From Paraflavitalea pollutisoli (GTDB taxonomy: Bacteria; Bacteroidota; Bacteroidia; Chitinophagales; Chitinophagaceae), in the NCBI RefSeq assembly GCF_029360705.1, contig NZ_JARKMX010000003.1, positions 62,001-126,000 on the forward strand: a stretch of DNA of 64,000 nt, written 5' to 3'. This document shows positions 1 through 64,000 of this stretch, one piece after another. A program made the position numbers and the translations under genes. Each line of letters opens with the position of its first letter. Position 1 is the stretch's first letter. Under the pieces are notes generated by a model that worked only from the letters and a program-made list of their open reading frames with translations, did no database searches and had not been told where the DNA came from.

Positions 1-84
1 ACACAAAAGATCCAGGCTACTTATGAACTGACCATTCCCGCGTGGAAGGATAGCCTGCAGCGTTGCCTGCAACGGTTGGCATAG
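1..84 (+). CDS. C-terminal end of an upstream gene (partial)
   Basis: Frame 1 is open from the window edge to a TAG at 82-84 and gives 27 residues ending in LQRCLQRLA. It lies 61 bp upstream of a glycosyltransferase on the same strand, so it may be the end of another gene of a glycan cluster. That is inference: the fragment has no diagnostic motif and is too short to identify. Confidence 0.4.
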   Translation, partial: TQKIQATYELTIPAWKDSLQRCLQRLA

Positions 85-145
85 GGGCGTGGTGTGACCA
101 GGCAGCCTGGTAAGCGCTGAATGGTAAACCCTAAAGTACGTACAC

Positions 146-1354
146 ATGAACCGACATTGCGATATCATCTGTTTTACCTTATCGAGATGGGACTCTGCCA
201 TTTCCTCTCCTGCATTGGCCCTGGCCATCGAGTTTGCCAAGAACAACCGGGTATTCTTCGTGGAGCACCCATTTTCCTGGAAGGACTATGCAGGCATGCG
301 TAAGGATCCGCAGATCGTAAAACGTAAACAGGCTTTACTGCGGGGAAAAGATATTTACAGCAACCCACCTTTCTTACCGGCCAACCTGACGGTGGTAACA
401 CCTCAACTCACCATTCCCGTCAACTTTTTGCCGCCGGGTGCCTTGTACAACGGCCTCTCAAAGATCAATGATAACATCGTGTTGAAATCGATTCGCCGGG
501 TGATTAAAGACTACCAGGTGAGGGAATTTGTGTACCTCAATTTCTTCGATCCTTATTTCGTGCGGTCATTGCCCGCCGATATCAAACCCATCTATTCGGT
601 GTACCAATCGATGGATGATATTACCCAGGTTGGCTATTCCAACCGCCACGGGAGTAAATTGGAGGAGGAGATCGTGCGTAACTTCGACTTCACGTTGTGC
701 ACTTCCAAAGAACTGACCAGGCTTAAAAGTGCCTTTTCTCCCAATACATACTTCCATCCCAACGCTGCTGATATTAGCGTATTCAACAAGGCGGCGCTGG
801 AGGTATTACCCAGGCCGAAAGAGTTGCAGGGCATCGATAAGCCCATCATCGGTTATACGGGGAGTATCGAGTATCGTTCGGACTTTGAATTGCTGAAGAA
901 GATCGCCGAGCAACACACCGATAAAATACTGTTTTTTGTAGGCCCTATTCAGGGCGATGAGCATAAGGCGGTGGGACTCGATAAAATGCCCAATGTGATC
1001 TTTGCAGGTCCGCGCAAGATCACCGAGCTACCCGATTACCTGCAGTACTTCGATTGTGTGATCATACCGTTCAAAAAGAATACACTGACCAGGAGCATTT
1101 ACCCGCTCAAGATCAATGAATACCTCGCCGCTGGCAAACCCGTGATCGCCACGCATTTTTCAGAAGACATTTATACCTTCCGCGATGTGGCCTATGTGGT
1201 AGATAGCCATGAGGAATTCCTGCAAACGATCGACAAGTCTATTGCCGAGAACAATGAAGAACGTAAACAGGCCCGGATGAAGGTGGCAGCTACCAATACC
1301 TGGACGGCGCGCGTAGATCAGTTCTGGCAGATCCTGGAGCGGGGTAAAAAATAG
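146..1354 (+). CDS. GT-B glycosyltransferase (family 1/4-like)
   Basis: This 402-residue cytoplasmic protein has the two-lobed layout of a GT-B glycosyltransferase. The N-terminal lobe begins with a hydrophobic strand and an SRWDS segment. The C-terminal lobe carries IIGYTGSIEYR, then PNVIFAGPRKITELPDYLQYFDCVIIPF, then PLKINEYLAAGKPVIA near residue 330, the usual donor-nucleotide loop of sugar-nucleotide-dependent transferases. The acceptor and sugar cannot be read from the sequence. The ATG at 146 starts directly at the first domain strand. Its TAG abuts the stop codon of the convergent gene with no base between them and no visible terminator. Confidence 0.85.
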   Translation: MNRHCDIICFTLSRWDSAISSPALALAIEFAKNNRVFFVEHPFSWKDYAGMRKDPQIVKRKQALLRGKDIYSNPPFLPANLTVVTPQLTIPVNFLPPGALYNGLSKINDNIVLKSIRRVIKDYQVREFVYLNFFDPYFVRSLPADIKPIYSVYQSMDDITQVGYSNRHGSKLEEEIVRNFDFTLCTSKELTRLKSAFSPNTYFHPNAADISVFNKAALEVLPRPKELQGIDKPIIGYTGSIEYRSDFELLKKIAEQHTDKILFFVGPIQGDEHKAVGLDKMPNVIFAGPRKITELPDYLQYFDCVIIPFKKNTLTRSIYPLKINEYLAAGKPVIATHFSEDIYTFRDVAYVVDSHEEFLQTIDKSIAENNEERKQARMKVAATNTWTARVDQFWQILERGKK

Positions 1355-2035
1355 CTATCGAATGGCTGTGATGGCGGTGCCGCCCTGTTTGCTTTGTGTT
1401 TTAACCACGCCAAAACCAGGGGCAAACCATTCTGTGCCCTCTACATTGACAGGTATGCCGATACCCATGGTCTTGATGGTGATGCGGCTTTTGTAGGTGA
1501 TCCGGAAACAATCCCAGGTGCCCGCTGTGGTGGTTACCGACTCCTGACCATCTACTTTTCGTTCATTGACGATTACCTGCACGCTTTGTTTCATGCCTTT
1601 GTTGTCAATCTCCAGGTTCATGGTGGCATCTTTCAATGGGTCGCCCGTTTTCATGCTGGCGGGATATTCCATGTATATATTATCAGCTTTGGCGTCGGCG
1701 GCCGCAAATTGCTCTTGTTGAGCAGCGGGTAAGATCATCTTGATGTCGACCATCATTACACCACCTGTGCATTGGATAACGCCTTTACCCTTCGCCAGGC
1801 TCTTTCCTTTCTTATCAAACATTTCGGAATTAAGGGTCGCTGTAACGGTGTTGCCGCCGTTCTTTACGTCGGATACGGCATATACCTGTTTACCATTCTC
1901 ATCGCCTTTCTTGTTGTAGATCGACATTTCAATGGTCTTGTTGTTTTGCAGGTAATAGAAGCTTTTACAATCCTGCGAATAACCTTGGGTAGCAAATGCG
2001 CCACAGAGGAGCAAAGGCAAGCCTGTCTTTTTCAT
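1355..2035 (-). CDS. Exported protein of unknown function (DUF3108/TapB-like)
   Basis: This 226-residue protein starts at the ATG at 2033-2035, which gives the signal peptide MKKTGLPLLLCGAFATQGYSQ; a longer reading from 2104 would bury that peptide. The mature part is beta-rich, with repeated short strands and a late segment GTWDCFRITYKSRITIKT followed by GTEWFAPGFGVVKTQ. That pattern resembles periplasmic DUF3108-type proteins, which are predicted beta-barrels of unknown role. The family call is from memory and is tentative. It lies downstream of the sigma/anti-sigma/Spy operon on the same strand, 131 bp away, so its regulation is probably separate. Confidence 0.75.
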   Translation of the reverse strand: MKKTGLPLLLCGAFATQGYSQDCKSFYYLQNNKTIEMSIYNKKGDENGKQVYAVSDVKNGGNTVTATLNSEMFDKKGKSLAKGKGVIQCTGGVMMVDIKMILPAAQQEQFAAADAKADNIYMEYPASMKTGDPLKDATMNLEIDNKGMKQSVQVIVNERKVDGQESVTTTAGTWDCFRITYKSRITIKTMGIGIPVNVEGTEWFAPGFGVVKTQSKQGGTAITAIR

Positions 2036-2166
2036 GATCGTTGTTTTTGCGGGTGTGTAAATAGCTGCAAAGTAACAAGTATGAAAAACGGCTCCCAATA
2101 CCATTTTCGTGGTAAGCCAACGGGTGCTTGCCGATGGAAGTAATAAATAGTAGTCGGTAAAAGCGC

Positions 2167-2697
2167 TTATTTTTTGGGCGCGGCAGAGTCTTTAGGATTT
2201 CCCGGCTTGCCGTTGTTGCGCCAGCCGCCGGTCATGCGGTTAACAATCTCTTTGGTGACGGTATCGAACTTGATGGTTTGTTCGGGTCGGCAGAGGGCGC
2301 GCACCTGTTGAAAATGCCTGAACGTGATGAGGTCCAGCTCTTTTTGGAGCAAAGCAATCTGCTCGGCTTTGTTATTGACGAGGGAATCGGCGGAGGCCGG
2401 CTCTTTCAGGAGATCAAAGAAGCGTTTTTTGCTGTTGCGAATGGAATCCCACAGCGGTTTCTGGCGGCTGACCAGGGTATCTCTCAATTTCCAGTATACG
2501 GTTTCCTGGTCTTTGTCGAGTTTGAGCTCGTTGACCATGAATTGTCCCATCCTTTTATTACGATCCGCTTCGCTCTGGTTTTTGCCAGGCGCATCATGGG
2601 GCTTCATCGACCAGAAGAAGGACAACGTAATGATATTGGTTACCAACAAGATCCCGACTAATAACAGTAACCATTTCTGCCTCGGAAATTTCGTCAT
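2167..2697 (-). CDS. Membrane-anchored Spy/CpxP-like periplasmic protein
   Basis: This 176-residue protein has one N-terminal membrane segment (WLLLLVGILLVTNIITLSFFW, about residues 9-29) and then a charged, mostly helical periplasmic part. The helices around FMVNELKLDKDQETVYWKLRDTL and LLQKELDLITFRHFQQVRALCRPEQ match the helical-hairpin layout of Spy/CpxP/CnrX proteins, which act as envelope chaperones or metal/stress sensors. A lysine/proline-rich tail ends the protein. Its ATG overlaps the stop of the upstream gene by four bases, so the two are translationally coupled. An envelope-stress role is inferred from family and operon context. Confidence 0.75.
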   Translation of the reverse strand: MTKFPRQKWLLLLVGILLVTNIITLSFFWSMKPHDAPGKNQSEADRNKRMGQFMVNELKLDKDQETVYWKLRDTLVSRQKPLWDSIRNSKKRFFDLLKEPASADSLVNNKAEQIALLQKELDLITFRHFQQVRALCRPEQTIKFDTVTKEIVNRMTGGWRNNGKPGNPKDSAAPKK

Positions 2698-3035
2698 GGT
2701 GCTACAGGGGTTTCATCATATACCGGGTACGAACCCATGGGGTATTCGGACGCCAGCAACTGCTGTTGCGTTGGCTCTGCTGGTACGGTCTTTTCCTGGT
2801 TCCACATTTCCATAATGGTGGTGGTATTCAGGATCAGGATCACAGCCGCCAGGCTCAGGGCCAGGGCCGGTCTGGTAAGCAGGCGTACCAATGGGCCGCC
2901 GGTGTTCTCCAATTCCCGTTCCATCCGGCCGCGGAGGCGGGTATAAAAGAAAGCAGGTGCTTTGGCGCGCTGAATTCCATCCAGGCTGCCAAGTACCTCG
3001 TCGATCTCTTTTGGATTGTTCGGTCTGGTTGACAT
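2694..3035 (-). CDS. Small membrane protein, probable anti-sigma factor
   Basis: This 113-residue protein has a cytosolic N-terminal part (about residues 1-48, with FFYTRLRGRMERELE), one membrane segment (ALALSLAAVILILNTTTIM, about 53-71) and a short C-terminal periplasmic tail. It sits 61 bp downstream of an ECF sigma gene and overlaps the next gene by four bases. That placement is typical of a single-pass anti-sigma factor that sequesters its cognate sigma. No zinc-binding HxxxCxxC motif is visible, so it is not a ZAS-type anti-sigma. The role is inferred from topology and position. Confidence 0.65.
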   Translation of the reverse strand: MSTRPNNPKEIDEVLGSLDGIQRAKAPAFFYTRLRGRMERELENTGGPLVRLLTRPALALSLAAVILILNTTTIMEMWNQEKTVPAEPTQQQLLASEYPMGSYPVYDETPVAP

Positions 3036-3096
3036 GTTATTGTAATTTAAGCAAACTATATAATTTGACGCCGTTCATGTAAAAAACCTGCGAATT

Positions 3097-3669
3097 TTAT
3101 CCCCCCTGCTGCATTTGTTTTTCCAGTATTTTCCGCAGATTTTGCCGTGCCCTGAAAAGCAAGGACTCTATCGCTGATACCGACAGTCCCATTACATCTG
3201 CAATCTCTTGATAACTAAGTTCTTCTGTTTTATGGAGGGTGAAAGCCATTTTCTGGTTCTCGGGTAGCTGGCCGATCGCTTTGAACAATAGGGTGGCCTG
3301 CTGCTTCCGGTCGAGTGAGACCCCGGGATGGTTGAAATCGACGGGATCGTGCAACAACTCATTGTCCGCTCCAAAAAGACTGGTTAAAAAGGCAAAACGT
3401 TTCTTACGTTTCTTACTGCGGATATGATCCAGTGCTTTGGTGGTGGTAATACGATACATCCAGGTGGATAGGCGGGCATCTCCTTTAAACTGGTCGATCG
3501 ATTTATATACCTGGATAAACACCTCTTGCGCAACATCTTCCGCGTCTGATTCATGCTGTACAACCCCAAGGGCGGTATTGTACACCATATCCTGGTAACT
3601 CTCTACCAATGTTTTGAAAGCCAGCTCATCACCCTGCCGGAGTAGTTGTATCAATTCCTGTTCGTTCAA
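3097..3669 (-). CDS. ECF RNA polymerase sigma factor
   Basis: This 190-residue protein has region 2 at about residues 20-88 (DMVYNTALGVVQ, DAEDVAQEVFIQVYKSI, and STWMYRITTTKALDHIRSKK, the -10-recognition helix) and region 4 at about 130-182 (ENQKMAFTLHKTEELSYQEIADVMGLS, then SAIESLLFRARQNLRK, the -35-recognising helix-turn-helix). Region 3 is absent, as usual for group 4 (ECF) sigmas. The length is normal. It is the first gene of a three-gene operon with a probable anti-sigma factor and a Spy-like protein, so it probably drives an envelope-stress regulon. The inducing signal is not visible. Confidence 0.92.
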   Translation of the reverse strand: MNEQELIQLLRQGDELAFKTLVESYQDMVYNTALGVVQHESDAEDVAQEVFIQVYKSIDQFKGDARLSTWMYRITTTKALDHIRSKKRKKRFAFLTSLFGADNELLHDPVDFNHPGVSLDRKQQATLLFKAIGQLPENQKMAFTLHKTEELSYQEIADVMGLSVSAIESLLFRARQNLRKILEKQMQQGG

Positions 3670-3795
3670 TCAATAGACCGATTAGAGTTTGGCGCTACAA
3701 CTTACGAAATCCTTCTTAATTTAAAAGAGGAACCCTTCATAAACTTGCCTGCCACCGGCTTCATTAACAAGCTTTTGAACTTTTGCAGTGGTTTC

Positions 3796-3844
3796 CCTGC
3801 CTGCAAGGGGCGATGGATGCGGCAAACGACCCCCTGCAGGCAGG
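3796..3844. repeat. Long stem-loop between doxX-like and sigma genes
   Basis: CCTGCCTGCA (3796-3805) is the exact reverse complement of TGCAGGCAGG (3835-3844), and the stem can extend inward through GGGG/CCCC. It lies just past the stop of the DoxX gene. No U tract follows on either strand, so it is not a standard intrinsic terminator. It could protect or process the 3' end of the message. Confidence 0.6.
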
Positions 3845-3850
3845 TAATAC

Positions 3851-4252
3851 CTATTTACGGCGCATAGCCTTATCGACCGCGTAGGTGTTCAAGGGCAGGT
3901 AGGAGAGTAGCACAGCGAGTAACAACAAATGGATCAGCTGCGATGGGATCGCTCCCCAATCTTCGATCAGCGTAGTACCCAGGAGCAGCAGCAACATGGT
4001 GACAGCGCCTGCCGCTAAAGCAAAGCGGGTAAACAGGCCCAGCAGCAACAGCAAGCCAATGGCAAACTCTGCAATGGGCAAGGCGTAACTGAACGGCAAT
4101 ACCAGGGCTTCGGGTAACATCGATTTCGCAAATTGTCCCGTCATCCATTTACTAAAGCCGGGCAGTTTGGGCAAGCGCACCAGTCCATGTCCAAACAGGC
4201 TTACACCAATTCCAAGACGAAGCAGTAAAAAACTAACTGTGTTATTGATCAT
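3851..4252 (-). CDS. DoxX family membrane protein
   Basis: This 133-residue protein is strongly hydrophobic with about four membrane segments. It opens with LLLRLGIGVSLFGHGLVRLPKLPGF, the usual first helix and loop of the DoxX family, followed by FAIGLLLLLGLFTRFA. DoxX-type proteins are small integral membrane proteins, often next to redox enzymes. Here the gene begins 12 bp after an NADPH:quinone-type oxidoreductase, so the two form an operon. The ATG at 4252 is preferred over a TTG at 4261 that adds only three residues. Confidence 0.85.
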   Translation of the reverse strand: MINNTVSFLLLRLGIGVSLFGHGLVRLPKLPGFSKWMTGQFAKSMLPEALVLPFSYALPIAEFAIGLLLLLGLFTRFALAAGAVTMLLLLLGTTLIEDWGAIPSQLIHLLLLAVLLSYLPLNTYAVDKAMRRK

Positions 4253-4264
4253 GACCGGCAATGT

Positions 4265-5218
4265 TTAATCATTTGACGAAAAGCTTACAACAATCTTGCC
4301 CCTGGTTCTTCCCGATTCTACCGCGAGGTGGGCATCAGGAAGCGCTTCGAATGAAAATACCTGTGCTACATGCGGGCGCAGGACGTTGTTGGCCAATAGT
4401 TCGGCGATGGCCTGCATATCTGCCTCACTTGGCGCAACCATGAAAAAAAATCCATTAACACCCATGGCTGCCGCCTTTTCTTTCACCAGGTCGGCAAATG
4501 CGGATACGATGGACAACATGATGCCGCCTTTCCGGACCACCCCAAAACTGCGTTCGATGTTGTCTCCACCGAGCGGGTCCAGTACCAGGTCGTATTCGCT
4601 GCCTGCTGCGTCAAGTGGCTGCAGGTGATAATCGATGTGCTTATCGGCGCCGAGGCTCAGTACAAAGTCTTTATTGGCGGCTGAGGATGTGCCGGTCACC
4701 ACAGCGCCAAGGTGTTTGGCGATCTGAACGGCAAAATGCCCAACGCCACCAGCCGCAGCCTGTATGAGTATCTGCTGGCCGGGTTTTACCTTGGCCTGGT
4801 GTACAAGACCCTGCCAGGCCGTGAGCGCTGCCAGGGTAGCGGCTGCCGCTTCCTCAAAACTGATATTGGCGGGCTTAAGGGCCAGGTGGCTGGCGGGTGC
4901 CGCTACATATTCGGCATAGGCATTGCCCAGCCCAGGAAAATTGACCATACCAAACACCGGATCTCCTGTTTTAAAGCGGGTTACCTGCTTACCCACCTGC
5001 TCTACCGTACCGGCAATATCCCACCCAAGTACTACCGGTAGCTGGTCTTTGTAACGATTGGCCATGCCCCGTCCTGCGCGCGTTTTTGCATCTACCGGGT
5101 TGATACTTAATGCCTTCACTTTTACCAATACTTCGTGGTCTTGTATGGCCGGAATAGGCAGTTCCTGAACTTTCAATTGGTCTATACCTCCAAAATCTTG
5201 TAATACAATTGCTTTCAT
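4265..5218 (-). CDS. NAD(P)-dependent quinone-oxidoreductase-type enzyme (MDR superfamily)
   Basis: This 317-residue protein is a medium-chain dehydrogenase/reductase. The GroES-like N-terminal domain contains VKVKALSINPVDAKTRAG and LPVVLGWDIAGTVEQVG. The nucleotide-binding domain contains QAAAGGVGHFAVQIAKHLGA (about residues 152-171), the AxxGGVG variant of the Rossmann loop found in zinc-independent quinone oxidoreductases, with no cysteine cluster for structural zinc. It probably reduces quinones or alpha,beta-unsaturated carbonyls with NADPH. It is transcribed divergently from an AraC regulator 59 bp away, which probably controls it together with the downstream doxX-like gene. Confidence 0.9.
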   Translation of the reverse strand: MKAIVLQDFGGIDQLKVQELPIPAIQDHEVLVKVKALSINPVDAKTRAGRGMANRYKDQLPVVLGWDIAGTVEQVGKQVTRFKTGDPVFGMVNFPGLGNAYAEYVAAPASHLALKPANISFEEAAAATLAALTAWQGLVHQAKVKPGQQILIQAAAGGVGHFAVQIAKHLGAVVTGTSSAANKDFVLSLGADKHIDYHLQPLDAAGSEYDLVLDPLGGDNIERSFGVVRKGGIMLSIVSAFADLVKEKAAAMGVNGFFFMVAPSEADMQAIAELLANNVLRPHVAQVFSFEALPDAHLAVESGRTRGKIVVSFSSND

Positions 5219-5277
5219 GTGCTATGATTTAATAACACAAAATTGCATCAAAGGGTGTTGGTCGCTCTTGTACAATT

Positions 5278-6147
5278 ATGGGATTCTACAGTACTTTTGC
5301 CAGTGTGGAAAGAAAGAATATCTATCAGCCTTTCGAGGTGGAGTACAAGGAAATGAATGAATGCCCGATGGCCCCGCACCGGCACAATTTCTTCGAGATG
5401 GTCTTCATTCTTGACGGTACCGGTGTGCAGTGCATCAATGAAAACAAATTCAACTACCGGGCTGATCAGCTGTTTCTGCTGATGCCGCAGGATTGCCATT
5501 CTTTTGAAGTAAAGACGACCACCAAATTCTTCTTTATACGGTTCAGTAATATCTACCTGCAGGCGCAGCACAAAGAATGGGTGCAGAAGCTGGAATTCAT
5601 TTTCGAAAACAACAATCACCTGCCTGGCTGCATTCTGAAGAATACCAGCGATAAGCAACTGGTGCGATCGCTGGTAGAAGCGATCATTCGCGAGCAGGTC
5701 AACCAACAGGCTTATCACCTCGACCTGGTTCAGCAACTGATCAACACGATGATCACGGTAGTGGCACGCAATATCACTTTTTCGACGCCGGTAAAGTTGC
5801 GCGGGAAAGCGGTGAATACGACCTCGCTCGATATGGTACATTATATTCATCAGCATATCTACGAGCCAGAGAAACTGAAGGCCGAAGTGATGGCCCATCG
5901 TTTCAGTATTTCACCAGCATATATCAGCGAGTACTTTAAAACGCATACGGGTGAAAACCTGCAGCAGTACATCATACAGTATCGGCTGAAGCTGGTGGAG
6001 ATCAGGCTTCGCCACAGTGACCTGCGCATGAACGAGATTGCTTTCGAGCTCGGCTTTACCGACGAAAGTCACCTGAACAGGATGTTCCGGAAGTATAACG
6101 GTCAATCACCTTCGGAATACCGTCGGGCGGTAAAGGCGACTGCCTGA
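5278..6147 (+). CDS. AraC family transcriptional regulator
   Basis: This 289-residue protein has an N-terminal cupin-type sensing domain (PHRHNFFEMVFILDGTGVQCIN, about residues 30-51, with the metal- or ligand-pocket histidines) and a C-terminal double helix-turn-helix (about 190-285: LKAEVMAHRFSISPAYISEYFKTHTGEN and RMNEIAFELGFTDESHLNRMFRKYNGQSPSEYR). The second part matches the AraC/XylS signature almost residue by residue. It is divergent from the oxidoreductase/DoxX operon across a 59-bp gap, a typical regulator-target arrangement. The ligand is unknown. Confidence 0.93.
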   Translation: MGFYSTFASVERKNIYQPFEVEYKEMNECPMAPHRHNFFEMVFILDGTGVQCINENKFNYRADQLFLLMPQDCHSFEVKTTTKFFFIRFSNIYLQAQHKEWVQKLEFIFENNNHLPGCILKNTSDKQLVRSLVEAIIREQVNQQAYHLDLVQQLINTMITVVARNITFSTPVKLRGKAVNTTSLDMVHYIHQHIYEPEKLKAEVMAHRFSISPAYISEYFKTHTGENLQQYIIQYRLKLVEIRLRHSDLRMNEIAFELGFTDESHLNRMFRKYNGQSPSEYRRAVKATA

Positions 6148-6196
6148 CACCACAGCACGTCTTCGATAGCAGCAGTTTCCCTCCAGTGAAGAAAAT

Positions 6197-6225
6197 AAAA
6201 AAGCCGCTCCCAGGTTGGAAGCGGC
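6197..6225 (-). terminator. Intrinsic terminator of the IPT/kelch lipoprotein operon
   Basis: Read on the minus strand, GCCGCT at 6225-6220 pairs with AGCGGC at 6208-6203, followed by a U tract (the A run at 6197-6202). It lies 21 bp past the stop of the lipoprotein gene ending at 6246. On the plus strand it may also stop read-through from the araC-type gene. Confidence 0.75.
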
Positions 6226-6245
6226 CCCTGTTATGAAACCCCGTC

Positions 6246-7751
6246 CTACAATTTGAATTCATAGAGATGGCCAGCTCCGGTCCATCCATAGATGGTACGG
6301 ACGCCATTGATCGTAAGCGTGCCTACTCCCTTGATAGCTGGCTGTTGATCGCCGCCGGCAACGACCCGCCAGCTACCCCCGGCTGCATCCGGTGTATATT
6401 CCCATACATTTTTATTGATCACGAAATAACCTTTGTTGCCAATGGTGAAGCTGGCTGTGCTGCCGGATGGAATGTCCTGCGGCATATCGGGGATCCGAGT
6501 TAGCTGTCCCCCTTCGGTGTATTTCAGCATGGCCAGGCGTGGCTTGTTGAGTTCCGGCAGCGCTCTGCCGATGATCACCTCATTGCCCAATACAAATGCA
6601 TTGCCCGAATTCAGTTCCTGCAAATTATGGGTGGCTTTGAGTGTCCAGCTGCCGAGGTTATTATTGCCTGCCGGATCAAATTCGTACAGGTTTTTGTTGC
6701 CGCTGCCAAAGCCCACATAGATCCTGTTATTCAGGACAAAGGAGATGGTATTGGGCGCGGGATGCGGAAAGTCGGTAAGTTGCCGGGCAGATCCATCGGC
6801 CGGGTTGAATTCCCACCAATGGGGCGTACCCTGGTTACCCTTAAAGCCAGTACCCAGATACACGCGATCGTTGTGCACGATAGCGGTCGCCATACTTAAA
6901 CCGGCCGGCGCCATGGTTTGTGAGAATTTGTCGGTTAGCTGCCATCCCTTAGCCGGTTGTGCAGGATCATATACGGCATACAAAGAAGTCTGTTCTGAAG
7001 GAACAAGTCGTGTAAAACCCCAATACAGTTTGTTGCCGTGTACAAACGACAAGCCATCATGGAACACGCTGGCACCATTGGGCACCAGTTCGATCTGCTT
7101 ATCATCCCAACGAGCGGTAGCGCCCGTGCTGCTCACAGTAAATTCTTCGGGTGTTTGCAGGTTATATGGACCATTGATCACTTCAAACTTATGTTTGGAA
7201 AGTGAAGTATTGAGTGGAATGGAAATGGTGAGACTGGTATTGGTGCGATTGCTGATCGGGCATTCAACACCATTGATCTTTACCCGGGTGTTGAGTCCGA
7301 AATTGATACCGGTAATGGTGACGGAGGTACCGATAGGGCCGGTAGCAGGTGTGAAGCCGGCCAGTGAGATCATGTCGGGATCGATCACCAGGTCAGTGCT
7401 GGTAGTATCCTTGAGGCTGCCAGACTGAACGATCAGTTTTCCCGTTGTAGCATCCAACGGTACCCGTACGGTGAGTTGTGTAGTGGTGGCTGCGATCATC
7501 GGGCCACTGAAAATGTTGCCATTGAAAATAACCGAGTTATCGATGATGCTTTCTTTGAAGTTTTTACCCTGTATGATCACTTCTCCGCCGGGCATTATTT
7601 TGGCTGGCGAAAACGAGGTGATCTCGGGGGCTTTCGATCCGCCAGGTCTGTCAGGACCTGGATCAGGATTGGGTTTCACGGGGTCTTTACCACATCCTGT
7701 CAGGATGCTGGTCACTACTGCAATGGCTACTAATAATCTGCTCGTGCGCAT
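6246..7751 (-). CDS. IPT/TIG and kelch-repeat surface lipoprotein (copy 1)
   Basis: This 501-residue protein starts at the ATG at 7749-7751. The signal peptide ends at the lipobox LTGC (VVTSILTGCGKD), so it is a predicted lipoprotein. Two IPT/TIG immunoglobulin-like repeats follow (ITSFSPAKIMPGGEVIIQGKNF, then LAGFTPATGPIGTSVTITGINF, about residues 45-205). The second half has kelch-like blades (LYWGFTRLVPSEQ, RVYLGTGFKGNQG, RIYVGFGSGNKNLYEFDPAG, VIIGRALPE, GYFVINKNVWEYTPD), suggesting a beta-propeller. It probably binds a ligand at the cell surface; no catalytic motif is seen. Copy 2 lies 31 bp upstream and has the same architecture, a tandem duplication. Confidence 0.85.
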   Translation of the reverse strand: MRTSRLLVAIAVVTSILTGCGKDPVKPNPDPGPDRPGGSKAPEITSFSPAKIMPGGEVIIQGKNFKESIIDNSVIFNGNIFSGPMIAATTTQLTVRVPLDATTGKLIVQSGSLKDTTSTDLVIDPDMISLAGFTPATGPIGTSVTITGINFGLNTRVKINGVECPISNRTNTSLTISIPLNTSLSKHKFEVINGPYNLQTPEEFTVSSTGATARWDDKQIELVPNGASVFHDGLSFVHGNKLYWGFTRLVPSEQTSLYAVYDPAQPAKGWQLTDKFSQTMAPAGLSMATAIVHNDRVYLGTGFKGNQGTPHWWEFNPADGSARQLTDFPHPAPNTISFVLNNRIYVGFGSGNKNLYEFDPAGNNNLGSWTLKATHNLQELNSGNAFVLGNEVIIGRALPELNKPRLAMLKYTEGGQLTRIPDMPQDIPSGSTASFTIGNKGYFVINKNVWEYTPDAAGGSWRVVAGGDQQPAIKGVGTLTINGVRTIYGWTGAGHLYEFKL

Positions 7752-7782
7752 GGTTGATCGCTTTTGTTTTCCGATGGTTGTA

Positions 7783-9303
7783 TTAATTGAACTTGAACTC
7801 AAATAGTCGTCCGGTAGCAGACCAACCATAAATGGTCGTTGTGCCGTTGATGTTCAATGAAGCTATGTGTTGGATAGAAGGGGCGCTATTGTCTGCCACG
7901 ACGGCGCGCCAGCTGCCGCCTGCTGCACCTGGTGTAAATTCCCAAACCTGTTTATCGATTACACAGTAACCTTTGTTGCCGATGGTAAAGGTGGGTGTGC
8001 CGAATGTGGGCAGATCGGTGGGCATGTCCGTCATCCTTTCCAATCGATCGGGCGCGGTGAATTTATAAACTGCTTTACGGGTACCCAGCATGTCCTGTAG
8101 CGCCCGACCCAGGTATACTTCGTTGTTCAGTACAAAGGCATTGCCCCACAGCAGATCGCTGAAAGGGCCTGTGGTCACCAGCGTGAACTGACCTTTGTTG
8201 TTGGCGGCGGCCGGATCGAAGCGGTAGAGTTTTTTATTGTCGTTGCCAAAGCCAACATATACTTTATCCTGCAGTTCAAACGAGATCGGTTTCATGACAG
8301 CGTGAGGGAAATCTGTTAAGGCTGTACCAGTGTTGGTAGCGGGATCGAATGTCCACCAACGGCTGCTTTCGCCCGAACCCGTGATACCAGCGCCCAGGTA
8401 AATGCGGTCATGGTGAACGATGGCCGTACCATGTTGCCAATCGAAAGGAACCACCTGGGCTGGTGGTGGCGTTTGTGCCTGCCAGCCTTTACCCGGGTCT
8501 GCCGGATCAAACACCACATAAGTTGCGATCTGGTTGCTGCTATGTAGTCGGGTAAAACCCCAATAGATCTTTTGCTGGTAGATGAAGGAAAGACCGCCAT
8601 CGTACAGGGAGCTGCCATTCGAAGACAGAACCACGCCTTTACTTTCCCACCGGGCATAAGGACCGGCGGAAGTGATGGTAAAAGGTTCTGCCGTTTCGAG
8701 TGTTTTAGTACCGGACGTAACGGTTAGTTTATGTGCCGTCAGCGTAGTACTGACAGGTATCTCTATCTCTATAGTCGATGCAGTACGCCTTTTAATGGGC
8801 GTAAGGAGATTGTTGATCTTTACCACCATGTCTTCTCCGAAGTGTGTACCCTCGATGGTGACGAGGGTGCCAAACGGACCTTGTTTGGGGTGGAAGCCGG
8901 TGATGGTAAATACGACCGGGTCGACCACGAAGTCAGTAGTCGAGGTATCTGCCAGGTTATTCACCTTTACAATGATCTTTCCGGTGACTGCATTTTCCGG
9001 CACTTTGACTTTGAGGGAAGTGGGGCTGGCTGCGCTGATAGATGCTTCCGTGGATGCCCCCGAAAAATATACATAGTTGCGCAGGCGGTCTTCATGAAAC
9101 CGTTTGCCGGTAATGGTGATCTCTGTGCCGGGCATGGCATGCCCGGGTTCGAGTGAGATGATCTCGGGCGAAACCGGAGCGGGTGGGCCGGGCGGGGGAT
9201 CATTCGCGGAATCCTTACCGCAACTATGCACCAGCGCGATCAATACGATCAATAATAGCAATACTGGTTTTTCGATTTTGTACGACCTCAATACTTTTTT
9301 CAT
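7783..9303 (-). CDS. IPT/TIG and kelch-repeat surface lipoprotein (copy 2)
   Basis: This 506-residue protein is a paralogue of the downstream gene and shares long stretches with it, such as FSFIYQQKIYWGFTRLHSS and the ending NGTTTIYGWSATGRLFEFK. It starts with an N-terminal hydrophobic segment (VLLLLIVLIALVHSCGKD). The cysteine in VHSC is a plausible but weak lipobox. Two IPT/TIG repeats (IISLEPGHAMPGTEITITGKRF; ITGFHPKQGPFGTLVTIEGTHF) and kelch-like blades follow. It is probably a surface ligand-binding or adhesion protein and the first well-supported gene of the pair; a possible small upstream ORF ends 20 bp before it. Confidence 0.85.
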   Translation of the reverse strand: MKKVLRSYKIEKPVLLLLIVLIALVHSCGKDSANDPPPGPPAPVSPEIISLEPGHAMPGTEITITGKRFHEDRLRNYVYFSGASTEASISAASPTSLKVKVPENAVTGKIIVKVNNLADTSTTDFVVDPVVFTITGFHPKQGPFGTLVTIEGTHFGEDMVVKINNLLTPIKRRTASTIEIEIPVSTTLTAHKLTVTSGTKTLETAEPFTITSAGPYARWESKGVVLSSNGSSLYDGGLSFIYQQKIYWGFTRLHSSNQIATYVVFDPADPGKGWQAQTPPPAQVVPFDWQHGTAIVHHDRIYLGAGITGSGESSRWWTFDPATNTGTALTDFPHAVMKPISFELQDKVYVGFGNDNKKLYRFDPAAANNKGQFTLVTTGPFSDLLWGNAFVLNNEVYLGRALQDMLGTRKAVYKFTAPDRLERMTDMPTDLPTFGTPTFTIGNKGYCVIDKQVWEFTPGAAGGSWRAVVADNSAPSIQHIASLNINGTTTIYGWSATGRLFEFKFN

Positions 9304-9323
9304 GTTTGTGGTATCATTTTCAG

Positions 9324-9644
9324 TTACCGATCTGGTTGATGGAGGGTGGTCGTAATTTGAATAACCGGAAGCAATCCGTTGTCTGTATTTTCTGTTACGA
9401 TGAGCCTGAATTGCAGCAGCCCGTCATATTCAAAAGAGAATTGTTTCGTGCGATGAGCAGCGGAAGGTGTGGAAGAGGCCACGCTCCGGTTGGAGGATAC
9501 TGTGTTGTCAATGTTGGTAAAATGCCAGCTGTTTTGACCACCTTGCAGGTTGGTAAAGGAATGCAGGAGTTGCAGGGTGCCTAGTATCAGTAGTATCCTG
9601 TACCACTGTCGAATGGTTGTCAGGTACCCTGACTTGTTGCCCAT
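9324..9644 (-). CDS. Possible small exported or anchored protein, unrecognised
   Basis: An open frame on the minus strand ends 20 bp before the IPT/kelch gene. Starting at the ATG at 9644 it encodes about 106 residues with a basic N-terminus and one hydrophobic segment (WYRILLILGTLQLLHSFT), so it could be exported or membrane-anchored. A longer start at 9725 adds a His-rich stretch with no clear role. I do not recognise the family. Support is only the position upstream of an operon and a plausible signal anchor, and it may be spurious. Confidence 0.4.
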   Translation of the reverse strand: MGNKSGYLTTIRQWYRILLILGTLQLLHSFTNLQGGQNSWHFTNIDNTVSSNRSVASSTPSAAHRTKQFSFEYDGLLQFRLIVTENTDNGLLPVIQITTTLHQPDR

Positions 9645-9725
9645 GGGGAAGAGCAGGTGAGGTGCTGGCATGGCCAGGTGTTTCACCGCTTGGTGATACA
9701 ATACCGGATGTTTACGCATGGTCAA

Positions 9726-10025
9726 TACTTTAGCTGTGCCTGAATAGATAGGTCACAGTATGATAATTACCTGGCAGGAAATCATAAATGAGGGTGAGAA
9801 CATTCCTGATCCTGAATGCTGCATTGCTGCAGCCGCCGGAAGGATGATTGAGGGTGGTGGGAAAAGTCATTGCTTCCGGCAAATGGGTGACAGGGTATTA
9901 GACGCAACCGTTGCATCCAGGTAACCACATTCCCTACAAAAATATGTTAATCGATAGGTGGAGTTACCAGGGTATAGGGGGAACCGCTATTAATGGTGGA
10001 TGAGGTGTATCGGAAAGCAGATGAA
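9726..10025. other. Intergenic region with no gene seen
   Basis: About 300 bases between the possible small gene and the S24 repressor. No open frame, tRNA or convincing terminator is visible on either strand. Confidence 0.5.
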
Positions 10026-10763
10026 CTACACCTTGATCTCGAATTTGCGGGGAGGCGCCATTTCCCAATCTATTTTTCTTTTCACGAGCCATAATTCTTT
10101 GATGTCTTTGACCAGGATCCTGAACTGCGGATAGAATTCTTCATTATCGCTGATGGCAACGAAGCTCGCTTCATCTTTCCGGAAAAGTCGTTTGACAAGG
10201 ATATCATTTTCCAATACGATCACGTAGATATAGAAATTGGCGATCTGGTGCCATTGATCCTGGTCGATGCGTTCACATACCAGGTGATATCCTTCTTTGT
10301 AGGTAGGCTCCATGCTATCCCCTTTCACATCAAAAACACGATATCGTTCTCCCTTGTAGGGAAAGCCGGGGAGGTTGGTTTTTTCCAGGTGATGCAGGTA
10401 CAGGGCATCGTGGTAGCGGTTGGAGTACCCTGCCTGTGCAGCAATGGGTACATAGACAATACCATCGCCATCGGGGTCGGGTTGGGTTTTCTGCTGACGG
10501 CGGGTGAGGAGGTAGGGGAGTGTAGATTCCTCCAATGGAGGTTCTTCGCTTGCTATTGTGGAGATCGCTGCAGACTCGCTCTCGAGAAAGCTCCTGATAG
10601 TTGCTTCATCACCCGACTTGGGGCTGGTGCCTTCTTGTTTCCATTTATAGATACGATCCTTTGGAATGCCCGTCATTCTTGAAAACTCTGGCACTTTAAT
10701 ATTCTCTTTGGCCAACTTTTCGTAGAGTTTGACAACCAGCGGATTGATGTTGAGCGACGTCAT
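10026..10763 (-). CDS. S24-family (LexA/CI-like) HTH repressor with serine-lysine protease domain
   Basis: This 245-residue protein has an N-terminal helix-turn-helix (about residues 8-60; VPEFSRMTGIPKDRIYKWKQ) and a C-terminal S24 domain. The catalytic pair is visible: Ser150 in KGDSMEPT and Lys191 in ILVKRLF. Upstream of the catalytic core lies Ala111-Gly112 in AAQAGYSN, at the position and with the Ala-Gly dipeptide that LexA/CI proteins cleave in themselves, so damage-triggered self-cleavage is plausible. Length and layout match phage-like C2/CI repressors. The adjacent intergenic region has a palindromic operator candidate (10811-10824), so it probably controls the divergent gene and itself. 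Confidence 0.88.
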   Translation of the reverse strand: MTSLNINPLVVKLYEKLAKENIKVPEFSRMTGIPKDRIYKWKQEGTSPKSGDEATIRSFLESESAAISTIASEEPPLEESTLPYLLTRRQQKTQPDPDGDGIVYVPIAAQAGYSNRYHDALYLHHLEKTNLPGFPYKGERYRVFDVKGDSMEPTYKEGYHLVCERIDQDQWHQIANFYIYVIVLENDILVKRLFRKDEASFVAISDNEEFYPQFRILVKDIKELWLVKRKIDWEMAPPRKFEIKV

Positions 10764-10810
10764 TTTTACAACATTGGTGTGGAAAAATAAGCTTACGGGG
10801 CTGTATTTAT

Positions 10811-10833
10811 TGGAGAAATCTCCACTATATTTG
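10811..10833 (+). promoter_or_regulatory. Palindromic operator abutting a TAnnTTTG -7 box
   Basis: TGGAGAAATCTCCA (10811-10824) is an inverted repeat with 6-bp arms and a 2-bp centre. It is followed after one base by TATATTTG (10826-10833), a match to the Bacteroidota -7 box. A further half site, TGGAGAAAT, lies at 10864-10872. No clear -33 TTTG is present, so the promoter may be weak or activator-dependent. The neighbouring S24 repressor is the obvious candidate binder (inference). Confidence 0.6.
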
Positions 10834-10931
10834 TACCCGCCCGGACAAAATAACGAAGAATAGTGGAGAAATGGAAGGAGAAAATAGAGAAAAGGTAAAT
10901 AAACACTTAATAATAAACATTTAGTAAAGCC

Positions 10932-11528
10932 ATGAAAAACGTAGTCTTATCCATGATGACAATGATTGCGGTGCTGTTTGCGCATGCTCAAACAGCCGAC
11001 ACCGGAGAAGTGATGCTCCGGGATGTCGTAAAAGCTACCGGTGGGCGCTTTGTGCCTGCTGCCAAAACGATGAAGTCGAAGCGGGAGTGGTTGATGCGGT
11101 ATCACCGCGCGCTCGACAGTGTGTGCCTGCAGTTGGCATCGATCGATGAAGTGGGAGAGCCAGTAGAAGAATACACGGTGCAGCATAGCACGGCGGATGA
11201 TATGCCAGTGAAAGTATGGTCGATGTCTACACTGCCCGGCCATAAGTACCGTGTGGAAGTGATCTGCAATGGGGTGCTCGATGGCGGTAATGCTTCTGTG
11301 GAAGGAAAAAAGAAAAGAGGTTTTCTGGTGGATGCTTCCTGGATCATTAATCCGGGTAGTACCTCCATCACAGAAGCCACGGAGTATTTGGGTAGCGGAT
11401 TATCTACGGCAGATTATCTGTTGACGCACGTGAGTAGTGAGATTGTATTACAGGCGGTCGGCGAGGCGCGTTCACTGATCAACTTCGAGTTCAAAGTGAA
11501 GGTGTATACCTTGTATGCGAGTCTGTAG
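10932..11528 (+). CDS. Secreted protein of unknown function
   Basis: This 198-residue protein begins with the signal peptide MKNVVLSMMTMIAVLFAHAQ. The mature region is mixed alpha/beta with no motif I recognise. It contains one basic patch (EGKKKRGFLVD) and the late strand INFEFKVKVYTLYASL. It is divergent from the S24 repressor, and the palindrome at 10811-10824 overlaps its promoter region, so it may be expressed when that repressor is cleaved. A bidirectional terminator follows its stop. Confidence 0.7.
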   Translation: MKNVVLSMMTMIAVLFAHAQTADTGEVMLRDVVKATGGRFVPAAKTMKSKREWLMRYHRALDSVCLQLASIDEVGEPVEEYTVQHSTADDMPVKVWSMSTLPGHKYRVEVICNGVLDGGNASVEGKKKRGFLVDASWIINPGSTSITEATEYLGSGLSTADYLLTHVSSEIVLQAVGEARSLINFEFKVKVYTLYASL

Positions 11529-11550
11529 TTGAAGCTTGATCACAAAAACA

Positions 11551-11576
11551 AAACCCGCAACTTTCGTTGCGGGTTT
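11551..11576. terminator. Bidirectional intrinsic terminator
   Basis: AAACCCGCAAC (11551-11561) pairs perfectly with GTTGCGGGTTT (11566-11576) around a 4-base loop. A T-rich run follows on the plus strand and an A-rich stretch precedes it, giving U on the minus strand. It can end both the secreted-protein gene (plus) and tRNA-Gln (minus). Confidence 0.8.
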
Positions 11577-11580
11577 CTTG

Positions 11581-11651
11581 TTGCCCGACCTGGATTCGAA
11601 CCAAGACAAACTGAACCAAAATCAGTTGTACTACCATTATACTATCGGGCA
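11581..11651 (-). tRNA. tRNA-Gln (anticodon TTG)
   Basis: On the minus strand the 7-bp acceptor stem is TGCCCGA/TCGGGCA with discriminator A. The anticodon stem ACTGA/TCAGT encloses the loop TTTTGGT with anticodon TTG. The T-arm contains GGTTCGAATCC. CCA is not encoded. It is 71 nt long. It stands alone and is followed by the shared terminator at 11551-11576. Confidence 0.95.
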
Positions 11652-11813
11652 GCCTTGCCAATTCGTAATTGGGAGTGCAAAAATAGGAGTTACTGTGATA
11701 CACGCCAAATGATTTTGAGAAAAATGGAAATATTTTCAAGATTTTTTATCCTACCTAACAATCTGTGGATCAATACTGGATTATTGATTAATTTCCAGCA
11801 AACCGAAACTCAC

Positions 11814-13115
11814 ATGAGCTCCTTCTCCCGTCGTAGCTTTCTCAATAAAGCCGGGCTGTTTTCTGCATCCGGTGTGTTGGCCGCCATCTCTCAACCTGCC
11901 TGGAGTCGTAACCTGGACTATGCCCTGCAACAGGCTGCCCTGATTCCCCCCGACCAGCTGGCTTCAGAAGAAGAATTTTGGCACTATATCCAACAAGCTT
12001 ATACCGTGTCTGCCGGCATCATAAACCTCAACAATGGTGGCGTGGCTCCCTCTCCACGGATCGTGCAGGAAACGGTGAAACACCTGCATGATGTGGCCAA
12101 CGAAGCTCCCAGCTATTATATGTGGCGCATCATCGACCAGGGTAGAGAACCACTGCGTAAAAACCTCGCCTTGCTGGCCGGCTGCCAGGCTGAAGAAATA
12201 GCTATTCACCGTAATGCCTCGGAAGCATTGGAAACGGTCATTTTCGGATTGCCCCTCGAACGGGGAGACGAAGTGGTATTGAGTAAAAAGGATTACCCCA
12301 ATATGATGAACGCCTGGAAGCAACGCGAGTTGCGGGATGGCATTAAGCTGGTGTGGGTGAACCCTGAATTGCCCAGCGAAGACAATGACTACCTCGTCCA
12401 GATTTATACCAAAGCATTTACCCCGAAAACCAAAGTGGTTCAGCTTACCCATGTGGTAAACTGGAATGGACAAATACTTCCGGTTCGCAAGATTGCCGAT
12501 GCTGCTCATCAAAGAAACATCGAAGTGGTGGTGGATGGCGCACACAGCTTTGCTCAATTTCCCTACACCATACCAGATACCGGGGCCGATTACTTTGGCA
12601 CCAGCCTGCACAAATGGTTGAGTGCTTGTATAGGCAGTGGCATGCTGTATGTAAAAAAAGAAAAGATCGCTCGCTTATATCCGCTTTTTGCTGCGCCCAA
12701 TCCGCAAAGCGACGATATCCGGAAATTCGAGAACACGGGTACACGTCCATTCTTCATTGAACAAGCCATTGGCAAAGCCATCGAGTTTTACGATATGATC
12801 GGCGCTCAACGCAAAGAGCAGCGGCTGTTTTACCTCAAAAACTATTGGATGAGCCGGGTGAAAGATATGCCCAAAGTGCAATTGGGCACCTCCATGAAAC
12901 CGGGGTTTGGCTGCGCACTGGGGCTGGTAGGTGTGGCCGGCAAAAAGCCCAGCGAATTGGAAACCTTCCTCTTTAACAAATTCAAGGTGCATACCACGCC
13001 GGTAGAGTGGGAGGGGATGCAGGGCGTACGCGTTACGCCCAATGTATATACAACCACTAAAAACCTGGATGTGCTGGTAGAAGGGATCGAAAAGTTTGCA
13101 CGCGGCGGCTTTTAG
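11814..13115 (+). CDS. Class V PLP aminotransferase with Tat signal
   Basis: This 433-residue protein starts at ATG 11814. Earlier in-frame starts run through tRNA-Gln and are not credible. Residues 4-30 form a twin-arginine signal (FSRRSFLNKAG), so a folded cofactor-loaded enzyme is exported. The class V fold (cysteine desulfurase/isopenicillin-N-epimerase group) is shown by INLNNGGVAPSP, the PLP-pocket DGAHS (Asp241, His244) and the Schiff-base lysine Lys267 in TSLHKWLSACIGSGM. The substrate is unknown. Exported class V enzymes of this type are common in Bacteroidota but poorly characterised. The convergent gene ends 6 bp away. Confidence 0.9.
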   Translation: MSSFSRRSFLNKAGLFSASGVLAAISQPAWSRNLDYALQQAALIPPDQLASEEEFWHYIQQAYTVSAGIINLNNGGVAPSPRIVQETVKHLHDVANEAPSYYMWRIIDQGREPLRKNLALLAGCQAEEIAIHRNASEALETVIFGLPLERGDEVVLSKKDYPNMMNAWKQRELRDGIKLVWVNPELPSEDNDYLVQIYTKAFTPKTKVVQLTHVVNWNGQILPVRKIADAAHQRNIEVVVDGAHSFAQFPYTIPDTGADYFGTSLHKWLSACIGSGMLYVKKEKIARLYPLFAAPNPQSDDIRKFENTGTRPFFIEQAIGKAIEFYDMIGAQRKEQRLFYLKNYWMSRVKDMPKVQLGTSMKPGFGCALGLVGVAGKKPSELETFLFNKFKVHTTPVEWEGMQGVRVTPNVYTTTKNLDVLVEGIEKFARGGF

Positions 13116-13121
13116 GTGGCA

Positions 13122-14006
13122 TTATTTCCGAAGTATCTTGATCTCCACCCGCCGGTTTTTCGCCTGCTCCATCGGTGTACGTTCGTCCGGGAATAATTTC
13201 CGGCTGCTGCCGAAGCCTTTGTACTGCATCCGTTTTTTATCGATACCCGCACTCAGTAGGTATTCATAGATGGCTTTGGCTCGCTGTACAGAGAGGTTCG
13301 GCGCCCGCGTATCTATATCTTCCCCGTCCTGCCCGCCCGAAATGCAGCAGATATGTCCCTGAATTTCTATCTCAAGGGAGGGATGGTCGAGCATGGCCCG
13401 GTACAGTTCGCGCAAAATGCCATAAGACCCCGACGTCAGGTAATGACGGCCAGGCTCGAAGTTGAGATCGGGCAATATCAATGTCGATCCTGTCTTCGTG
13501 CTGCTGTCGAGGATCATGGCCGACAGTCCTGTTGTAGAGGTTGTACGTTCGATGCGGGGTATTTCAGGAGTCGCCACCACCAGAGGCGGAGTAACAGCAA
13601 TGACCTGCCGGCTATAGATCAGTTGTACCCGGCGGTTGATGGCCCGTGCTTCGTCGGACGATGATGGCTCCAACGGGTTTCTTTTGCCCAAACCTGCTTC
13701 CTCTATAAGTTGACCTTTGCCAATGCCTTTTGCCAGCAAGTATGCTTTTACCGCCTGAACGCGGCGCAGTGATAGTGAATCATTGTACCGATCGGAACCA
13801 ATGAAGTCGCAATGGCCTGCCAGTTGGATGCCACCGATCGTCGACAGTGGCCCCACCTTCAGCATACTGTCCAGCCGGCCGACAGCCAACGACGTGATTG
13901 TCGATTCATTGTAGGGAAAATGGATCAGCAGGGTGTCGGTGGAAGTCTGTGCCAGGGCAAGGTTTCCGCACAGCAGCGACATCAGGCAGGTAGCTAGCAA
14001 TTTCAT
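13122..14006 (-). CDS. Protein with two OmpA-like peptidoglycan-binding domains
   Basis: This 294-residue protein has signal peptide MKLLATCLMSLLCGNLALAQ; another ATG at 14027 adds seven residues. Two OmpA-C domains lie in tandem. The first spans about 25-135 (LIHFPYNESTIT, LAGHCDFIGSDRYNDSLSLRRVQAVKAYLL, NRRVQLIY) and the second about 175-290 (LNFEPGRHYL, IEIQGHICC, LSVQRAKAIYEYLLSAGID, NRRVEIKI). OmpA-C domains bind peptidoglycan, so this protein probably tethers to the cell wall. No barrel or lipobox is present. In the second domain the loop after the first strand has cysteines (GHICC) where TD is usual, so ligand binding there may differ. Confidence 0.85.
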   Translation of the reverse strand: MKLLATCLMSLLCGNLALAQTSTDTLLIHFPYNESTITSLAVGRLDSMLKVGPLSTIGGIQLAGHCDFIGSDRYNDSLSLRRVQAVKAYLLAKGIGKGQLIEEAGLGKRNPLEPSSSDEARAINRRVQLIYSRQVIAVTPPLVVATPEIPRIERTTSTTGLSAMILDSSTKTGSTLILPDLNFEPGRHYLTSGSYGILRELYRAMLDHPSLEIEIQGHICCISGGQDGEDIDTRAPNLSVQRAKAIYEYLLSAGIDKKRMQYKGFGSSRKLFPDERTPMEQAKNRRVEIKILRK

Positions 14007-14082
14007 ACCGGGCTTGCAAATTGTCATACTAAGTAGACGGTGGTACCGGCCCGAGGGTTGGTGAAAATGGAGGAACCTTCAT

Positions 14083-14108
14083 AAAAAAGGCGACCTCACC
14101 GGTCGCCT
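14083..14108 (-). terminator. Intrinsic terminator of tyrS
   Basis: On the minus strand the stem AGGCGACC/GGTCGCCT (14108-14101 with 14095-14088) encloses a 5-base loop and is followed by a U run (A run 14083-14088). It lies 24 bp past the tyrS stop. Confidence 0.8.
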
Positions 14109-14131
14109 CTATGATCAAATTCACGCGTCGG

Positions 14132-15409
14132 TTAGACGGCTTTTACGAGATAGTAATTCTTTTTGCCTTTCTGTACCAACAGGTAAGCGCCATGAAGGAG
14201 CAGACTATTGTCGATGAGCTGTTGAATATTGTCGACTTTTTTGCGGTTGATACTGACACCGCCACCCTGTACGGTTTTACGGGCCTCCCCCTTACTGGGG
14301 AATATACCCGCTTCGGCCAGGAAGCTCACGATATCGATACCGGGAGCGATCTTATCTGCTGCAAAATCAAATTTTTCCACGCCTTGCATCCCTTCCAGGT
14401 CTTCCACGCTTAGCGACTCGGCAGGTGCATTTTGATTGGAGAATAGCTTTTCGCTGGTTTCTATCGCTTCTGCCAGTCCTTTCTCGCCATGCACAAACAT
14501 CGTCACTTCTTTGGCCAGCAACTTTTGAAGCTCACGGGCACCTGGGTTCTCCTGGTGTTTGGCCATCAGACTGTCCACCACCTCGGGTGTCAGGAAGGTA
14601 AAGGTCCTGATCCATTTGCCGGCGTCGGCATCGGTGGCATTGAGCCAGAACTGGTAGAAGTTGTAGGGGCTGGTCTTGGTCGCATCCAGCCATACATTGC
14701 CTTTCTCCGTCTTGCCAAATTTGGTACCATCGGCCTTGGTGATCAGGGGGCAGGTAAAGGCAAAAGCTTCTCCGCCTGCTTTGCGGCGTACCAGTTCGGT
14801 TCCTGTGGTTATATTGCCCCACTGGTCGCTGCCGCCCATCTGGAGTTTACAGTTCTTGTGTTTGTACAGCCAGTAAAAGTCGAAGCCTTGCATCAGCTGG
14901 TAGGCGAATTCTGTATAGCTGATACCGGTGTCGCCTTCAATTCTTTTCTTCACACTATCCTTGGCCATCATATAGTTCACCGTGATGTGTTTGCCTACAT
15001 CGCGGAGGAAATGAATAAAGGAAATGTCTTTAAACCAATCGTAGTTGTTGGTCATTTCGGCAGCGTTGGGCAACGCCGGATCGAAATTGAGGAACTGGGC
15101 CAGCTGGTTCCGGATACCATTTACATTGATCTGTAACTGTTCCTCGCTCAGCAGGTTGCGTTCTTCACTTTTCATGGAGGGGTCACCGATCATACCAGTG
15201 GCACCCCCTACCAGGGCGATGGGCTTGTGGCCGGCACGCTGCAGGTGAACCAGCAGGAGAATGGGAACGAGACTACCGATATGAAGGCTATCGGCCGTGG
15301 GGTCAAAACCGATATAAGCGGTCGTCATTTCTTTTTTCAGCTGCTCTTCGGTGCCGGGCATGATGTCCTGGAGCATGCCCCGCCAGCGTAATTCTTCGAT
15401 CAGGTTCAT
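14132..15409 (-). CDS. tyrS: Tyrosyl-tRNA synthetase
   Basis: This 425-residue class I synthetase charges tRNA-Tyr. The HIGH motif is HIGS (residues 43-46), the tyrosine pocket is in GGSDQWGNI (about 192-200), and the KMSKS loop is KFGKT (230-234), the form typical of bacterial TyrRS. The C-terminal S4 RNA-binding domain (about 355-425, with [10 protein letters not shown]) is complete. The ATG at 15407-15409 gives the standard N-terminus; an upstream start adds 15 unrelated residues. A -7-like box TACATTTG occurs on the minus strand at 15550-15543, without a clear -33 partner. Confidence 0.97.
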
Positions 15410-15622
15410 AATATATATATCTTTGACATAGAATTGCTCATGATACCTGCCCATTTTTTGGCATACCCAAACCGTACAAGCCCCAATCGCGTATCTATGT
15501 AGGATTTTTTGCCCTCATGACGAGGTAAATCAATGAATTGTGCAAATGTAAGGATTAGAACAGGTTTACCCGGTCGGAAGCAATATTTTCGTAACAAAAA
15601 TCGTTAATCACAGTTAGTTTTT

Positions 15623-15670
15623 GGTTAGCCGAAATGGCTCATTTTCAGTGTTCCAGCTGAATGGCTAACC
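15623..15670. repeat. Inverted repeat upstream of the PorV-like gene
   Basis: GGTTAGCC (15623-15630) and GGCTAACC (15663-15670) are exact inverted repeats separated by 32 bases, about 70 bp upstream of the PorV/PorQ-like gene. It could be an operator pair or a transcript stem. No T run follows. Confidence 0.45.
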
Positions 15671-15740
15671 GGGTACGATCAGCCGATATCCTTAATGAAA
15701 TACCTTGTAAATGAAATTGCTTATTCTGAAAATTGGATCA

Positions 15741-16862
15741 ATGAAGAGAGCTTCATGTGTTGTCGTTACCCTTGCAATAGCTTGTTTGGCACAGCAAACC
15801 GCTACTGCTCAATTTCGGAAATATTCCAATGAATTTATGAACATCGGTGCCGGTGCACGTGGTCTTTCCATGGGTAGTGCACAGGTGGCCAGCGTACACG
15901 ATGGTACTGCAGGATATTGGAATCCGGCCGGTCTGGTACATGTAAAAGACCAGCCCCAGTTAAACTTAATGCATGCCGAATATTTCGCCGGCATTGGCAA
16001 ATATGACTACGGTAGCCTGGCGATTCCGCTCAAAGACAATAAACGGGTACTGGCCTTGTCCCTATTGCGCTTTGCCGTCGATGACATCCCCAATACTATA
16101 TTCCTTGTCGAAGCAGACGGCACGATCAACTATAACAATATCACCAGTTTTTCTTCGGCCGACTATGCCTTTTTACTCTCCTATGCGCAGTCGATCAAAT
16201 TAAACAATGCTGAGAAAAGCCTGAGTATCGGTGGTAATGCCAAAGTGATTCACCGCAAAGCCGGTGATTTCGCGACCGGATGGGGCTTTGGCTTTGATCT
16301 GGGTGTGCAGTACAAGAGTAAGCGCCTGCAATTGGGCGCTACGTTGCGTGATGTGACCACCACTTTCAACGCCTGGACGTTCAACCTCAATGAGCGGGAG
16401 CGAGAGGTTTTCTTCCAAACCAAAAACGAGATACCCGTAAAATCGACTGAATTGACCGCGCCCCGGTTGATCCTCGCAGGCGGCTACAATTTCAAGATCA
16501 GCCGTGCCCTGTCGTTGCTGGCAGAGGCCAATCTCGACGTTACTTTCGATGGCAAACGCAACACGGTGTGGGGTTCCGATGTCATGAGCATTGATCCCAA
16601 ACTGGGTCTGGAGCTGGCATGGAAGGAGATCTTCTTTGTTCGTGGAGGGATCAACAACTTCCAGCGTGGCCTCGATGACAATGACATCACCAATCAAAAG
16701 AAGGTCTGGATTTACCAACCCAGTGTAGGAGCCGGTTTCCGGATCTCCGACGTACAGATCGATTATGCATTCACCAACCTGGCCAATCAATCGAATCCGC
16801 TTTATACCCACGTGTTTTCTCTAAAGCTTGACCTGAAGAAAAAGCAAGCGAAGAAAAAATAA
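15741..16862 (+). CDS. PorV/PorQ-family outer-membrane protein (type IX secretion)
   Basis: This protein is 373 residues from the ATG at 15741, which starts a clean signal peptide (MKRASCVVVTLAIACLAQQTATAQ); an in-frame ATG at 15711 adds ten residues. The family signature FMNIGAGARGLSMGSAQVAS followed by YWNPAGL lies near the start of the mature protein. Alternating strands and a basic C-terminal strand indicate an outer-membrane beta-barrel of the FadL-like PorV/PorQ group. PorV shuttles type IX cargo from the translocon to the PorU sortase. The sortase gene follows 36 bp later in the same operon. Confidence 0.88.
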   Translation: MKRASCVVVTLAIACLAQQTATAQFRKYSNEFMNIGAGARGLSMGSAQVASVHDGTAGYWNPAGLVHVKDQPQLNLMHAEYFAGIGKYDYGSLAIPLKDNKRVLALSLLRFAVDDIPNTIFLVEADGTINYNNITSFSSADYAFLLSYAQSIKLNNAEKSLSIGGNAKVIHRKAGDFATGWGFGFDLGVQYKSKRLQLGATLRDVTTTFNAWTFNLNEREREVFFQTKNEIPVKSTELTAPRLILAGGYNFKISRALSLLAEANLDVTFDGKRNTVWGSDVMSIDPKLGLELAWKEIFFVRGGINNFQRGLDDNDITNQKKVWIYQPSVGAGFRISDVQIDYAFTNLANQSNPLYTHVFSLKLDLKKKQAKKK

Positions 16863-16898
16863 CCGAATACCTACTGAAAACCTTGAAATAACCAAGAT

Positions 16899-19800
16899 AT
16901 GAAGAGAATTTATACCCTGTTGTTAATGCTGGCTGGCTTGTCGGGCATGGCTCAGTCATATAACAACGAATGGATAAAGTTCAATCAAACCTATTATAAA
17001 TTCAAGGTAGGAACCGAAGGGTTACTGCGTATTTCTCAAGCCACGCTCAATGCAGCCGGGCTGGGAGGCACTGCGGTACAGAACCTTGAGTTGTGGCGGA
17101 ATGGGGAAAAAGTTCCTTTTTATACCACTGTCCCTACCGGCCCTTTGCCTGGCAACGGTTACATCGAATTCTGGGCGAAACCCAACGATGGCAAACCAGA
17201 CAAAGCCATGTACCTGGATCCCCTCTACCAACACACCGATCATTATAGTCTTGTTACTGATACAGCCGTTTATTTCCTGAGTGCCAATACCGATCAATCG
17301 GGCATCCGGTACCAGGATGTGGTCAATAACGTAACTGGACCGGTGCCCCCGGTAGAGCCCTACTTCATGTATACGGCGGGCAATTACTTAAAAGCCAAAC
17401 TTAACCAGGGGTTTGCCGTTGACCTGAAAGAATACCTGTATTCATCTTCCTTTGATAAGGGCGAATACTGGTCGAGCAGTGATATCAATCCATCAACCAA
17501 CTTTGTAGCCTCCTTTACCGATCTCAAGGTCTACAGCGGAGGTCCGGATGCTACGCTGCGTTATGGAGCCAGCGGAAATTCGCTGAACAGTCGTAGTGTA
17601 CGGGTTGCTTTGAATGGAAATACCGTACGCGAAGATGTCATGGATTACTTCAATGATGTTGTCACCAATATATCGATACCCTCTGTGCAGCTAGCCTCCA
17701 ATAATGTAGATGTAAAAATTACCAATGCCAGTGCCGTGAGCACCGACCGGATGGTGGTATCGCATGTTGAACTCACTTATGCGCGTCAATTCAGGTTTGG
17801 CAATGCCAGAAATTTCAGTTTCAAACTACCTGCCAGGGCAGCAGGCTATTTCTTGAATATCAAAGAATTCGATTATGGTAGCACGCCTCCTGTGCTATAT
17901 GACAGGGCACTCGGCGAAAGGTATGTAGCAGACATTACTACGACACCCGGCTCCATACTTTTCGCACTGCCAGGTTCAGCCGTGCAACGTGACCTGGTAT
18001 TGGTCAATGTCGAGGCTGGCAATATTGGCCAGGTCGCCGGACTTACACCTAAAACATTCATTGACTATACGAAGGCAGTTAATCAGGGAACCTATTTGAT
18101 CATAACGCATCCTTCGTTGTTTATCGGTACTACTGGCAACAACCCGGTCAACGATTACAAGAATTACCGGGAGTCAGCGGCAGGCGGTGGTTACCGTGTG
18201 TTGATCGCAGATATCGATGAACTCGTTGACCAGTTTGCCTTCAGTATCCGGAAACACCCACTCTCAGTCCGGAACTTTATTCAATTTGCCAATGCGAAAT
18301 TCCAGGTTCCGGTTAAAAACGTATTCCTGATCGGGCGGGGGATGACCTACTATGATTTTCGCCGGAATATCACAGATCCGGTACTCGACAAACTGAACAT
18401 TATCCCCACCTTCGGCAATCCCGGTTCAGACAACCTGCTTAGTTCGGCCACGCCAGCTTCTTCCACACCAGTTATACCGATCGGGCGTTTGTCGGTAGTA
18501 CACCCTCGCGAGATTGAAGATTACCTGGTTAAAGTGAAAGAATATGAGCAATTGCAGATGAATGCTCCACAAACCATTGCAGACAGGGCCTGGACGAAGA
18601 ACGTGGTACAGGTAACTGGGAGTTCGGAAGCACACCTGGGAAGTGTATTGTGTAATTATATGGGTGCCTATAAACAGATGATCGAAGATGTCTCTTTTGG
18701 TGCAAAGGCTTACACATTTTGTAAGATCTCGGTAGGTAGTTCTGACCAGTTTGCCTCCGATCAGATAGCTCGTTTATTCAAAGAAGGTATTGGCTTTCTA
18801 AACTATTTCGGTCACTCTTCGGCTACCACCCTGGAGTTCAACCTCGACAATCCGCAGAATTACGAAAATGGAAATGGTAAGTATCCGGTATTCTTTGTGA
18901 ATGGTTGTAATGCGGGTAACTTTTTTACCTATTATCCCGCACGATTTACCTCCAACGAAACATTGTCGGAAAAGTTCGTACTTGCCAAGCAAAAAGGAAG
19001 TATCGCGTTTGTGGCCAGTACGCACTTTGGTATCGTCAATTACCTGAATAACTACCTGGTCAATTTGTACAAAGGAATCTCTACCATTGATTACAATAAG
19101 ACGTTGGGAGAAACACTGAAGGATGTTTTCGGCAAAATGCGTGAAGGACAGTATGCCGATGATTATTATTCCAGGATACATGCCGAGCAAATTACATTAC
19201 ATGGCGATCCGGCACTACGCCTGCAGGGGGAGTCAAAACCTGACTACGTTGTCGAGCAATCCTCTATCAAGGTTAATCCTGCTTTTATTTCCATCGCGGA
19301 TAATTTTGTGCAGGTAAAATCGGTCTTCATGAACCTTGGCCGGGCTATTGCCGATTCTATTGTAATTCAGGTCAAGCAGCAGTATCCTACCGGGGCCAGT
19401 GAAGTCGTATACCGCCAAAAGCATGCAGGTATTAATTATAAAGATTCTCTGACTTTATTTCTGCCGATCATTGCTACCCGCGATAAAGGAAAACATACGC
19501 TGACCGTATCCATTGACGATGAATCGGTGATTGATGAGGTGACGAAGAGTAACAATATAGCCGTCACTACATTTGATGTATTTGAAGATGAGGCACGGCC
19601 GGCATATCCCTATAATTTTTCGATTGTAAATGATCCCGTCCAGAAATTGTATTCTTCAACAGCCAATCCATTTAGCCTCCGGAAAGATTATGTGATTGAA
19701 GTGGATACGACAGAAGGATTCAACTCCGCACAAAAAAAGAGCTCCACAGTATCAGCCACCGGCGGTGTCATTGAATACGATCCCCAATTGACCTATAAAG

Positions 19801-21959
19801 ACAGTACTGTATACTACTGGCGAATTGCTCCCGTTCCTGCTAGTGGCGAAACCCTTAAATGGATCAATCAATCCTTTACTTACCTGAAAAATGTGGAAGG
19901 GTACGGCCAGTCACACTATTTCCAATTTGAGCGCGCAACAGCCGAACGTATGTACCTGGATACAGCTGATCGGATATGGAAATATGGCATGCGAAAGAAC
20001 AAGGTATACATTAAGAACTGTATTTTCGGACCAGGATGTGATACTGAGCGGGAGTTTGTCGTGGCAGTAAACGACGCTGATGTAATGGCTAGCGCGTGCG
20101 TTGGTAACTCCCTGATCTTTCACGTGTTCGATTCTATCACCTTTAAACCCTGGAAAAACGTGGATGAGAACGGTGCCGACTTGCACAGGTTCGGCAGTGG
20201 CTCCGCCAGTTGTCAGAAGAACAGGAACTATAATTTTGAGTTTTCATATATGAATCCTGGCAGCCGCAAGCTGATGATGGATTTTATGGATAGCATTCCC
20301 AAAGGATCGTTTGTAATTGTGAAAAGCGTATTCCATGACAATCCCAATTCTTACGTGCAAACCTGGATGAAGGATACACTTATTTACGGCTCCAACAAAT
20401 CATTGTACCACAAGTTGCTGGAGGCGGGATTTGTAGAAATCGACTCGATCAATTCGTCAAGAGCCTGGGCTTTTGTTTATAAGAAAGGAGATATGGACTA
20501 TGTGCCCCGCTATGAATTTGGTAAATCGTTTAACGGCAAGGTGGGATTGACTGCAGAGTGTTACACGAAGGATACCCTGGGATTCGTTACTTCGCCTATG
20601 TTTGGCCCTGCTAAGAGCTGGGAATCGGTGCAGTGGGATGGGAAGTCGCTGGAACAACTTTCCGGCGACAGACCTTCGCTGGAAGTGATCGGTATCAGCA
20701 AAACCTATGCAGAAACGACTTTGTATACGTTGCAGAAGAATGACCGTAACTTAAGTCTTTCCTCCGTGGATGCCAATATGTATCCTTACATGAAGCTCAG
20801 GTTGCGGAACCTTGATTCTATCAGTGTAACGCCTTATCAATTGAAGTACTGGCATGTTAAATATAAACCGGCTCCGGAAGGTTCTTTCGCCGCCAACCTT
20901 TACTTGAAAACAAAAGACACCGTGGAGATAGGTGAGCCAATCAAGTTTGGAATCGCCTTTAAGAATATCAGCAAGTATAATTTCGACAGCCTGGATATCA
21001 AGGCTACTATAACAGATAAAGATAATGTGGCTCATGAGATCAAGATCGGAAAGCAAAAAAAGGTAGTGTCTGGAGATACACTGCTTATCAATCTTGAACT
21101 GCCGTCGAAAGAATATGTCGGCAATAATACGGTGTATATAGAGGTGAATCCGGACGGCGACGAGCCAGAGCAGTATCATTTCAATAATTTCATGTACAAG
21201 ACCTTTTACGTGAAATCGGATAATTCGAATCCGCTGCTGGACGTAACCTTTGACGGTGTTCATATCCTCAACAGGGATATTGTATCCGCCAGGCCACATG
21301 TGCGGATCCAATTGAAAGATGAGGCGAAGCACATGCTATTGGATGATACGAGCCTTGTTTCGGTTCAGGTGCGTTATCCCGATCGGTCAACTCGTTTCTA
21401 CAAATTTGACAATGATACTTTACGGTTCACGCCCGCGACCAACGGCAGCGACAACGCTGCAGTCATCGACTTTACCCCGGCCTTTATCAATCAGATCAAG
21501 CCTGAGGGCGATGAATATGAATTGATCGTAACCGGTAAAGACAAGAGCGGCAACAAGGCAGGGACTGAATACAGGGTAGCTTTCAAGGTCATTAACAAGG
21601 CCATGATCTCCAACCTGCTGAATTATCCAAATCCGTTCAGTACTTCTACGGCTTTCGTGTTTACGCTGACCGGTAGTGAGATACCACAAAACCTTAAGAT
21701 CCAGGTGCTCACAGTAACCGGCAAAATCGTCCGGGAGATTACCATCAACGAATTGGGGCCGCTGCGGATCGGTAGAAATATTACCGAATTCAAGTGGGAT
21801 GGAACGGATCAGTTTGGGCAAAAGCTCGCCAATGGCGTATATCTGTACCGTGTTGTAACGAGTCTCAACGGGAAGTCGCTCGATAAGTACAAGACCTCGA
21901 CAGATAATACCGATAAGTTCTTTACCAACGGTTATGGTAAAATGTACCTCATGCGATAA
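16899..21959 (+). CDS. porU2: Type IX secretion sortase, PorU2-like C25 peptidase
   Basis: This 1686-residue protein has signal peptide MKRIYTLLLMLAGLSGMAQ and a long beta-rich N-terminal region. A gingipain-type C25 cysteine peptidase domain follows at about 390-760, with catalytic His639 (NYFGHSS) and Cys670 (VNGCNAGN). Several beta domains come after it. The final ~100 residues form a sorting-type domain (LNYPNPFSTSTAF, FKWDGTDQFGQKLANGVYLYR). PorU cleaves the C-terminal signal of T9SS cargo and attaches the cargo to the surface. This protein is longer than classical PorU and fits the PorU2 class common in Chitinophagaceae (family assignment from memory). Confidence 0.85.
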   Translation: MKRIYTLLLMLAGLSGMAQSYNNEWIKFNQTYYKFKVGTEGLLRISQATLNAAGLGGTAVQNLELWRNGEKVPFYTTVPTGPLPGNGYIEFWAKPNDGKPDKAMYLDPLYQHTDHYSLVTDTAVYFLSANTDQSGIRYQDVVNNVTGPVPPVEPYFMYTAGNYLKAKLNQGFAVDLKEYLYSSSFDKGEYWSSSDINPSTNFVASFTDLKVYSGGPDATLRYGASGNSLNSRSVRVALNGNTVREDVMDYFNDVVTNISIPSVQLASNNVDVKITNASAVSTDRMVVSHVELTYARQFRFGNARNFSFKLPARAAGYFLNIKEFDYGSTPPVLYDRALGERYVADITTTPGSILFALPGSAVQRDLVLVNVEAGNIGQVAGLTPKTFIDYTKAVNQGTYLIITHPSLFIGTTGNNPVNDYKNYRESAAGGGYRVLIADIDELVDQFAFSIRKHPLSVRNFIQFANAKFQVPVKNVFLIGRGMTYYDFRRNITDPVLDKLNIIPTFGNPGSDNLLSSATPASSTPVIPIGRLSVVHPREIEDYLVKVKEYEQLQMNAPQTIADRAWTKNVVQVTGSSEAHLGSVLCNYMGAYKQMIEDVSFGAKAYTFCKISVGSSDQFASDQIARLFKEGIGFLNYFGHSSATTLEFNLDNPQNYENGNGKYPVFFVNGCNAGNFFTYYPARFTSNETLSEKFVLAKQKGSIAFVASTHFGIVNYLNNYLVNLYKGISTIDYNKTLGETLKDVFGKMREGQYADDYYSRIHAEQITLHGDPALRLQGESKPDYVVEQSSIKVNPAFISIADNFVQVKSVFMNLGRAIADSIVIQVKQQYPTGASEVVYRQKHAGINYKDSLTLFLPIIATRDKGKHTLTVSIDDESVIDEVTKSNNIAVTTFDVFEDEARPAYPYNFSIVNDPVQKLYSSTANPFSLRKDYVIEVDTTEGFNSAQKKSSTVSATGGVIEYDPQLTYKDSTVYYWRIAPVPASGETLKWINQSFTYLKNVEGYGQSHYFQFERATAERMYLDTADRIWKYGMRKNKVYIKNCIFGPGCDTEREFVVAVNDADVMASACVGNSLIFHVFDSITFKPWKNVDENGADLHRFGSGSASCQKNRNYNFEFSYMNPGSRKLMMDFMDSIPKGSFVIVKSVFHDNPNSYVQTWMKDTLIYGSNKSLYHKLLEAGFVEIDSINSSRAWAFVYKKGDMDYVPRYEFGKSFNGKVGLTAECYTKDTLGFVTSPMFGPAKSWESVQWDGKSLEQLSGDRPSLEVIGISKTYAETTLYTLQKNDRNLSLSSVDANMYPYMKLRLRNLDSISVTPYQLKYWHVKYKPAPEGSFAANLYLKTKDTVEIGEPIKFGIAFKNISKYNFDSLDIKATITDKDNVAHEIKIGKQKKVVSGDTLLINLELPSKEYVGNNTVYIEVNPDGDEPEQYHFNNFMYKTFYVKSDNSNPLLDVTFDGVHILNRDIVSARPHVRIQLKDEAKHMLLDDTSLVSVQVRYPDRSTRFYKFDNDTLRFTPATNGSDNAAVIDFTPAFINQIKPEGDEYELIVTGKDKSGNKAGTEYRVAFKVINKAMISNLLNYPNPFSTSTAFVFTLTGSEIPQNLKIQVLTVTGKIVREITINELGPLRIGRNITEFKWDGTDQFGQKLANGVYLYRVVTSLNGKSLDKYKTSTDNTDKFFTNGYGKMYLMR

Positions 21960-21972
21960 AACAAACGTATAT

Positions 21973-22009
21973 AACAAAGAAAGGCTGCCCCGGGCAGTCT
22001 TTCTTTGTT
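21973..22009 (+). terminator. Strong hairpin terminator after porU2
   Basis: AACAAAGAAAG-G-CTGCCC pairs with GGGCAG-T-CTTTCTTTGTT through a long stem with one G-T pair and a 1-base loop. The T-rich right arm supplies the U tract. It starts 14 bp after the porU2 stop and separates it from the carbamoyltransferase cluster. Confidence 0.8.
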
Positions 22010-22153
22010 ATGGAGCAGAAACGGTGGCATTTAGGACGCGGTTGCCAAGGGGGTAAATCCCGTTCACGCCCAACGAAATAGGAAAAAAAGGCATAATTTA
22101 GGCACCTGGCAAAATTGAACCAGGAAGCCGCGCATCCCGGCGATCGTTTACTT

Positions 22154-24010
22154 ATGACTATACTAGGCATTTCGGCATTTTACCACGATTCAGCAGCTGC
22201 ATTGGTTCAGGATGGTCAGATCATTGCTGCTGCTCAGGAGGAACGTTTTACAAGAAAGAAACATGACGCCTCCTTTCCCACCAACGCGATACGTTTTTGT
22301 CTGGAATATGCCGGTTGCTCCCTAAATGATCTCCACGCTATCGTGTTTTACGAAAAGCCCTTGCTGAAGTTTGAACGCTTATTGGAAAGCTATTACGCAT
22401 TTGCACCGAAAGGGGTTAGGTCTTTTATAACTGCCATGCCTGTGTGGCTGAAAGAGAAGCTCTTTCTGAAAAGAGTTATTTGGGAAGAGTTGAGAAAGAT
22501 TGGCGACATCGACAAGAAAAAAGTGAAATTGCTTTTTCCCGAACATCACCTTTCCCATGCGGCCAGCGCCTTTTACCCATCGCCTTATGAACGGGCTGCA
22601 ATTTTAACGATCGATGGGGTAGGCGAATGGACGACCATTTCTATAGGCCTCGGGGAAGGCAATAAGATCAGTTTGCTCAAGGAAATCAATTTTCCGCATT
22701 CCCTTGGGCTTTTCTATTCAGCCTTTACCTACTACTGCGGATTCAAAGTGAATTCCGGCGAATATAAGTTGATGGGCCTGGCGCCCTACGGCAATCTTCA
22801 TAGTGAATCTGTAAGCCGTTATAAAAGGGTTATTAAAGAGCAGTTGATAGATATCAAGCCAGATGGCTCGGTATTGCTGAATCAGCAATACTTTAGTTAC
22901 GCCACTAGCTTACGCATGGTGAACGACGATCAATGGCGGCAGTTGTTTGGTTTTGCCAGGAGAGCTGACGGTCAGCCGCTGGAGCAGTGTCATTGTGACC
23001 TCGCCCTCGCCGCGCAGCAGGTTCTGGAAGAAGCTGTACTGAAGCTGGCAGCTGAAACAAAACGTTTAACCAATGCAGATTACCTTTGTATGGCTGGCGG
23101 AGTAGCCTTGAATTGTGTGGCCAACGGGAAACTGGATGCGCAAGGACTATACAAGGGTATCTTTATACAACCAGCTGCCGGCGATGCCGGCGGTGCATTG
23201 GGAGCCGCACTGGCAGGTCAGCATATTTATTTTGATCAGCAGCGAAGCCCTGCTGGTATAGACGCTTTGAAAGGGTCTTTCCTGGGCGGCGCATACAGTG
23301 ATACACAAATACGTTCAGCACTTGCTAAACACCAGGCGGTATACGAGCATTTAGAGAAAGAGGAGGAATTGCTGTCAAAGGTAGCAGATGCGATTGCAGC
23401 AGGTAAAGTAGTGGGATGGCATCAGGGACGCATGGAATTTGGTCCACGGGCACTGGGTGCAAGAAGTATTCTGGCCGACGCCCGCGATCCGGACATGCAG
23501 AAAAAGCTAAACCTGAAGATCAAATTCCGCGAAGGGTTCAGGCCTTTTGCCCCGGTTGTACTGTTTGAAGAAGTAGAGCAGTATTTCGACCTCAAAACGG
23601 CTTCTCCCTACATGTTGCTGGTTAAGCCTGTAAAAAATAGCCAATCATTGCCCGCTATGCTGGGCGAGGGCCAGGCGATGCTCGATAAACTGTACTTCAA
23701 AAGAAGTGATCTCCCGGCTATCACGCATGTAGACTGCTCGGCCAGGATACAGACCGTGCATAAGGAGACCAATAGCAGGTTGTGGCATCTTTTACAGCAC
23801 TTTAAACAGCAAACGGGATGTGCTGTATTGGTAAACACCAGTTTCAACGTACGGGGCGAACCAATTGTCAATTCACCGGAAGATGCGTACCGGTGCTTTA
23901 TGAGAACGGATATGGATTGTCTGGTGATAGGTAATTTCCTTTTGTTCAAAAGTGATCAATTGCCCTGGACGGAAGCGGCCGATTGGAGGAAAACAATTGA
24001 AAGCGATTAA
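22154..24010 (+). CDS. Carbamoyltransferase (NodU/CmcH/TobZ family)
   Basis: This 618-residue protein starts at the ATG at 22154 (ILGISAFYHDSAAALV); an earlier in-frame start adds 13 unrelated residues. The N-terminal Kae1/YrdC-like half has EERFTRKKHDASFP, the metal-binding HHLSHAASAFYPS and the nucleotide loop LTIDGVGEW, then GGVALNCVANGKL. The C-terminal half has MEFGPRALGARSILADARDP and FREGFRPFAPVVL. These enzymes make carbamoyl-AMP from carbamoyl phosphate and ATP and carbamoylate a sugar or other hydroxyl group. The next four genes are close and co-directional, so the target is probably a cell-surface glycan (inference). Confidence 0.92.
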   Translation: MTILGISAFYHDSAAALVQDGQIIAAAQEERFTRKKHDASFPTNAIRFCLEYAGCSLNDLHAIVFYEKPLLKFERLLESYYAFAPKGVRSFITAMPVWLKEKLFLKRVIWEELRKIGDIDKKKVKLLFPEHHLSHAASAFYPSPYERAAILTIDGVGEWTTISIGLGEGNKISLLKEINFPHSLGLFYSAFTYYCGFKVNSGEYKLMGLAPYGNLHSESVSRYKRVIKEQLIDIKPDGSVLLNQQYFSYATSLRMVNDDQWRQLFGFARRADGQPLEQCHCDLALAAQQVLEEAVLKLAAETKRLTNADYLCMAGGVALNCVANGKLDAQGLYKGIFIQPAAGDAGGALGAALAGQHIYFDQQRSPAGIDALKGSFLGGAYSDTQIRSALAKHQAVYEHLEKEEELLSKVADAIAAGKVVGWHQGRMEFGPRALGARSILADARDPDMQKKLNLKIKFREGFRPFAPVVLFEEVEQYFDLKTASPYMLLVKPVKNSQSLPAMLGEGQAMLDKLYFKRSDLPAITHVDCSARIQTVHKETNSRLWHLLQHFKQQTGCAVLVNTSFNVRGEPIVNSPEDAYRCFMRTDMDCLVIGNFLLFKSDQLPWTEAADWRKTIESD

Positions 24011-24040
24011 ATCTTACGGCAGCACTTAAAAGTTGTGAAT

Positions 24041-24190
24041 ATGGATTTCTTAAAAGATATCTGGATGTTCCTGAAGGCAAGAAAGAAGTGGTGGTTGGCC
24101 CCCATCATCCTGATTCTTTTGTTGCTGGGTATATTGCTGGTAATTGGTGGCAGTTCTGCCATCGCTCCCTTTATCTATACATTGTTTTAG
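24041..24190 (+). CDS. DUF5989-family small membrane protein
   Basis: This 49-residue protein (MDFLKDIWMFLKARKKWWLAP, then one hydrophobic helix ending in PFIYTLF) lies 30 bp after the carbamoyltransferase. The amphipathic start with RKKWW and a single membrane helix is the pattern of the DUF5989 family, which commonly sits between carbamoyltransferase and SxtJ-like genes. Its role is unknown; it may recruit the enzyme to the membrane. Confidence 0.82.
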   Translation: MDFLKDIWMFLKARKKWWLAPIILILLLLGILLVIGGSSAIAPFIYTLF

Positions 24191-24193
24191 GTC

Positions 24194-24553
24194 ATGGAAA
24201 AGAAAAAGCTGGAAACGATGCTTGTGCTGGTCACGACCAGTATTGTCCTTTACCTGATTTTCAGAAGATCGTATATACTCGTGGCCGGACTGGTGTTGGG
24301 CGCTGTGGGAGTTTTTTCTCCGGTTCTAGGCGGGGTGATTCATCGTGCCTGGACAGGTCTTTCGCATGTTTTGGGATTTGTGATGGGGAGGATAATGCTT
24401 GGCATTGTTTACTTTCTGTTTTTAGTACCGCTCTCGCTTATTGCCAGGGTGTTCCGGAAGAAGGGCGCCATGAAACTCAGCCAATCTGGCTCCAGCTATT
24501 TTACAGAACGGACGGTGACGTATACGAAGGAGACCATGGAACATCCATGGTGA
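24194..24553 (+). CDS. SxtJ-like membrane protein
   Basis: This 119-residue protein has two to three membrane segments (LVLVTTSIVLYLIFRRSYILVAGLVLGAVGVFS; FVMGRIMLGIVYFLFLVPLSLIARVF). A basic loop and a polar tail ending in KETMEHPW follow. Size and layout match the SxtJ family, found in saxitoxin and many glycan clusters beside a carbamoyltransferase, function unknown. It starts 3 bp after the DUF5989 gene, so it is certainly in the same operon. Confidence 0.8.
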   Translation: MEKKKLETMLVLVTTSIVLYLIFRRSYILVAGLVLGAVGVFSPVLGGVIHRAWTGLSHVLGFVMGRIMLGIVYFLFLVPLSLIARVFRKKGAMKLSQSGSSYFTERTVTYTKETMEHPW

Positions 24554-24584
24554 GGTTTCATAATCAGTTAACCCAGCACTAATA

Positions 24585-26033
24585 ATGTGGTTCCTGCGGC
24601 AAAAAACCTGGTGGCAGTTTTTGATCCTGGCAACACTTGCCCTGGGTCTCTATTGGCCACTGTTGGGGAACTATTTTGTCAACGATGATTTTATAGTTAT
24701 AAAAAGGGTTTGTCTGGAAGGACAGATCCTTGTAAAGGGCTTTTTTCGCCCGCTTTCGGATCTTTCAATTTGGCTTACCTATAAACTTTTTGGCGCTCGC
24801 CCATTTTTCTTTTATCTCACCGGAATACTGTTTCATGCGCTGACTACCTTTCTTTTGTTGAAACTGTGTTTGCGCTGGGCATGGACGGCCGACGAACAAC
24901 TGCAAAGAAGGTTTGCGTTGGTGACAGCCGCTTTGTTTTTTTGCTACCCCTTTCACAACGAAACAGTGGCTTGGATACTTGGCAGGGGAGCTGCTATGGC
25001 AGGCATATTCGCATTAACCGCCCTATGGGTGATGACCAGTAATTTGAACGAGTGGCGAAAAATGTGGTGGGTGTGTCTCTGCTTTTTTCTCGGACTGCTG
25101 GCCTATGAATCGATCATCGTACTACCGGCATGGATCCTGCTGTACCTGTTAACACAAGGGACACCTGCACGATCAGTTGTACGCTGGATCGTGGTACTGC
25201 TGGCTACCGCTGGTTTGCACCTGGTAATCCGCGTGGTATTATCGGGCAGCATCATCGGAGAATATGGCGAAGGAGTGCTTCAGTCGTCATTCTTGAACGG
25301 CCTGGGTCGTTCGCTCAAAGCCATGGGAAAAACTTTTTTACCACCGTCCGATAACAAGCTTCTGCTGCAGGGGGCATTTGTTGCCGTCATCATCCTACTG
25401 ACATATAGCTTGGTTAGGTTTTTTCAAAGATATGCCCGGGAGAACAGGACAATAGTTTTCCTCCGGCTGCTTGTTGCGGGCTATGCGATCTCCCTCTTGA
25501 TGCCGGCTTTGGCCGGAGTGAGTACCCGCACATCGGAAGGCGGGAGATTGTTGCTGATGCCCGCCATTTTTCTTTGTATGACGCTGAGTTTATTGTTGTT
25601 GAAAATGGTTCGCCCCGATTGGTTACAAATTACAGTGATCATTACGGCAATGGTTGCTGGCTGCATATTGTTGGAAATGGACAATTATCGATGGCAGCGG
25701 GCATCGGAATCGGTTCGGGAGGTGCTTGGTTTGCTCAAAAAGCATGAAGGGAAATCCTTACTGGTCGCCAACCTGCCGGAAGAGATCGATGGCGCTTATG
25801 TGTTTCGTGTAGGCTTTAAGGAAGCATTGCTCATTCACGGCATCGATACGGGAATGGTAAAGGTGGTATCGGTAGTAAAGCGGGATCAGGGTGTGCCGGC
25901 TGCATTTACCGTACAGGACAGGGTGCATTCATTGGATGGCAACTTGACGGGTAACTACTACCCACCGGTCGTTCTCTCCTGGGATGGCACGAAATGGGGA
26001 GAAGTTCCCTTTCAGGTTAATAATAAACAGTAA
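24585..26033 (+). CDS. Multi-pass membrane protein, GT-C glycosyltransferase-like
   Basis: This 482-residue protein has about ten membrane helices. After the first helix comes LLGNYFVNDDFIVI; the acidic pair near residues 32-34 is in the position of the catalytic Asp of GT-C enzymes that use lipid-linked sugars. The first loop also has FFRPLSDLSIWLTYKLFGARPFFFYLTGILFHALTTFLLL, a signature of the dolichyl/undecaprenyl-phosphate sugar transferase group. The soluble C-terminal part (about 370-482) is unrecognised. It is the fourth gene of the carbamoyltransferase operon. GT-C function is inferred, not proven. Confidence 0.72.
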   Translation: MWFLRQKTWWQFLILATLALGLYWPLLGNYFVNDDFIVIKRVCLEGQILVKGFFRPLSDLSIWLTYKLFGARPFFFYLTGILFHALTTFLLLKLCLRWAWTADEQLQRRFALVTAALFFCYPFHNETVAWILGRGAAMAGIFALTALWVMTSNLNEWRKMWWVCLCFFLGLLAYESIIVLPAWILLYLLTQGTPARSVVRWIVVLLATAGLHLVIRVVLSGSIIGEYGEGVLQSSFLNGLGRSLKAMGKTFLPPSDNKLLLQGAFVAVIILLTYSLVRFFQRYARENRTIVFLRLLVAGYAISLLMPALAGVSTRTSEGGRLLLMPAIFLCMTLSLLLLKMVRPDWLQITVIITAMVAGCILLEMDNYRWQRASESVREVLGLLKKHEGKSLLVANLPEEIDGAYVFRVGFKEALLIHGIDTGMVKVVSVVKRDQGVPAAFTVQDRVHSLDGNLTGNYYPPVVLSWDGTKWGEVPFQVNNKQ

Positions 26034-26035
26034 GT

Positions 26036-27283
26036 ATGAAATGGTTTGGCGCATTCCTGTATCTCATCGTATGCTGCTTGTTACTGGAGGTAATCAAGTC
26101 TTTTGTCGCGAAGCAGGAGTATATCAGTAGCTATTTTGTAGGTACATTGCTGATCTGTTTGCAGTTTTTTTGTCTGCTTGGATTTGTATTGTTCCTGCTG
26201 GTTTCGTTCTTGATGAAAAAGATCCGGGGCAGGGGCAGTTGGGCGGTATCGCTGACCATTGTACTCGGATGTTTTGCGATCCTGGAGTTGGGGGCTGCAT
26301 GGATGCTGAATCGGCCGTCGTCGATTCCTTCGTCGATGAAACCTGCCGTTTATTATTATTACGATCATTACAACACGCCATTGCCTCAATTTAATGTGGC
26401 CGCTGCTGTGTACAACAAGCAATTATTCTATACGTTGAGGCCAGATGCACAATTTCGGTACGCAAATCTCGAATTCGATAATCAATACCATACCAACAGC
26501 AAAGGGATAAGGGACCAGGAGGAAGCATTGATCAGGCCAGCCGTGATTTGCCTGGGCGATTCATATGCCATGGGATGGGGGGTAGAGCAAGCAGAAACTT
26601 ATGCTCGCCATGTAGGGAAACTGAGTGGGCTGAGTACGCTGAACGCGGGCGTATCTTCCTATGGCACTGCCCGGGAAATGATCATGCTGGATCAACTGGA
26701 TACAAGCACGCTTCAATTTCTGATCATTCAATACTGTTACAACGACCTGGGCGAAAACAAGGCTAGCATTGCCCACCAATATAAACTACCGATTTCGGGT
26801 GAAGGGAACTATGATACCCTGGTGGCACGGCAAAGATTATTGGATCGGTACTTTCCGGGGAAATATGGGTTGCTGCTAAGCCAGGTGGGCTTAAAGTATG
26901 CGGTAAACCACGTCAAGCCCATTTTTTCTATGCAACAGGAAAGAGCCAGTGGATTCGGCAATGAAAAAGAGCATGCCGCAGCATTTGTAGATATTCTTTA
27001 CCACGCTCCACGTATCAATTTCCGTAAAGTAAAAGTACTGGTAACCCTGCTTGACAGCTATGATCACTTAAGCTGCCGGTTTCTCGACGAGGTAACGCGA
27101 TTGGCTGCACAATCTCCCTATGCAGAACATTTCGGCGGCAATCTCCAGGTGGTGAACATGCACGGGTTACTACAACCGGATGATTTTTATGAGCTGGATC
27201 TTCACATCCGTGCCAGTGGGCACCAAAAAGTGGCGGAACGACTGTGGCAACAGATGTCTGGCAAATCATCCGATAGCCGGTGA
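26036..27283 (+). CDS. Membrane-anchored SGNH/GDSL hydrolase
   Basis: This 415-residue protein has about three N-terminal membrane segments (residues ~1-95) and then an SGNH hydrolase domain. Block I is CLGDSYAMGWG with the nucleophile Ser, the oxyanion-hole Asn is in QYCYNDLGEN, and the C-terminal pair DLHIRASGH supplies the catalytic Asp and His. Such proteins act as esterases or acetyl-transferring enzymes on glycans. The gene starts 2 bp after the GT-C-like gene. Its 3' end overlaps the opposite-strand ribE by 18 bp, so it is the last gene of the operon. Confidence 0.82.
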   Translation: MKWFGAFLYLIVCCLLLEVIKSFVAKQEYISSYFVGTLLICLQFFCLLGFVLFLLVSFLMKKIRGRGSWAVSLTIVLGCFAILELGAAWMLNRPSSIPSSMKPAVYYYYDHYNTPLPQFNVAAAVYNKQLFYTLRPDAQFRYANLEFDNQYHTNSKGIRDQEEALIRPAVICLGDSYAMGWGVEQAETYARHVGKLSGLSTLNAGVSSYGTAREMIMLDQLDTSTLQFLIIQYCYNDLGENKASIAHQYKLPISGEGNYDTLVARQRLLDRYFPGKYGLLLSQVGLKYAVNHVKPIFSMQQERASGFGNEKEHAAAFVDILYHAPRINFRKVKVLVTLLDSYDHLSCRFLDEVTRLAAQSPYAEHFGGNLQVVNMHGLLQPDDFYELDLHIRASGHQKVAERLWQQMSGKSSDSR

Positions 27284-27865
27284 AAAGCGGGCTATTCTTT
27301 GTACGTATTTCCCAATCATATCAAATTCGATATTGACGGTTGTACCCACAACGATAGATTGGATACTGGTGTTTTCGAATGTATAGGGAATAATAGCTAC
27401 CGAAAATTCGTCTTCGGTCACGTTGAATAGGGTGAGGCTAATACCATTCAGACTGATAGAACCTTTTTCGATAACAAGGGTGGTGAAGGATGCCGGAAAA
27501 CGGAACCGGAATTCCCAGCTGCCATTGCGGTCTTCCCGGCCGATACAGGTTGCTGTAGCGTCTACGTGGCCCTGCACGATATGACCGTCCAATCGGCCCT
27601 GGAAAGAAAGGCATCTTTCAAGATTGACCAGGTCGTTTGCCTGCCAGTCGCCAAGATTCGTCTTTTCGAGGGTTTCGGCGATCGCGGTCACCCGGTATTG
27701 ATCGCCGCGAATTTCCTCAACCGTCAGACAGACACCGCTGTGTGACACGCTTTGGTCAATTTTTAATTCGTGAGAAAGTGGAGAGGATATCCAAAAAGTA
27801 CGATTAGTTCCTTGTTGATCAATTGATTCGATCCGGCCTACTGCTTCAATGATTCCTGTAAACAT
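27266..27865 (-). CDS. ribE: Riboflavin synthase, alpha chain
   Basis: This 199-residue protein catalyses the dismutation of two 6,7-dimethyl-8-ribityllumazine molecules to riboflavin. It has the family N-terminus MFTGIIEAVGRI and two lumazine-binding repeats (about 1-95 and 96-195), each with the pocket sequence (SHSGVCLTVEE; GSISLNGISLTLF). The GQXDGHIVQGHVD-type motif is present as GRLDGHIVQGHVD. Length is normal. It stands alone, convergent with the SGNH hydrolase, with an 18-bp overlap of stop regions. Confidence 0.95.
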   Translation of the reverse strand: MFTGIIEAVGRIESIDQQGTNRTFWISSPLSHELKIDQSVSHSGVCLTVEEIRGDQYRVTAIAETLEKTNLGDWQANDLVNLERCLSFQGRLDGHIVQGHVDATATCIGREDRNGSWEFRFRFPASFTTLVIEKGSISLNGISLTLFNVTEDEFSVAIIPYTFENTSIQSIVVGTTVNIEFDMIGKYVQRIARFSPAIG

Positions 27866-27895
27866 GTAACAAAAGTCGGTTTTTAACGGGAAATC

Positions 27896-27926
27896 TTGTT
27901 CTGTTATAAAAATACTGTTATCTTCG
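27896..27926 (+). promoter_or_regulatory. Promoter of rpsU
   Basis: TTG at 27896-27898, a 20-bp spacer, then TATCTTCG (27919-27926), one mismatch from TAnnTTTG. Transcription would begin about 27 bases upstream of the ATG, leaving a short leader that carries the Shine-Dalgarno sequence. Confidence 0.55.
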
Positions 27927-27943
27927 CAGCCCCAAAAGCATTT

Positions 27944-27951
27944 AAAGGAGG
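27944..27951 (+). promoter_or_regulatory. Strong Shine-Dalgarno sequence before rpsU
   Basis: AAAGGAGG lies 9 bases before the rpsU ATG. Most Bacteroidota genes lack such a site, and I see none of this strength before the other ribosomal genes here. In Flavobacterium johnsoniae the anti-SD of 16S rRNA is sequestered by bS21 and neighbouring proteins, and rpsU keeps an SD so that ribosomes short of bS21 translate it. That established mechanism fits this site. Confidence 0.85.
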
Positions 27952-27960
27952 TATATAATT

Positions 27961-28158
27961 ATGCTGATTATCGATTCAAAAGATTGCGAAAATATTGACA
28001 AAGCGCTCAAGAAATACAAGAAGAAGTTTGAAAAAGCTAAAATCCTGTTGCAACTGAGAGAGCGTCAATCGTATACCAAGCCATCGGTCCGCCGTCGTGG
28101 CCAGGTGCTGAAAGCAATCTACAAGCAGAAGATTGCCAGTGGACAGATCGAAGGATAA
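27961..28158 (+). CDS. rpsU: Ribosomal protein bS21
   Basis: This 65-residue basic protein of the small ribosomal subunit has the family core (DKALKKYKKKFEKAKILLQLRERQSYTKPS) and a basic tail. In Bacteroidota bS21 helps hide the 16S rRNA 3' end, which suppresses SD-dependent initiation. Its own message has an excellent SD, so autoregulation is expected. It is monocistronic, with its own promoter upstream and a terminator at 28186-28219. Confidence 0.96.
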   Translation: MLIIDSKDCENIDKALKKYKKKFEKAKILLQLRERQSYTKPSVRRRGQVLKAIYKQKIASGQIEG

Positions 28159-28185
28159 TTCGTTCATTCTGAATAGCATATTAAG

Positions 28186-28219
28186 TAGCTGCAAAGTTTT
28201 ACACTTTGCGGCTATTTTT
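28186..28219 (+). terminator. Intrinsic terminator of rpsU
   Basis: TAGCTGCAAAGT (28186-28197) pairs with ACTTTGCGGCTA (28203-28214), one G-T pair, followed by TTTTTG. Confidence 0.85.
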
Positions 28220-28620
28220 GTTATATAACGTCTTTCTGACTGGCGCATGATGCCGATAAGTTCCCCGATCGGCTAAAATAGAGGGCTGTTAATACCAAAC
28301 AGCACTAATCATGGTCTTTTAGTTGAAACTTCCCTTGTCTCTTACATTTTGCTGCCTTGATCTAGTGCTCGAATGCTCCCTCAATAAGTCAGCCGAAGGT
28401 TGGGATAAACCATCTGCTGGTACCGGAAATAGCGGCTGAACGCTTTTCCCGCATTCATTACGCGTAAACAACATTACTTTTACTGCATGCTGGACATGTA
28501 TTTCCCGTTTTTTCCGATGTGGGAGATGCTGTGCAACCTGGTCGAATTCGCGGTACATAGATGCCCGGATACGACAGGTAATCGGGTCTTATTGTATATA
28601 AGTCTGTAAAACGACAATTT
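28220..28620. other. Intergenic region before the xerC/D gene
   Basis: No gene is seen in about 400 bases. A small hairpin GCTGTT/AACAGC lies at 28285-28303 without a T run. The recombinase promoter is presumably near the 3' end of this region, but no convincing -33/-7 pair stands out. Confidence 0.5.
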
Positions 28621-29529
28621 ATGGCAACGAGCAGTTTTGATGCCCTCGACGCATTTATCAAATACCTCCAAGGCGAGAAGCGTTATCCCGACAATACAAT
28701 CATAGCTTATAGGTTTGATTTAGAGGAATTTGCGAAGCACTTGCGCGAAAAAGAGGAATTAGGCAACCCCCAGCTCAGTGAGATTGCCACATATATGGTG
28801 CGCAACTGGCTGGCCAGCCTGAAAGAGCGCGGCAAGTCTGCACGTTCTATCAATCGTAAGATATCCTCGCTCAAATCTTTCTTCAAATACCATCTCCGGA
28901 TCGGCAGCATTGCGAAGACGCCCATGAGCGGTGTCATCAGTCCCAAAGTAGGTAAGCGACTGCCGCAGTTTGTGGCGCAGCCGGATATGCTCGTTTTGCT
29001 GGCCGAAACCGAATTTCCTGCTACCTTTAAAGGGCAAACAGATAAGCTGATCCTGTCTATTTTTTACCAAACCGGGATGCGCTTGTCGGAGCTGATCAAC
29101 TTACAGGAGAGCCAGGTAAATGAGGCGTCAAACACACTCAAAGTCCTGGGAAAAGGAAATAAGGAAAGAATTATACCGGTACATGTGACGCTCATGGAGG
29201 CTATCCGGCAGTACAAGGACCAAAAGAGAGTGGTTTTAGAACGTCCGGACACCGGTGTGCTGCTGGTCAATAAAAAGGGGCAGCCTTTTAAACCCACAGA
29301 GGTATATCGCATAGTGAATGGATGGTTGAAGAAGGTCACTACGATCGATCAGAAAAGTCCCCATATACTTCGCCATACTTTTGCCACCCACCTCATGAAC
29401 AACGGCGCAGACCTGAATGCCGTTAAGGAACTATTGGGGCATGCCAGTCTGGCGGCGACACAGGTCTACACACACAATACCATCGAGAAGTTGAAGGATA
29501 TCTATAAGAAGGCCCATCCCAAAGCCTGA
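28621..29529 (+). CDS. Tyrosine recombinase XerC/XerD
   Basis: This 302-residue recombinase resolves chromosome dimers at dif. It has an N-terminal SAM-like DNA-binding domain (about 5-95) and a catalytic domain with the full set of active residues: Arg154 (TGMRLSEL), Lys178 (GKGNKERI), His248 and Arg251 (HILRHTFATH), His274 (LLGHASL) and the nucleophile Tyr283 (QVYTHNT). Length is that of a housekeeping Xer protein, not a phage integrase. The location between rpsU and hpf is a common Bacteroidota arrangement, so it is core machinery and not evidence of an island. Confidence 0.93.
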   Translation: MATSSFDALDAFIKYLQGEKRYPDNTIIAYRFDLEEFAKHLREKEELGNPQLSEIATYMVRNWLASLKERGKSARSINRKISSLKSFFKYHLRIGSIAKTPMSGVISPKVGKRLPQFVAQPDMLVLLAETEFPATFKGQTDKLILSIFYQTGMRLSELINLQESQVNEASNTLKVLGKGNKERIIPVHVTLMEAIRQYKDQKRVVLERPDTGVLLVNKKGQPFKPTEVYRIVNGWLKKVTTIDQKSPHILRHTFATHLMNNGADLNAVKELLGHASLAATQVYTHNTIEKLKDIYKKAHPKA

Positions 29530-29818
29530 GTCACCGATTTATAGGAGTATCATGGAGCTACAAATTTGTTAAGAGTTCGATATAGGCGAACACTGTTGCT
29601 ATAAGCTTGTTTGGGGATAGAAGAACCAAATTTATTCAATGAAAGCAATAACAAATTAATGGTGAAACACGTTATCAAATTGCTGCTTCAGGGTTGAAAT
29701 TTAATTTGGATAGAAATTGATGCTTTATTAACTTCATAGAGATCAAAAAGCATTGGCCTATGTAGCAGTATTACCCCCAAAGATCTTTATTTATTGTTCA
29801 CAGTTAAAATGCGATTGT

Positions 29819-30118
29819 ATGAACGTCAACATTCAGACCGTGCGTTTTACTCCCGATGTAAAACTGGTAGATTATGTTAACAAAAAAGTGCAAAAACTCA
29901 ACACATTTCATGACCGCATTATCAAGGTAGATATTTACCTGAAGTTGGATAATGTTGTTCATAATATCAAGGATAAAATCGCAGAGATACGAGTGCAGAT
30001 CCCCCGATATCAGTTCTTTGTTAAAGCTTCCTCCAAGTCATTCGAAGAGTCTTTTGACAATGCACTGGAATCCCTGGTCAACCAGGTAAAAAGAAAAAAA
30101 GAAAAACAAGCAGCCTAA
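29819..30118 (+). CDS. hpf: Ribosome hibernation-promoting factor (HPF/RaiA family, short form)
   Basis: This 99-residue protein starts at ATG 29819 (MNVNIQTVRFTPD); a start at 29753 adds 22 unrelated residues. The S30AE/HPF fold (beta-alpha-beta-beta-beta-alpha) is visible: the strand VNIQTVRF, a helix VDYVNKKVQKLNTF, strands ending in RVQIPRYQFFVKASS, and a helix SFEESFDNALESLVNQVKRKKEKQ with a basic tail. It binds the ribosomal decoding centre in stationary phase. It lacks the long C-terminal dimerisation domain. A clear terminator follows. Confidence 0.92.
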   Translation: MNVNIQTVRFTPDVKLVDYVNKKVQKLNTFHDRIIKVDIYLKLDNVVHNIKDKIAEIRVQIPRYQFFVKASSKSFEESFDNALESLVNQVKRKKEKQAA

Positions 30119-30127
30119 AAGAATTGA

Positions 30128-30157
30128 AGCTGCCCCAATTACGGGGCAGCTTTTTTT
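30128..30157 (+). terminator. Intrinsic terminator of hpf
   Basis: AGCTGCCCC (30128-30136) pairs perfectly with GGGGCAGCT (30143-30151) around a 6-base loop, followed by a run of T. It starts 10 bp past the hpf stop. Confidence 0.92.
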
Positions 30158-30697
30158 ATTGGTACAAGTCCCATCTACTATCCGAGTACCTTCTTTGGAT
30201 TTTACATGCCCTCTACGGCTATGCTTACGTTCTTTATAGCCTGCAAGCTAATTCCTCCCTTTGTTGCCAGAGCAAATTCCTCAACTGACCGGCGATCTCT
30301 AAATGGGTATTCATGTCGGTATAGAACCGGCTCATTGGCTTATTGATATTGCCGCCCCTCCATATGCGCTACAAGGAAGACTGACACGCTTCCCGGTAAA
30401 AGGCTTTTTCTATAGTCTGTCTGTGTTGCTGATGCTTTATGCAAGGCACGGTATGATGGCGTACTACTGGTAGTAAAGCCGGTTCTTTCTTAGCCGTCCC
30501 TGATGTTTTACGCTCGGGGTTGATGCAGTCCTCGTAACTGTCCTACATACAAAATGCTTTTATTCTCATAGTTGAGATAGGTAATATCAAGTGTGCTTGT
30601 AGGTTAGCGCTGCGTGGATCGGGCTCTTTTACCAATAATTCTAAGTACGCCGGGCGAAGTATAGTGGGCGTCTGGTGTAGCGTGCGGGGACAAAAGA

Positions 30698-30741
30698 TAT
30701 AGAGCACTTATAGAGTCCTTATAGAGCACATATAGAGATCG
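30698..30741. repeat. Four 11-bp tandem repeats (TATAGAG-type)
   Basis: Four consecutive units beginning TATAGAG with a period of exactly 11 bases: TATAGAGCACT, TATAGAGTCCT, TATAGAGCACA, TATAGAGATCG. The period is close to one helical turn and is not a multiple of three. It resembles a second array at 55331-55382 built on TATAAGG. Confidence 0.85.
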
Positions 30742-30863
30742 TACCCGAAGGTCATCCGTGGGGTATTCGTATCGTACCCGCGGAACATCGATACCCTGGT
30801 TGCCACCTGCGGTGATCAGCGTGTCGCCGTCCGCTTGCCACCGCATTGCCTGTGTTTTGTACC

Positions 30864-30896
30864 CGGATTGCCTACGGATTGCCTACGGATTGCCTG
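30864..30896. repeat. Three 11-bp tandem repeats (CGGATTGCCTA) with an inverted copy
   Basis: CGGATTGCCTA occurs three times head to tail, the last unit ending in G. The exact reverse complement TAGGCAATCCG lies at 30934-30944, so the array could fold into a stem with a 37-base loop. Confidence 0.85.
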
Positions 30897-31300
30897 CGCG
30901 CTCAATGAGAACAGGCAGTACGTCTAAGGAGCGTAGGCAATCCGGAAACCTTCGCCGGGCAGTCAAAAGGACCTGAGATTAGGGAAGCAGGGGGCTCCGG
31001 TTTAGCAGTAGTTGGCATAGCGCATACTGGTGATGGAGCCTTTAGGGCTGACCCGACGCTGCAAAACGGAAGGAGTAGAAAATCTTGTAAATGCGGTCTG
31101 GCGTGGATCGGGGCGGAAGGATACCGATTGCAGCAAATTTTATTGCGGCAGATTTCCAATTAAAACTATTTTGGACGGAGAAAAACAATATCTTGCGGCC
31201 GAATTCAGGAGAGATCCTACGAATTCGACAGCTTCTTTTTCATACCGGGCAATCAATGATGCAAAGGATTGAAAATAAGCAAAAAAAAATCGAAACAAAG

Positions 31301-31331
31301 TTTTGCTATTTAACAAATTCGGTTACCTTTG
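31301..31331 (+). promoter_or_regulatory. Promoter of the tRNA-tuf-secE-nusG operon
   Basis: TTTTG (31301-31305), an 18-bp spacer, then TACCTTTG (31324-31331), an exact TAnnTTTG -7 box. It lies about 95 bp upstream of the first tRNA. Confidence 0.8.
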
Positions 31332-31427
31332 CCTTCCCAAAAAAATAGCAGGGTATCAGTGAGAGATGGGAAAGTTCTTTAGGATGTTGACTGTCAGGTT
31401 GTTTCCATCAATCAACAATGTATACAG

Positions 31428-31500
31428 GCCACTTTAGCTCAGCTGGTAGAGCAACTGATTTGTAATCAGTAGGTCGTTGGTTCGATTCCGACAAGTGGCT
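31428..31500 (+). tRNA. tRNA-Thr (anticodon TGT)
   Basis: Acceptor stem GCCACTT/AAGTGGC with discriminator T. Anticodon stem ACTGA/TCAGT encloses TTTGTAA (anticodon TGT). T-arm contains GGTTCGATTCC. 73 nt, CCA not encoded. First of four tRNAs upstream of tuf. Confidence 0.96.
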
Positions 31501-31572
31501 CAACGCAGATCCTGGCGATCGGCTAACTCGGGAGTGAAAATGAACGAGCTCAAATAGTCAGGGTTTTCAATA

Positions 31573-31655
31573 GGGCAGATTCCAGAGCGGCCAAATGGGG
31601 CGGACTGTAAATCCGCTGTCTTTCGACTTCAGAGGTTCGAATCCTCTTCTGCCCA
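31573..31655 (+). tRNA. tRNA-Tyr (anticodon GTA)
   Basis: Class II tRNA with a long variable arm. Acceptor stem GGGCAGA/TCTGCCC with discriminator A. Anticodon stem GCGGA/TCCGC encloses CTGTAAA (anticodon GTA). The bases that follow (31656-31658) are CCA, so CCA may be encoded here, unlike the neighbouring tRNAs. Confidence 0.96.
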
Positions 31656-31747
31656 CCAACCGCCGCCCGCCAAAGCAATATGTCTCGGCGGGCAATTTGG
31701 TTAGAAAGATCTTTAGATACCGTCGACAGATTTCATGACGGATGCAA

Positions 31748-31820
31748 GCGGGAGTAGCTCATTTGGTAGAGCGATAGCCTTCCAAGCTATAGGTGGCGAG
31801 TTCGAGCCTCGTCTCCCGCT
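31748..31820 (+). tRNA. tRNA-Gly (anticodon TCC)
   Basis: Acceptor stem GCGGGAG/CTCCCGC with discriminator T. Anticodon stem ATAGC/GCTAT encloses CTTCCAA (anticodon TCC). T-arm contains GAGTTCGAGCCTC. 73 nt. A rearranged partial copy lies just downstream at 31853-31910. Confidence 0.96.
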
Positions 31821-31852
31821 CAGGCAGGAAAACGGTAAACAGGTTACCACAA

Positions 31853-31910
31853 ATAGCCTCCTTGGCTATAGGTGGTCCCGACGAATGTCGGGAAGCCTCG
31901 TCTCCCGCTC
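31853..31910 (+). pseudogene. Partial tRNA-Gly copy with its T-arm replaced by a palindrome
   Basis: Bases 31853-31875 repeat the anticodon arm region of the upstream tRNA-Gly (ATAGCCT..GGCTATAGGTGG) and 31894-31910 repeat its 3' end (AGCCTCGTCTCCCGCTC). Between them the T-arm bases are replaced by TCCCGAC-GAAT-GTCGGGA (31876-31893), a perfect 7-bp hairpin. The 5' half of the tRNA is missing, so it cannot be a working tRNA. Confidence 0.75.
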
Positions 31911-32015
31911 AGGTAGTAAAGGGTTTTTATCCTGACTATCGAATGAAAGTCAACGCAGAAGGATAAGCAGTACAAACTGTTAATTCATGAAAGCCTGACT
32001 TCAATGACTGAGAAG

Positions 32016-32087
32016 CCGTTGTAGCTCAGGGGTAGAGCACTTCCTTGGTAGGGAAGAGGTCGTGAGTTCGATTCTCACTAACGGCTC
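32016..32087 (+). tRNA. tRNA-Thr (anticodon GGT)
   Basis: Acceptor stem GCCGTTG/TAACGGC (one G-T pair), discriminator T. Anticodon stem CTTCC/GGAAG encloses TTGGTAG (anticodon GGT). T-arm contains GAGTTCGATTCTC. 72 nt. It lies about 190 bp upstream of tuf. Confidence 0.95.
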
Positions 32088-32278
32088 AGTTCTTTAGAAA
32101 TTGTAACACTGACAAGGTGCTGTTTATCACAGCGCCTGTTTGTGAGAGGAGTAGGATCCCGTAAGTAATTTGGGAAAGAAGTAGAAATGTGCGATGCAGC
32201 AGGTACCGTAAGTATCGGGAGTTGCAGACTACATAAAAAACAAAAATTGTAAAACCACACAACTAAAAACAGATAACG

Positions 32279-33466
32279 ATGTCAAAAGAGACTTTTAAGA
32301 GGGATAAGCCTCACGTTAACGTTGGTACCATCGGTCACATTGACCACGGTAAAACTACACTTACTGCTGCTATCACCACTATCTTGTCTTCAAGAGGTAT
32401 GGCGCAAGCGAAGAAATATGATGAAATTGATGCTGCTCCTGAAGAAAAAGAGCGTGGTATCACCATCAACACCGCTCACGTGGAGTACCAAACGGCTAAT
32501 CGTCACTATGCACACGTTGACTGTCCTGGTCACGCTGACTATGTGAAGAACATGATTACCGGTGCTGCTCAGATGGACGGCGCTATCCTGGTTGTGGCGG
32601 CTACAGACGGTCCTATGCCCCAAACAAAAGAGCACATCCTGCTGGCTCGTCAGGTAGGTGTTCCCCGTATGGTGGTTTTCATGAATAAAGTTGACCTGGT
32701 TGATGATCCAGAGTTATTGGAACTGGTAGAAATGGAAATCCGTGAGCTGCTCAGCTTCTACGGTTTCGACGGTGACAATACACCTATCATCAAGGGTTCT
32801 GCAACTGGCGCTCTGGCTGGTGAAGACAAATGGGTTAAGCAAATCGACGAGCTGATGGAAGCTGTTGATACTTACATCCCCCTGCCTCCCCGTCCTGTTG
32901 ATCAGCCGTTCCTGATGAGTGTGGAAGACGTGTTCTCTATCACTGGTCGTGGCACTGTTGCTACTGGTCGTATCGAGCGCGGTCGTATCAAGGTAGGTGA
33001 AGCTATCGAGATCGTAGGTCTGATGGACGCTCCCCTGTCTTCTACTGTAACAGGTGTGGAAATGTTCCGCAAACTGTTGGATGCTGGTGAAGCTGGTGAC
33101 AACGCCGGTCTGCTGCTCCGCGGTATTGAAAAGACTCAGGTTCGTCGTGGTATGGTACTGGTTAAGCCCGGTTCTATCACTCCGCACACTGAATTCAAAG
33201 GCGAAGTTTACGTACTGAGCAAAGAAGAAGGTGGCCGTCACACTCCATTCTTCAACAAATACCGTCCTCAGTTCTATTTCCGTACAACAGACGTAACTGG
33301 TGAGTGCGAACTGCCAGCTGGTACTGAAATGGTGATGCCTGGTGATAACACTTCACTGACTGTAAAACTGATCCAACCCATCGCGATGGAGAAAGGTTTG
33401 AAGTTCGCTATCCGTGAAGGCGGTCGTACAGTAGGTGCTGGTCAGGTTACCGATATCATTAAATAA
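32279..33466 (+). CDS. tuf: Elongation factor Tu
   Basis: This 395-residue GTPase delivers aminoacyl-tRNA to the ribosome. Nucleotide-binding motifs are complete: GHIDHGKT (19-26), DCPGH (81-85) and NKVD (136-139). Domains 2 and 3 are full length ([34 protein letters not shown]). Codon use is strongly biased, as in highly expressed genes. It is preceded by four tRNAs and followed by tRNA-Trp, secE and nusG, the usual bacterial layout. Confidence 0.98.
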
Positions 33467-33635
33467 GCCAACACTTTTCCCCCTCAAAAGGGTTGAGTAT
33501 GAAAGCTTAACTGTATATTTGTAAAGTACCTGGACCATTTGGTTCAGGTACTTTCTTCTAAAGCTGAAGTTCTTTGCATATCCCGTAAGCTTGTTCTAAT
33601 CAATTGATTAGAGTGTTTCGGGGCAAATATTAACA

Positions 33636-33708
33636 CACGGGCATGGTGCAACGGTAGCATACGGGTCTCCAAAACCTTTGATCTGGGTTCGAATCCTAGT
33701 GCCCGTGC
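33636..33708 (+). tRNA. tRNA-Trp (anticodon CCA)
   Basis: Acceptor stem CACGGGC/GCCCGTG, discriminator C. Anticodon loop CTCCAAA (anticodon CCA). T-arm contains GGGTTCGAATCCT. 73 nt. It lies between tuf and secE, its common location. Confidence 0.94.
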
Positions 33709-33807
33709 TAATAAATTTGATAGAGCAGTATTTGAAACACCGGATAACCGAACTGGTCATCTACATTTCTTTCAAATCACCTAATCTTCAGGTTATCAAT
33801 TGTTATT

Positions 33808-34002
33808 ATGAACAAAGTAACAACCTACTTCCAGGAGTCTTACAGAGAGTTGCTGGAGAAAGTCACCTGGCCAACCTGGGCCCAGCTGCAGCAATCAACC
33901 ATGATTGTGTTGGTAGCCACACTGCTCATCACTGCAATCGTTTGGGTGATGGACCTTGCTGCTCAGTCAGGCCTTAAATTTATCTATTCATTATTTAAGT
34001 AA
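33808..34002 (+). CDS. secE: Preprotein translocase subunit SecE
   Basis: This 64-residue minimal SecE has an amphipathic cytoplasmic helix (VTTYFQESYRELLEKVTWPTWAQLQQST; the conserved EL..VTWPT signature) and one membrane helix (MIVLVATLLITAIVWVMDLAA). It stabilises SecY in the Sec translocon. Its TAA overlaps the nusG ATG (TAATG), so the pair is translationally coupled. Confidence 0.96.
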   Translation: MNKVTTYFQESYRELLEKVTWPTWAQLQQSTMIVLVATLLITAIVWVMDLAAQSGLKFIYSLFK

Positions 34003-34571
34003 TGGAGAATCAAACTATTCAACAACAGGAAACTAAGTGGTATGTGCTCCGCGTGGTGAGTGGAAAAGAGCGCAAGGTAAAGGAGTACCTGGACAAGGAG
34101 ATTTCCCGTGGCGGATGGGGAGAGGTTGTAAAGCAAGTGTTCCTTCCGGTAGAGAAAGTCTACAAAGTGCAGAACGGAAAGAAGGTAATGCGTGAAAGGA
34201 ACTATTATCCTGGTTATGTAATGATCGAAGTTACCGAAGGCAAACTGTCCGACGATCTTCGTGAAGCAATAAAGAATACTACCAACGTTATACATTTCCT
34301 CGGAAAGGAAAATCCTATCGCCCTTCGTAAAGCAGAAGTGAACAAGATGCTGGGCAAAATGGATGAAATGGCAGAAGCGGGTGGTGTATCCATGATCGAG
34401 CCATTCATCGTTGGCGAAACCATCAAGATCATCGAAGGACCATTCAACGACTTCAACGGTATCATCGAAGAAGTAAACGACGAGAAGAAGAAACTGAAAG
34501 TAACAGTGAAGATCTTCGGTCGCTCAACACCAGTAGAATTGAACTACATGCAGGTTGAAAAACTTGCGTAA
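34002..34571 (+). CDS. nusG: Transcription termination/antitermination factor NusG
   Basis: This 189-residue protein has the NGN domain (about 10-115: KWYVLRVVSGKERKVKEYL, and ERNYYPGYVMIE) that binds the RNA polymerase clamp, and the C-terminal KOW domain (about 130-185: GETIKIIEGPFNDFNGIIEEV, FGRSTPVELNYMQVEKL) that binds Rho or ribosomal S10. It overlaps secE by one base. A terminator follows. Confidence 0.97.
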   Translation: MENQTIQQQETKWYVLRVVSGKERKVKEYLDKEISRGGWGEVVKQVFLPVEKVYKVQNGKKVMRERNYYPGYVMIEVTEGKLSDDLREAIKNTTNVIHFLGKENPIALRKAEVNKMLGKMDEMAEAGGVSMIEPFIVGETIKIIEGPFNDFNGIIEEVNDEKKKLKVTVKIFGRSTPVELNYMQVEKLA

Positions 34572-34590
34572 GCAATATCAATAGATTGAA

Positions 34591-34619
34591 AAAGCCGCAA
34601 TCTTGTTTGCGGCTTTTTT
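34591..34619 (+). terminator. Intrinsic terminator after nusG
   Basis: AGCCGCAA (34593-34600) pairs with TTGCGGCT (34607-34614), flanked by A and followed by six T. It separates secE-nusG from the rplK operon, which has its own promoter. Confidence 0.85.
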
Positions 34620-34740
34620 GTGTCTGTACCTGAGCAAGGAAGCAACTTGCTCGCAAACTGAATACGGTCAGGCGCCAGCGGCCAACAGCAAGCCCTTGCA
34701 GGCTATGAACCCGGATACACTGCCGTCACTGCATAAACAT

Positions 34741-34773
34741 AAAAAAGCCCGCCAACAACCGGTTGACGGGCTT
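34741..34773 (-). terminator. Intrinsic terminator of the histone-H1-like gene
   Basis: On the minus strand AAGCCCGTCAAC pairs with GTTGGCGGGCTT (one mismatch), followed by a U run (the A run at 34741-34746). It lies 25 bp past the stop of the minus-strand gene. Confidence 0.8.
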
Positions 34774-34797
34774 AAATACTATTAGCAGGATATATCC

Positions 34798-35412
34798 TTA
34801 GCGATTATCGTCTTCATCGTCATCATCATCATCGTCGTCATCTGCGGGTTCTGCTGATGGCTCGTCATCCTCTTCTTCGATGTCCACATCGATATCGTCA
34901 TCAGTATCGACATCAGTGTCTGTATCGGCATCATCATTGTCTGGAGTAGGCTCGTCATAAGCAGCTTCCGGCGTTACGACGATTTCGTCCACAATGATTT
35001 CTTCTTCAATGATAGCCGGGCTTGCCTTTTTAGGAGCTGGCTTGCTGGCTGTTTTCTTTTTAGGAGCAGCTTTCTTAGCGGCCTTTTTGGGGGCTACCTT
35101 CTTGGCTGCTTTTTTAGGAGCTGCTTTCTTAGCTGCTTTCTTTGCTGCCTTTTTTGGAGCCGCTTTTTTGGCTGCTTTTTTAGGAGCTACCTTTTTAGCT
35201 GCTTTTTTTGCCGCCTTCTTAGGGGCCGCTTTTTTAGCTGCTTTCTTCGCTGCTTTTTTAGGAGCGGCTTTCTTCTTGGTGACTTTCTTCAAGGCTTTTT
35301 TAGCTGCTTTTTTGGCGGCTTTTTTCGGAGCCGCTTTTTTAGCAGCTTTTTTGGGAGCAGCCTTCTTTTTAGGCGCTACCTTTTTAGCTGTTTTTTTCTT
35401 TGCTTTGGCCAT
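34798..35412 (-). CDS. Histone-H1-like Lys/Ala-repeat protein with acidic tail
   Basis: This 204-residue protein starts at the ATG at 35410-35412. Residues 2-130 are almost only Lys, Ala and Pro, in degenerate units of KKAAPKKAAKKA, like the C-terminal tail of histone H1 and bacterial H1-like proteins (HctB/AlgP type). Residues 135-204 are strongly acidic, ending in nine Asp in a row followed by EDD. The basic part should bind DNA or RNA non-specifically; the acidic tail could shield it or bind basic proteins. It lies opposite in strand between nusG and rplK, with its own terminator. Repeat length probably varies between strains. Confidence 0.85.
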   Translation of the reverse strand: MAKAKKKTAKKVAPKKKAAPKKAAKKAAPKKAAKKAAKKALKKVTKKKAAPKKAAKKAAKKAAPKKAAKKAAKKVAPKKAAKKAAPKKAAKKAAKKAAPKKAAKKVAPKKAAKKAAPKKKTASKPAPKKASPAIIEEEIIVDEIVVTPEAAYDEPTPDNDDADTDTDVDTDDDIDVDIEEEDDEPSAEPADDDDDDDDDEDDNR

Positions 35413-35632
35413 AGTGTGATATATTTTTTTAGTTGTTCGTGAAAGACATTGCAGCAACTTGCAATTCAATGCAAAAGCTACGTAGAAAAATTCAAAAAAT
35501 AAAAATTCATAAGAAGTTTGCCCCTTAATAACAAGCAAGTTACCTCCATTTTGTGCCTCTAACGGCAAAATAAGCCCGCATAGCAGTCAGCAAGGGTGTA
35601 ATTTTGCCCCTTCTCCCGCAGAGGGAAAAAGA

Positions 35633-35663
35633 TTTGTTTCTCCCCGTATTTTCCCTAACTTTG
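35633..35663 (+). promoter_or_regulatory. Promoter of the rplKAJL operon
   Basis: TTTG (35633-35636), a 19-bp spacer, and TAACTTTG (35656-35663), an exact TAnnTTTG box. The start site would be about 105-110 bp upstream of rplK, leaving a leader that could carry autoregulatory structure. The region 35413-35632 has no gene; it must also hold the divergent promoter of the histone-like gene, which I cannot place. Confidence 0.8.
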
Positions 35664-35778
35664 CGTCCCCAATTATAAGTTCTTTTAAGTCCCATGTACC
35701 ATGGGATAGAGGAATTTGGGAGACTAAGTACTGGCAATCAGCCCGGAACGGTCGTTTGAACCAATAAATCATAGTAAA

Positions 35779-36222
35779 ATGGCTAAAGAAATTACCGGCT
35801 TCGTAAAGCTACAGGCAAAAGGTGGTCAGGCCAACCCTGCACCTCCCATCGGTCCTGCTCTCGGTTCCAAAGGTATCAATATCATGGAGTTCTGTAAGCA
35901 GTTCAACGCCCGTACACAAGACAAAATCGGAAAAGTACTCCCGGTTTTAATCACTGTCTACTCCGACAAGTCCTTCGAATTTGTCATCAAAACTCCTCCC
36001 GCTGCAGTTCAGTTATTGGAAGCTGCCAAGCTGCAAAGTGGTTCTAAAGAACCCAATCGTAGCAAGGTTGGTAAAGTAAACTGGAGCCAGGTTGAGGCGA
36101 TCGCCAAAGATAAAATGCCTGACCTGAATTGCTTCACCCTGGAAAGTGCTATGAAAATGGTGGCTGGTACAGCCCGTAGCATGGGAATTACAGTTGATGG
36201 TAATGCTCCCTGGGAAAATTAA
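35779..36222 (+). CDS. rplK: Ribosomal protein uL11
   Basis: This 147-residue protein binds the GTPase-associated centre of 23S rRNA. The N-terminal domain has the proline-rich switch ([25 protein letters not shown]) and the C-terminal rRNA-binding domain has [23 protein letters not shown] and [11 protein letters not shown]. Length is normal. First gene of the rplK-rplA-rplJ-rplL operon. Confidence 0.98.
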
Positions 36223-36273
36223 TTCATTACTGTCTTCGCAGTAATGCGGGGGCTTCCTTAAAACTGAATGACA

Positions 36274-36966
36274 ATGGGTATCGTTAAAAAAAGAAAAGCG
36301 GTAGACGCTAAGATCGATAAAAACAAAGTGTATTCACTGAAAGAAGCATCTTCTATCGTAAAGGATGTGAATGCCACTAAATTTGACTCTTCTGTAGACC
36401 TTCACATCCGTCTGGGTGTTGACCCCAAGAAAGCCGACCAGGCTATCCGCGGTACAGTGATCCTGCCTCACGGTACAGGTAAAACTAAACGCGTGCTTGT
36501 ACTCTGCAACCCCGACAAAGAAGCTGATGCGAAGAATGCAGGCGCTGATTATGTTGGTCTGGACGAATTCATCCAAAAGATTGAAGGCGGCTGGGTAGAT
36601 GTAGACGTAATTGTAGCTACTCCTTCTGTAATGCCTAAGATTGGTAAACTGGGTAAGATCCTCGGTCCCCGTAACCTGATGCCCAACCCCAAAACAGGTA
36701 CTGTTACCAACGACGTAGCAGCAGCTGTTAACGAGGTAAAAGGTGGTAAGATCGCGTTCAAAGTTGATAAAGCCGGTATCATTCACGCTTCGATCGGCCG
36801 TATCAGCTTCAGCCCCGAAAAGATCACAGAGAACAGCACTGAGCTGATCAATGCGATCATCAAGGCTAAGCCATCTTCTGCAAAAGGTACTTACCTGAAG
36901 AGCGTTTTCATGGCAACTACCATGAGCCCTTCAATCCCAGTAGATACCAAATCTTTAATCAACTAA
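36274..36966 (+). CDS. rplA: Ribosomal protein uL1
   Basis: This 230-residue protein forms the L1 stalk that moves deacylated tRNA out of the E site. It carries [36 protein letters not shown], and [15 protein letters not shown], the family signature. The ATG at 36274 is preferred; an ATG two codons earlier (36268) is also possible. In many bacteria L1 represses its own operon by binding the rplK leader. Confidence 0.97.
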
Positions 36967-37042
36967 ATTGAATAACGCGTTCGTGGGCTGTGTACCTGAA
37001 AAGGGAAAGAGCTGACAACGAAAACATCTAAAAATTTGCGTT

Positions 37043-37585
37043 ATGACAAAGCAAGAAAAAAATGAAGTGATTGGCGCATTGAAGGAAAAATTCTCTCAAT
37101 ACAACAACTTCTACATCACCAATACTGAATCTCTTACTGTTGCACAAGTAGGCAAACTCCGCCGCGTTTGTTTCAATAAGAACGTGGAAATGAAAGTTGC
37201 CAAGAACACCCTGATCAGAAAGGCACTCGAAAGCCTGGATGAAAAGCGTTATGCTGGTGTGTTCGATTCTCTGAATGGTGTTACAGCCATCCTGTTTAGC
37301 GAAAACGCTAAAGAACCTGCTCTGATCATTTCTGACTTCCGCGCAGCCGGTAAGGTTGGTAAGAAAGAAGAAACAAGGCCCGTTCTGAAGGCAGCCTTCA
37401 TCGACGGTGACGTATTCGCTGGCGACGATCAACTGGCTACCCTGACTGCCCTGAAGAGCAAGAACGACCTCATTGGCGAGATCATCGGATTGCTCCAGTC
37501 TCCTGCCAAGAATGTTATCAGCGGCCTGAACGCTGGCAACAAACTCGCTGGCCTCGTGAAAGCCCTGGAAGACAGAGCTCAATAA
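37043..37585 (+). CDS. rplJ: Ribosomal protein uL10
   Basis: This 180-residue protein anchors L7/L12 dimers to the ribosome. The N-terminal rRNA-binding domain has KLRRVCFNKNVEMKVAKNTLIRKAL, and the C-terminal helix ends with SGLNAGNKLAGLVKALEDR, which docks L7/L12. Normal length. Third gene of the operon. Confidence 0.97.
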   Translation: MTKQEKNEVIGALKEKFSQYNNFYITNTESLTVAQVGKLRRVCFNKNVEMKVAKNTLIRKALESLDEKRYAGVFDSLNGVTAILFSENAKEPALIISDFRAAGKVGKKEETRPVLKAAFIDGDVFAGDDQLATLTALKSKNDLIGEIIGLLQSPAKNVISGLNAGNKLAGLVKALEDRAQ

Positions 37586-37595
37586 TTAAACTTGC

Positions 37596-37655
37596 AAGAC
37601 TTGTGGCCTGATCCGCAAAGATCAGGTCGCTCGTTTCAAGATACACCCAAGTCTT
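37596..37655 (+). promoter_or_regulatory. Two nested inverted repeats in the rplJ-rplL spacer
   Basis: The 162-bp gap between rplJ and rplL has an inner hairpin CCTGATC/GATCAGG (37607-37613 with 37620-37626, loop CGCAAA) inside an outer inverted repeat AAGACTTG/CAAGTCTT (37596-37603 with 37648-37655). No T run follows, so it is not a terminator. It may set the 1:4 L10 to L7/L12 ratio by RNA processing or translational control (inference). Confidence 0.55.
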
Positions 37656-37747
37656 CGGGTATGTGAAGACAAATTAAATTACCTCCGCCGGAGTGAGGGT
37701 TGTGATAAACAGCCCGATCCATGAAGGCGGTTTCAAAACGAAGTAAA

Positions 37748-38122
37748 ATGGCAGATTTAAAATCATTTGCAGAACAACTGGTTAACCTGACAGTTAAAGA
37801 AGTTAACGAACTCGCTAAGATCCTGAAAGAAGAGTATGGTATCGAGCCTGCTGCTGCTGCTGTAGTTGCTGGTCCTGGTGCTGGTGCTGCTGCTCCTGCA
37901 GTAGAAGAAAAAACTGCTTTCAACGTTATCCTGAAAAACGGTGGCGCTAACAAACTGAACGTAGTTAAGATCGTTAAGGATCTGACTGGTCTCGGTCTGA
38001 AAGAAGCTAAGGATCTGGTAGACGGCGCTCCTAAGGCCGTTAAAGAAGGTATCAGCAAAGCTGATGCTGACGCTCTGGCTGCTAAGCTGAAAGAAGCTGG
38101 TGCTGAAGTTGAAATCAACTAA
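37748..38122 (+). CDS. rplL: Ribosomal protein bL12 (L7/L12)
   Basis: This 124-residue protein is the multi-copy stalk protein that recruits translational GTPases. The N-terminal dimerisation helix ([20 protein letters not shown]) is followed by an Ala/Gly-rich hinge ([16 protein letters not shown]) and the C-terminal domain ([33 protein letters not shown]), all complete. The ATG at 37748 is standard; an earlier in-frame start adds nine unrelated residues. A strong terminator follows, so it is the last gene of its operon. Confidence 0.98.
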
Positions 38123-38145
38123 TCAGGTTTCCTGCTAGATAATTA

Positions 38146-38170
38146 CCCCGGTCATCGACCGGGGTTTTTT
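38146..38170 (+). terminator. Intrinsic terminator after rplL
   Basis: CCCCGGTC (38146-38153) pairs perfectly with GACCGGGG (38157-38164), followed by six T. It lies 23 bp after the rplL stop and physically ends the rplKAJL operon, which in most bacteria reads on into rpoB. Confidence 0.93.
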
Positions 38171-38311
38171 GTTTTATACCGCCAGCATCGCAGGCGGCAA
38201 CCTGGGGCAGGTCTCATCGTTATAGTGACCGCTATTTCCTCCCTTTCTCAATAGAATGGGTAACTGCCCCTTTACCTGCCAACCTCAAAATGGAACGGTT
38301 TCGTAAACTTA

Positions 38312-38343
38312 TTTTGCAAAATCGGTTTAGTTGCTTAATATTG
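38312..38343 (+). promoter_or_regulatory. Promoter of susC/susD pair 1 with a LacI operator in the spacer
   Basis: TTTTG (38312-38316), a 19-bp spacer holding CAAAATCGGTTTAG (38317-38330), then TAATATTG (38336-38343). The operator half GGTTTAG and the CG centre match the palindromes at 44575 and 44674. Promoter plus operator is almost identical over 32 bp to the one at 44461. Leader of about 220 nt to the susC ATG. The region 38171-38311 holds no gene. Confidence 0.75.
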
Positions 38344-38569
38344 AAATGCCCTCCCGATCCTCTATGTACGTGCAACATAAAAGACACTTTATCAGTGCCT
38401 TAGCGACTTATTGTGATTCCCCGACTCTAACCAAGTGCAACTATAACAGTACTGGCTAACCCCGGCTATAAAGCTGATGATGAACTACTAACGATTGAGC
38501 AGCATGGCTTTCCCTCGACTGTTGACAGCCTCGTACTGAACAGGCTTGTTCACCAAATTTACACTGCAT

Positions 38570-41500
38570 ATGAAAAAGGTTCATTCCGGCTTCATGCAGG
38601 GAGGGATGATGCTTCTCCTCCTGCTTCTCTCTTCTACCTTCACATTTTCTCAGGTCAAATCGATTTCAGGTAAAGTCACAGACGCAAAAGACAACAGCGC
38701 ACTGCAAGGTGTATCCGTCCAGGCCAAAGGAGGGTCGGCTGTGACCCAAACGGATGGCAACGGGTTATTCCGCCTCGAAGTACCGCAAAGCACCACCGTA
38801 CTTGTTTTCACCTTCGTAGGGTATGATCGGCAGGAAGTGCCGATTGGGGCCTCCAATGTAGTCAACGCCTCCTTATCTGCCACCAACCAGGCAATGCAGG
38901 ATGTGGTAGTGATCGGTTACGGTACGCAACGGAAAACGGATCTTACGGGCGCCGTCGGTTCCGTTAAGGCATCCCAATTGGCCGAGCGGCCTGCTGTATC
39001 GCTCAACCAGGCGCTGGCCGGTAGGATACCCGGGGTGCAGGTCAATACCAACTCGGGACGGCCCGGTGGGCAAAGCAACGTACGTATTCGTGGCTTCAGT
39101 TCGATCAACACGTCCAACAACCCGCTGTATGTAATCGATGGGGTGATCATTCCCGTAGGAACACAAACGCAGAACAGTAGCGCGATCGACTACATCAATC
39201 CCAATGATGTGGCGTCTGTGGAAGTACTGAAAGACGCATCCGCCACAGCCATCTATGGAGCTCGTGGTGCCAATGGCGTCATCCTGGTCAGTACCAAACG
39301 GGGTAGCACGTCAGGAGGCAGAATTACTTACGACATGGAGTTGAGCGTTCCCACCATAGGGCCACATAGGGTGGAAATGCTGGATGCCAAAGAGTACGTA
39401 GCCGTAGAAGATTTGGCGTACGATAATATTAAGGTATACGATCCCCAAGGTTGGGCAGCGGGCAACTACGCTTCCACACAAGATCCACGTGTGAAACGCA
39501 AGAACATACCTTCTTTATTTGATGCCAACGGCAATCCCTTGTACAACACGGATTGGCTGAAGGAGTCTACCCAGAACAAGCTTTCACAAAATCACCAGGT
39601 ATCGTTTTCCAATGGTAATAGCGATAACAACTATGGCGTATTTCTCGGATACCGTGATGACAATGGACTGTTGTTGAACTCTTACCTCAAGCGTTATTCG
39701 GGCAGGTTTGTATTCGATAGTAAGATCAAAAGCTGGCTTAAGGTAGGCGGAACACTCAGCTACAATAACCAGAAGGAAAATATCGTAGACCAGGGAACGG
39801 GTGGCTTGAACTCCGTTCGGATGATCACCGAGTCATTCCCTTTCCTGCCTGTTAAATATCCTAATGGTAAATGGGCTGATAATGCAGACTATCCGGATGC
39901 GGAAGGAGGATCCAATCCGGTACACATCATGAACGAGCGAAAATTCAATATGGTGACCCAAACAACGTTGGGTAATGTATACGCCAATCTTTACCTGGCA
40001 AAAGGACTGGAGTTGAAGACCGTGCTGGGTGCCTATGTGGGAACCAGAAATATAACTGAATACAACGGACGAACCTTGTCCAACATCTCCCTCGATCAAC
40101 GGGGAACTGCCAACGTTTCCAATGGCCGTGAATCGTATTGGTCATCGGAAACCTACCTTACTTACAATAAAAAGGTGCGGCAGAATGATGAGTTTACCGG
40201 CCTGTTGGGTATAGGCTGGCAGGAGACGAATATCTATAACTTCGGGGTAGGAGCGGAGAACTTTTCAACCGACTACTTCGAAACCAATTTTCTGGGTGCA
40301 GCCAGCAAACCGTTGCCCGGAAGTTCTGGCAGATCGAGGTTTGCTTTCAACTCCTATTTCGGGCGGTTTAACTACGTGATGAACGACAAATATCTCTTTA
40401 CGGTAACAGGTCGTATCGATGGCTCATCGAAATTCGGCGACAACCATAAATATGCCTTCTTTCCCTCTGCAGCCGTTGCCTGGAGAGCTTCTTCGGAAGA
40501 ATTCCTGCGCAATAGCAATGTAGTATCCAACCTGAAGTTTAGGGCAAGTATAGGAGCTACCGGCAACTCGGAGGTTCCATCCTATTCTTCATTGCCCTTG
40601 CTGGCTTCGGATTATGCAGCCATCATCAACAATACCCGGACGGCTGGTGTTGGGCTTGGCCGTTTGGGCAACCCCGACCTGAAATGGGAGAAAACGGCGC
40701 AATATGATTTCGGTGCTGAATTGGGTTTGTGGGGCAACCGGGTTATGATCGAAGCAGATATCTACTACCGCAAAACAACAGATATGTTGTTGAATGCGCC
40801 CGTACCACGTACCACCGGATATCCTTCCATCTACCGGAATATTGGCAGTATGGAAAACAAGGGACTCGAATTGTCATTGGGAACAGTCAATATCAGCAAT
40901 GCCAACTTCAGCTGGACCAGCGCTCTCAACTGGTCAATGAACAAAAACAAGGTACTTGCGCTGGCAACGCCTGCTGACATCTTTGGCGTCGGTAATCCCA
41001 ACTTCACCAACCAGACGGGCATCATCAGGGTAGGGGAGCCAGTAGGTTCTTTCTGGGGTCTTACCCGGTTGGGTACCTGGGCGACCAAAGACGCCGGCGA
41101 AGCAGCCAAGTTCAACAGCTATCGGGGCGGCAAGCCCATCTTGCCAGGAGATATCAGGTACCTCGATGTCAACGGCGACTACGCGATCAATGATGCAGAC
41201 AGAAGTATTATAGGAAATGGCAATCCGGATGGGTGGGGTAGTTTCTTCAATACATTCAAATACAAGAACCTTGAATTGACAGTGGAGCTGCAGTATGTGT
41301 ACGGGAACGATGTATTGAATATGACGAAGCACTCAGGGGAGGACCGTCAGGCCCTGGCCAATAGTTTCAGGTCGGTATTGAATGCCTGGACACCAACCAA
41401 CGAAAGCACCGATATCGCAGCCATCAGGAATAGCAAGGCTGGTTACGTGACCAATGTTGATACACACTGGATGGAAGACGGATCTTTTTTACGGGGCAGG

Positions 41501-41722
41501 AACTTGTTGCTAGCCTATACATTTGACCAGTCATTGCTCAAAAGGTGGTACCTCAACAAATTGAGGGTCTACGCTTCCGTCCAGAACTTCTTCCTGGCGA
41601 CCAAGTTCAGCGGCAATGATCCGGAAGTAACCACGTATGGGCAACCATTTGCGCAGGGACAAACGTTCTTCGATTATCCTAAGCCAACCACTTATACAGT
41701 GGGCATCAATGTTGGCCTGTAA
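38570..41722 (+). CDS. SusC-like TonB-dependent outer-membrane transporter (pair 1)
   Basis: This 1050-residue protein starts at ATG 38570 with a signal peptide (MKKVHSGFMQGGMMLLLLLL). A carboxypeptidase-regulatory-like domain follows (about 30-110: SISGKVTDAKDNSALQGVSV), then the TonB box/plug region (VVIGYGTQRKTDLTGAVGS; NVRIRGFSS; PLYVIDGVI) and a 22-strand barrel ending in YTVGINVGL. SusC proteins import oligosaccharides bound by their SusD partner. susD follows after 26 bp. Substrate class is suggested by the GH92 enzymes in the same locus. Confidence 0.95.
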   Translation: MKKVHSGFMQGGMMLLLLLLSSTFTFSQVKSISGKVTDAKDNSALQGVSVQAKGGSAVTQTDGNGLFRLEVPQSTTVLVFTFVGYDRQEVPIGASNVVNASLSATNQAMQDVVVIGYGTQRKTDLTGAVGSVKASQLAERPAVSLNQALAGRIPGVQVNTNSGRPGGQSNVRIRGFSSINTSNNPLYVIDGVIIPVGTQTQNSSAIDYINPNDVASVEVLKDASATAIYGARGANGVILVSTKRGSTSGGRITYDMELSVPTIGPHRVEMLDAKEYVAVEDLAYDNIKVYDPQGWAAGNYASTQDPRVKRKNIPSLFDANGNPLYNTDWLKESTQNKLSQNHQVSFSNGNSDNNYGVFLGYRDDNGLLLNSYLKRYSGRFVFDSKIKSWLKVGGTLSYNNQKENIVDQGTGGLNSVRMITESFPFLPVKYPNGKWADNADYPDAEGGSNPVHIMNERKFNMVTQTTLGNVYANLYLAKGLELKTVLGAYVGTRNITEYNGRTLSNISLDQRGTANVSNGRESYWSSETYLTYNKKVRQNDEFTGLLGIGWQETNIYNFGVGAENFSTDYFETNFLGAASKPLPGSSGRSRFAFNSYFGRFNYVMNDKYLFTVTGRIDGSSKFGDNHKYAFFPSAAVAWRASSEEFLRNSNVVSNLKFRASIGATGNSEVPSYSSLPLLASDYAAIINNTRTAGVGLGRLGNPDLKWEKTAQYDFGAELGLWGNRVMIEADIYYRKTTDMLLNAPVPRTTGYPSIYRNIGSMENKGLELSLGTVNISNANFSWTSALNWSMNKNKVLALATPADIFGVGNPNFTNQTGIIRVGEPVGSFWGLTRLGTWATKDAGEAAKFNSYRGGKPILPGDIRYLDVNGDYAINDADRSIIGNGNPDGWGSFFNTFKYKNLELTVELQYVYGNDVLNMTKHSGEDRQALANSFRSVLNAWTPTNESTDIAAIRNSKAGYVTNVDTHWMEDGSFLRGRNLLLAYTFDQSLLKRWYLNKLRVYASVQNFFLATKFSGNDPEVTTYGQPFAQGQTFFDYPKPTTYTVGINVGL

Positions 41723-41748
41723 TATTCCTCATCCAAAAGATTGTCAAT

Positions 41749-43299
41749 ATGAAATACTCAATAAAGCAATACGGTTTTATATTATTCATGGCACTGCTGA
41801 TGCTTGCGGGGCAGTCCTGCAACAAATTCCTGGAAGAAAGCAATGACCCTTCCAATCTGAGTCCCGATAACTATTACACCTTACCGGAGCATGCAGATGC
41901 GGCGGTAGCTGCTGCCTATGCCCGGACACGATTTATCGGTGAGGGTGCAGGCATTTTCGTGCAGAATTTTTCTATGCTGGAAGTAGTGACAGGCACGTCT
42001 AGGACGGAAACGGCGCAGAACTCGGATCTGAATAACCTGGTTGGCATGGTTTACAATGGTGACAACCTGCTGATCAGTAACTGGTGGAATGGGCTGTACA
42101 ATGTGATCGCACAAACGAATCTGGTTCTTGAAAAAGTGCCTCCGATCGATATGGAGGAAGCCAGAAAGAAAAAAGTATTGGGCGAGGCACGTTTTCTGCG
42201 GGCCTGGGCTTATTTCTATGTGGTACGGCTATGGGGCGATGTGCCATTGTTGGTGAAACCCATCTACAGCTCGGCCGACAGCAGTTTTTCTCCCAAGCGA
42301 ACCAGCATACAGGCAGTATACGACCTGATTGTAGCTGACCTCATCAGTGCCGAAGGTGCAGGACTGCCCTGGACCGATGCCAGCGGAAAGGCTTCACTGG
42401 GAGCAGTTAAAGCACTATTGGCTGAGGTATACCTGAATATGGCGGGGCAGCCATTGAATAAGGGCGCTGCTTACTATACACTGGCAGCCAATAAGGCCAA
42501 AGAGGTGATCACCAACGGCTCGTTTAGTCTGTTTGCCAGTTATGCCGACCTGCACTCGTTGGCGCAGGAAAACAAAGGTGAACATATGTTTCAGATCCAG
42601 TACCTGGCATCGGTTGCCGGAAACCCGATGCAGGCGGTGTTGCTTCCCAATTTCAAGGGCATTTCAGCCTATGGTACCGAAGTTGGCAGCACAGTACCCA
42701 CTCCCGCCTTTTATGCTTCTTATGAAGCCGGAGATGCACGTACGGTGGACAGGCAGGGGATGTATTACACCTCCTATTACACGGAAGGCAACGGTGTGTT
42801 GAAGAACCTTGGAGCGCCGTATATCTTCAAGCACTTCGATGTGGTGGCCAATGGAACCTTTGGCGTGGCCGGCACTACGCAAAGTGATCTGAACTGGCCG
42901 CAGATCCGCTATGCTCAGGTTTTACTGACCTATGCCGAGGCGCAGAATGAATCGGCCGCTGCCCCCAATACAGATGCCTGGAATGCATTGAAGGCGATCC
43001 GCGACAGGGCTAAATTAGTAACGCCTGCCTTGGGGACTTTTAACACGGCTAGTTTTCGCCAGGCCGTTTGGAGAGAGCGCTGGCATGAACTCTGTTATGA
43101 GGGCATTACCTGGTTCGATATGGTTCGTTTGCGGAAAGCCTATAAGGAAAGCACGAATTCGTTTGAAGATTTCACAGGTCACGTGTTTGCTGACAACAAT
43201 GCCAAACTGCAGGATAAGCATTTATTATTTCCTATTCCGACGGCTGAGATCAGAAATAATCCCAATCTTCGGCCGCAAAATCCAGGCTATCCAGAATAA
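41749..43299 (+). CDS. SusD-like glycan-binding lipoprotein (pair 1)
   Basis: This 516-residue protein has a signal peptide with a lipobox cysteine near residue 24 (AGQSCNKFLEE), so it is a surface lipoprotein. SusD/RagB features include LISNWWNGLYNVIAQTNLVLE, the TPR-like LGEARFLRAWAYFYVVRLWGDVPLL, and the C-terminal block WRERWHELCYEGITWFDMVRLRK with FPIPTAEIRNNPNLRPQNPGY. It forms the lid of the SusC transporter. A strong terminator follows, so this pair is a separate transcription unit. Confidence 0.95.
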   Translation: MKYSIKQYGFILFMALLMLAGQSCNKFLEESNDPSNLSPDNYYTLPEHADAAVAAAYARTRFIGEGAGIFVQNFSMLEVVTGTSRTETAQNSDLNNLVGMVYNGDNLLISNWWNGLYNVIAQTNLVLEKVPPIDMEEARKKKVLGEARFLRAWAYFYVVRLWGDVPLLVKPIYSSADSSFSPKRTSIQAVYDLIVADLISAEGAGLPWTDASGKASLGAVKALLAEVYLNMAGQPLNKGAAYYTLAANKAKEVITNGSFSLFASYADLHSLAQENKGEHMFQIQYLASVAGNPMQAVLLPNFKGISAYGTEVGSTVPTPAFYASYEAGDARTVDRQGMYYTSYYTEGNGVLKNLGAPYIFKHFDVVANGTFGVAGTTQSDLNWPQIRYAQVLLTYAEAQNESAAAPNTDAWNALKAIRDRAKLVTPALGTFNTASFRQAVWRERWHELCYEGITWFDMVRLRKAYKESTNSFEDFTGHVFADNNAKLQDKHLLFPIPTAEIRNNPNLRPQNPGYPE

Positions 43300-43332
43300 C
43301 GTGTCATAAATACATAAATGAAATTATTAGGG

Positions 43333-43366
43333 CCGGCCAGAAATCCCAGGATTTCTGGCCGGTTTT
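43333..43366 (+). terminator. Intrinsic terminator after susD 1
   Basis: CCGGCCAGAAATCC (43333-43346) pairs perfectly with GGATTTCTGGCCGG (43349-43362) around a 2-base loop, followed by TTTT. It isolates the first susCD pair from the lacI-type gene. Confidence 0.9.
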
Positions 43367-43417
43367 AAATTGGTTGGAAAGGACTAGATTAGCAGTTTAT
43401 AACCATCGCTGACTTTT

Positions 43418-44428
43418 ATGAAAAGAGTTTCACTGAAAGATATTGCCAAAATGGTCGGGGCCTCGCCATCGACGGTATCGTTTATCCTGAATGGGAAGGC
43501 CAGTCAGATGCGGATCAGCGATGAGTTGAAGAATAAAGTGTTGGCAACCGCCAAGAAAATGGGATATCAGCCCAATCAGGTGGCGGTCAGTTTGCGTACT
43601 GGTCAGACAAAGATCCTTGGTTTGCTGGTGGAAGATATTTCTAATAGTTTTTTTGCCTCACTGGCCAAGACGATAGAGCTTGAGGCGGAGGAGTTTGGTT
43701 ATAAGGTGGTTTACTCCAGTACAGAGAACAATAGTAAGCGGGGAGTGGAGTTATTGCGCATGCTTACCCAGCGGCAGGTAGATGGATACCTGATTACGCC
43801 AACGGTCGGGATGGAGGAGGATATTGAAATGATCGTTCGACATAAAAAGCCGCTGGTATTGATGGACCGTTATTTTCCGGGCATCGATACAGCTTTTGTG
43901 CAGGTGGATAACGCGGGCGCTGTTAAGAAGGGAATGGAACACCTGGTCAACAAAGGGTATAAAAAGATAGCCTTCATAACGATCGATTCCGGTATGATCC
44001 AGATGAAGCAACGGGAGGAGGCGTACACAGAAGCAATCAGCCGTAGCGCGGAGCAAAAGAAAAAACTGGTCCTGAAGGTAAATTTTGCCGGGGGCCGGGA
44101 ATTGGCGATTGATCAGATTACGGAATTTTTGAAGAAGAATAATCCAGATGCGGTATTCTTTGCGACCAACTACCTTGGCATTTTGGGGTTGGAAAGTATT
44201 CGGGCTATTGGCCTGTCGATACCCACTGATCTGGCAGTGGTTTGTTTTGATGACAATGATATTTTTCGATTACATCTTCCGGGCATAACTGTACTACAGC
44301 AGCCGGTGGAGGCGATAGCCCGCACCGCTATTCATATCTTGATGCAGCAACTTGGTAACAATAAGATAGCTCTCAAAAAAAATCAGGTACAGCTTGCAGC
44401 GAACTTTATCTCCAGGGAGTCTACGTAA
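43418..44428 (+). CDS. LacI-family transcriptional regulator (copy 1)
   Basis: This 336-residue protein has an N-terminal LacI helix-turn-helix (residues 1-25: VSLKDIAKMVGASPSTVSFILNG, recognition helix SPSTVSFILNG), a hinge helix (PNQVAVSLRTG, about 52-62) and a periplasmic-binding-like effector domain (KILGLLVEDISNSFFASLAKTIE, VDGYLITP, PLVLMDRYFPG, VVCFDDNDIFRLHLPGITVLQQP). It lies between the two susCD pairs and is well placed to bind the palindromes at 38317, 44466, 44575, 44674 and 49644. The effector is probably a mannose-related sugar (inference). A paralogue lies at 55757. Confidence 0.93.
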   Translation: MKRVSLKDIAKMVGASPSTVSFILNGKASQMRISDELKNKVLATAKKMGYQPNQVAVSLRTGQTKILGLLVEDISNSFFASLAKTIELEAEEFGYKVVYSSTENNSKRGVELLRMLTQRQVDGYLITPTVGMEEDIEMIVRHKKPLVLMDRYFPGIDTAFVQVDNAGAVKKGMEHLVNKGYKKIAFITIDSGMIQMKQREEAYTEAISRSAEQKKKLVLKVNFAGGRELAIDQITEFLKKNNPDAVFFATNYLGILGLESIRAIGLSIPTDLAVVCFDDNDIFRLHLPGITVLQQPVEAIARTAIHILMQQLGNNKIALKKNQVQLAANFISREST

Positions 44429-44460
44429 AAGCTGGTTTTGTTAACAATCTGTTTTATTTC

Positions 44461-44492
44461 TTTTGCAAAATCGGTTTAGTTGCGTAATATTG
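44461..44492 (+). promoter_or_regulatory. Promoter of susC/susD pair 2 with a LacI operator in the spacer
   Basis: TTTTG (44461-44465), a 19-bp spacer holding CAAAATCGGTTTAG (44466-44479), then TAATATTG (44485-44492). It is almost identical to the promoter at 38312. The leader to the susC ATG is about 310 nt and contains two further operators. Confidence 0.75.
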
Positions 44493-44574
44493 GCCCGTAT
44501 TTTTACGTTTTCGAATCCTTATCCGCTCCGTTACTCAGAAAGAGACCTTAGTTCTATTTTTTTTTACTGTATAG

Positions 44575-44588
44575 CTAAAACGTTTTAG
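44575..44588. promoter_or_regulatory. Perfect LacI-type palindromic operator
   Basis: CTAAAACGTTTTAG is a perfect 14-bp palindrome with the central CG typical of LacI/CcpA-like operators. It lies inside the susC 2 leader, about 90 bp downstream of the promoter. Confidence 0.75.
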
Positions 44589-44673
44589 GATAGTTAGTTA
44601 TGATAAATCTTTTTCATTCGCTTCCACGTATTTAATGAAGAAGATCTGTCGGCGATTTGTTTTGATGCAATCG

Positions 44674-44687
44674 CTAAAACGGTTTAG
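44674..44687. promoter_or_regulatory. Second LacI-type operator in the susC 2 leader
   Basis: CTAAAACGGTTTAG differs at one position from the perfect palindrome at 44575. Centre-to-centre distance to that site is 99 bp, so looping or a roadblock to elongation is possible (inference). Confidence 0.7.
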
Positions 44688-44807
44688 TGAATCGATTGAT
44701 GACCATTTTCCTGTCGGCTATCGGGTTTATTTAGTCGGGAGGTATTGAAAATAATTCGTAAGAATAACTTTTTAATTAAACAATAAACCCACACAAAACA
44801 CTTGCGT

Positions 44808-47800
44808 ATGGAAAAGCGACGTTCCAACCTCGTGGGGAGGGGCATGCTTTGTCTACTGACACTGCTATGCCTGTCCTTCACAGCCTTCTCTCAAACGAGA
44901 ACTGTTACTGGTAGAGTAACCGGTTCGACTGACAATCTCCCACTTCCCGGAGTTACCATTACGGTAAAAGGGACCTCGGTTTCTAAACAATCAGCTGATG
45001 ATGGTACCTTCTCCATCGATGTTCCTGCGAATGCAACTGCTCTGACCTTTTCTGCAGTGGGTTATGAGTCGCAGGATGTAGTTCTCGGTTCAAGCACGAC
45101 TATTAACATTGATCTCGCAGTTTCCAACAAATCGCTGGAAAGTGTAGTAGTGGTAGGTTATGGAACCTTGAAGAGAAAAGAAATCACTTCAGCCGTAGCT
45201 TCTGTTCGCCCAGATGATTTTCGTCAAAGTGGCGCTCGTAACGCGCTGGACGTTGCTCAAGGTAAGGTAGCAGGTCTGCAAATTACAAGAACCGGTGGTA
45301 CCAATCCCAACTCTGGTGTAAACATCCAGATCAGGGGTATCAACTCTTTGTCTGCTGGTACTTCCCCACTGATCGTTATTGACGGTATTCCCGGTGGTAA
45401 CCTGGATCTGTTGCAACAAGATGATATCGAATCGATCGATGTGTTGAAGGATGGTTCTGCAGCCGCTATTTACGGTACCCGCGGTAATGGTGGTGTAATT
45501 CTGATCAATACTAAAAAAGGTAAAGCTGGTGTTACCCGCTATGATTACAATGGCTATGCCCGTAAAGAGTTTGTAGCCAGAAAGCCAGAATTCTATTCGG
45601 CGGCGGAGCTTCGTGAGCTGATTGCATCCGGTAAACTTGCCGCTGCCCGCGATAATCCAGCCTGGGGAGGTGTAACCACCAATATGTTCGATGAGGTGTT
45701 GAATGATAATAATATCACACAATATCATAACCTCGCCATCTCAGGTGGAACACGTAATTCAAGCTACCGCGCCAGCATGTTCTACCAGGACTTGCAGGGT
45801 ATTGCGCTGGAAAATGGTCGTAAGAACTATGGTGGCCGTTTGAATATCAATCACAGAGGTTTTAACGATAAGTTGACCACTATGATCAACGTAGCTACTA
45901 ACTTCAATAAAGCAAATTTATTGGGTGGTGGTAACTGGGAAACTATCCTGACAAGGCTCCCAACGCAACCGATCTATAATCCTGATGGGACCTTTTACGA
46001 GGATCCTGCAACAACTTCTTCCGCTAACCAGGTTAGTATCCTTAACCAGGAGATGTCTAAGAGGGATCAGCAAACCAGCTCATTGGACGTGAAGTTTACC
46101 TTGGACCTATTCAAGGGCTTTAAGGCTTCCATGTTCGGTGCACTGCAAAGAGATATGTATGTTGACAATGCCTATAAAGACATTGCCTCCAGAAGCTCTC
46201 AGGTTGGAAATACCAATGGTGTACAGCCCAACGGAACAGGCTATGCCTATAAGGGATCGGTCAATAACAATAACTATGCTTTCGAGCCTACTATTGAGTA
46301 TTCAACCGTAATCAAGGATAATCACAGCATCAATGCAATAGCTGGTTATAGCTACCGCTATGAAGTAAATGAAAGTTCTGGGTTTGCTAACTCGGGTTAT
46401 GTAAACGACCTCTATGAGAACAACAACATGGGTGCTGGTGTATATCAGCTTGCTCAACGTTCTTATATGGCTAGCAACAAAAACGATAACACCCTGATCG
46501 CATTCTTTGGAAGGGTTAACTACTCTTTCAACGATAAGTATTATGCTCAGGCAATCTTCAGACGTGAAGGTTCTTCTCGCTTTGGTACCAACAACAAGTG
46601 GGCAAACTTCCCGGCTCTCTCTGCGGGCTGGAATCTCTCCAAGGAAAACTTCATGGAGTCTGTTTCGTTTGTCGACAACCTGAAACTCAGAGTTGGTTAT
46701 GGCGCAACCGGAAATACCGGCTTTAGCAACTATGCTTCTCTGGTAACGCTGAGTGGCGGTGGTTTCTACCTGTACCCAGATGGCGTATGGAGACAAACTT
46801 ATGGCCCAAGCAGAAACCCCAATCCGAACTTACGTTGGGAGAAGAAAAAAGAGATAAATATCGGTCTTGACTTCGGTTTGTTCAAGAACAGACTGACAGG
46901 TTCTATCGAAGTTTATCAACGTAGAACCGAGGACCTCCTCGAAACGTACGACAGCCAGCTCCCCGCCTTCATCACAACTAGTGTTTACGCAAACGTAGGT
47001 ACTATTGAGAATAAAGGTATCGAGCTTACATTGAGCGGTGATGTTGTTCGTTCCAAGAATTTCACCTGGTCTATGGACATTGCTGCCAGCACACAGCGCA
47101 ATAGAATGGTTAGCTTCTCGAACGACATCTACAAAGGAAACTTCAAAGAGTATGGTGGCATCGGTGGTTATGGAGCCCTGGGTAATGCTATACGGACTGT
47201 AGAAGGAGGCCCTCTGGGTTCTTTCTATGGAAAACGTTTTGCAGGATTCGATGCTACCGGTCAATGGTTGTTCTACAAGAGAGACGGTAAAACTACTGTG
47301 ACTTTTGATAAGATCAATACTTCCAACGATCCCAATACTACAGATTTGGCAGTACTTGGAAACGGTATCCCCAAATTCTATACTTCCTGGACTAACCAAT
47401 TGCGCTACAAAGGTTTTGACCTGCGTTTGTTCTTTAGAGGTAAATTCGATTACCAGATCCTGAACCTGATGGATATGGCTTATGCTAATCGTACTACCCC
47501 TACAAACTTGCTGAAGAACACTTTTGGCAAACATGCTCAATTAAACAACGCCACTGGTAACGTAACTTATCAGTACTCTGATTATTACCTGGAGAATGGT
47601 AGCTACCTGAAGCTCGATGAAGTAACTATTGCTTACAACTTCAAGCTGAAGACAAGTTACGTTAAGAACCTGCGTGTTTATTTCTCGGGATCCAACATCG
47701 CTACTATCACCAGCTACACTGGTAACGATCCCGATTTCGTAAATGATACCGGTTTAGGTGCTGGTCTCGATGGCCGCGGTCCTTATCCGAGCACAAGATC

Positions 47801-47831
47801 ATTCCTTGTTGGTGTTAACCTCGGATTCTAA
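44808..47831 (+). CDS. SusC-like TonB-dependent outer-membrane transporter (pair 2)
   Basis: This 1007-residue protein starts at ATG 44808; a TTG two codons earlier is less likely. It has a signal peptide (MLCLLTLLCLSFTAFSQ), a carboxypeptidase-regulatory-like domain (VTGRVTGSTDNLPLPGVTITVKG), a plug (VVVVGYGTLKRKEITSAVAS; NIQIRGINSL; PLIVIDGIPGG) and a barrel ending in FLVGVNLGF. It imports oligosaccharides together with the next gene. It differs clearly in sequence from pair 1, so it may take a different cleavage product. Codon use looks more like highly expressed genes than pair 1. Confidence 0.95.
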   Translation: MEKRRSNLVGRGMLCLLTLLCLSFTAFSQTRTVTGRVTGSTDNLPLPGVTITVKGTSVSKQSADDGTFSIDVPANATALTFSAVGYESQDVVLGSSTTINIDLAVSNKSLESVVVVGYGTLKRKEITSAVASVRPDDFRQSGARNALDVAQGKVAGLQITRTGGTNPNSGVNIQIRGINSLSAGTSPLIVIDGIPGGNLDLLQQDDIESIDVLKDGSAAAIYGTRGNGGVILINTKKGKAGVTRYDYNGYARKEFVARKPEFYSAAELRELIASGKLAAARDNPAWGGVTTNMFDEVLNDNNITQYHNLAISGGTRNSSYRASMFYQDLQGIALENGRKNYGGRLNINHRGFNDKLTTMINVATNFNKANLLGGGNWETILTRLPTQPIYNPDGTFYEDPATTSSANQVSILNQEMSKRDQQTSSLDVKFTLDLFKGFKASMFGALQRDMYVDNAYKDIASRSSQVGNTNGVQPNGTGYAYKGSVNNNNYAFEPTIEYSTVIKDNHSINAIAGYSYRYEVNESSGFANSGYVNDLYENNNMGAGVYQLAQRSYMASNKNDNTLIAFFGRVNYSFNDKYYAQAIFRREGSSRFGTNNKWANFPALSAGWNLSKENFMESVSFVDNLKLRVGYGATGNTGFSNYASLVTLSGGGFYLYPDGVWRQTYGPSRNPNPNLRWEKKKEINIGLDFGLFKNRLTGSIEVYQRRTEDLLETYDSQLPAFITTSVYANVGTIENKGIELTLSGDVVRSKNFTWSMDIAASTQRNRMVSFSNDIYKGNFKEYGGIGGYGALGNAIRTVEGGPLGSFYGKRFAGFDATGQWLFYKRDGKTTVTFDKINTSNDPNTTDLAVLGNGIPKFYTSWTNQLRYKGFDLRLFFRGKFDYQILNLMDMAYANRTTPTNLLKNTFGKHAQLNNATGNVTYQYSDYYLENGSYLKLDEVTIAYNFKLKTSYVKNLRVYFSGSNIATITSYTGNDPDFVNDTGLGAGLDGRGPYPSTRSFLVGVNLGF

Positions 47832-47905
47832 CAGAGACGAATTAATGAGTATATCAGCCATCCGAGAAGTGTCTCAATGAGTGATATCAAAAAAAAACAA
47901 TTAGA

Positions 47906-49525
47906 ATGAAACAGGTAAAAAGTATAATAAAATTCTCCTTACTGGCATTGCCGCTGGTAGGTCTTAATTCTTGTACCAAGCTCGATGAGAATGTGTACAG
48001 TGAATATATCACCGATAACTACTATAACAATAAGAATGAGGTTCTCTCAGCCGTTTTGAGGCCATACACACACGCCAATGCCTGGATAACTCCTGGTCAA
48101 AATGGCTGGTGGCGTTTGAGTGAGCTTTCTGCTGATCAACTGGCCTGGCCCGTAAAGGGAAGGCACGGCCAGGATGGTGGTCAGTGGATTCGCGATCACT
48201 ACCATACCTGGACAAATGACGGCGAAGAGATTTGGGGACCCTGGCGTTTGATGTGGTGGGGACTTGGACTTTGTTCCGATCCTATCGATAACCTCGAAAA
48301 GCGTTCTATAGAGAGCATGAAGATCACGCAAGTTGAGAAGGATGCGTACATAGGTGAGTTGAAGCTGCTGCGTGCATTTCATTACATGCGTTTGATGGAT
48401 CTTTATGGTAACATTCCCATTGTGAAGCAGGTGGGTGAAAATAGCCCTGCGACACAAAAGCGTGCTGATGTATTTGCTTTCGTCGAAAAGGAGATCAAGG
48501 ATAACATCAATAACGTACCTAACCTTTCCACTACCATGCTCGGTCGTGCTTCTAAAGCTGCGGGTTATGGAATGTTGGTAGAGCTCTACCTCAATGCTGA
48601 AAAGTGGTCTGGAACTGCCCGTTGGGATGATTGCATCGCAGCTTGCGACGCTTTGATCAACAATACAGCTGGTGGTCAAAATGGTGCTATGGCACTGGAT
48701 CCGAATATCACTGATACGTACAAACCAACCAATAATCTGTCAAAGGAGTTTATCTTCTCCATTGCCTATGATTTCGTAAATGGTAATGGTTGGAAGCCAC
48801 AATGGACGAGTGATTTTTATCACTTTAACCAACGCTTCATCTATGATGGCACGCATAATGGAAACGATGGTGTTGTAATGATCCCAGGTGTTTATACCAA
48901 ATTCAAGGACAATGACCTGCGCAAGAAGGAATGGATACTGGCCGGCCCTCAATGGTACCTGACCGATCCTACTAAACCAGTGTTGGGTTCTGAAGAATAT
49001 GCCAACAAGCAACTCACTTTTGTGGATAGCATTCAGCGTGTTAGCGAAAACAAGACGCAATCTGACATGACACAAGGTGAAGAAAACAGCGGTCTTCGCT
49101 TTAACAAATACAAACCTGGCCGTCAAGCTGATGCTACTTACATGAGCACAGATTGGGCTATTTACAGGCTCACCTGGGTTTATTTTGCCAAAGCAGAAGC
49201 GTTGATGCGGAAGAATGGGGGAAATGCTACGCAAGCGGCCGTTGATCTGATCAACGAATGTAAAAAGCGTGCTTTCTCAACCGCAGACTGGGCGACTGAA
49301 GCGTATACGCCTTCTACTTTGACCTTGGATGAACTGCTGGCTGAAAGAGGCAGAGAGTTTATTTTCGAAGGGTTCCGTCGGCAGGATCTGATCCGTTTCG
49401 GTAAATTTACTTCGGCTTCCTGGTGGGATCATACCCCAACCAACGACAAGAACAAAGAGCTGTTCCCCATTCCCAACAGACAACGGGTGCTAAACCCGAA
49501 CCTCGGGCAAAATGATGGATACTAA
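47906..49525 (+). CDS. SusD-like glycan-binding lipoprotein (pair 2)
   Basis: This 539-residue protein has a lipobox cysteine near residue 23 (VGLNSCTKLDE). SusD features: LWGPWRLMWWGLGLCSDPIDNLEK, GELKLLRAFHYMRLMDLYGNIPIV, and the C-terminal ERGREFIFEGFRRQDLIRFGKF with LFPIPNRQRVLNPNLGQNDGY. It is unusually rich in Trp near the N-terminal half, which suits an aromatic sugar-binding platform (inference). A strong terminator follows at 49581. Confidence 0.94.
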   Translation: MKQVKSIIKFSLLALPLVGLNSCTKLDENVYSEYITDNYYNNKNEVLSAVLRPYTHANAWITPGQNGWWRLSELSADQLAWPVKGRHGQDGGQWIRDHYHTWTNDGEEIWGPWRLMWWGLGLCSDPIDNLEKRSIESMKITQVEKDAYIGELKLLRAFHYMRLMDLYGNIPIVKQVGENSPATQKRADVFAFVEKEIKDNINNVPNLSTTMLGRASKAAGYGMLVELYLNAEKWSGTARWDDCIAACDALINNTAGGQNGAMALDPNITDTYKPTNNLSKEFIFSIAYDFVNGNGWKPQWTSDFYHFNQRFIYDGTHNGNDGVVMIPGVYTKFKDNDLRKKEWILAGPQWYLTDPTKPVLGSEEYANKQLTFVDSIQRVSENKTQSDMTQGEENSGLRFNKYKPGRQADATYMSTDWAIYRLTWVYFAKAEALMRKNGGNATQAAVDLINECKKRAFSTADWATEAYTPSTLTLDELLAERGREFIFEGFRRQDLIRFGKFTSASWWDHTPTNDKNKELFPIPNRQRVLNPNLGQNDGY

Positions 49526-49580
49526 AAGCTTACTACGAGCCTGATCCGTACCTGTGGTTAAGGTTCCGTACCGGTTTTTG

Positions 49581-49616
49581 ATACCCGGGCCCTAAAAAGG
49601 CCCGGGTATTCTTTTT
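49581..49616 (+). terminator. Intrinsic terminator after susD 2
   Basis: ATACCCGGGCC (49581-49591) pairs perfectly with GGCCCGGGTAT (49599-49609), followed by TCTTTTT. Confidence 0.92.
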
Positions 49617-49638
49617 AACAGGCCGCCTGTATAATATA

Positions 49639-49670
49639 TTTTGCAAAAACGGTTTAGCTGGTTAATTTCG
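49639..49670 (+). promoter_or_regulatory. Promoter of the first GH92 gene with a LacI operator in the spacer
   Basis: TTTTG (49639-49643), a 19-bp spacer holding CAAAAACGGTTTAG (49644-49657), then TAATTTCG (49663-49670). Same arrangement as at 38312 and 44461. Leader of about 47 nt. Confidence 0.73.
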
Positions 49671-49723
49671 GAGGTCATTTTGAACGTATCTGTCCTTAAA
49701 CTGTTTTTCTTATATCTTCAATC

Positions 49724-52018
49724 ATGAAAAAGATAATTCAACTGGTCGTTGCCCTTGCCTGTCTAAACACCCTGCAGGCGCAGATTGTAACGCAAGTATC
49801 TGATCCTGTAGAATGGATTAACCCGCTGATGGGAACCGATTCGAAAGGAAGCTTATCCAATGGTAATACCTATCCTGCTATCGCTGTACCCTGGGGAATG
49901 AACTTCTGGATGCCCCAAACCGGTAATATGGGTAATGGATGGGCTTATACCTATAGCTCTGACAAGATCCGTGGCTTCAAACAAACGCACCAACCGTCTC
50001 CCTGGATGAACGATTATGGTCAATTTGCCATCATGCCGGTAACCGGCGGTGTTAAATTCAAACAGGATGACCGCGCCAGTTGGTTCTCGCACAAAGCCGA
50101 AGTGGCCAAGCCATATTACTATAGCGTTTATCTCGCGGATTGGGACGTAACTACCGAGATTGCTCCCACTGAAAGAGCTGCTCAATTCCGCTTTACCTTC
50201 CCCCAAAACGATAGCTCCTTTATTGCTATCGATGCACTTGACAGAGGATCTTATGTAAAAGTGATCCCTGCCGAAAAGAAGATCATCGGTTATACTACCC
50301 GTAACAGTGGTGGTGTACCTGCTAATTTTAAGAACTACTTTGTTATCTATGTTGATAAACCATTCACTGTTACTTACGCCTGGAAAGATAGTGTACTGGT
50401 AGCAGGGGCTACCGAGTCTGAAGCAAAGCATGCAGGTGCTGTGATCGGCTTTAAGACCAGCCGTGGTGAAAAAGTAAACCTGCGCGTTGCTTCTTCTTTC
50501 ATCAGCTACGAGCAAGCCGATATCTCCCTGAAACGTGAGATTGGCAGCGATGCATTCGATGTTACGAAGAACAAGGCCAAGAACGAGTGGAACAAGCAAT
50601 TGAATCGTATCCTTGTTGAAGGTGGTAGCATCGATCAAACAAGAACTTTCTACTCCTGCTTATACAGGATGCTTCAGTTCCCACAAAAGCATTACGAATT
50701 GGACGCCGCGGGTAAGATCGTTCACTATAGCCCCTACAACGGACAGGTATTACCCGGTTACATGTTTGCCGGTACTGGCTTCTGGGACACTTTCCGTGCT
50801 TTGTATCCTTTCCTGAACTTTATGTTACCCTCGATCAATAAGGAAATGCAGGAAGGGTTGATCAACGACTTTAAAGAAGGTGGCTTCCTACCCGAGTGGA
50901 GCAGCCCCGGCTTTAGAAGCGTCATGGTTGGTAACAACTCTGCTTCTGTAGTGGCGGATGCTTATATCAAGGGCTTACGTGGTTATGATATCAACAAACT
51001 GTATGAAGCTTTGCTGCATGGTGCCAACAACGAAGGCCCCATGACTGCTGTAGGTCGTGCAGGTGTAAAATACTATAATGAACTGGGCTATGTTCCTTAC
51101 GATGTAAAGATCAATGAGAATGCGGCCAGAACACTGGAGTATGCCTATGACGACTTTACCATTTACCAACTTGGTAAAGCACTGGGCCGTCCGAAAGAAG
51201 AAACTGACCTGTATGCCAAACGCAGCCAGAATTTCCGGAACCTCTTCGATCCTGAAACCAAGCTGATGCGTGGTAAAAATCAGGACGGTAAATTCCAGTC
51301 TCCATTTAATCCTTTCAAATGGGGTGATGCTTTTACTGAAGGCAATAGCTGGCATTATAGCTGGAGCGTATTTCAGGATATTGAAGGGCTGAAGAACCTG
51401 ATGGGCGGTAATAAAATGTTTGTTGCTATGCTTGATTCCGTTTTCTCCATGCCACCAGTATTTGATGAAAGCTATTATCGTGGCGTAATCCACGAGATCC
51501 GTGAAATGCAGATCATGAACATGGGGCAGTATGCTCATGGCAATCAGCCTATCCAGCACATGATCTACCTGTACAACTATGCCGGTGAGCCCTGGAAGAC
51601 ACAGTATTGGATTCGCCGCGTGATGGATCAGTTGTACAAAGCAACTCCCGATGGTTACTGCGGTGATGAAGACAATGGTCAGACTTCTGCCTGGTATGTT
51701 TTCTCTGCGATGGGCTTCTATCCTGTTACGCCTGGCACCACTCAGTATGTATTGGGTACCCCACTGTTTAAGAAGATGACCCTGACGCTGGACAATGGTA
51801 AAAAGCTGGTGATCAACGCACCTGCCAACAGCGACAACAATAAATACGTACAGCAGGTTAAGCGTAATGGTGTTGTGTACAGTAAGAACTGGGTAGACCA
51901 TTTCGATCTGTTCAAAGGTGGTACCCTCGACTTCAATATGGGTAGCACACCTAATAAATCACGCGGAACTTCTGCTGATGCATTTCCTTACTCGTATTCT
52001 ACCGACCCTAAAAAATAA
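49724..52018 (+). CDS. GH92 family enzyme with Gln at the catalytic-acid position
   Basis: This 764-residue secreted protein (signal MKKIIQLVVALACLNTLQAQ) has the GH92 layout: an N-terminal beta-sandwich (about 25-260: INPLMGTDSKGSLSNGNTYPAIAVPWGM) and a C-terminal alpha/alpha barrel. GH92 enzymes are Ca-dependent inverting alpha-mannosidases. The acidic site Asp648-Glu649-Asp650 in CGDEDNGQTSAWY is intact, but the segment that holds the catalytic acid reads HGNQP with Gln608, where the neighbouring GH92 has HGNEP with Glu627. A Gln at this site is known from a GH92 that cleaves mannose-1-phospho-6-mannose diesters, so that activity is plausible here. Confidence 0.93.
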   Translation: MKKIIQLVVALACLNTLQAQIVTQVSDPVEWINPLMGTDSKGSLSNGNTYPAIAVPWGMNFWMPQTGNMGNGWAYTYSSDKIRGFKQTHQPSPWMNDYGQFAIMPVTGGVKFKQDDRASWFSHKAEVAKPYYYSVYLADWDVTTEIAPTERAAQFRFTFPQNDSSFIAIDALDRGSYVKVIPAEKKIIGYTTRNSGGVPANFKNYFVIYVDKPFTVTYAWKDSVLVAGATESEAKHAGAVIGFKTSRGEKVNLRVASSFISYEQADISLKREIGSDAFDVTKNKAKNEWNKQLNRILVEGGSIDQTRTFYSCLYRMLQFPQKHYELDAAGKIVHYSPYNGQVLPGYMFAGTGFWDTFRALYPFLNFMLPSINKEMQEGLINDFKEGGFLPEWSSPGFRSVMVGNNSASVVADAYIKGLRGYDINKLYEALLHGANNEGPMTAVGRAGVKYYNELGYVPYDVKINENAARTLEYAYDDFTIYQLGKALGRPKEETDLYAKRSQNFRNLFDPETKLMRGKNQDGKFQSPFNPFKWGDAFTEGNSWHYSWSVFQDIEGLKNLMGGNKMFVAMLDSVFSMPPVFDESYYRGVIHEIREMQIMNMGQYAHGNQPIQHMIYLYNYAGEPWKTQYWIRRVMDQLYKATPDGYCGDEDNGQTSAWYVFSAMGFYPVTPGTTQYVLGTPLFKKMTLTLDNGKKLVINAPANSDNNKYVQQVKRNGVVYSKNWVDHFDLFKGGTLDFNMGSTPNKSRGTSADAFPYSYSTDPKK

Positions 52019-52032
52019 TAAATCAAGCACTG

Positions 52033-52728
52033 ATGAAGACTCCCCTGTTACTCGCTTTCTGTTTCTCTGCCGTGTCATCCTTCGCTCAACGCGATTGGGA
52101 TAAGATCGGAGAGGGTGTTGTTTCCAAGGACTCCCTTACCAAGAAAGGCTATACCATCCTGTTCATCAATAAAGACAGCGGTTTTAGCACTGTTACCAAA
52201 CAACGGATGATCGACGCCTATTTCAAGGTATATCCGAAAGAAGCAAAGCGCTTCAACCAGGATACCCGGAAAACGGTGACTTTCATCATCGATCCTGAGT
52301 ATAAGGGAGTAGCAGCTGCTTCCAACGGTATTATTCGTGTTAGCCCTAAGTGGATGGCTGATCATCCGGAGGATATTGACGTGGTGACGCATGAGGCTAT
52401 GCACATTGTGCAGGCTTATCCCGGTGGGGCCGGACCAGGCTGGTTGACAGAAGGTATTGCCGACTATGTTCGCCACGTATATGGTGTCAACAACGAAGCC
52501 GGCAAATGGTCTTTGCCTAAATACGATTCAACCCACCACTATACAAAGGCTTACCGGATCACAGCCCGTTTCCTGGTATGGGCCGAAAAGAATACCAACA
52601 AAAAGCTGGTGACTAAGTTGGATAGTGCCATGCGGACGAAGACCTATAAGCCCGAAATATGGAAAGAGCTTACCGGGAAGACGCTCGATGAATTATGGAC
52701 TGATTACACGAAGAATCCTGCAATCTGA
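52033..52728 (+). CDS. Basic secretory protein family putative metalloprotease
   Basis: This 231-residue protein has signal peptide LLLAFCFSAVSSFAQ. The core has the zinc-binding HExxH (HEAMHIVQ, near residue 121) followed by WLTEGIADYVRHVYGV, where the Glu is a likely third zinc ligand. This is the basic secretory protein (BSP, plant PR-17-like) fold, a gluzincin-type metalloprotease family. It begins 14 bp after the first GH92 and shares its operon, with a terminator behind it. It may clip the peptide part of glycoproteins whose mannans the GH92 enzymes trim (inference). Confidence 0.87.
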   Translation: MKTPLLLAFCFSAVSSFAQRDWDKIGEGVVSKDSLTKKGYTILFINKDSGFSTVTKQRMIDAYFKVYPKEAKRFNQDTRKTVTFIIDPEYKGVAAASNGIIRVSPKWMADHPEDIDVVTHEAMHIVQAYPGGAGPGWLTEGIADYVRHVYGVNNEAGKWSLPKYDSTHHYTKAYRITARFLVWAEKNTNKKLVTKLDSAMRTKTYKPEIWKELTGKTLDELWTDYTKNPAI

Positions 52729-52734
52729 TAACAA

Positions 52735-52767
52735 AATTGCGATCCGGACTCCGGATCGCAATTTTTC
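52735..52767 (+). terminator. Intrinsic terminator after the BSP gene
   Basis: AATTGCGATCCGG (52735-52747) pairs perfectly with CCGGATCGCAATT (52751-52763) around a 3-base loop, followed by TTT. Confidence 0.9.
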
Positions 52768-52831
52768 ATTCTGGCTGGTGGTAGTTTGCGCCAGTCGATA
52801 TATACGAAAGTTTAAAAATTAGAACAGAGAA

Positions 52832-55129
52832 ATGAGAAATCTATTGCTTACTGGTTTGTTGAGCGTACCTGTTTTGGGGATGGCGCAAACCTCTTCCGAA
52901 AACCTGGTGCCATATGTAAAACCGATTATCGGTACGCAACGCATGGGACACACTTACCCTGGTGCAACCGTGCCGTTCGGTATGGTTCAATTGAGTCCCG
53001 ATACGGATACGATCCCCTACGAAATGAATGGCAAGTACAATGGAGACGTGTATAAGTACTGTGCCGGATACCAGTATGAGGACAAGACGATTGTTGGATT
53101 CAGCCATACCCATTTCAGTGGCACGGGACACTCAGATCTTGGCGATTTCCTGATCATGCCGACCGTAGGAGAGCTCAAGCTCAATCCAGGTACTGCTGAT
53201 GCGCCACGTAGTGGTTTCCGTTCGGCTTTCTCTCACGCCAATGAAGTGGCAGAAGCAGGTTATTACAAGGTGAAACTGGATGACTACAATATTCTCGCTG
53301 AGATGACGGCGACGAATAGGGTTGGCTTTCATCAATATACTTTTCCGCAGTCGGACCAGTCACATATCGTGCTGGATCTGATGTCGGGCATTTACAACTA
53401 TGAAGACAAAAACGTATGGACCTTTTTGCGGGTGGAGAATGATACCCTTGTAACGGGTTACCGTCAAACGAATGGTTGGGGCCGCACGAGGACTGTGTAT
53501 TTTGCTATGACTTTTTCCAAGCCTTTTTACCAGTATGGTAACAAGAACTTTTCGAAGCGTCAAGTATACCAGGGGTTCTGGCGGAAATTTGACCAGTCGA
53601 AGAATTTTCCGGAAATGGCTGGCAAACAACTCAGGGCCTACTTTGATTTTAAGACCACTGCCGGTGAAAAGGTGAAGATCAAGTTTGCGCTTTCTTCCGT
53701 CAGCACGGAAGGAGCTCTGCTGAACTTACGCACAGAAGCTCCTGGTTGGGATTTTGACCAGGTTAAAAAGCAAGCGCAGGATCAGTGGAACAAAGAATTG
53801 GCAAAGGTTACCATTCAATCTAAGAACCGTGATGACAAGGAGAACTTCTATACCTCCATGTATCACGCTTTCCTGAGCCCGATCACTTATATGGATGTGG
53901 ATGGCTCTTACAAAGGGCTTGATCAAAATGTCCATAAAGCAAAAGACTTTACGAATTACACGGTATTTTCTCTGTGGGATACTTACCGGGCCCTGCATCC
54001 TTTCTTCAACCTGGTACAGCCTTCCCGCAATGCCGACATGATCAAATCTATGCTGGCACATTATGACCAAAGTGCCCAGCATATGCTGCCGGTATGGAGT
54101 CATTATGCCAATGAGAATTGGTGTATGATCGGCTATCACAGCGTATCGCTGATTGCCGACGCAGTCATGAAAGGTAATGCTCCTTTTGATGCAAACAAGG
54201 CGTTGGATGCCTGTGTGACCACTGCCCGTCATGGGTCTTACGATGGTATTAGTTATTATATGAGCATGGGTTACGTACCTGAGGATAAGAATGGTTCGTC
54301 TGTTTCTAAAACCCTGGAATATGCCTATGATGACTGGTGTATTGCTCAAATGGCTAAGAAACTGGGGCGTAATGATATCTATGATGAATTCAGCAAGCGT
54401 GCTCAGTATTTCAAGAATGTTTACGATGCCTCTATTGGATATATGAGACCCAAGTTGAGTGATGGTACTTTCCGTAAGGAGTTTGACGTGTTGAGTACGC
54501 ACAATCAGGGCTTTATTGAAGGTAATGCGTGGAATTACAGTTTGTATGTGCCGCACGAACCTGAGCAACTGATCTCCATGATGGGCGGCAAAAAGCGTTT
54601 TGTGACGCACCTGGATTCTCTGTTCACCATGCACCTTCCCGACAAGTATTTTGCCGAAACGGAAGACATTACCCGTGATGGTATTATCGGTAATTATGTG
54701 CATGGTAACGAACCTTCTCACCACGTACCTTATCTCTACAACTGGACTGATCAGCCCTGGAAAACGCAGGAGCGTGTGCGGATGATCCTCAAAAAGCAGT
54801 TCAAGCCTACTCCTGACGGTCTGGGTGGTAATGACGACTGCGGTCAGATGAGTGCCTGGTATATTTTTACGGCACTCGGATTCTACCCGGTTGCTCCCGG
54901 ATCTGATCAATATGCTATTGGCAGTCCGGCGGTAGATGGTGCAACGCTTCAACTGGAAAATGGCAAGACATTCGTCATCGAGGTGCAAAACCAAAGTGAT
55001 AAGAATGTGTATGTCCAAAAGATGATCCTGAACGGTCAGCCGCTTAATCGTCTGTTCCTGACCCATAGTGATATTACCAATGGTGGTAAGCTGGTGTTTG
55101 TAATGGGGGAGAAGCCTAAGAAAAAATAG
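52832..55129 (+). CDS. GH92 family alpha-mannosidase (canonical active site)
   Basis: This 765-residue protein has signal MRNLLLTGLLSVPVLGMAQ. The N-terminal beta-sandwich (VKPIIGTQRMGHTYPGATVPFGMVQLSPD; FSHTHFSGTGHSDLGDF) and the alpha/alpha barrel are complete. The catalytic acid Glu627 sits in HGNEPSHH and the acidic pair in GGNDDCGQMSAWY is conserved, so this should be an active exo-alpha-mannosidase on alpha-1,2/1,3-linked mannose. It lies behind a terminator and no LacI-type operator is visible in the 60 bp before it, so its promoter is unclear and it may be constitutive or rely on read-through. Confidence 0.95.
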   Translation: MRNLLLTGLLSVPVLGMAQTSSENLVPYVKPIIGTQRMGHTYPGATVPFGMVQLSPDTDTIPYEMNGKYNGDVYKYCAGYQYEDKTIVGFSHTHFSGTGHSDLGDFLIMPTVGELKLNPGTADAPRSGFRSAFSHANEVAEAGYYKVKLDDYNILAEMTATNRVGFHQYTFPQSDQSHIVLDLMSGIYNYEDKNVWTFLRVENDTLVTGYRQTNGWGRTRTVYFAMTFSKPFYQYGNKNFSKRQVYQGFWRKFDQSKNFPEMAGKQLRAYFDFKTTAGEKVKIKFALSSVSTEGALLNLRTEAPGWDFDQVKKQAQDQWNKELAKVTIQSKNRDDKENFYTSMYHAFLSPITYMDVDGSYKGLDQNVHKAKDFTNYTVFSLWDTYRALHPFFNLVQPSRNADMIKSMLAHYDQSAQHMLPVWSHYANENWCMIGYHSVSLIADAVMKGNAPFDANKALDACVTTARHGSYDGISYYMSMGYVPEDKNGSSVSKTLEYAYDDWCIAQMAKKLGRNDIYDEFSKRAQYFKNVYDASIGYMRPKLSDGTFRKEFDVLSTHNQGFIEGNAWNYSLYVPHEPEQLISMMGGKKRFVTHLDSLFTMHLPDKYFAETEDITRDGIIGNYVHGNEPSHHVPYLYNWTDQPWKTQERVRMILKKQFKPTPDGLGGNDDCGQMSAWYIFTALGFYPVAPGSDQYAIGSPAVDGATLQLENGKTFVIEVQNQSDKNVYVQKMILNGQPLNRLFLTHSDITNGGKLVFVMGEKPKKK

Positions 55130-55153
55130 TATTTATCTCTAATAAGATAGGGG

Positions 55154-55191
55154 AAACCCCGGTACCGGCTGTTGCTGGTGCCGGGGTTTTT
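55154..55191 (+). terminator. Intrinsic terminator after the second GH92 gene
   Basis: AAACCCCGG (55154-55162) pairs with CCGGGGTTT (55181-55189), and the stem continues inward with a few more pairs. Five T follow the stem. Confidence 0.88.
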
Positions 55192-55330
55192 GCTTTTCAT
55201 ATATGATTCCACTAAATAAGGTGGATCCGGTTTTCAATTGGGTGCAGGGGGGGGTGTTGTGCAGGGGCGGTTATGGTTCAGGCATAGGTCAGATAGCCGG
55301 GGGACAGGGGGCCGCTTACTGTCCAGGTCT

Positions 55331-55382
55331 CTATAAGGTCCCCATAAGGTCTCTATAAGGTCTGTATAAGGTCTCGATAAGG
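55331..55382. repeat. 11-bp tandem repeats (TATAAGG-type)
   Basis: TATAAGGTC or CATAAGGTC recurs four times with a period of exactly 11 bases (starts at 55332, 55343, 55354, 55365) and a fifth unit GATAAGG starts at 55376. The period matches the arrays at 30698 and 30864. The rest of 55192-55756 holds no gene I can support; it has a G-rich stretch near 55243 and must hold the promoter of the next lacI-type gene. Confidence 0.85.
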
Positions 55383-55756
55383 GTAATCTATAGAAGGCGG
55401 GAATTTTGTCTTTGCCTATAACGGTGGGGGTAGCCATTTCGGCAATAATTGGTCCGAAATGGCATCCGTTACAGGACATTTCCGGCTACATTTTGTTTAA
55501 AACTGAATTTAATCAATTGGGGTGATGGCGGCAATCGGCAGTCGTGGTGCAAGGGTGTGTATAATTGCCAACCAATGCTTTTATGTCTTGAATTTACGGT
55601 GATTATGCGCGTTTTCCTAAAAATATTCCCCCTGTTGAAGTGGAAACCTTAAATTTGAAAGGCTACGGATTCTTGCCAGCTTCTTTGAACCCAATTGCTA
55701 AAGGGGGGGTGCACCAGCACCTACAGGCATGTGCCCCAAAAACTACTGCGAACATT

Positions 55757-56770
55757 ATGAAACGAGTTTCTTTGAAAGACATCGCCAGGATGACGGGGGC
55801 TTCTCCCTCCACCGTTTCCTTTGTCCTGAATGGCAAGGCCCGGGAAATGCGTATCAGCGATGATCTGGCCAAGAAAATTACTACCATCGCCAAGCGTGAA
55901 GGTTATCATCCCAATCAGGTGGCGGTGCGTTTACGCACTGGCAAGTCGCAAATGCTGGGGCTGGTGGTGGAAAGCATTTCCGGCAATTTCTTTGCTGCAC
56001 TGGCCAAGGTGATCGAGGAAGCTGCCGACCAATATGGCTACAAAGTGGTGTACTGTGCTACGGAAAACGACGGTAAAAAAGGGCAGGAACTCATCAAAAT
56101 GCTATCGCAGCAACAGGTTGATGGCTATATCATTACGCCAGCAGTGGGCATGGAGCAGGATGTGGAAGAGCTCGTAGATCATAAAAAGCCGGTGGTATTG
56201 CTGGACAGTTACTTTCCCAATATGGATGTACCGTATGTATTGGTGGATAACTATGGCGGTGTTATTAAAGGGATGAAGCACCTCATTGGCAGGGGGTATA
56301 AAAAAGTAGGATTTATCACGGTAGATCTTCAGTTAGTTCAGATTAAAGACCGGTTACAAGCCTATACTGATAGCCTCAAAGCGGCTGGTATTCCAGTAAA
56401 CCGCAAGCTTATTTTGTCGTTGGGGTATAAGATCAGCCGAGCAGAAGCAATACAGCAGATTTCGGATTTTATTACCAGTCACCCACAGATTGAAGCCCTC
56501 TTTTTTGCCACCAATTACCTGGGATTGCTGGGTATCGAAAGCCTGCAATTATTGGGCAAAACAACGCCGGGCGATGTGGCGATGCTGAGCTTCGATGACC
56601 ACGACGTGTTCCGGTTGTTTCCACCGGGAATCACCATTATCGAACAACCCGTTGAGGAAATTGCCAAAACTGCCATCAATTTACTGATGTCGCAGTTGGG
56701 AAAAAATAAGCCTACCAAAAAGAATAAGGTGCAATTGCCAGCCAAGTTGGTGGTGCGTGGTACTACTTAA
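55757..56770 (+). CDS. LacI-family transcriptional regulator (copy 2)
   Basis: This 337-residue protein starts at ATG 55757 (MKRVSLKDIARMTGASPSTVSF); an earlier in-frame start adds 39 unrelated residues. It is a close paralogue of the regulator at 43418. The helix-turn-helix recognition segment SPSTVSF(V/I)LNGKA differs by one conservative change, so both probably bind the same operators. The effector domain (MLGLVVESISGNFFAALAKVIE, VDGYIITP, PVVLLDSYFPN, VAMLSFDDHDVFRLFPPGITIIEQP) has diverged more. It is the last gene before rpoB; no terminator is obvious behind it. Confidence 0.93.
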   Translation: MKRVSLKDIARMTGASPSTVSFVLNGKAREMRISDDLAKKITTIAKREGYHPNQVAVRLRTGKSQMLGLVVESISGNFFAALAKVIEEAADQYGYKVVYCATENDGKKGQELIKMLSQQQVDGYIITPAVGMEQDVEELVDHKKPVVLLDSYFPNMDVPYVLVDNYGGVIKGMKHLIGRGYKKVGFITVDLQLVQIKDRLQAYTDSLKAAGIPVNRKLILSLGYKISRAEAIQQISDFITSHPQIEALFFATNYLGLLGIESLQLLGKTTPGDVAMLSFDDHDVFRLFPPGITIIEQPVEEIAKTAINLLMSQLGKNKPTKKNKVQLPAKLVVRGTT

Positions 56771-57080
56771 GGCGGGGAAAGGGAAGCGACAGGGGCGCGA
56801 CCCAAAGCCCCGGCGCAGGGAAAATTGTACTGCCGGGTAAGTGTGCCGGTTTGGGGAAGGCCAACGGGTAAAGTGGAGCAGGGGAGGATGCCAGTGCATA
56901 AGTTTTGTTTTGGGACGTATCTCTTTGTGTTTGAAAAATTTGTACTTTTAAGCTCCCTGTTACTGAACCGAAAACCGGATAAAGTGTTTATTTAGTTGTT
57001 CAGGTTTATCCGGATCGGAAGAAGGTAACCGGAGCCGGAATTGTTACCCCCAATCGGTCCGGCGCTGCTTTTGGAACAAA

Positions 57081-57113
57081 TTTTGTGAAATGTTGGGTTT
57101 TTTGTTACCTTTG
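57081..57113 (+). promoter_or_regulatory. Promoter of rpoBC
   Basis: TTTTG (57081-57085), a 20-bp spacer, then TACCTTTG (57106-57113), an exact TAnnTTTG box. It would give a leader of about 175 nt before rpoB. It shows rpoBC is transcribed independently of rplJL here. Confidence 0.8.
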
Positions 57114-57191
57114 CCGTCCATTTTTCACAATGCTAATTAGCTGGGGTAAGTTATTACATGGCCAAATTTACATAACTACTTCAATATCAAT

Positions 57192-57227
57192 TCACAGAGA
57201 ACTTGATTGTTCTCCTGTGATTTTTTT
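57192..57227 (+). terminator. Intrinsic terminator-like hairpin in the rpoB leader (putative attenuator)
   Basis: TCACAGAGAAC (57192-57202) pairs with GTTCTC-C-TGTGA (57209-57220) through 11 bp with one bulged C and a 6-base loop, followed by seven T. It lies between the promoter and the rpoB ATG, 65 bp before the start codon, so it must be bypassed for RNA polymerase synthesis. Confidence 0.75.
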
Positions 57228-57292
57228 GCGTATAGACGATTTTGATGATTTTTTGAACGTTCGAACAACTAAAAAAACCGGTTTTAATCAAT

Positions 57293-60200
57293 ATGTCTTC
57301 AACAAAATTGCAAAGCAGGATCAACTTTGGTAAGATCAAAAATTTATCCGAAGCTCCTGACCTACTCGAAGTACAGATTCAATCTTTCAAAGAATTTTTC
57401 CAGTTAGAGACTACTCCGGACAAACGTAACATCGAAGGGTTGTTTAAGGTGTTTAAGGAGAATTTCCCGATCACCGACACCCGGAACATTTTCGTACTGG
57501 AGTTCCTGGATTATTTTATTGACCCGCCCCGCTACACCATCGAAGAGTGTATGGAGCGTGGATTGACTTACGCCGTGCCGCTGAAAGCGAAACTGCGTTT
57601 GAGCTGTAATGACGAGGAACACGTTGATTTCCAAACTATTGTTCAGGATGTATTCTTAGGAAACATTCCTTACATGACTCCCCGTGGTACATTCGTGATC
57701 AACGGTGCTGAGCGTGTGGTCGTATCGCAGTTGCACCGTTCACCTGGTGTATTCTTCGGTCAATCTATCCACCCGAACGGTACTAAGATCTACTCTGCCC
57801 GTGTGATCCCCTTCAAGGGCGCCTGGATGGAGTTTGCTACCGACATCAACAACGTGATGTATGCTTACATCGACCGTAAAAAGAAGTTCCCGGTAACTAC
57901 CCTGTTGCGTTCTATCGGTTACGAGACTGATAAGGACATCCTGGAGCTGTTCGGAATGGCTGATGAAGTGAACGGTGACACCAAGTCCCTGAAAGCCTAT
58001 CTGGGCAAACGCCTGGCGGCCCGCGTATTGCGGACCTGGGTAGAGGACTTCGTCGATGAGGACACCGGTGAGGTAGTATCGATCGAGCGTAATGAGGTGG
58101 TGCTGGAGCGCGATACCGTGCTTGATGAAGAGGCCATCGACATGATCGCCGACATGGACGTTAAGAGCGTTTTCGTACAAAAAGAAGATGTGGGTGGTGA
58201 TTTTGCGATCATCTACAACACGTTGAATAAAGATACTTCAAACAGTGAGCTGGAAGCGGTGCAACACATCTACCGTCAGTTGCGCGGCGCCGATGCTCCT
58301 GATGATGAGACCGCCCGCGGTATCATCGACAAATTGTTCTTCAGCGACAAGCGCTATGATCTCGGTGAAGTTGGTCGTTACAAGATCAACCGTAAGCTGA
58401 ATCTTAACCAGCCGCTGGAGCAAAAAACACTGACCAAAGAAGATATCATCGAGATCATCAAGTATCTCGTTCGTCTTACCAATGGTAAAGCGGAAATTGA
58501 TGATATCGATCACCTGAGCAATCGTCGTGTACGTACTGTGGGTGAGCAATTGTATGCTCAGTTCGGTGTTGGTCTGGCCCGTATGGCCCGTACCATCCGT
58601 GAGCGTATGAACGTACGTGACAATGAGGTGTTCACGCCTGTTGATCTGATCAACGCGCGGACACTGTCTTCTGTGATCAACTCATTCTTTGGTACTTCTC
58701 AGCTGTCTCAGTTCCTCGACCAGACCAACCCGCTGAGTGAGATCACGCACAAGCGTCGTATCTCCGCACTCGGGCCAGGTGGTTTGAGTCGTGAGCGTGC
58801 GGGCTTTGAGGTTCGTGACGTACACTACAGCCACTACGGACGTCTGTGTACCATCGAAACGCCGGAAGGTCCGAACATCGGTCTGATCTCTACACTTTGC
58901 GTACACGCAAAGATCAATGAGATGGGCTTTATCGAAACTCCTTATCACAAGGTAATCGACGGTAAAGTAGACCAGAAGAAACTGACCTTCCTGAGCGCTG
59001 AAGAAGAAGATAATGCCAAGATCGCCCAGGCGAGTGCGCCATTGAATGATAAAGGCCAGTTTGCGGAAGAGAAAGTTGCTTCCCGTCAAACAGGTGACTT
59101 CCCGATCCTGGAGAAGGATGAGGTTGAATTCATGGACGTAGCACCTAACCAGATCGTAGGTTTGAGTGCTTCGCTGATTCCGTTCCTCGAGCATGATGAC
59201 GCCAACCGTGCGTTGATGGGATCAAACATGCAACGTCAGGCTGTGCCGCTGATCCGTCCTGAAAACCCGATCGTGGGTACAGGTCTGGAAGGAAAGGCTG
59301 CCCGTGATGCGCGTGTTCAGATCCTCTCTGAAGGCGAAGGTGTTGTAGAATATGTAGATGGTAGCGAAATTCATGTTCGTTACGATCGTACCGAAGGTGA
59401 CCGTCTGGTGAGCTTCGAAGACGATCTGAGAATTTACAAGCTGACCAAGTTTATCAAAACCAACCAGGAAACCTGTATCAACCACAAGCCTGCCGTACGG
59501 AAAGGCCAACGGTTGAAGAAAGGTGACTTCCTGACTGAAGGATATGCGGTACAGGCTGGTGAGCTGGCCCTGGGTCGTAACCTCCGCGTGGCGTTCATGC
59601 CCTGGAAAGGTTACAACTTCGAGGATGCCATCGTAATCAATGAAAAAGTAGCCCGTGAGGATCTGTTCACTTCTATTCATATTTCCGAGTATGAACTGGA
59701 AGTACGTGATACCAAGCTGGGTGAAGAAGAACTGACACCAGATATCCCTAACGTTTCTGAAGAGGCTACCAAAGACCTCGACGAAAATGGTATCATCCGT
59801 CTGGGTGCTGCTATCAAGGAAGGTGATATCCTGATCGGTAAGATCACTCCTAAGGGAGAAAGCGATCCTACCCCTGAAGAAAAGCTGTTAAGAGCGATCT
59901 TCGGTGATAAGGCTGGTGATGCCAAAGATGCTTCGCTGAAAGCACCAAACGGTGTAGAAGGTGTAGTAATCGGTAAGAAACTGTTTCAACGCGCTAAGAA
60001 AGATAAGAACGCCAAGATCCGTGAGAAGGCTGCTCTCGAGAAACTCGAGAAAGTGCACGAGAAAAACGTAGAGGAACTGAAGGAGCTGTTGCTGAGCAAA
60101 TTGCAAACCCTGCTGAAGGACAAGCCTTCTGCTGGCGTAAACAACAACTTTGGTGAAGTTCAGATCGGTAAGGGTGCCAAGTTCAATCCTAAGAACCTGG

Positions 60201-61096
60201 CTTCTATTGACTACCAGAACGTAAACCCGCTGGGTTGGACTGGTGATGCGGTGATCGATGATCAGATCAACATCCTGTTGCACAACTTCAACATCAAGTT
60301 CAACGAAGAACTGGGTCGTTACAAGAGAGAGAAGTTCAACATCTCGATCGGTGACGAATTGCCTGCAGGTGTGTTGAAACTCGCTAAAGTATACCTGGCC
60401 GTTAAGCGTAAGCTGAAGGTGGGTGATAAAATGGCGGGTCGTCACGGTAACAAGGGTATCGTTGCGAAGATCGTTCGTGCAGAAGATATGCCTTTCCTCC
60501 ACGATGGTGAGCCGGTAGATATCGTACTGAACCCGCTCGGTGTACCTTCCCGTATGAACCTTGGACAGATCTATGAAACTGTACTTGGTTGGGCAGGTCA
60601 AAAACTGGGTGTGAAGTTTGCTACGCCGATCTTCGACGGTGCTACAGTAGAAGAAATCGCCTCTCATATCGATCAGGCCAAATTGCCAAGCTTCGGTCAC
60701 AGTTATCTGTTCGATGGCGAAACAGGTGAGCGTTTCCACCAGAAGGCTACGGTGGGTGTGATCTACATGATCAAACTGCACCACATGGTGGATGATAAGA
60801 TGCACGCCCGTTCGATCGGACCATACAGCTTGATCACACAACAGCCGTTGGGTGGTAAAGCACAGTTCGGTGGTCAGCGTTTCGGTGAGATGGAAGTTTG
60901 GGCGCTTGAAGCTTACGGTGCTTCTAACATCCTGCAGGAATTGCTCACACTTAAATCTGATGACATCATCGGTCGCGCGAAGACTTATGAGGCCATCGTT
61001 AAGGGCGACAATATTCCAAGAGCGGGTATTCCAGAGTCCTTCAACGTATTGGTGCATGAGTTGAGAGGTCTTGGTCTGGATCTGAAATTTGAATAA
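57293..61096 (+). CDS. rpoB: RNA polymerase beta subunit
   Basis: This 1267-residue core subunit of RNA polymerase is complete from [15 protein letters not shown] to the C-terminal LGLDLKFE. Landmarks include the rifampicin-site region ([33 protein letters not shown], about residues 463-500), [23 protein letters not shown] (about 769-784), [17 protein letters not shown] and the C-terminal [24 protein letters not shown]. The rifampicin-site sequence is of the sensitive form. It is the first gene of the rpoBC operon. Confidence 0.98.
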
Positions 61097-61166
61097 GCAA
61101 AGCCGTGAGCATTTGGGTTCTTACTGAAGCCCGATCTATTGGAACAGAACAAAATATCAAAAACTT

Positions 61167-61200
61167 AGCAGGGGCCTCGAGTTCCACTTGAGGCTCCGCT
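61167..61200 (+). repeat. Stem-loop in the rpoB-rpoC spacer
   Basis: AGC-GG-GCCTC-AG pairs with CT-GAGGC-CC-GCT across a 5-base loop, with a few mismatches. No T run follows, so it is not a terminator. It may be an RNA processing site in the 122-bp spacer. Confidence 0.5.
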
Positions 61201-61218
61201 AAAAAGCTAATAAATAAT

Positions 61219-64000
61219 ATGGCTATTAAAAAAGATAATCGTCCCAGGGCAACCTTCTCGAAGATTACGATCGGCCTGGCATCTCCGGATTCTATTTTGG
61301 AGCGTAGCTATGGTGAAGTATTGAAGCCTGAGACTATTAACTACCGTACTTACAAACCTGAGCGTGATGGGTTGTTTTGCGAGCGCATCTTTGGACCTGT
61401 TAAGGATTACGAATGTGCTTGTGGAAAGTACAAGCGTATTCGTTATAAGGGTATTGTTTGTGACCGTTGCGGTGTTGAAGTAACTGAAAAGAAAGTACGT
61501 CGTGAGCGTATGGGGCACATCAAACTGGTTGTACCTGTTGTTCACATCTGGTATTTCAAGAGCTTGCCTAACAAGATTGGTTATTTGCTTGGTGTAAGTT
61601 CGAAGAAACTTGAAACCATTGTTTATTATGAAAGGTTTGTAGTTATCCAGGCTGGTATCCGTGAAGATCGCGGATTAAAGATGGGTGATCTGCTGACTGA
61701 AGAAGAATATCTTGAGATCCTGGAGAATCTTCCCAAGGAGAATCAATATCTGCCTGACGAAGATCCTCAGAAGTTCATTGCAAAAATGGGTGCTGAAGCG
61801 GTGCATGATATGCTGCAGCGTATTGAGTTGGACAGCCTGTCTTTCTCTCTGCGTAACTCAGCTGCTACCGAAACTTCTCAGCAACGTAAGGCCGATGCGC
61901 TGAAGCGTCTAAGTGTAGTTGAAGCATTCCGTGAAGCGAATAGCCGTATTACCAACCGCCCCGAATGGATGGTAATGCAGTACATTCCTGTTATTCCTCC
62001 TGAGCTGCGTCCGTTGGTGCCGCTGGATGGTGGCCGTTTTGCGTCTTCTGACCTGAACGACCTCTATCGTCGTGTGATCATCCGTAACAACCGTCTGAAG
62101 AGACTGTTGGAGATCAAGGCTCCTGAGGTGATCCTGCGTAACGAAAAACGTATGTTGCAGGAAGCGGTTGACTCCCTGTTTGACAACAGCCGTAAGTCGA
62201 ATGCCGTGAAAGCGGAAGGTGGACGCGCGCTGAAATCACTCAGTGATGTACTGAAGGGTAAACAAGGTCGTTTCCGTCAAAACTTGTTGGGTAAACGTGT
62301 TGACTACTCTGGTCGTTCTGTAATCGTGGTAGGTCCTGAGCTGAAGCTGCATGAGTGTGGTTTGCCGAAGGATATGGCTGCCGAGTTGTTTAAACCGTTT
62401 ATCATTCGTAAGCTGATTGAAAGAGGTATCGTTAAGACTGTTAAATCTGCCCGTAAGCTGGTAGATCGCAAGGAAGCGGTGGTATGGGATATCCTTGAAA
62501 ATATTCTGAAAGGTCACCCGGTGATGCTCAACCGTGCCCCTACGCTGCACCGGTTGTCTATCCAGGCCTTCCAGCCTAAACTGATTGAAGGTAAAGCGAT
62601 CCAACTGCACCCGCTCGTGTGTTCGGCGTTCAACGCCGACTTTGACGGTGACCAGATGGCGGTACACGTTCCTTTGAGCAATGCTGCCGTACTGGAAGCC
62701 CAGTTGCTGATGCTGTCTTCACACAACATTCTCAACCCGCAGAATGGTGCTCCGATGACCCTTCCTTCCCAGGACATGGTACTCGGTTTGTACTATATCA
62801 CCAAGGGTAAGAAAACCATGGGCGACGAGATCGTTCGTGGTGAAGGAAAAGCGTTCTACAGTGCTGAAGAAGTGATCATCGCCTACAATGAAAAACGTGT
62901 CGATCTGCACGCGCACATCAAGGTTAAAGTTAATGTACGCGAAAATGACGGAACTATCCGGAAGAAGCTGATCGAAACAACTGTAGGCCGTGTACTTTTC
63001 AATCAATTTGTACCTAAGGAAGTAGGTTATATCAATGCCCTGCTGACGAAAAAGAGCCTTCGTGAGATCATTGGTGACATCATCAAGATCACGAACGTTC
63101 CTAAGACCGCGAAGTTCCTCGATGATATCAAGCAGCTTGGTTTCCGTACAGCGTTCCAGGGTGGTCTGTCATTTAACATCAATGACCTGATTATCCCCTC
63201 TATCAAGGAAGAAGTGCTGGACAATGCCAAGGGTGAAGTTGATGAGGTTTGGGACAACTATAACATGGGTCTTATTACCAATAACGAGCGATATAACCAG
63301 ATCGTTGACATCTGGTCTCGTGTGGATACCCGCATCACTGAAACGCTCATTCGTGAGCTGAGCAGCGATAAGCAAGGTTTCAACTCGGTGTATATGATGC
63401 TTGACTCCGGTGCCCGTGGTTCTAAACAACAGATCAAGCAGCTTTGTGGTATTCGTGGTCTGATGGCGAAACCAAGAAAGTCTGGCTCTACCGGAAGTGA
63501 GATCATCGAAAACCCGATCCTCTCCAACTTCAAGGGTGGTCTGAACGTATTGGATTACTTCATCTCTACGCACGGTGCCCGTAAAGGTCTTGCGGATACG
63601 GCCCTTAAAACGGCTGATGCCGGTTACCTGACCCGTCGTCTGGTGGATGTTGCTCAGGACGTTGTTATTACTGAAGAAGACTGTGGTACACTGCGTGGTA
63701 TCGCCATCAGTGCACTGAAAGATAATGAGGAAGTGGTTGAGCCGCTGTACGATCGTATCATTGGCCGTACTTCTCTGCACAACGTATACACTCCAGAGAA
63801 TGATCGACTGGTGGTTGAGGCTGGATCTCAGATCACTGAAGACATTGGTAAGGAAATCGAGGAGGCAGGTATCGAAACTGTTGAGATCCGCTCTGTACTG
63901 ACTTGCGAAAGCAAGCGTGGTGTGTGTGTGAAGTGTTACGGTAAGAACCTGGCTACTGGTTCGATCACGCAGAAAGGTGATGCTGTAGGTATCATCGCTG
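61219..64000 (+). CDS. rpoC: RNA polymerase beta' subunit (3' end cut by window)
   Basis: The reading frame from ATG 61219 stays open for 927 codons to the window edge; bacterial beta' has about 1400-1450 residues, so the C-terminal third is missing. The N-terminal zinc site is Cys66, Cys68, Cys81 and Cys84 (CACGKYK...VCDRCG). The catalytic magnesium site is Asp474, Asp476 and Asp478 in [24 protein letters not shown] (bridge helix/trigger loop approach) and [22 protein letters not shown] (trigger loop end) follow. Operon with rpoB. Confidence 0.97.

Follow-up and report, generated by a model that had tools for sequence, protein, structure and literature searches.

Candidate LacI-type operators between the -33 and -7 boxes of three promoters in a GH92 gene cluster of Paraflavitalea pollutisoli

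Two susCD pairs, two GH92 genes, a BSP-type peptidase gene and two LacI genes lie together in the 64,000-nt stretch of DNA analyzed here (referred to as the window), a composition typical of a polysaccharide utilization locus. This raises the question of whether the transport and glycosidase genes of the cluster share one regulatory switch and, if so, how it would act on their promoters. In order, and all on the + strand, the cluster comprises susC1, encoding a TonB-dependent receptor (38570..41722), susD1 (41749..43299), LacI1 (43418..44428; 336 amino acids, with a LacI helix-turn-helix and a Peripla_BP_3 domain), susC2 (44808..47831), susD2 (47906..49525), a GH92 glycosidase gene (49724..52018), the BSP-type peptidase gene (PF04450; 52033..52728), which is positioned to share a unit with GH92, and LacI2 (55757..56770), which probably begins later than the GTG start listed for it at 55640.

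Three promoters with a common spacer element

An earlier note on this DNA had described an identical promoter layout before the two susCD pairs and the GH92-BSP unit, and this description is correct to the base: each site, on the + strand, consists of TTTTG, exactly 19 nt and a -7 box, with the sites starting at 38312, 44461 and 49639. As claimed, they lie upstream of susC1, susC2 and GH92-BSP, their proposed targets, in agreement with the Pfam assignments. In promoter 1, the -33 box TTTTG (38312..38316, invariant in all five genomes of the genus) is followed by the putative LacI-type operator CAAAATCGGTTTAG (38317..38330, centered at about -24.5) and the -7 box TAATATTG (38336..38343), with a predicted transcription start at ∼38348. 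Promoter 2 has the same three elements, namely, TTTTG (44461..44465), a putative spacer operator CAAAATCGGTTTAG (44466..44479) and TAATATTG (44485..44492), with a predicted start at ∼44497, while promoter 3 combines TTTTG (49639..49643) with the putative operator CAAAAACGGTTTAG (49644..49657) and the -7 box TAATTTCG (49663..49670), with a predicted start at ∼49675. All three spacers indeed open with CAAAA(T/A)CGGTTTAG, and the first two promoters differ at 1 of 32 bases. The boxes conform to the σA consensus given for Bacteroidota, a -7 element TAnnTTTG with TTTG near -33 (PMC7366714, PMC9723704), where the -7 box is placed at -12 to -5 (PMC9723704); every -7 box found here is one substitution away from this consensus.

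The shared element is rare. When up to three mismatches are allowed, TTTTGCAAAAWCGGTTTAG matches the window four times, whereas 100 shuffled versions average 0.07 matches; three of them are exact, and the fourth, with three mismatches, lies on the opposite strand and overlaps the first. Scanning the genome for the element, we found only three exact copies of the 19-mer in 8.76 Mb, which are promoters 1, 2 and 3.

Exact copies of the 19-mer occur in all five genomes of the genus examined here, 14 in total, compared with none for the reversed control at up to two mismatches. Promoter 3 was not found in one genome (G003), in which the contig stops ∼300 nt past promoter 2, before the position of promoter 3; the sole other match there, with two mismatches, precedes another GH92 gene, which is divergent. 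Where promoter 3 is present in the other genomes (three cases), its -7 box is TAATTTAG, so that TAATTTCG is a variant of the window strain. Within promoter classes, the mean pairwise identity is 1.0 for TTTTG, 0.95 to 1.0 for the operator and 0.94 to 1.0 for the -7 box, compared with 0.25 to 0.68 (ungapped) in blocks at least 20 nt upstream or at least 8 nt downstream; SusC1 itself is 83 to 90% identical between species. Operator and -7 box are always separated by 5 nt, the sequence of which varies in two of the three promoters. In all 14 copies the operator lies between the two boxes, and thus overlaps the promoter.

At promoter 1, the 20 nt preceding TTTTG have a mean pairwise identity of 0.91, compared with 0.29 for the 20 nt before them, so conservation there continues beyond TTTTG. 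These bases include the element CGGTTTCGTAAACTTA (38296..38311, + strand), with an inverted repeat GTTT-N3-AAAC centered at about -45; the element was not seen at promoters 2 and 3. A search of 195 family genomes at up to three mismatches found it exactly in the three genomes of the genus in that sample; outside the genus, matches with two to three mismatches are scattered and also common for the reversed control, and we found no meaning in them. This element and the operators in the susC2 leader described below had been overlooked in the earlier note.

Candidate regulators and alternative readings of the promoters

Both LacI1 and LacI2 contain PF00356 and PF13377, that is, a LacI helix-turn-helix and a sugar-binding sensor domain, and CcpA, a ribose operon repressor and PurR are among the best matches of LacI1 with a solved structure. 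Among 18 LacI-like matches in the genome (E value up to 1e-15), the recognition helix was readable in 15, most triples being assigned by eye; of these, none but LacI1 and LacI2 has Pro-Ser-Phe at the counterparts of positions 17/18/22 of the E. coli protein. Across 394 genomes of the family, the composite promoter pattern yielded 50 sites in 39 genomes at up to three mismatches (reversed control, 8). Using tblastn (E value up to 1e-10, over 400 nt), we detected a LacI1/LacI2-like gene in the examined region of 17 of the 36 composite sites outside the genus but in none of 18 regions taken as controls from those contigs; since 9 of the 17 come from one genus, they represent seven lineages. The remaining 19 regions, some of which are short, contain no LacI1-like gene, including those of the one-mismatch sites L173 and L176. 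Composite sites of other genera are thus often near LacI genes.

Regions L101 and L102 from a related genus, which were chosen via their LacI protein and not via the promoter pattern, retain TTTTG-N19-TAATATTG but have no operator in the spacer; it is found 10 to 11 nt after the -7 box instead, as it is at one promoter of L117. This arrangement separates the predicted promoter from the putative operator. The operator of the GH92 promoters is at -24.5 in the window genus and near +13.5 in g3 (the Pseudobacter group). In a histogram of -7 offsets over 118 strand-wise operator contexts (without L203, which overlaps L112), 27 of 53 -7 matches fall at a single offset, a value biased by the many regions that were chosen by the composite pattern or the 19-mer.

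These data bear on three other ways of reading the sites. TTTTG could belong to an extended operator or mark where a -7 box situated 27 bp further upstream ends; the true promoter would then lie elsewhere, and LacI would act as a roadblock shortly downstream of the start. TTTTGCAAAA is indeed a perfect 10-bp palindrome, and the bases that precede the operator agree with the -7 consensus in seven of nine g72 regions and in L182 (TAATTTTG, TATTTTTG, TAAATTTG). However, in the window genus the eight letters ending in TTTTG fit TAnnTTTG in none of the 14 copies, the operators in the susC2 leader lack the TTTTG flank, L101 and L102 keep the boxes without the spacer operator, and at promoters 1 and 2 TAATATTG is unchanged and at a fixed distance in all 10 copies, which together make this reading unlikely. 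The likeness of the promoters, with a single difference in 32 bases between the first two, might also reflect recent duplication of a segment rather than selection on an operator, but the similarity among the three is confined to about 32 bases (pooled columns), and these have hardly changed between species, in contrast to the drift of most flanking blocks; we give this explanation very little credence.

The sites described here resemble MerR-type promoters, in which a 19-bp spacer likewise encloses a palindrome, so that the bound protein could conceivably be an activator that realigns an overlong spacer, or a LacI protein working as an activator. Against this, 19 bp is a normal spacer here also where there is no operator, as at 35633 of the window, before the ribosomal protein L11 gene, and in L101 and L102, while the adjacent regulators are LacI-type proteins and the central CG of the motif is that of LacI sites. 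Activation of the MerR type does not fit these features, and an activating role in general seems very improbable. The reading that we prefer, promoter boxes coupled to a LacI-type operator as the earlier note had proposed, is supported by the comparative sequence evidence for the boxes, the operators, the constraint on both and their association with the LacI genes of the cluster.

Additional operators in the susC2 leader

Two further putative operators lie in the transcribed leader of susC2 on the + strand: CTAAAACGTTTTAG (44575..44588, about +79 to +92), a perfect palindrome, and CTAAAACGGTTTAG (44674..44687, about +178 to +191), a near-perfect palindrome with one mismatch. Both are even palindromes with a central CG, which is the rule for LacI-family sites (PMC4052901). 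The copies in the spacers keep the central CG and the right arm, but their left arm is imperfect, with CAAAA instead of CTAAA, and this CAAAA is invariant across the genus. Two leader sites are present at susC2 in three of the five genomes of the genus and one in the other two, and leader operators also precede some susC genes in two to three other genera; in the susC1 leader, no operator was found in the window. The spacer site stands at all three units, but the better palindromes at 44575 and 44674 occur at susC2 only, so the three units are not identically governed. Nor does the switch span the whole cluster, as no operator at up to three mismatches was found before either of the two LacI genes or before the second GH92 gene. 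In five LacI-bearing regions (L108, L120, L123, L124 and L126), there is no CTAAAACGTTTTAG site with a central CG at up to three mismatches. Scans of the strain's own genome with two operator forms at one mismatch revealed no convincing distant target (12 matches versus 15 for the reversed control, and 8 versus 10 for the second form, cluster sites included).

Pairs of a core and a leader operator before susC were found in all five genomes of the window genus and in two genomes each of g3 (at distances of 177 and 204 bp), g7 (363 and 362 bp) and g72 (389 bp; here the spacer measures 20 nt and the second site is poorer). They are not universal, given that L182, L183, L202 and L203, among the 14 regions listed, have a single operator before susC. 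At susC2, the core-to-leader distances in the five genomes are 109/208, 155, 155/264, 153 and 121/220 bp. We considered helical phasing, as these values cluster near multiples of 11, but if the period is left free, the probability of such a result by chance is ∼0.09 when a single distance is taken from each genome and 0.006 when distinct values are used. Of the distances in other genera, 177 and 362/363 bp agree with this phasing and 204 and 389 bp do not; we do not claim looping. In the gal operon of E. coli, the GalR operators are ∼113 bp apart and are bound by LacI-family dimers without a tetramer tail. The cluster would be similar in that dimers of this kind act on a pair of operators separated by about one hundred bp, but differs in that the phasing of its leader operators no more than hints at looping.

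Proposed mechanism and relation to known systems

Taken together, it is very probable that LacI dimers binding at about -24.5 occlude the σA promoters of the GH92 cluster, with the leader operators as a second lock. Each site would be an ordinary Bacteroidota σA-type promoter, with TTTTG at -33, a 19-bp spacer and a -7 box TAnnWTTG or close to it, and each spacer would hold a LacI-family operator centered near -24.5. As long as the inducing sugar is absent, LacI1 and/or LacI2 would, as a dimer, occupy DNA needed by RNA polymerase and keep susCD1, susCD2 and GH92-BSP jointly off; a sugar released from the glycan, probably containing mannose since the cluster encodes GH92, would bind the LacI sensor domain, upon which the dimer would leave and the three units would open. 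At susC2, the one or two operators in the transcribed leader may act as the second lock, by roadblock or by dimer-dimer contact. In this scheme, we infer that the LacI proteins bind and repress, what induces the units and how the leader operators act. A more specific version, in which the same LacI dimers on the three core promoters and the susC2 leader form a natural two-lock design that opens GH92-BSP and susCD1 first and the second importer last, is put forward tentatively and is rather doubtful; if true, it would be a natural counterpart of the engineered core-plus-proximal switch of Bacteroides.

This switch, the closest known system, consists of LacI/RbsR-regulated PcfxA promoters that carry an operator in the -33/-7 spacer and another close to the transcription start, a tandem layout adopted because more than 80% of the transcription factors gave inadequate fold changes with a single operator (PMC9259675). 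Both systems have a LacI-type operator between the two boxes, but PcfxA is synthetic and uses engineered E. coli-type proteins, whereas the layout described here is natural and present at three promoters, and its additional operators are found at about +79 and +178 within the leader of susC2 rather than near the start. In the GH92 promoters of g3, by contrast with PcfxA, the proximal operator replaces the core one. With LacI/GalR-family systems in general, the cluster shares the LacI helix-turn-helix joined to a sensor like periplasmic binding proteins, the even palindrome with central CG and the location of the regulator beside sugar genes (PMC4052901). That survey covers the Bacteroides phylum with a single taxonomic group, and no GH92/susCD regulon of Chitinophagaceae was found in its available text. 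The α-mannan locus of Bacteroides thetaiotaomicron likewise places susCD and α-mannosidase genes under a sugar-responsive regulator, but a hybrid two-component system (HTCS_Man) or the GntR-type ManR instead of LacI, and the LacI regulators tabulated in that study concern uronates (KdgR, UxaR, UxmR and UxuR) (PMC3878776). No LacI-controlled susCD or GH92 loci in Chitinophagaceae were evident in the literature, judged mainly on titles and the beginnings of abstracts, nor in the available part of PMC10766802. The principle is known; as a natural example, the layout looks new, though not surprising.

Among the regulators of polysaccharide loci in Bacteroidota, the literature consulted here emphasizes activators, SusR and hybrid two-component systems among them, as well as sigma/anti-sigma pairs (PMC3878776). 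A repressor switch recognizable in the DNA sequence itself would offer a ready regulon definition for Chitinophagaceae, and promoters with a spacer operator are a natural candidate part for tight Bacteroidota promoters. The comparative set also provides cases in which the form of the promoter stays constant while the position of the operator changes.

Promoter layout and conservation

The earlier observation is confirmed. At 38312 (promoter 1), 44461 (promoter 2) and 49639 (promoter 3), the window has one base-exact layout, made up of TTTTG, a spacer of exactly 19 nt and a -7 box (TAATATTG at promoters 1 and 2, TAATTTCG at promoter 3), the spacer starting with CAAAATCGGTTTAG in two copies and CAAAAACGGTTTAG in one. 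Promoters 1 and 2 are identical in all but 1 of their 32 bases. The 19-mer has four matches in the window at ≤3 mismatches (0.07 expected), and exact matches in the 8.76-Mb genome occur only at these three sites. According to Pfam, the stretch from 38.5 to 56.8 kb encodes two susCD pairs, two GH92 glycosidases, one BSP peptidase and two LacI regulators, and the units downstream of the promoters are those claimed, namely susC1 (ATG at 38570), susC2 (ATG at 44808) and GH92 (49724) with BSP. Terminator-like stems precede promoters 1 (38145-38165) and 3 (49580-49610), a weak signal given 20 stems in the window versus 17.9 in shuffles.

As described in the excerpts of PMC7366714 and PMC9723704, the Bacteroidota promoter consensus is TAnnTTTG, placed at -12 to -5, plus TTTG near -33. 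By this placement, the spacer operator would be centered near -24.5, and transcription would begin near 38348, 44497 and 49675.

The exact 19-mer occurs in 14 copies across all five genus genomes examined, and its reversed control is absent. In genome G003, promoter 3 was not found, the contig ending about 300 nt past promoter 2, and its other match belongs to a different GH92 locus (region L040). This site, TTTAGCAAAAACGGTTAAG (L040 1409-1519), lies elsewhere in the genome, some 60 to 90 nt ahead of a divergent GH92 gene that has 46% identity to the first GH92 of the window and is possibly a further regulon member.

Within promoter classes, mean pairwise identity is 1.0 for TTTTG, 0.95 to 1.0 for the operator and 0.94 to 1.0 for the -7 box, versus 0.25 to 0.68 for flank blocks at least 20 nt upstream or at least 8 nt downstream; identities were computed ungapped, so that indels lower the flank values. 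The 5-nt gap before the -7 box scores 0.64, 1.0 and 0.43 at promoters 1, 2 and 3, and the 20 nt immediately 5' of them score 0.91, 0.49 and 0.43. The boxes and operator are thus constrained, and at two of the three promoters only the length of the gap is kept. Immediately 5' of promoter 1, CGGTTTCGTAAACTTA (38296-38311) is nearly invariant in all five genomes and did not turn up at promoters 2 or 3; it is centered near -45, a possible binding position for an activator. Conservation among the five genomes is also strong at the end of the susC1 leader (38543-38572, GGCTTGTTCACCAAATT...ACTGCATATG) and nearly as strong at ACAGTACTG, further up.

Operators and LacI proteins

The 19-nt spacer could also be read as a stretched, MerR-like spacer. 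This is argued against by the promoter of the L11 gene at 35633, which uses a 19-nt spacer without an operator. Likewise, in two regions of the Pseudobacter group (g3) chosen by their encoded LacI1-like protein, L101 and L102, the promoter is TTTTG-N19-TAATATTG with an operator-free spacer, and the operator (CTAAAACGATTTAG or CTAAATCGATTTAG) lies 10 to 11 nt 3' of the -7 box, centered at about +13.5. Region L117 of the same group shows both arrangements, with the operator in the spacer at susC and downstream at GH92. Promoter and operator are thus separable.

The susC2 leader carries a perfect palindrome, CTAAAACGTTTTAG, at 44575 and a near-perfect one, CTAAAACGGTTTAG, at 44674; at least one such site is present in all five genus genomes, and two in three of them. 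An even palindrome with a central CG is the rule for LacI-family sites in the portion of PMC4052901 consulted. The left arm CAAAA is invariant in the spacer copies (14/14) and may make the operator in the promoter weaker than those in the leader. Taken together, genus conservation, separability in g3 and the palindromic leader sites support the earlier interpretation of a promoter plus a LacI-type operator at the level of sequence, and the leader operators and differently placed g3 operators extend it.

Among 18 LacI-like matches in the genome (E ≤1e-15), the recognition helix was readable in 15, mostly by eye except for LacI1 (43418..44428) and LacI2 (55757..56770); of the remaining three, two yielded no helix and one led to a neighboring match. 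Only LacI1 and LacI2 carry Pro-Ser-Phe at the specificity positions, for which reason both should recognize the same sites. The sequences preceding LacI1, LacI2 and the second GH92 gene gave no operator match at ≤3 mismatches. E. coli LacI carries a tetramer tail, which LacI1 (336 residues) should lack, since its residues 4-335 align with CcpA (332 residues).

In genus g10, operators read GTAAAACG.TTTAC (L109, L110) versus CTAAAACG.TTTAG in L101, L102 and L117, and the helix is SPTTVSF in g10, SPSTVSF in the window genus and STSTVSF in g3. This is possibly a specificity change, although L112/L113 combine SPTTVSF with CTAAAAC.

Distribution, paired operators and proposed mechanism

The composite pattern TTTGCWAAAWCGNTTTAG-N5-TAATWTTG (≤3 mismatches) matched at 50 sites, which fall in 39 of the 394 family genomes, and the reversed control totaled 8. 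Regions around all 36 sites outside the genus were examined for LacI genes; 17, from seven genera (nine from g72), hold a LacI1/LacI2-like gene, compared with none of 18 control stretches taken from the same contigs at a distance of 100 kb. The other 19, several of them short contigs, hold none, and L108, L120, L123, L124 and L126 have a LacI relative without an operator at ≤3 mismatches. The sequence 5' of the operator is TAATTTTG in L187-L190, L193 and L194, TATTTTTG in L191 and TAAATTTG in L182; these bases also fit the -7 consensus, so a second start directly 5' of the operator is possible there.

A core operator plus a second, downstream one precedes susC in the window genus, L117 (177 bp apart), L197 (204 bp), L177/L178 (363/362 bp, second site with one mismatch) and L105/L115 (389 bp, 20-nt spacer, poorer second site). 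A single operator precedes susC in L182, L183, L202 and L203, and none was found in the window's susC1 leader. Helical phasing of the pairs is suggestive only. The closest known design is the engineered Bacteroides system outlined in PMC9259675, in which a single operator left most factors with poor repression, so that a pair was used, the first between -33 and -7 and the second near the start.

Most likely, LacI dimers would occlude σA polymerase at these promoters and would be released by a sugar from the glycan that GH92 attacks, the sugar itself being a guess from the enzyme family. The B. thetaiotaomicron α-mannan loci differ in using hybrid two-component regulators and the GntR-type ManR, and its LacI regulators serve uronates, as far as the extracts of PMC3878776 go. 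This kind of mechanism is already known, and as a natural system it looks new in the literature searched, though unsurprising.

Genomic position of the cluster

In the region 37043-57293, the GH92 cluster is flanked by the L10 and L7/L12 genes and by rpoB; inserted between rplL and rpoB, it splits the usual rplJL-rpoBC neighborhood. A separate promoter-like TTTG-N20-TACCTTTG is present for rpoB at 57082, and short direct repeats of type CTATAAGGTCT lie at about 55328-55384, in the interval that separates the second GH92 gene from LacI2. The cluster's position next to rplL holds a LacI gene or the cluster in related genera (L094-L102, L105, L108, L115, L117 and L121, with only the rplL side visible in L117 and L100), and in L108 and L121 a LacI gene is the only thing recognized between rplL and rpoB.
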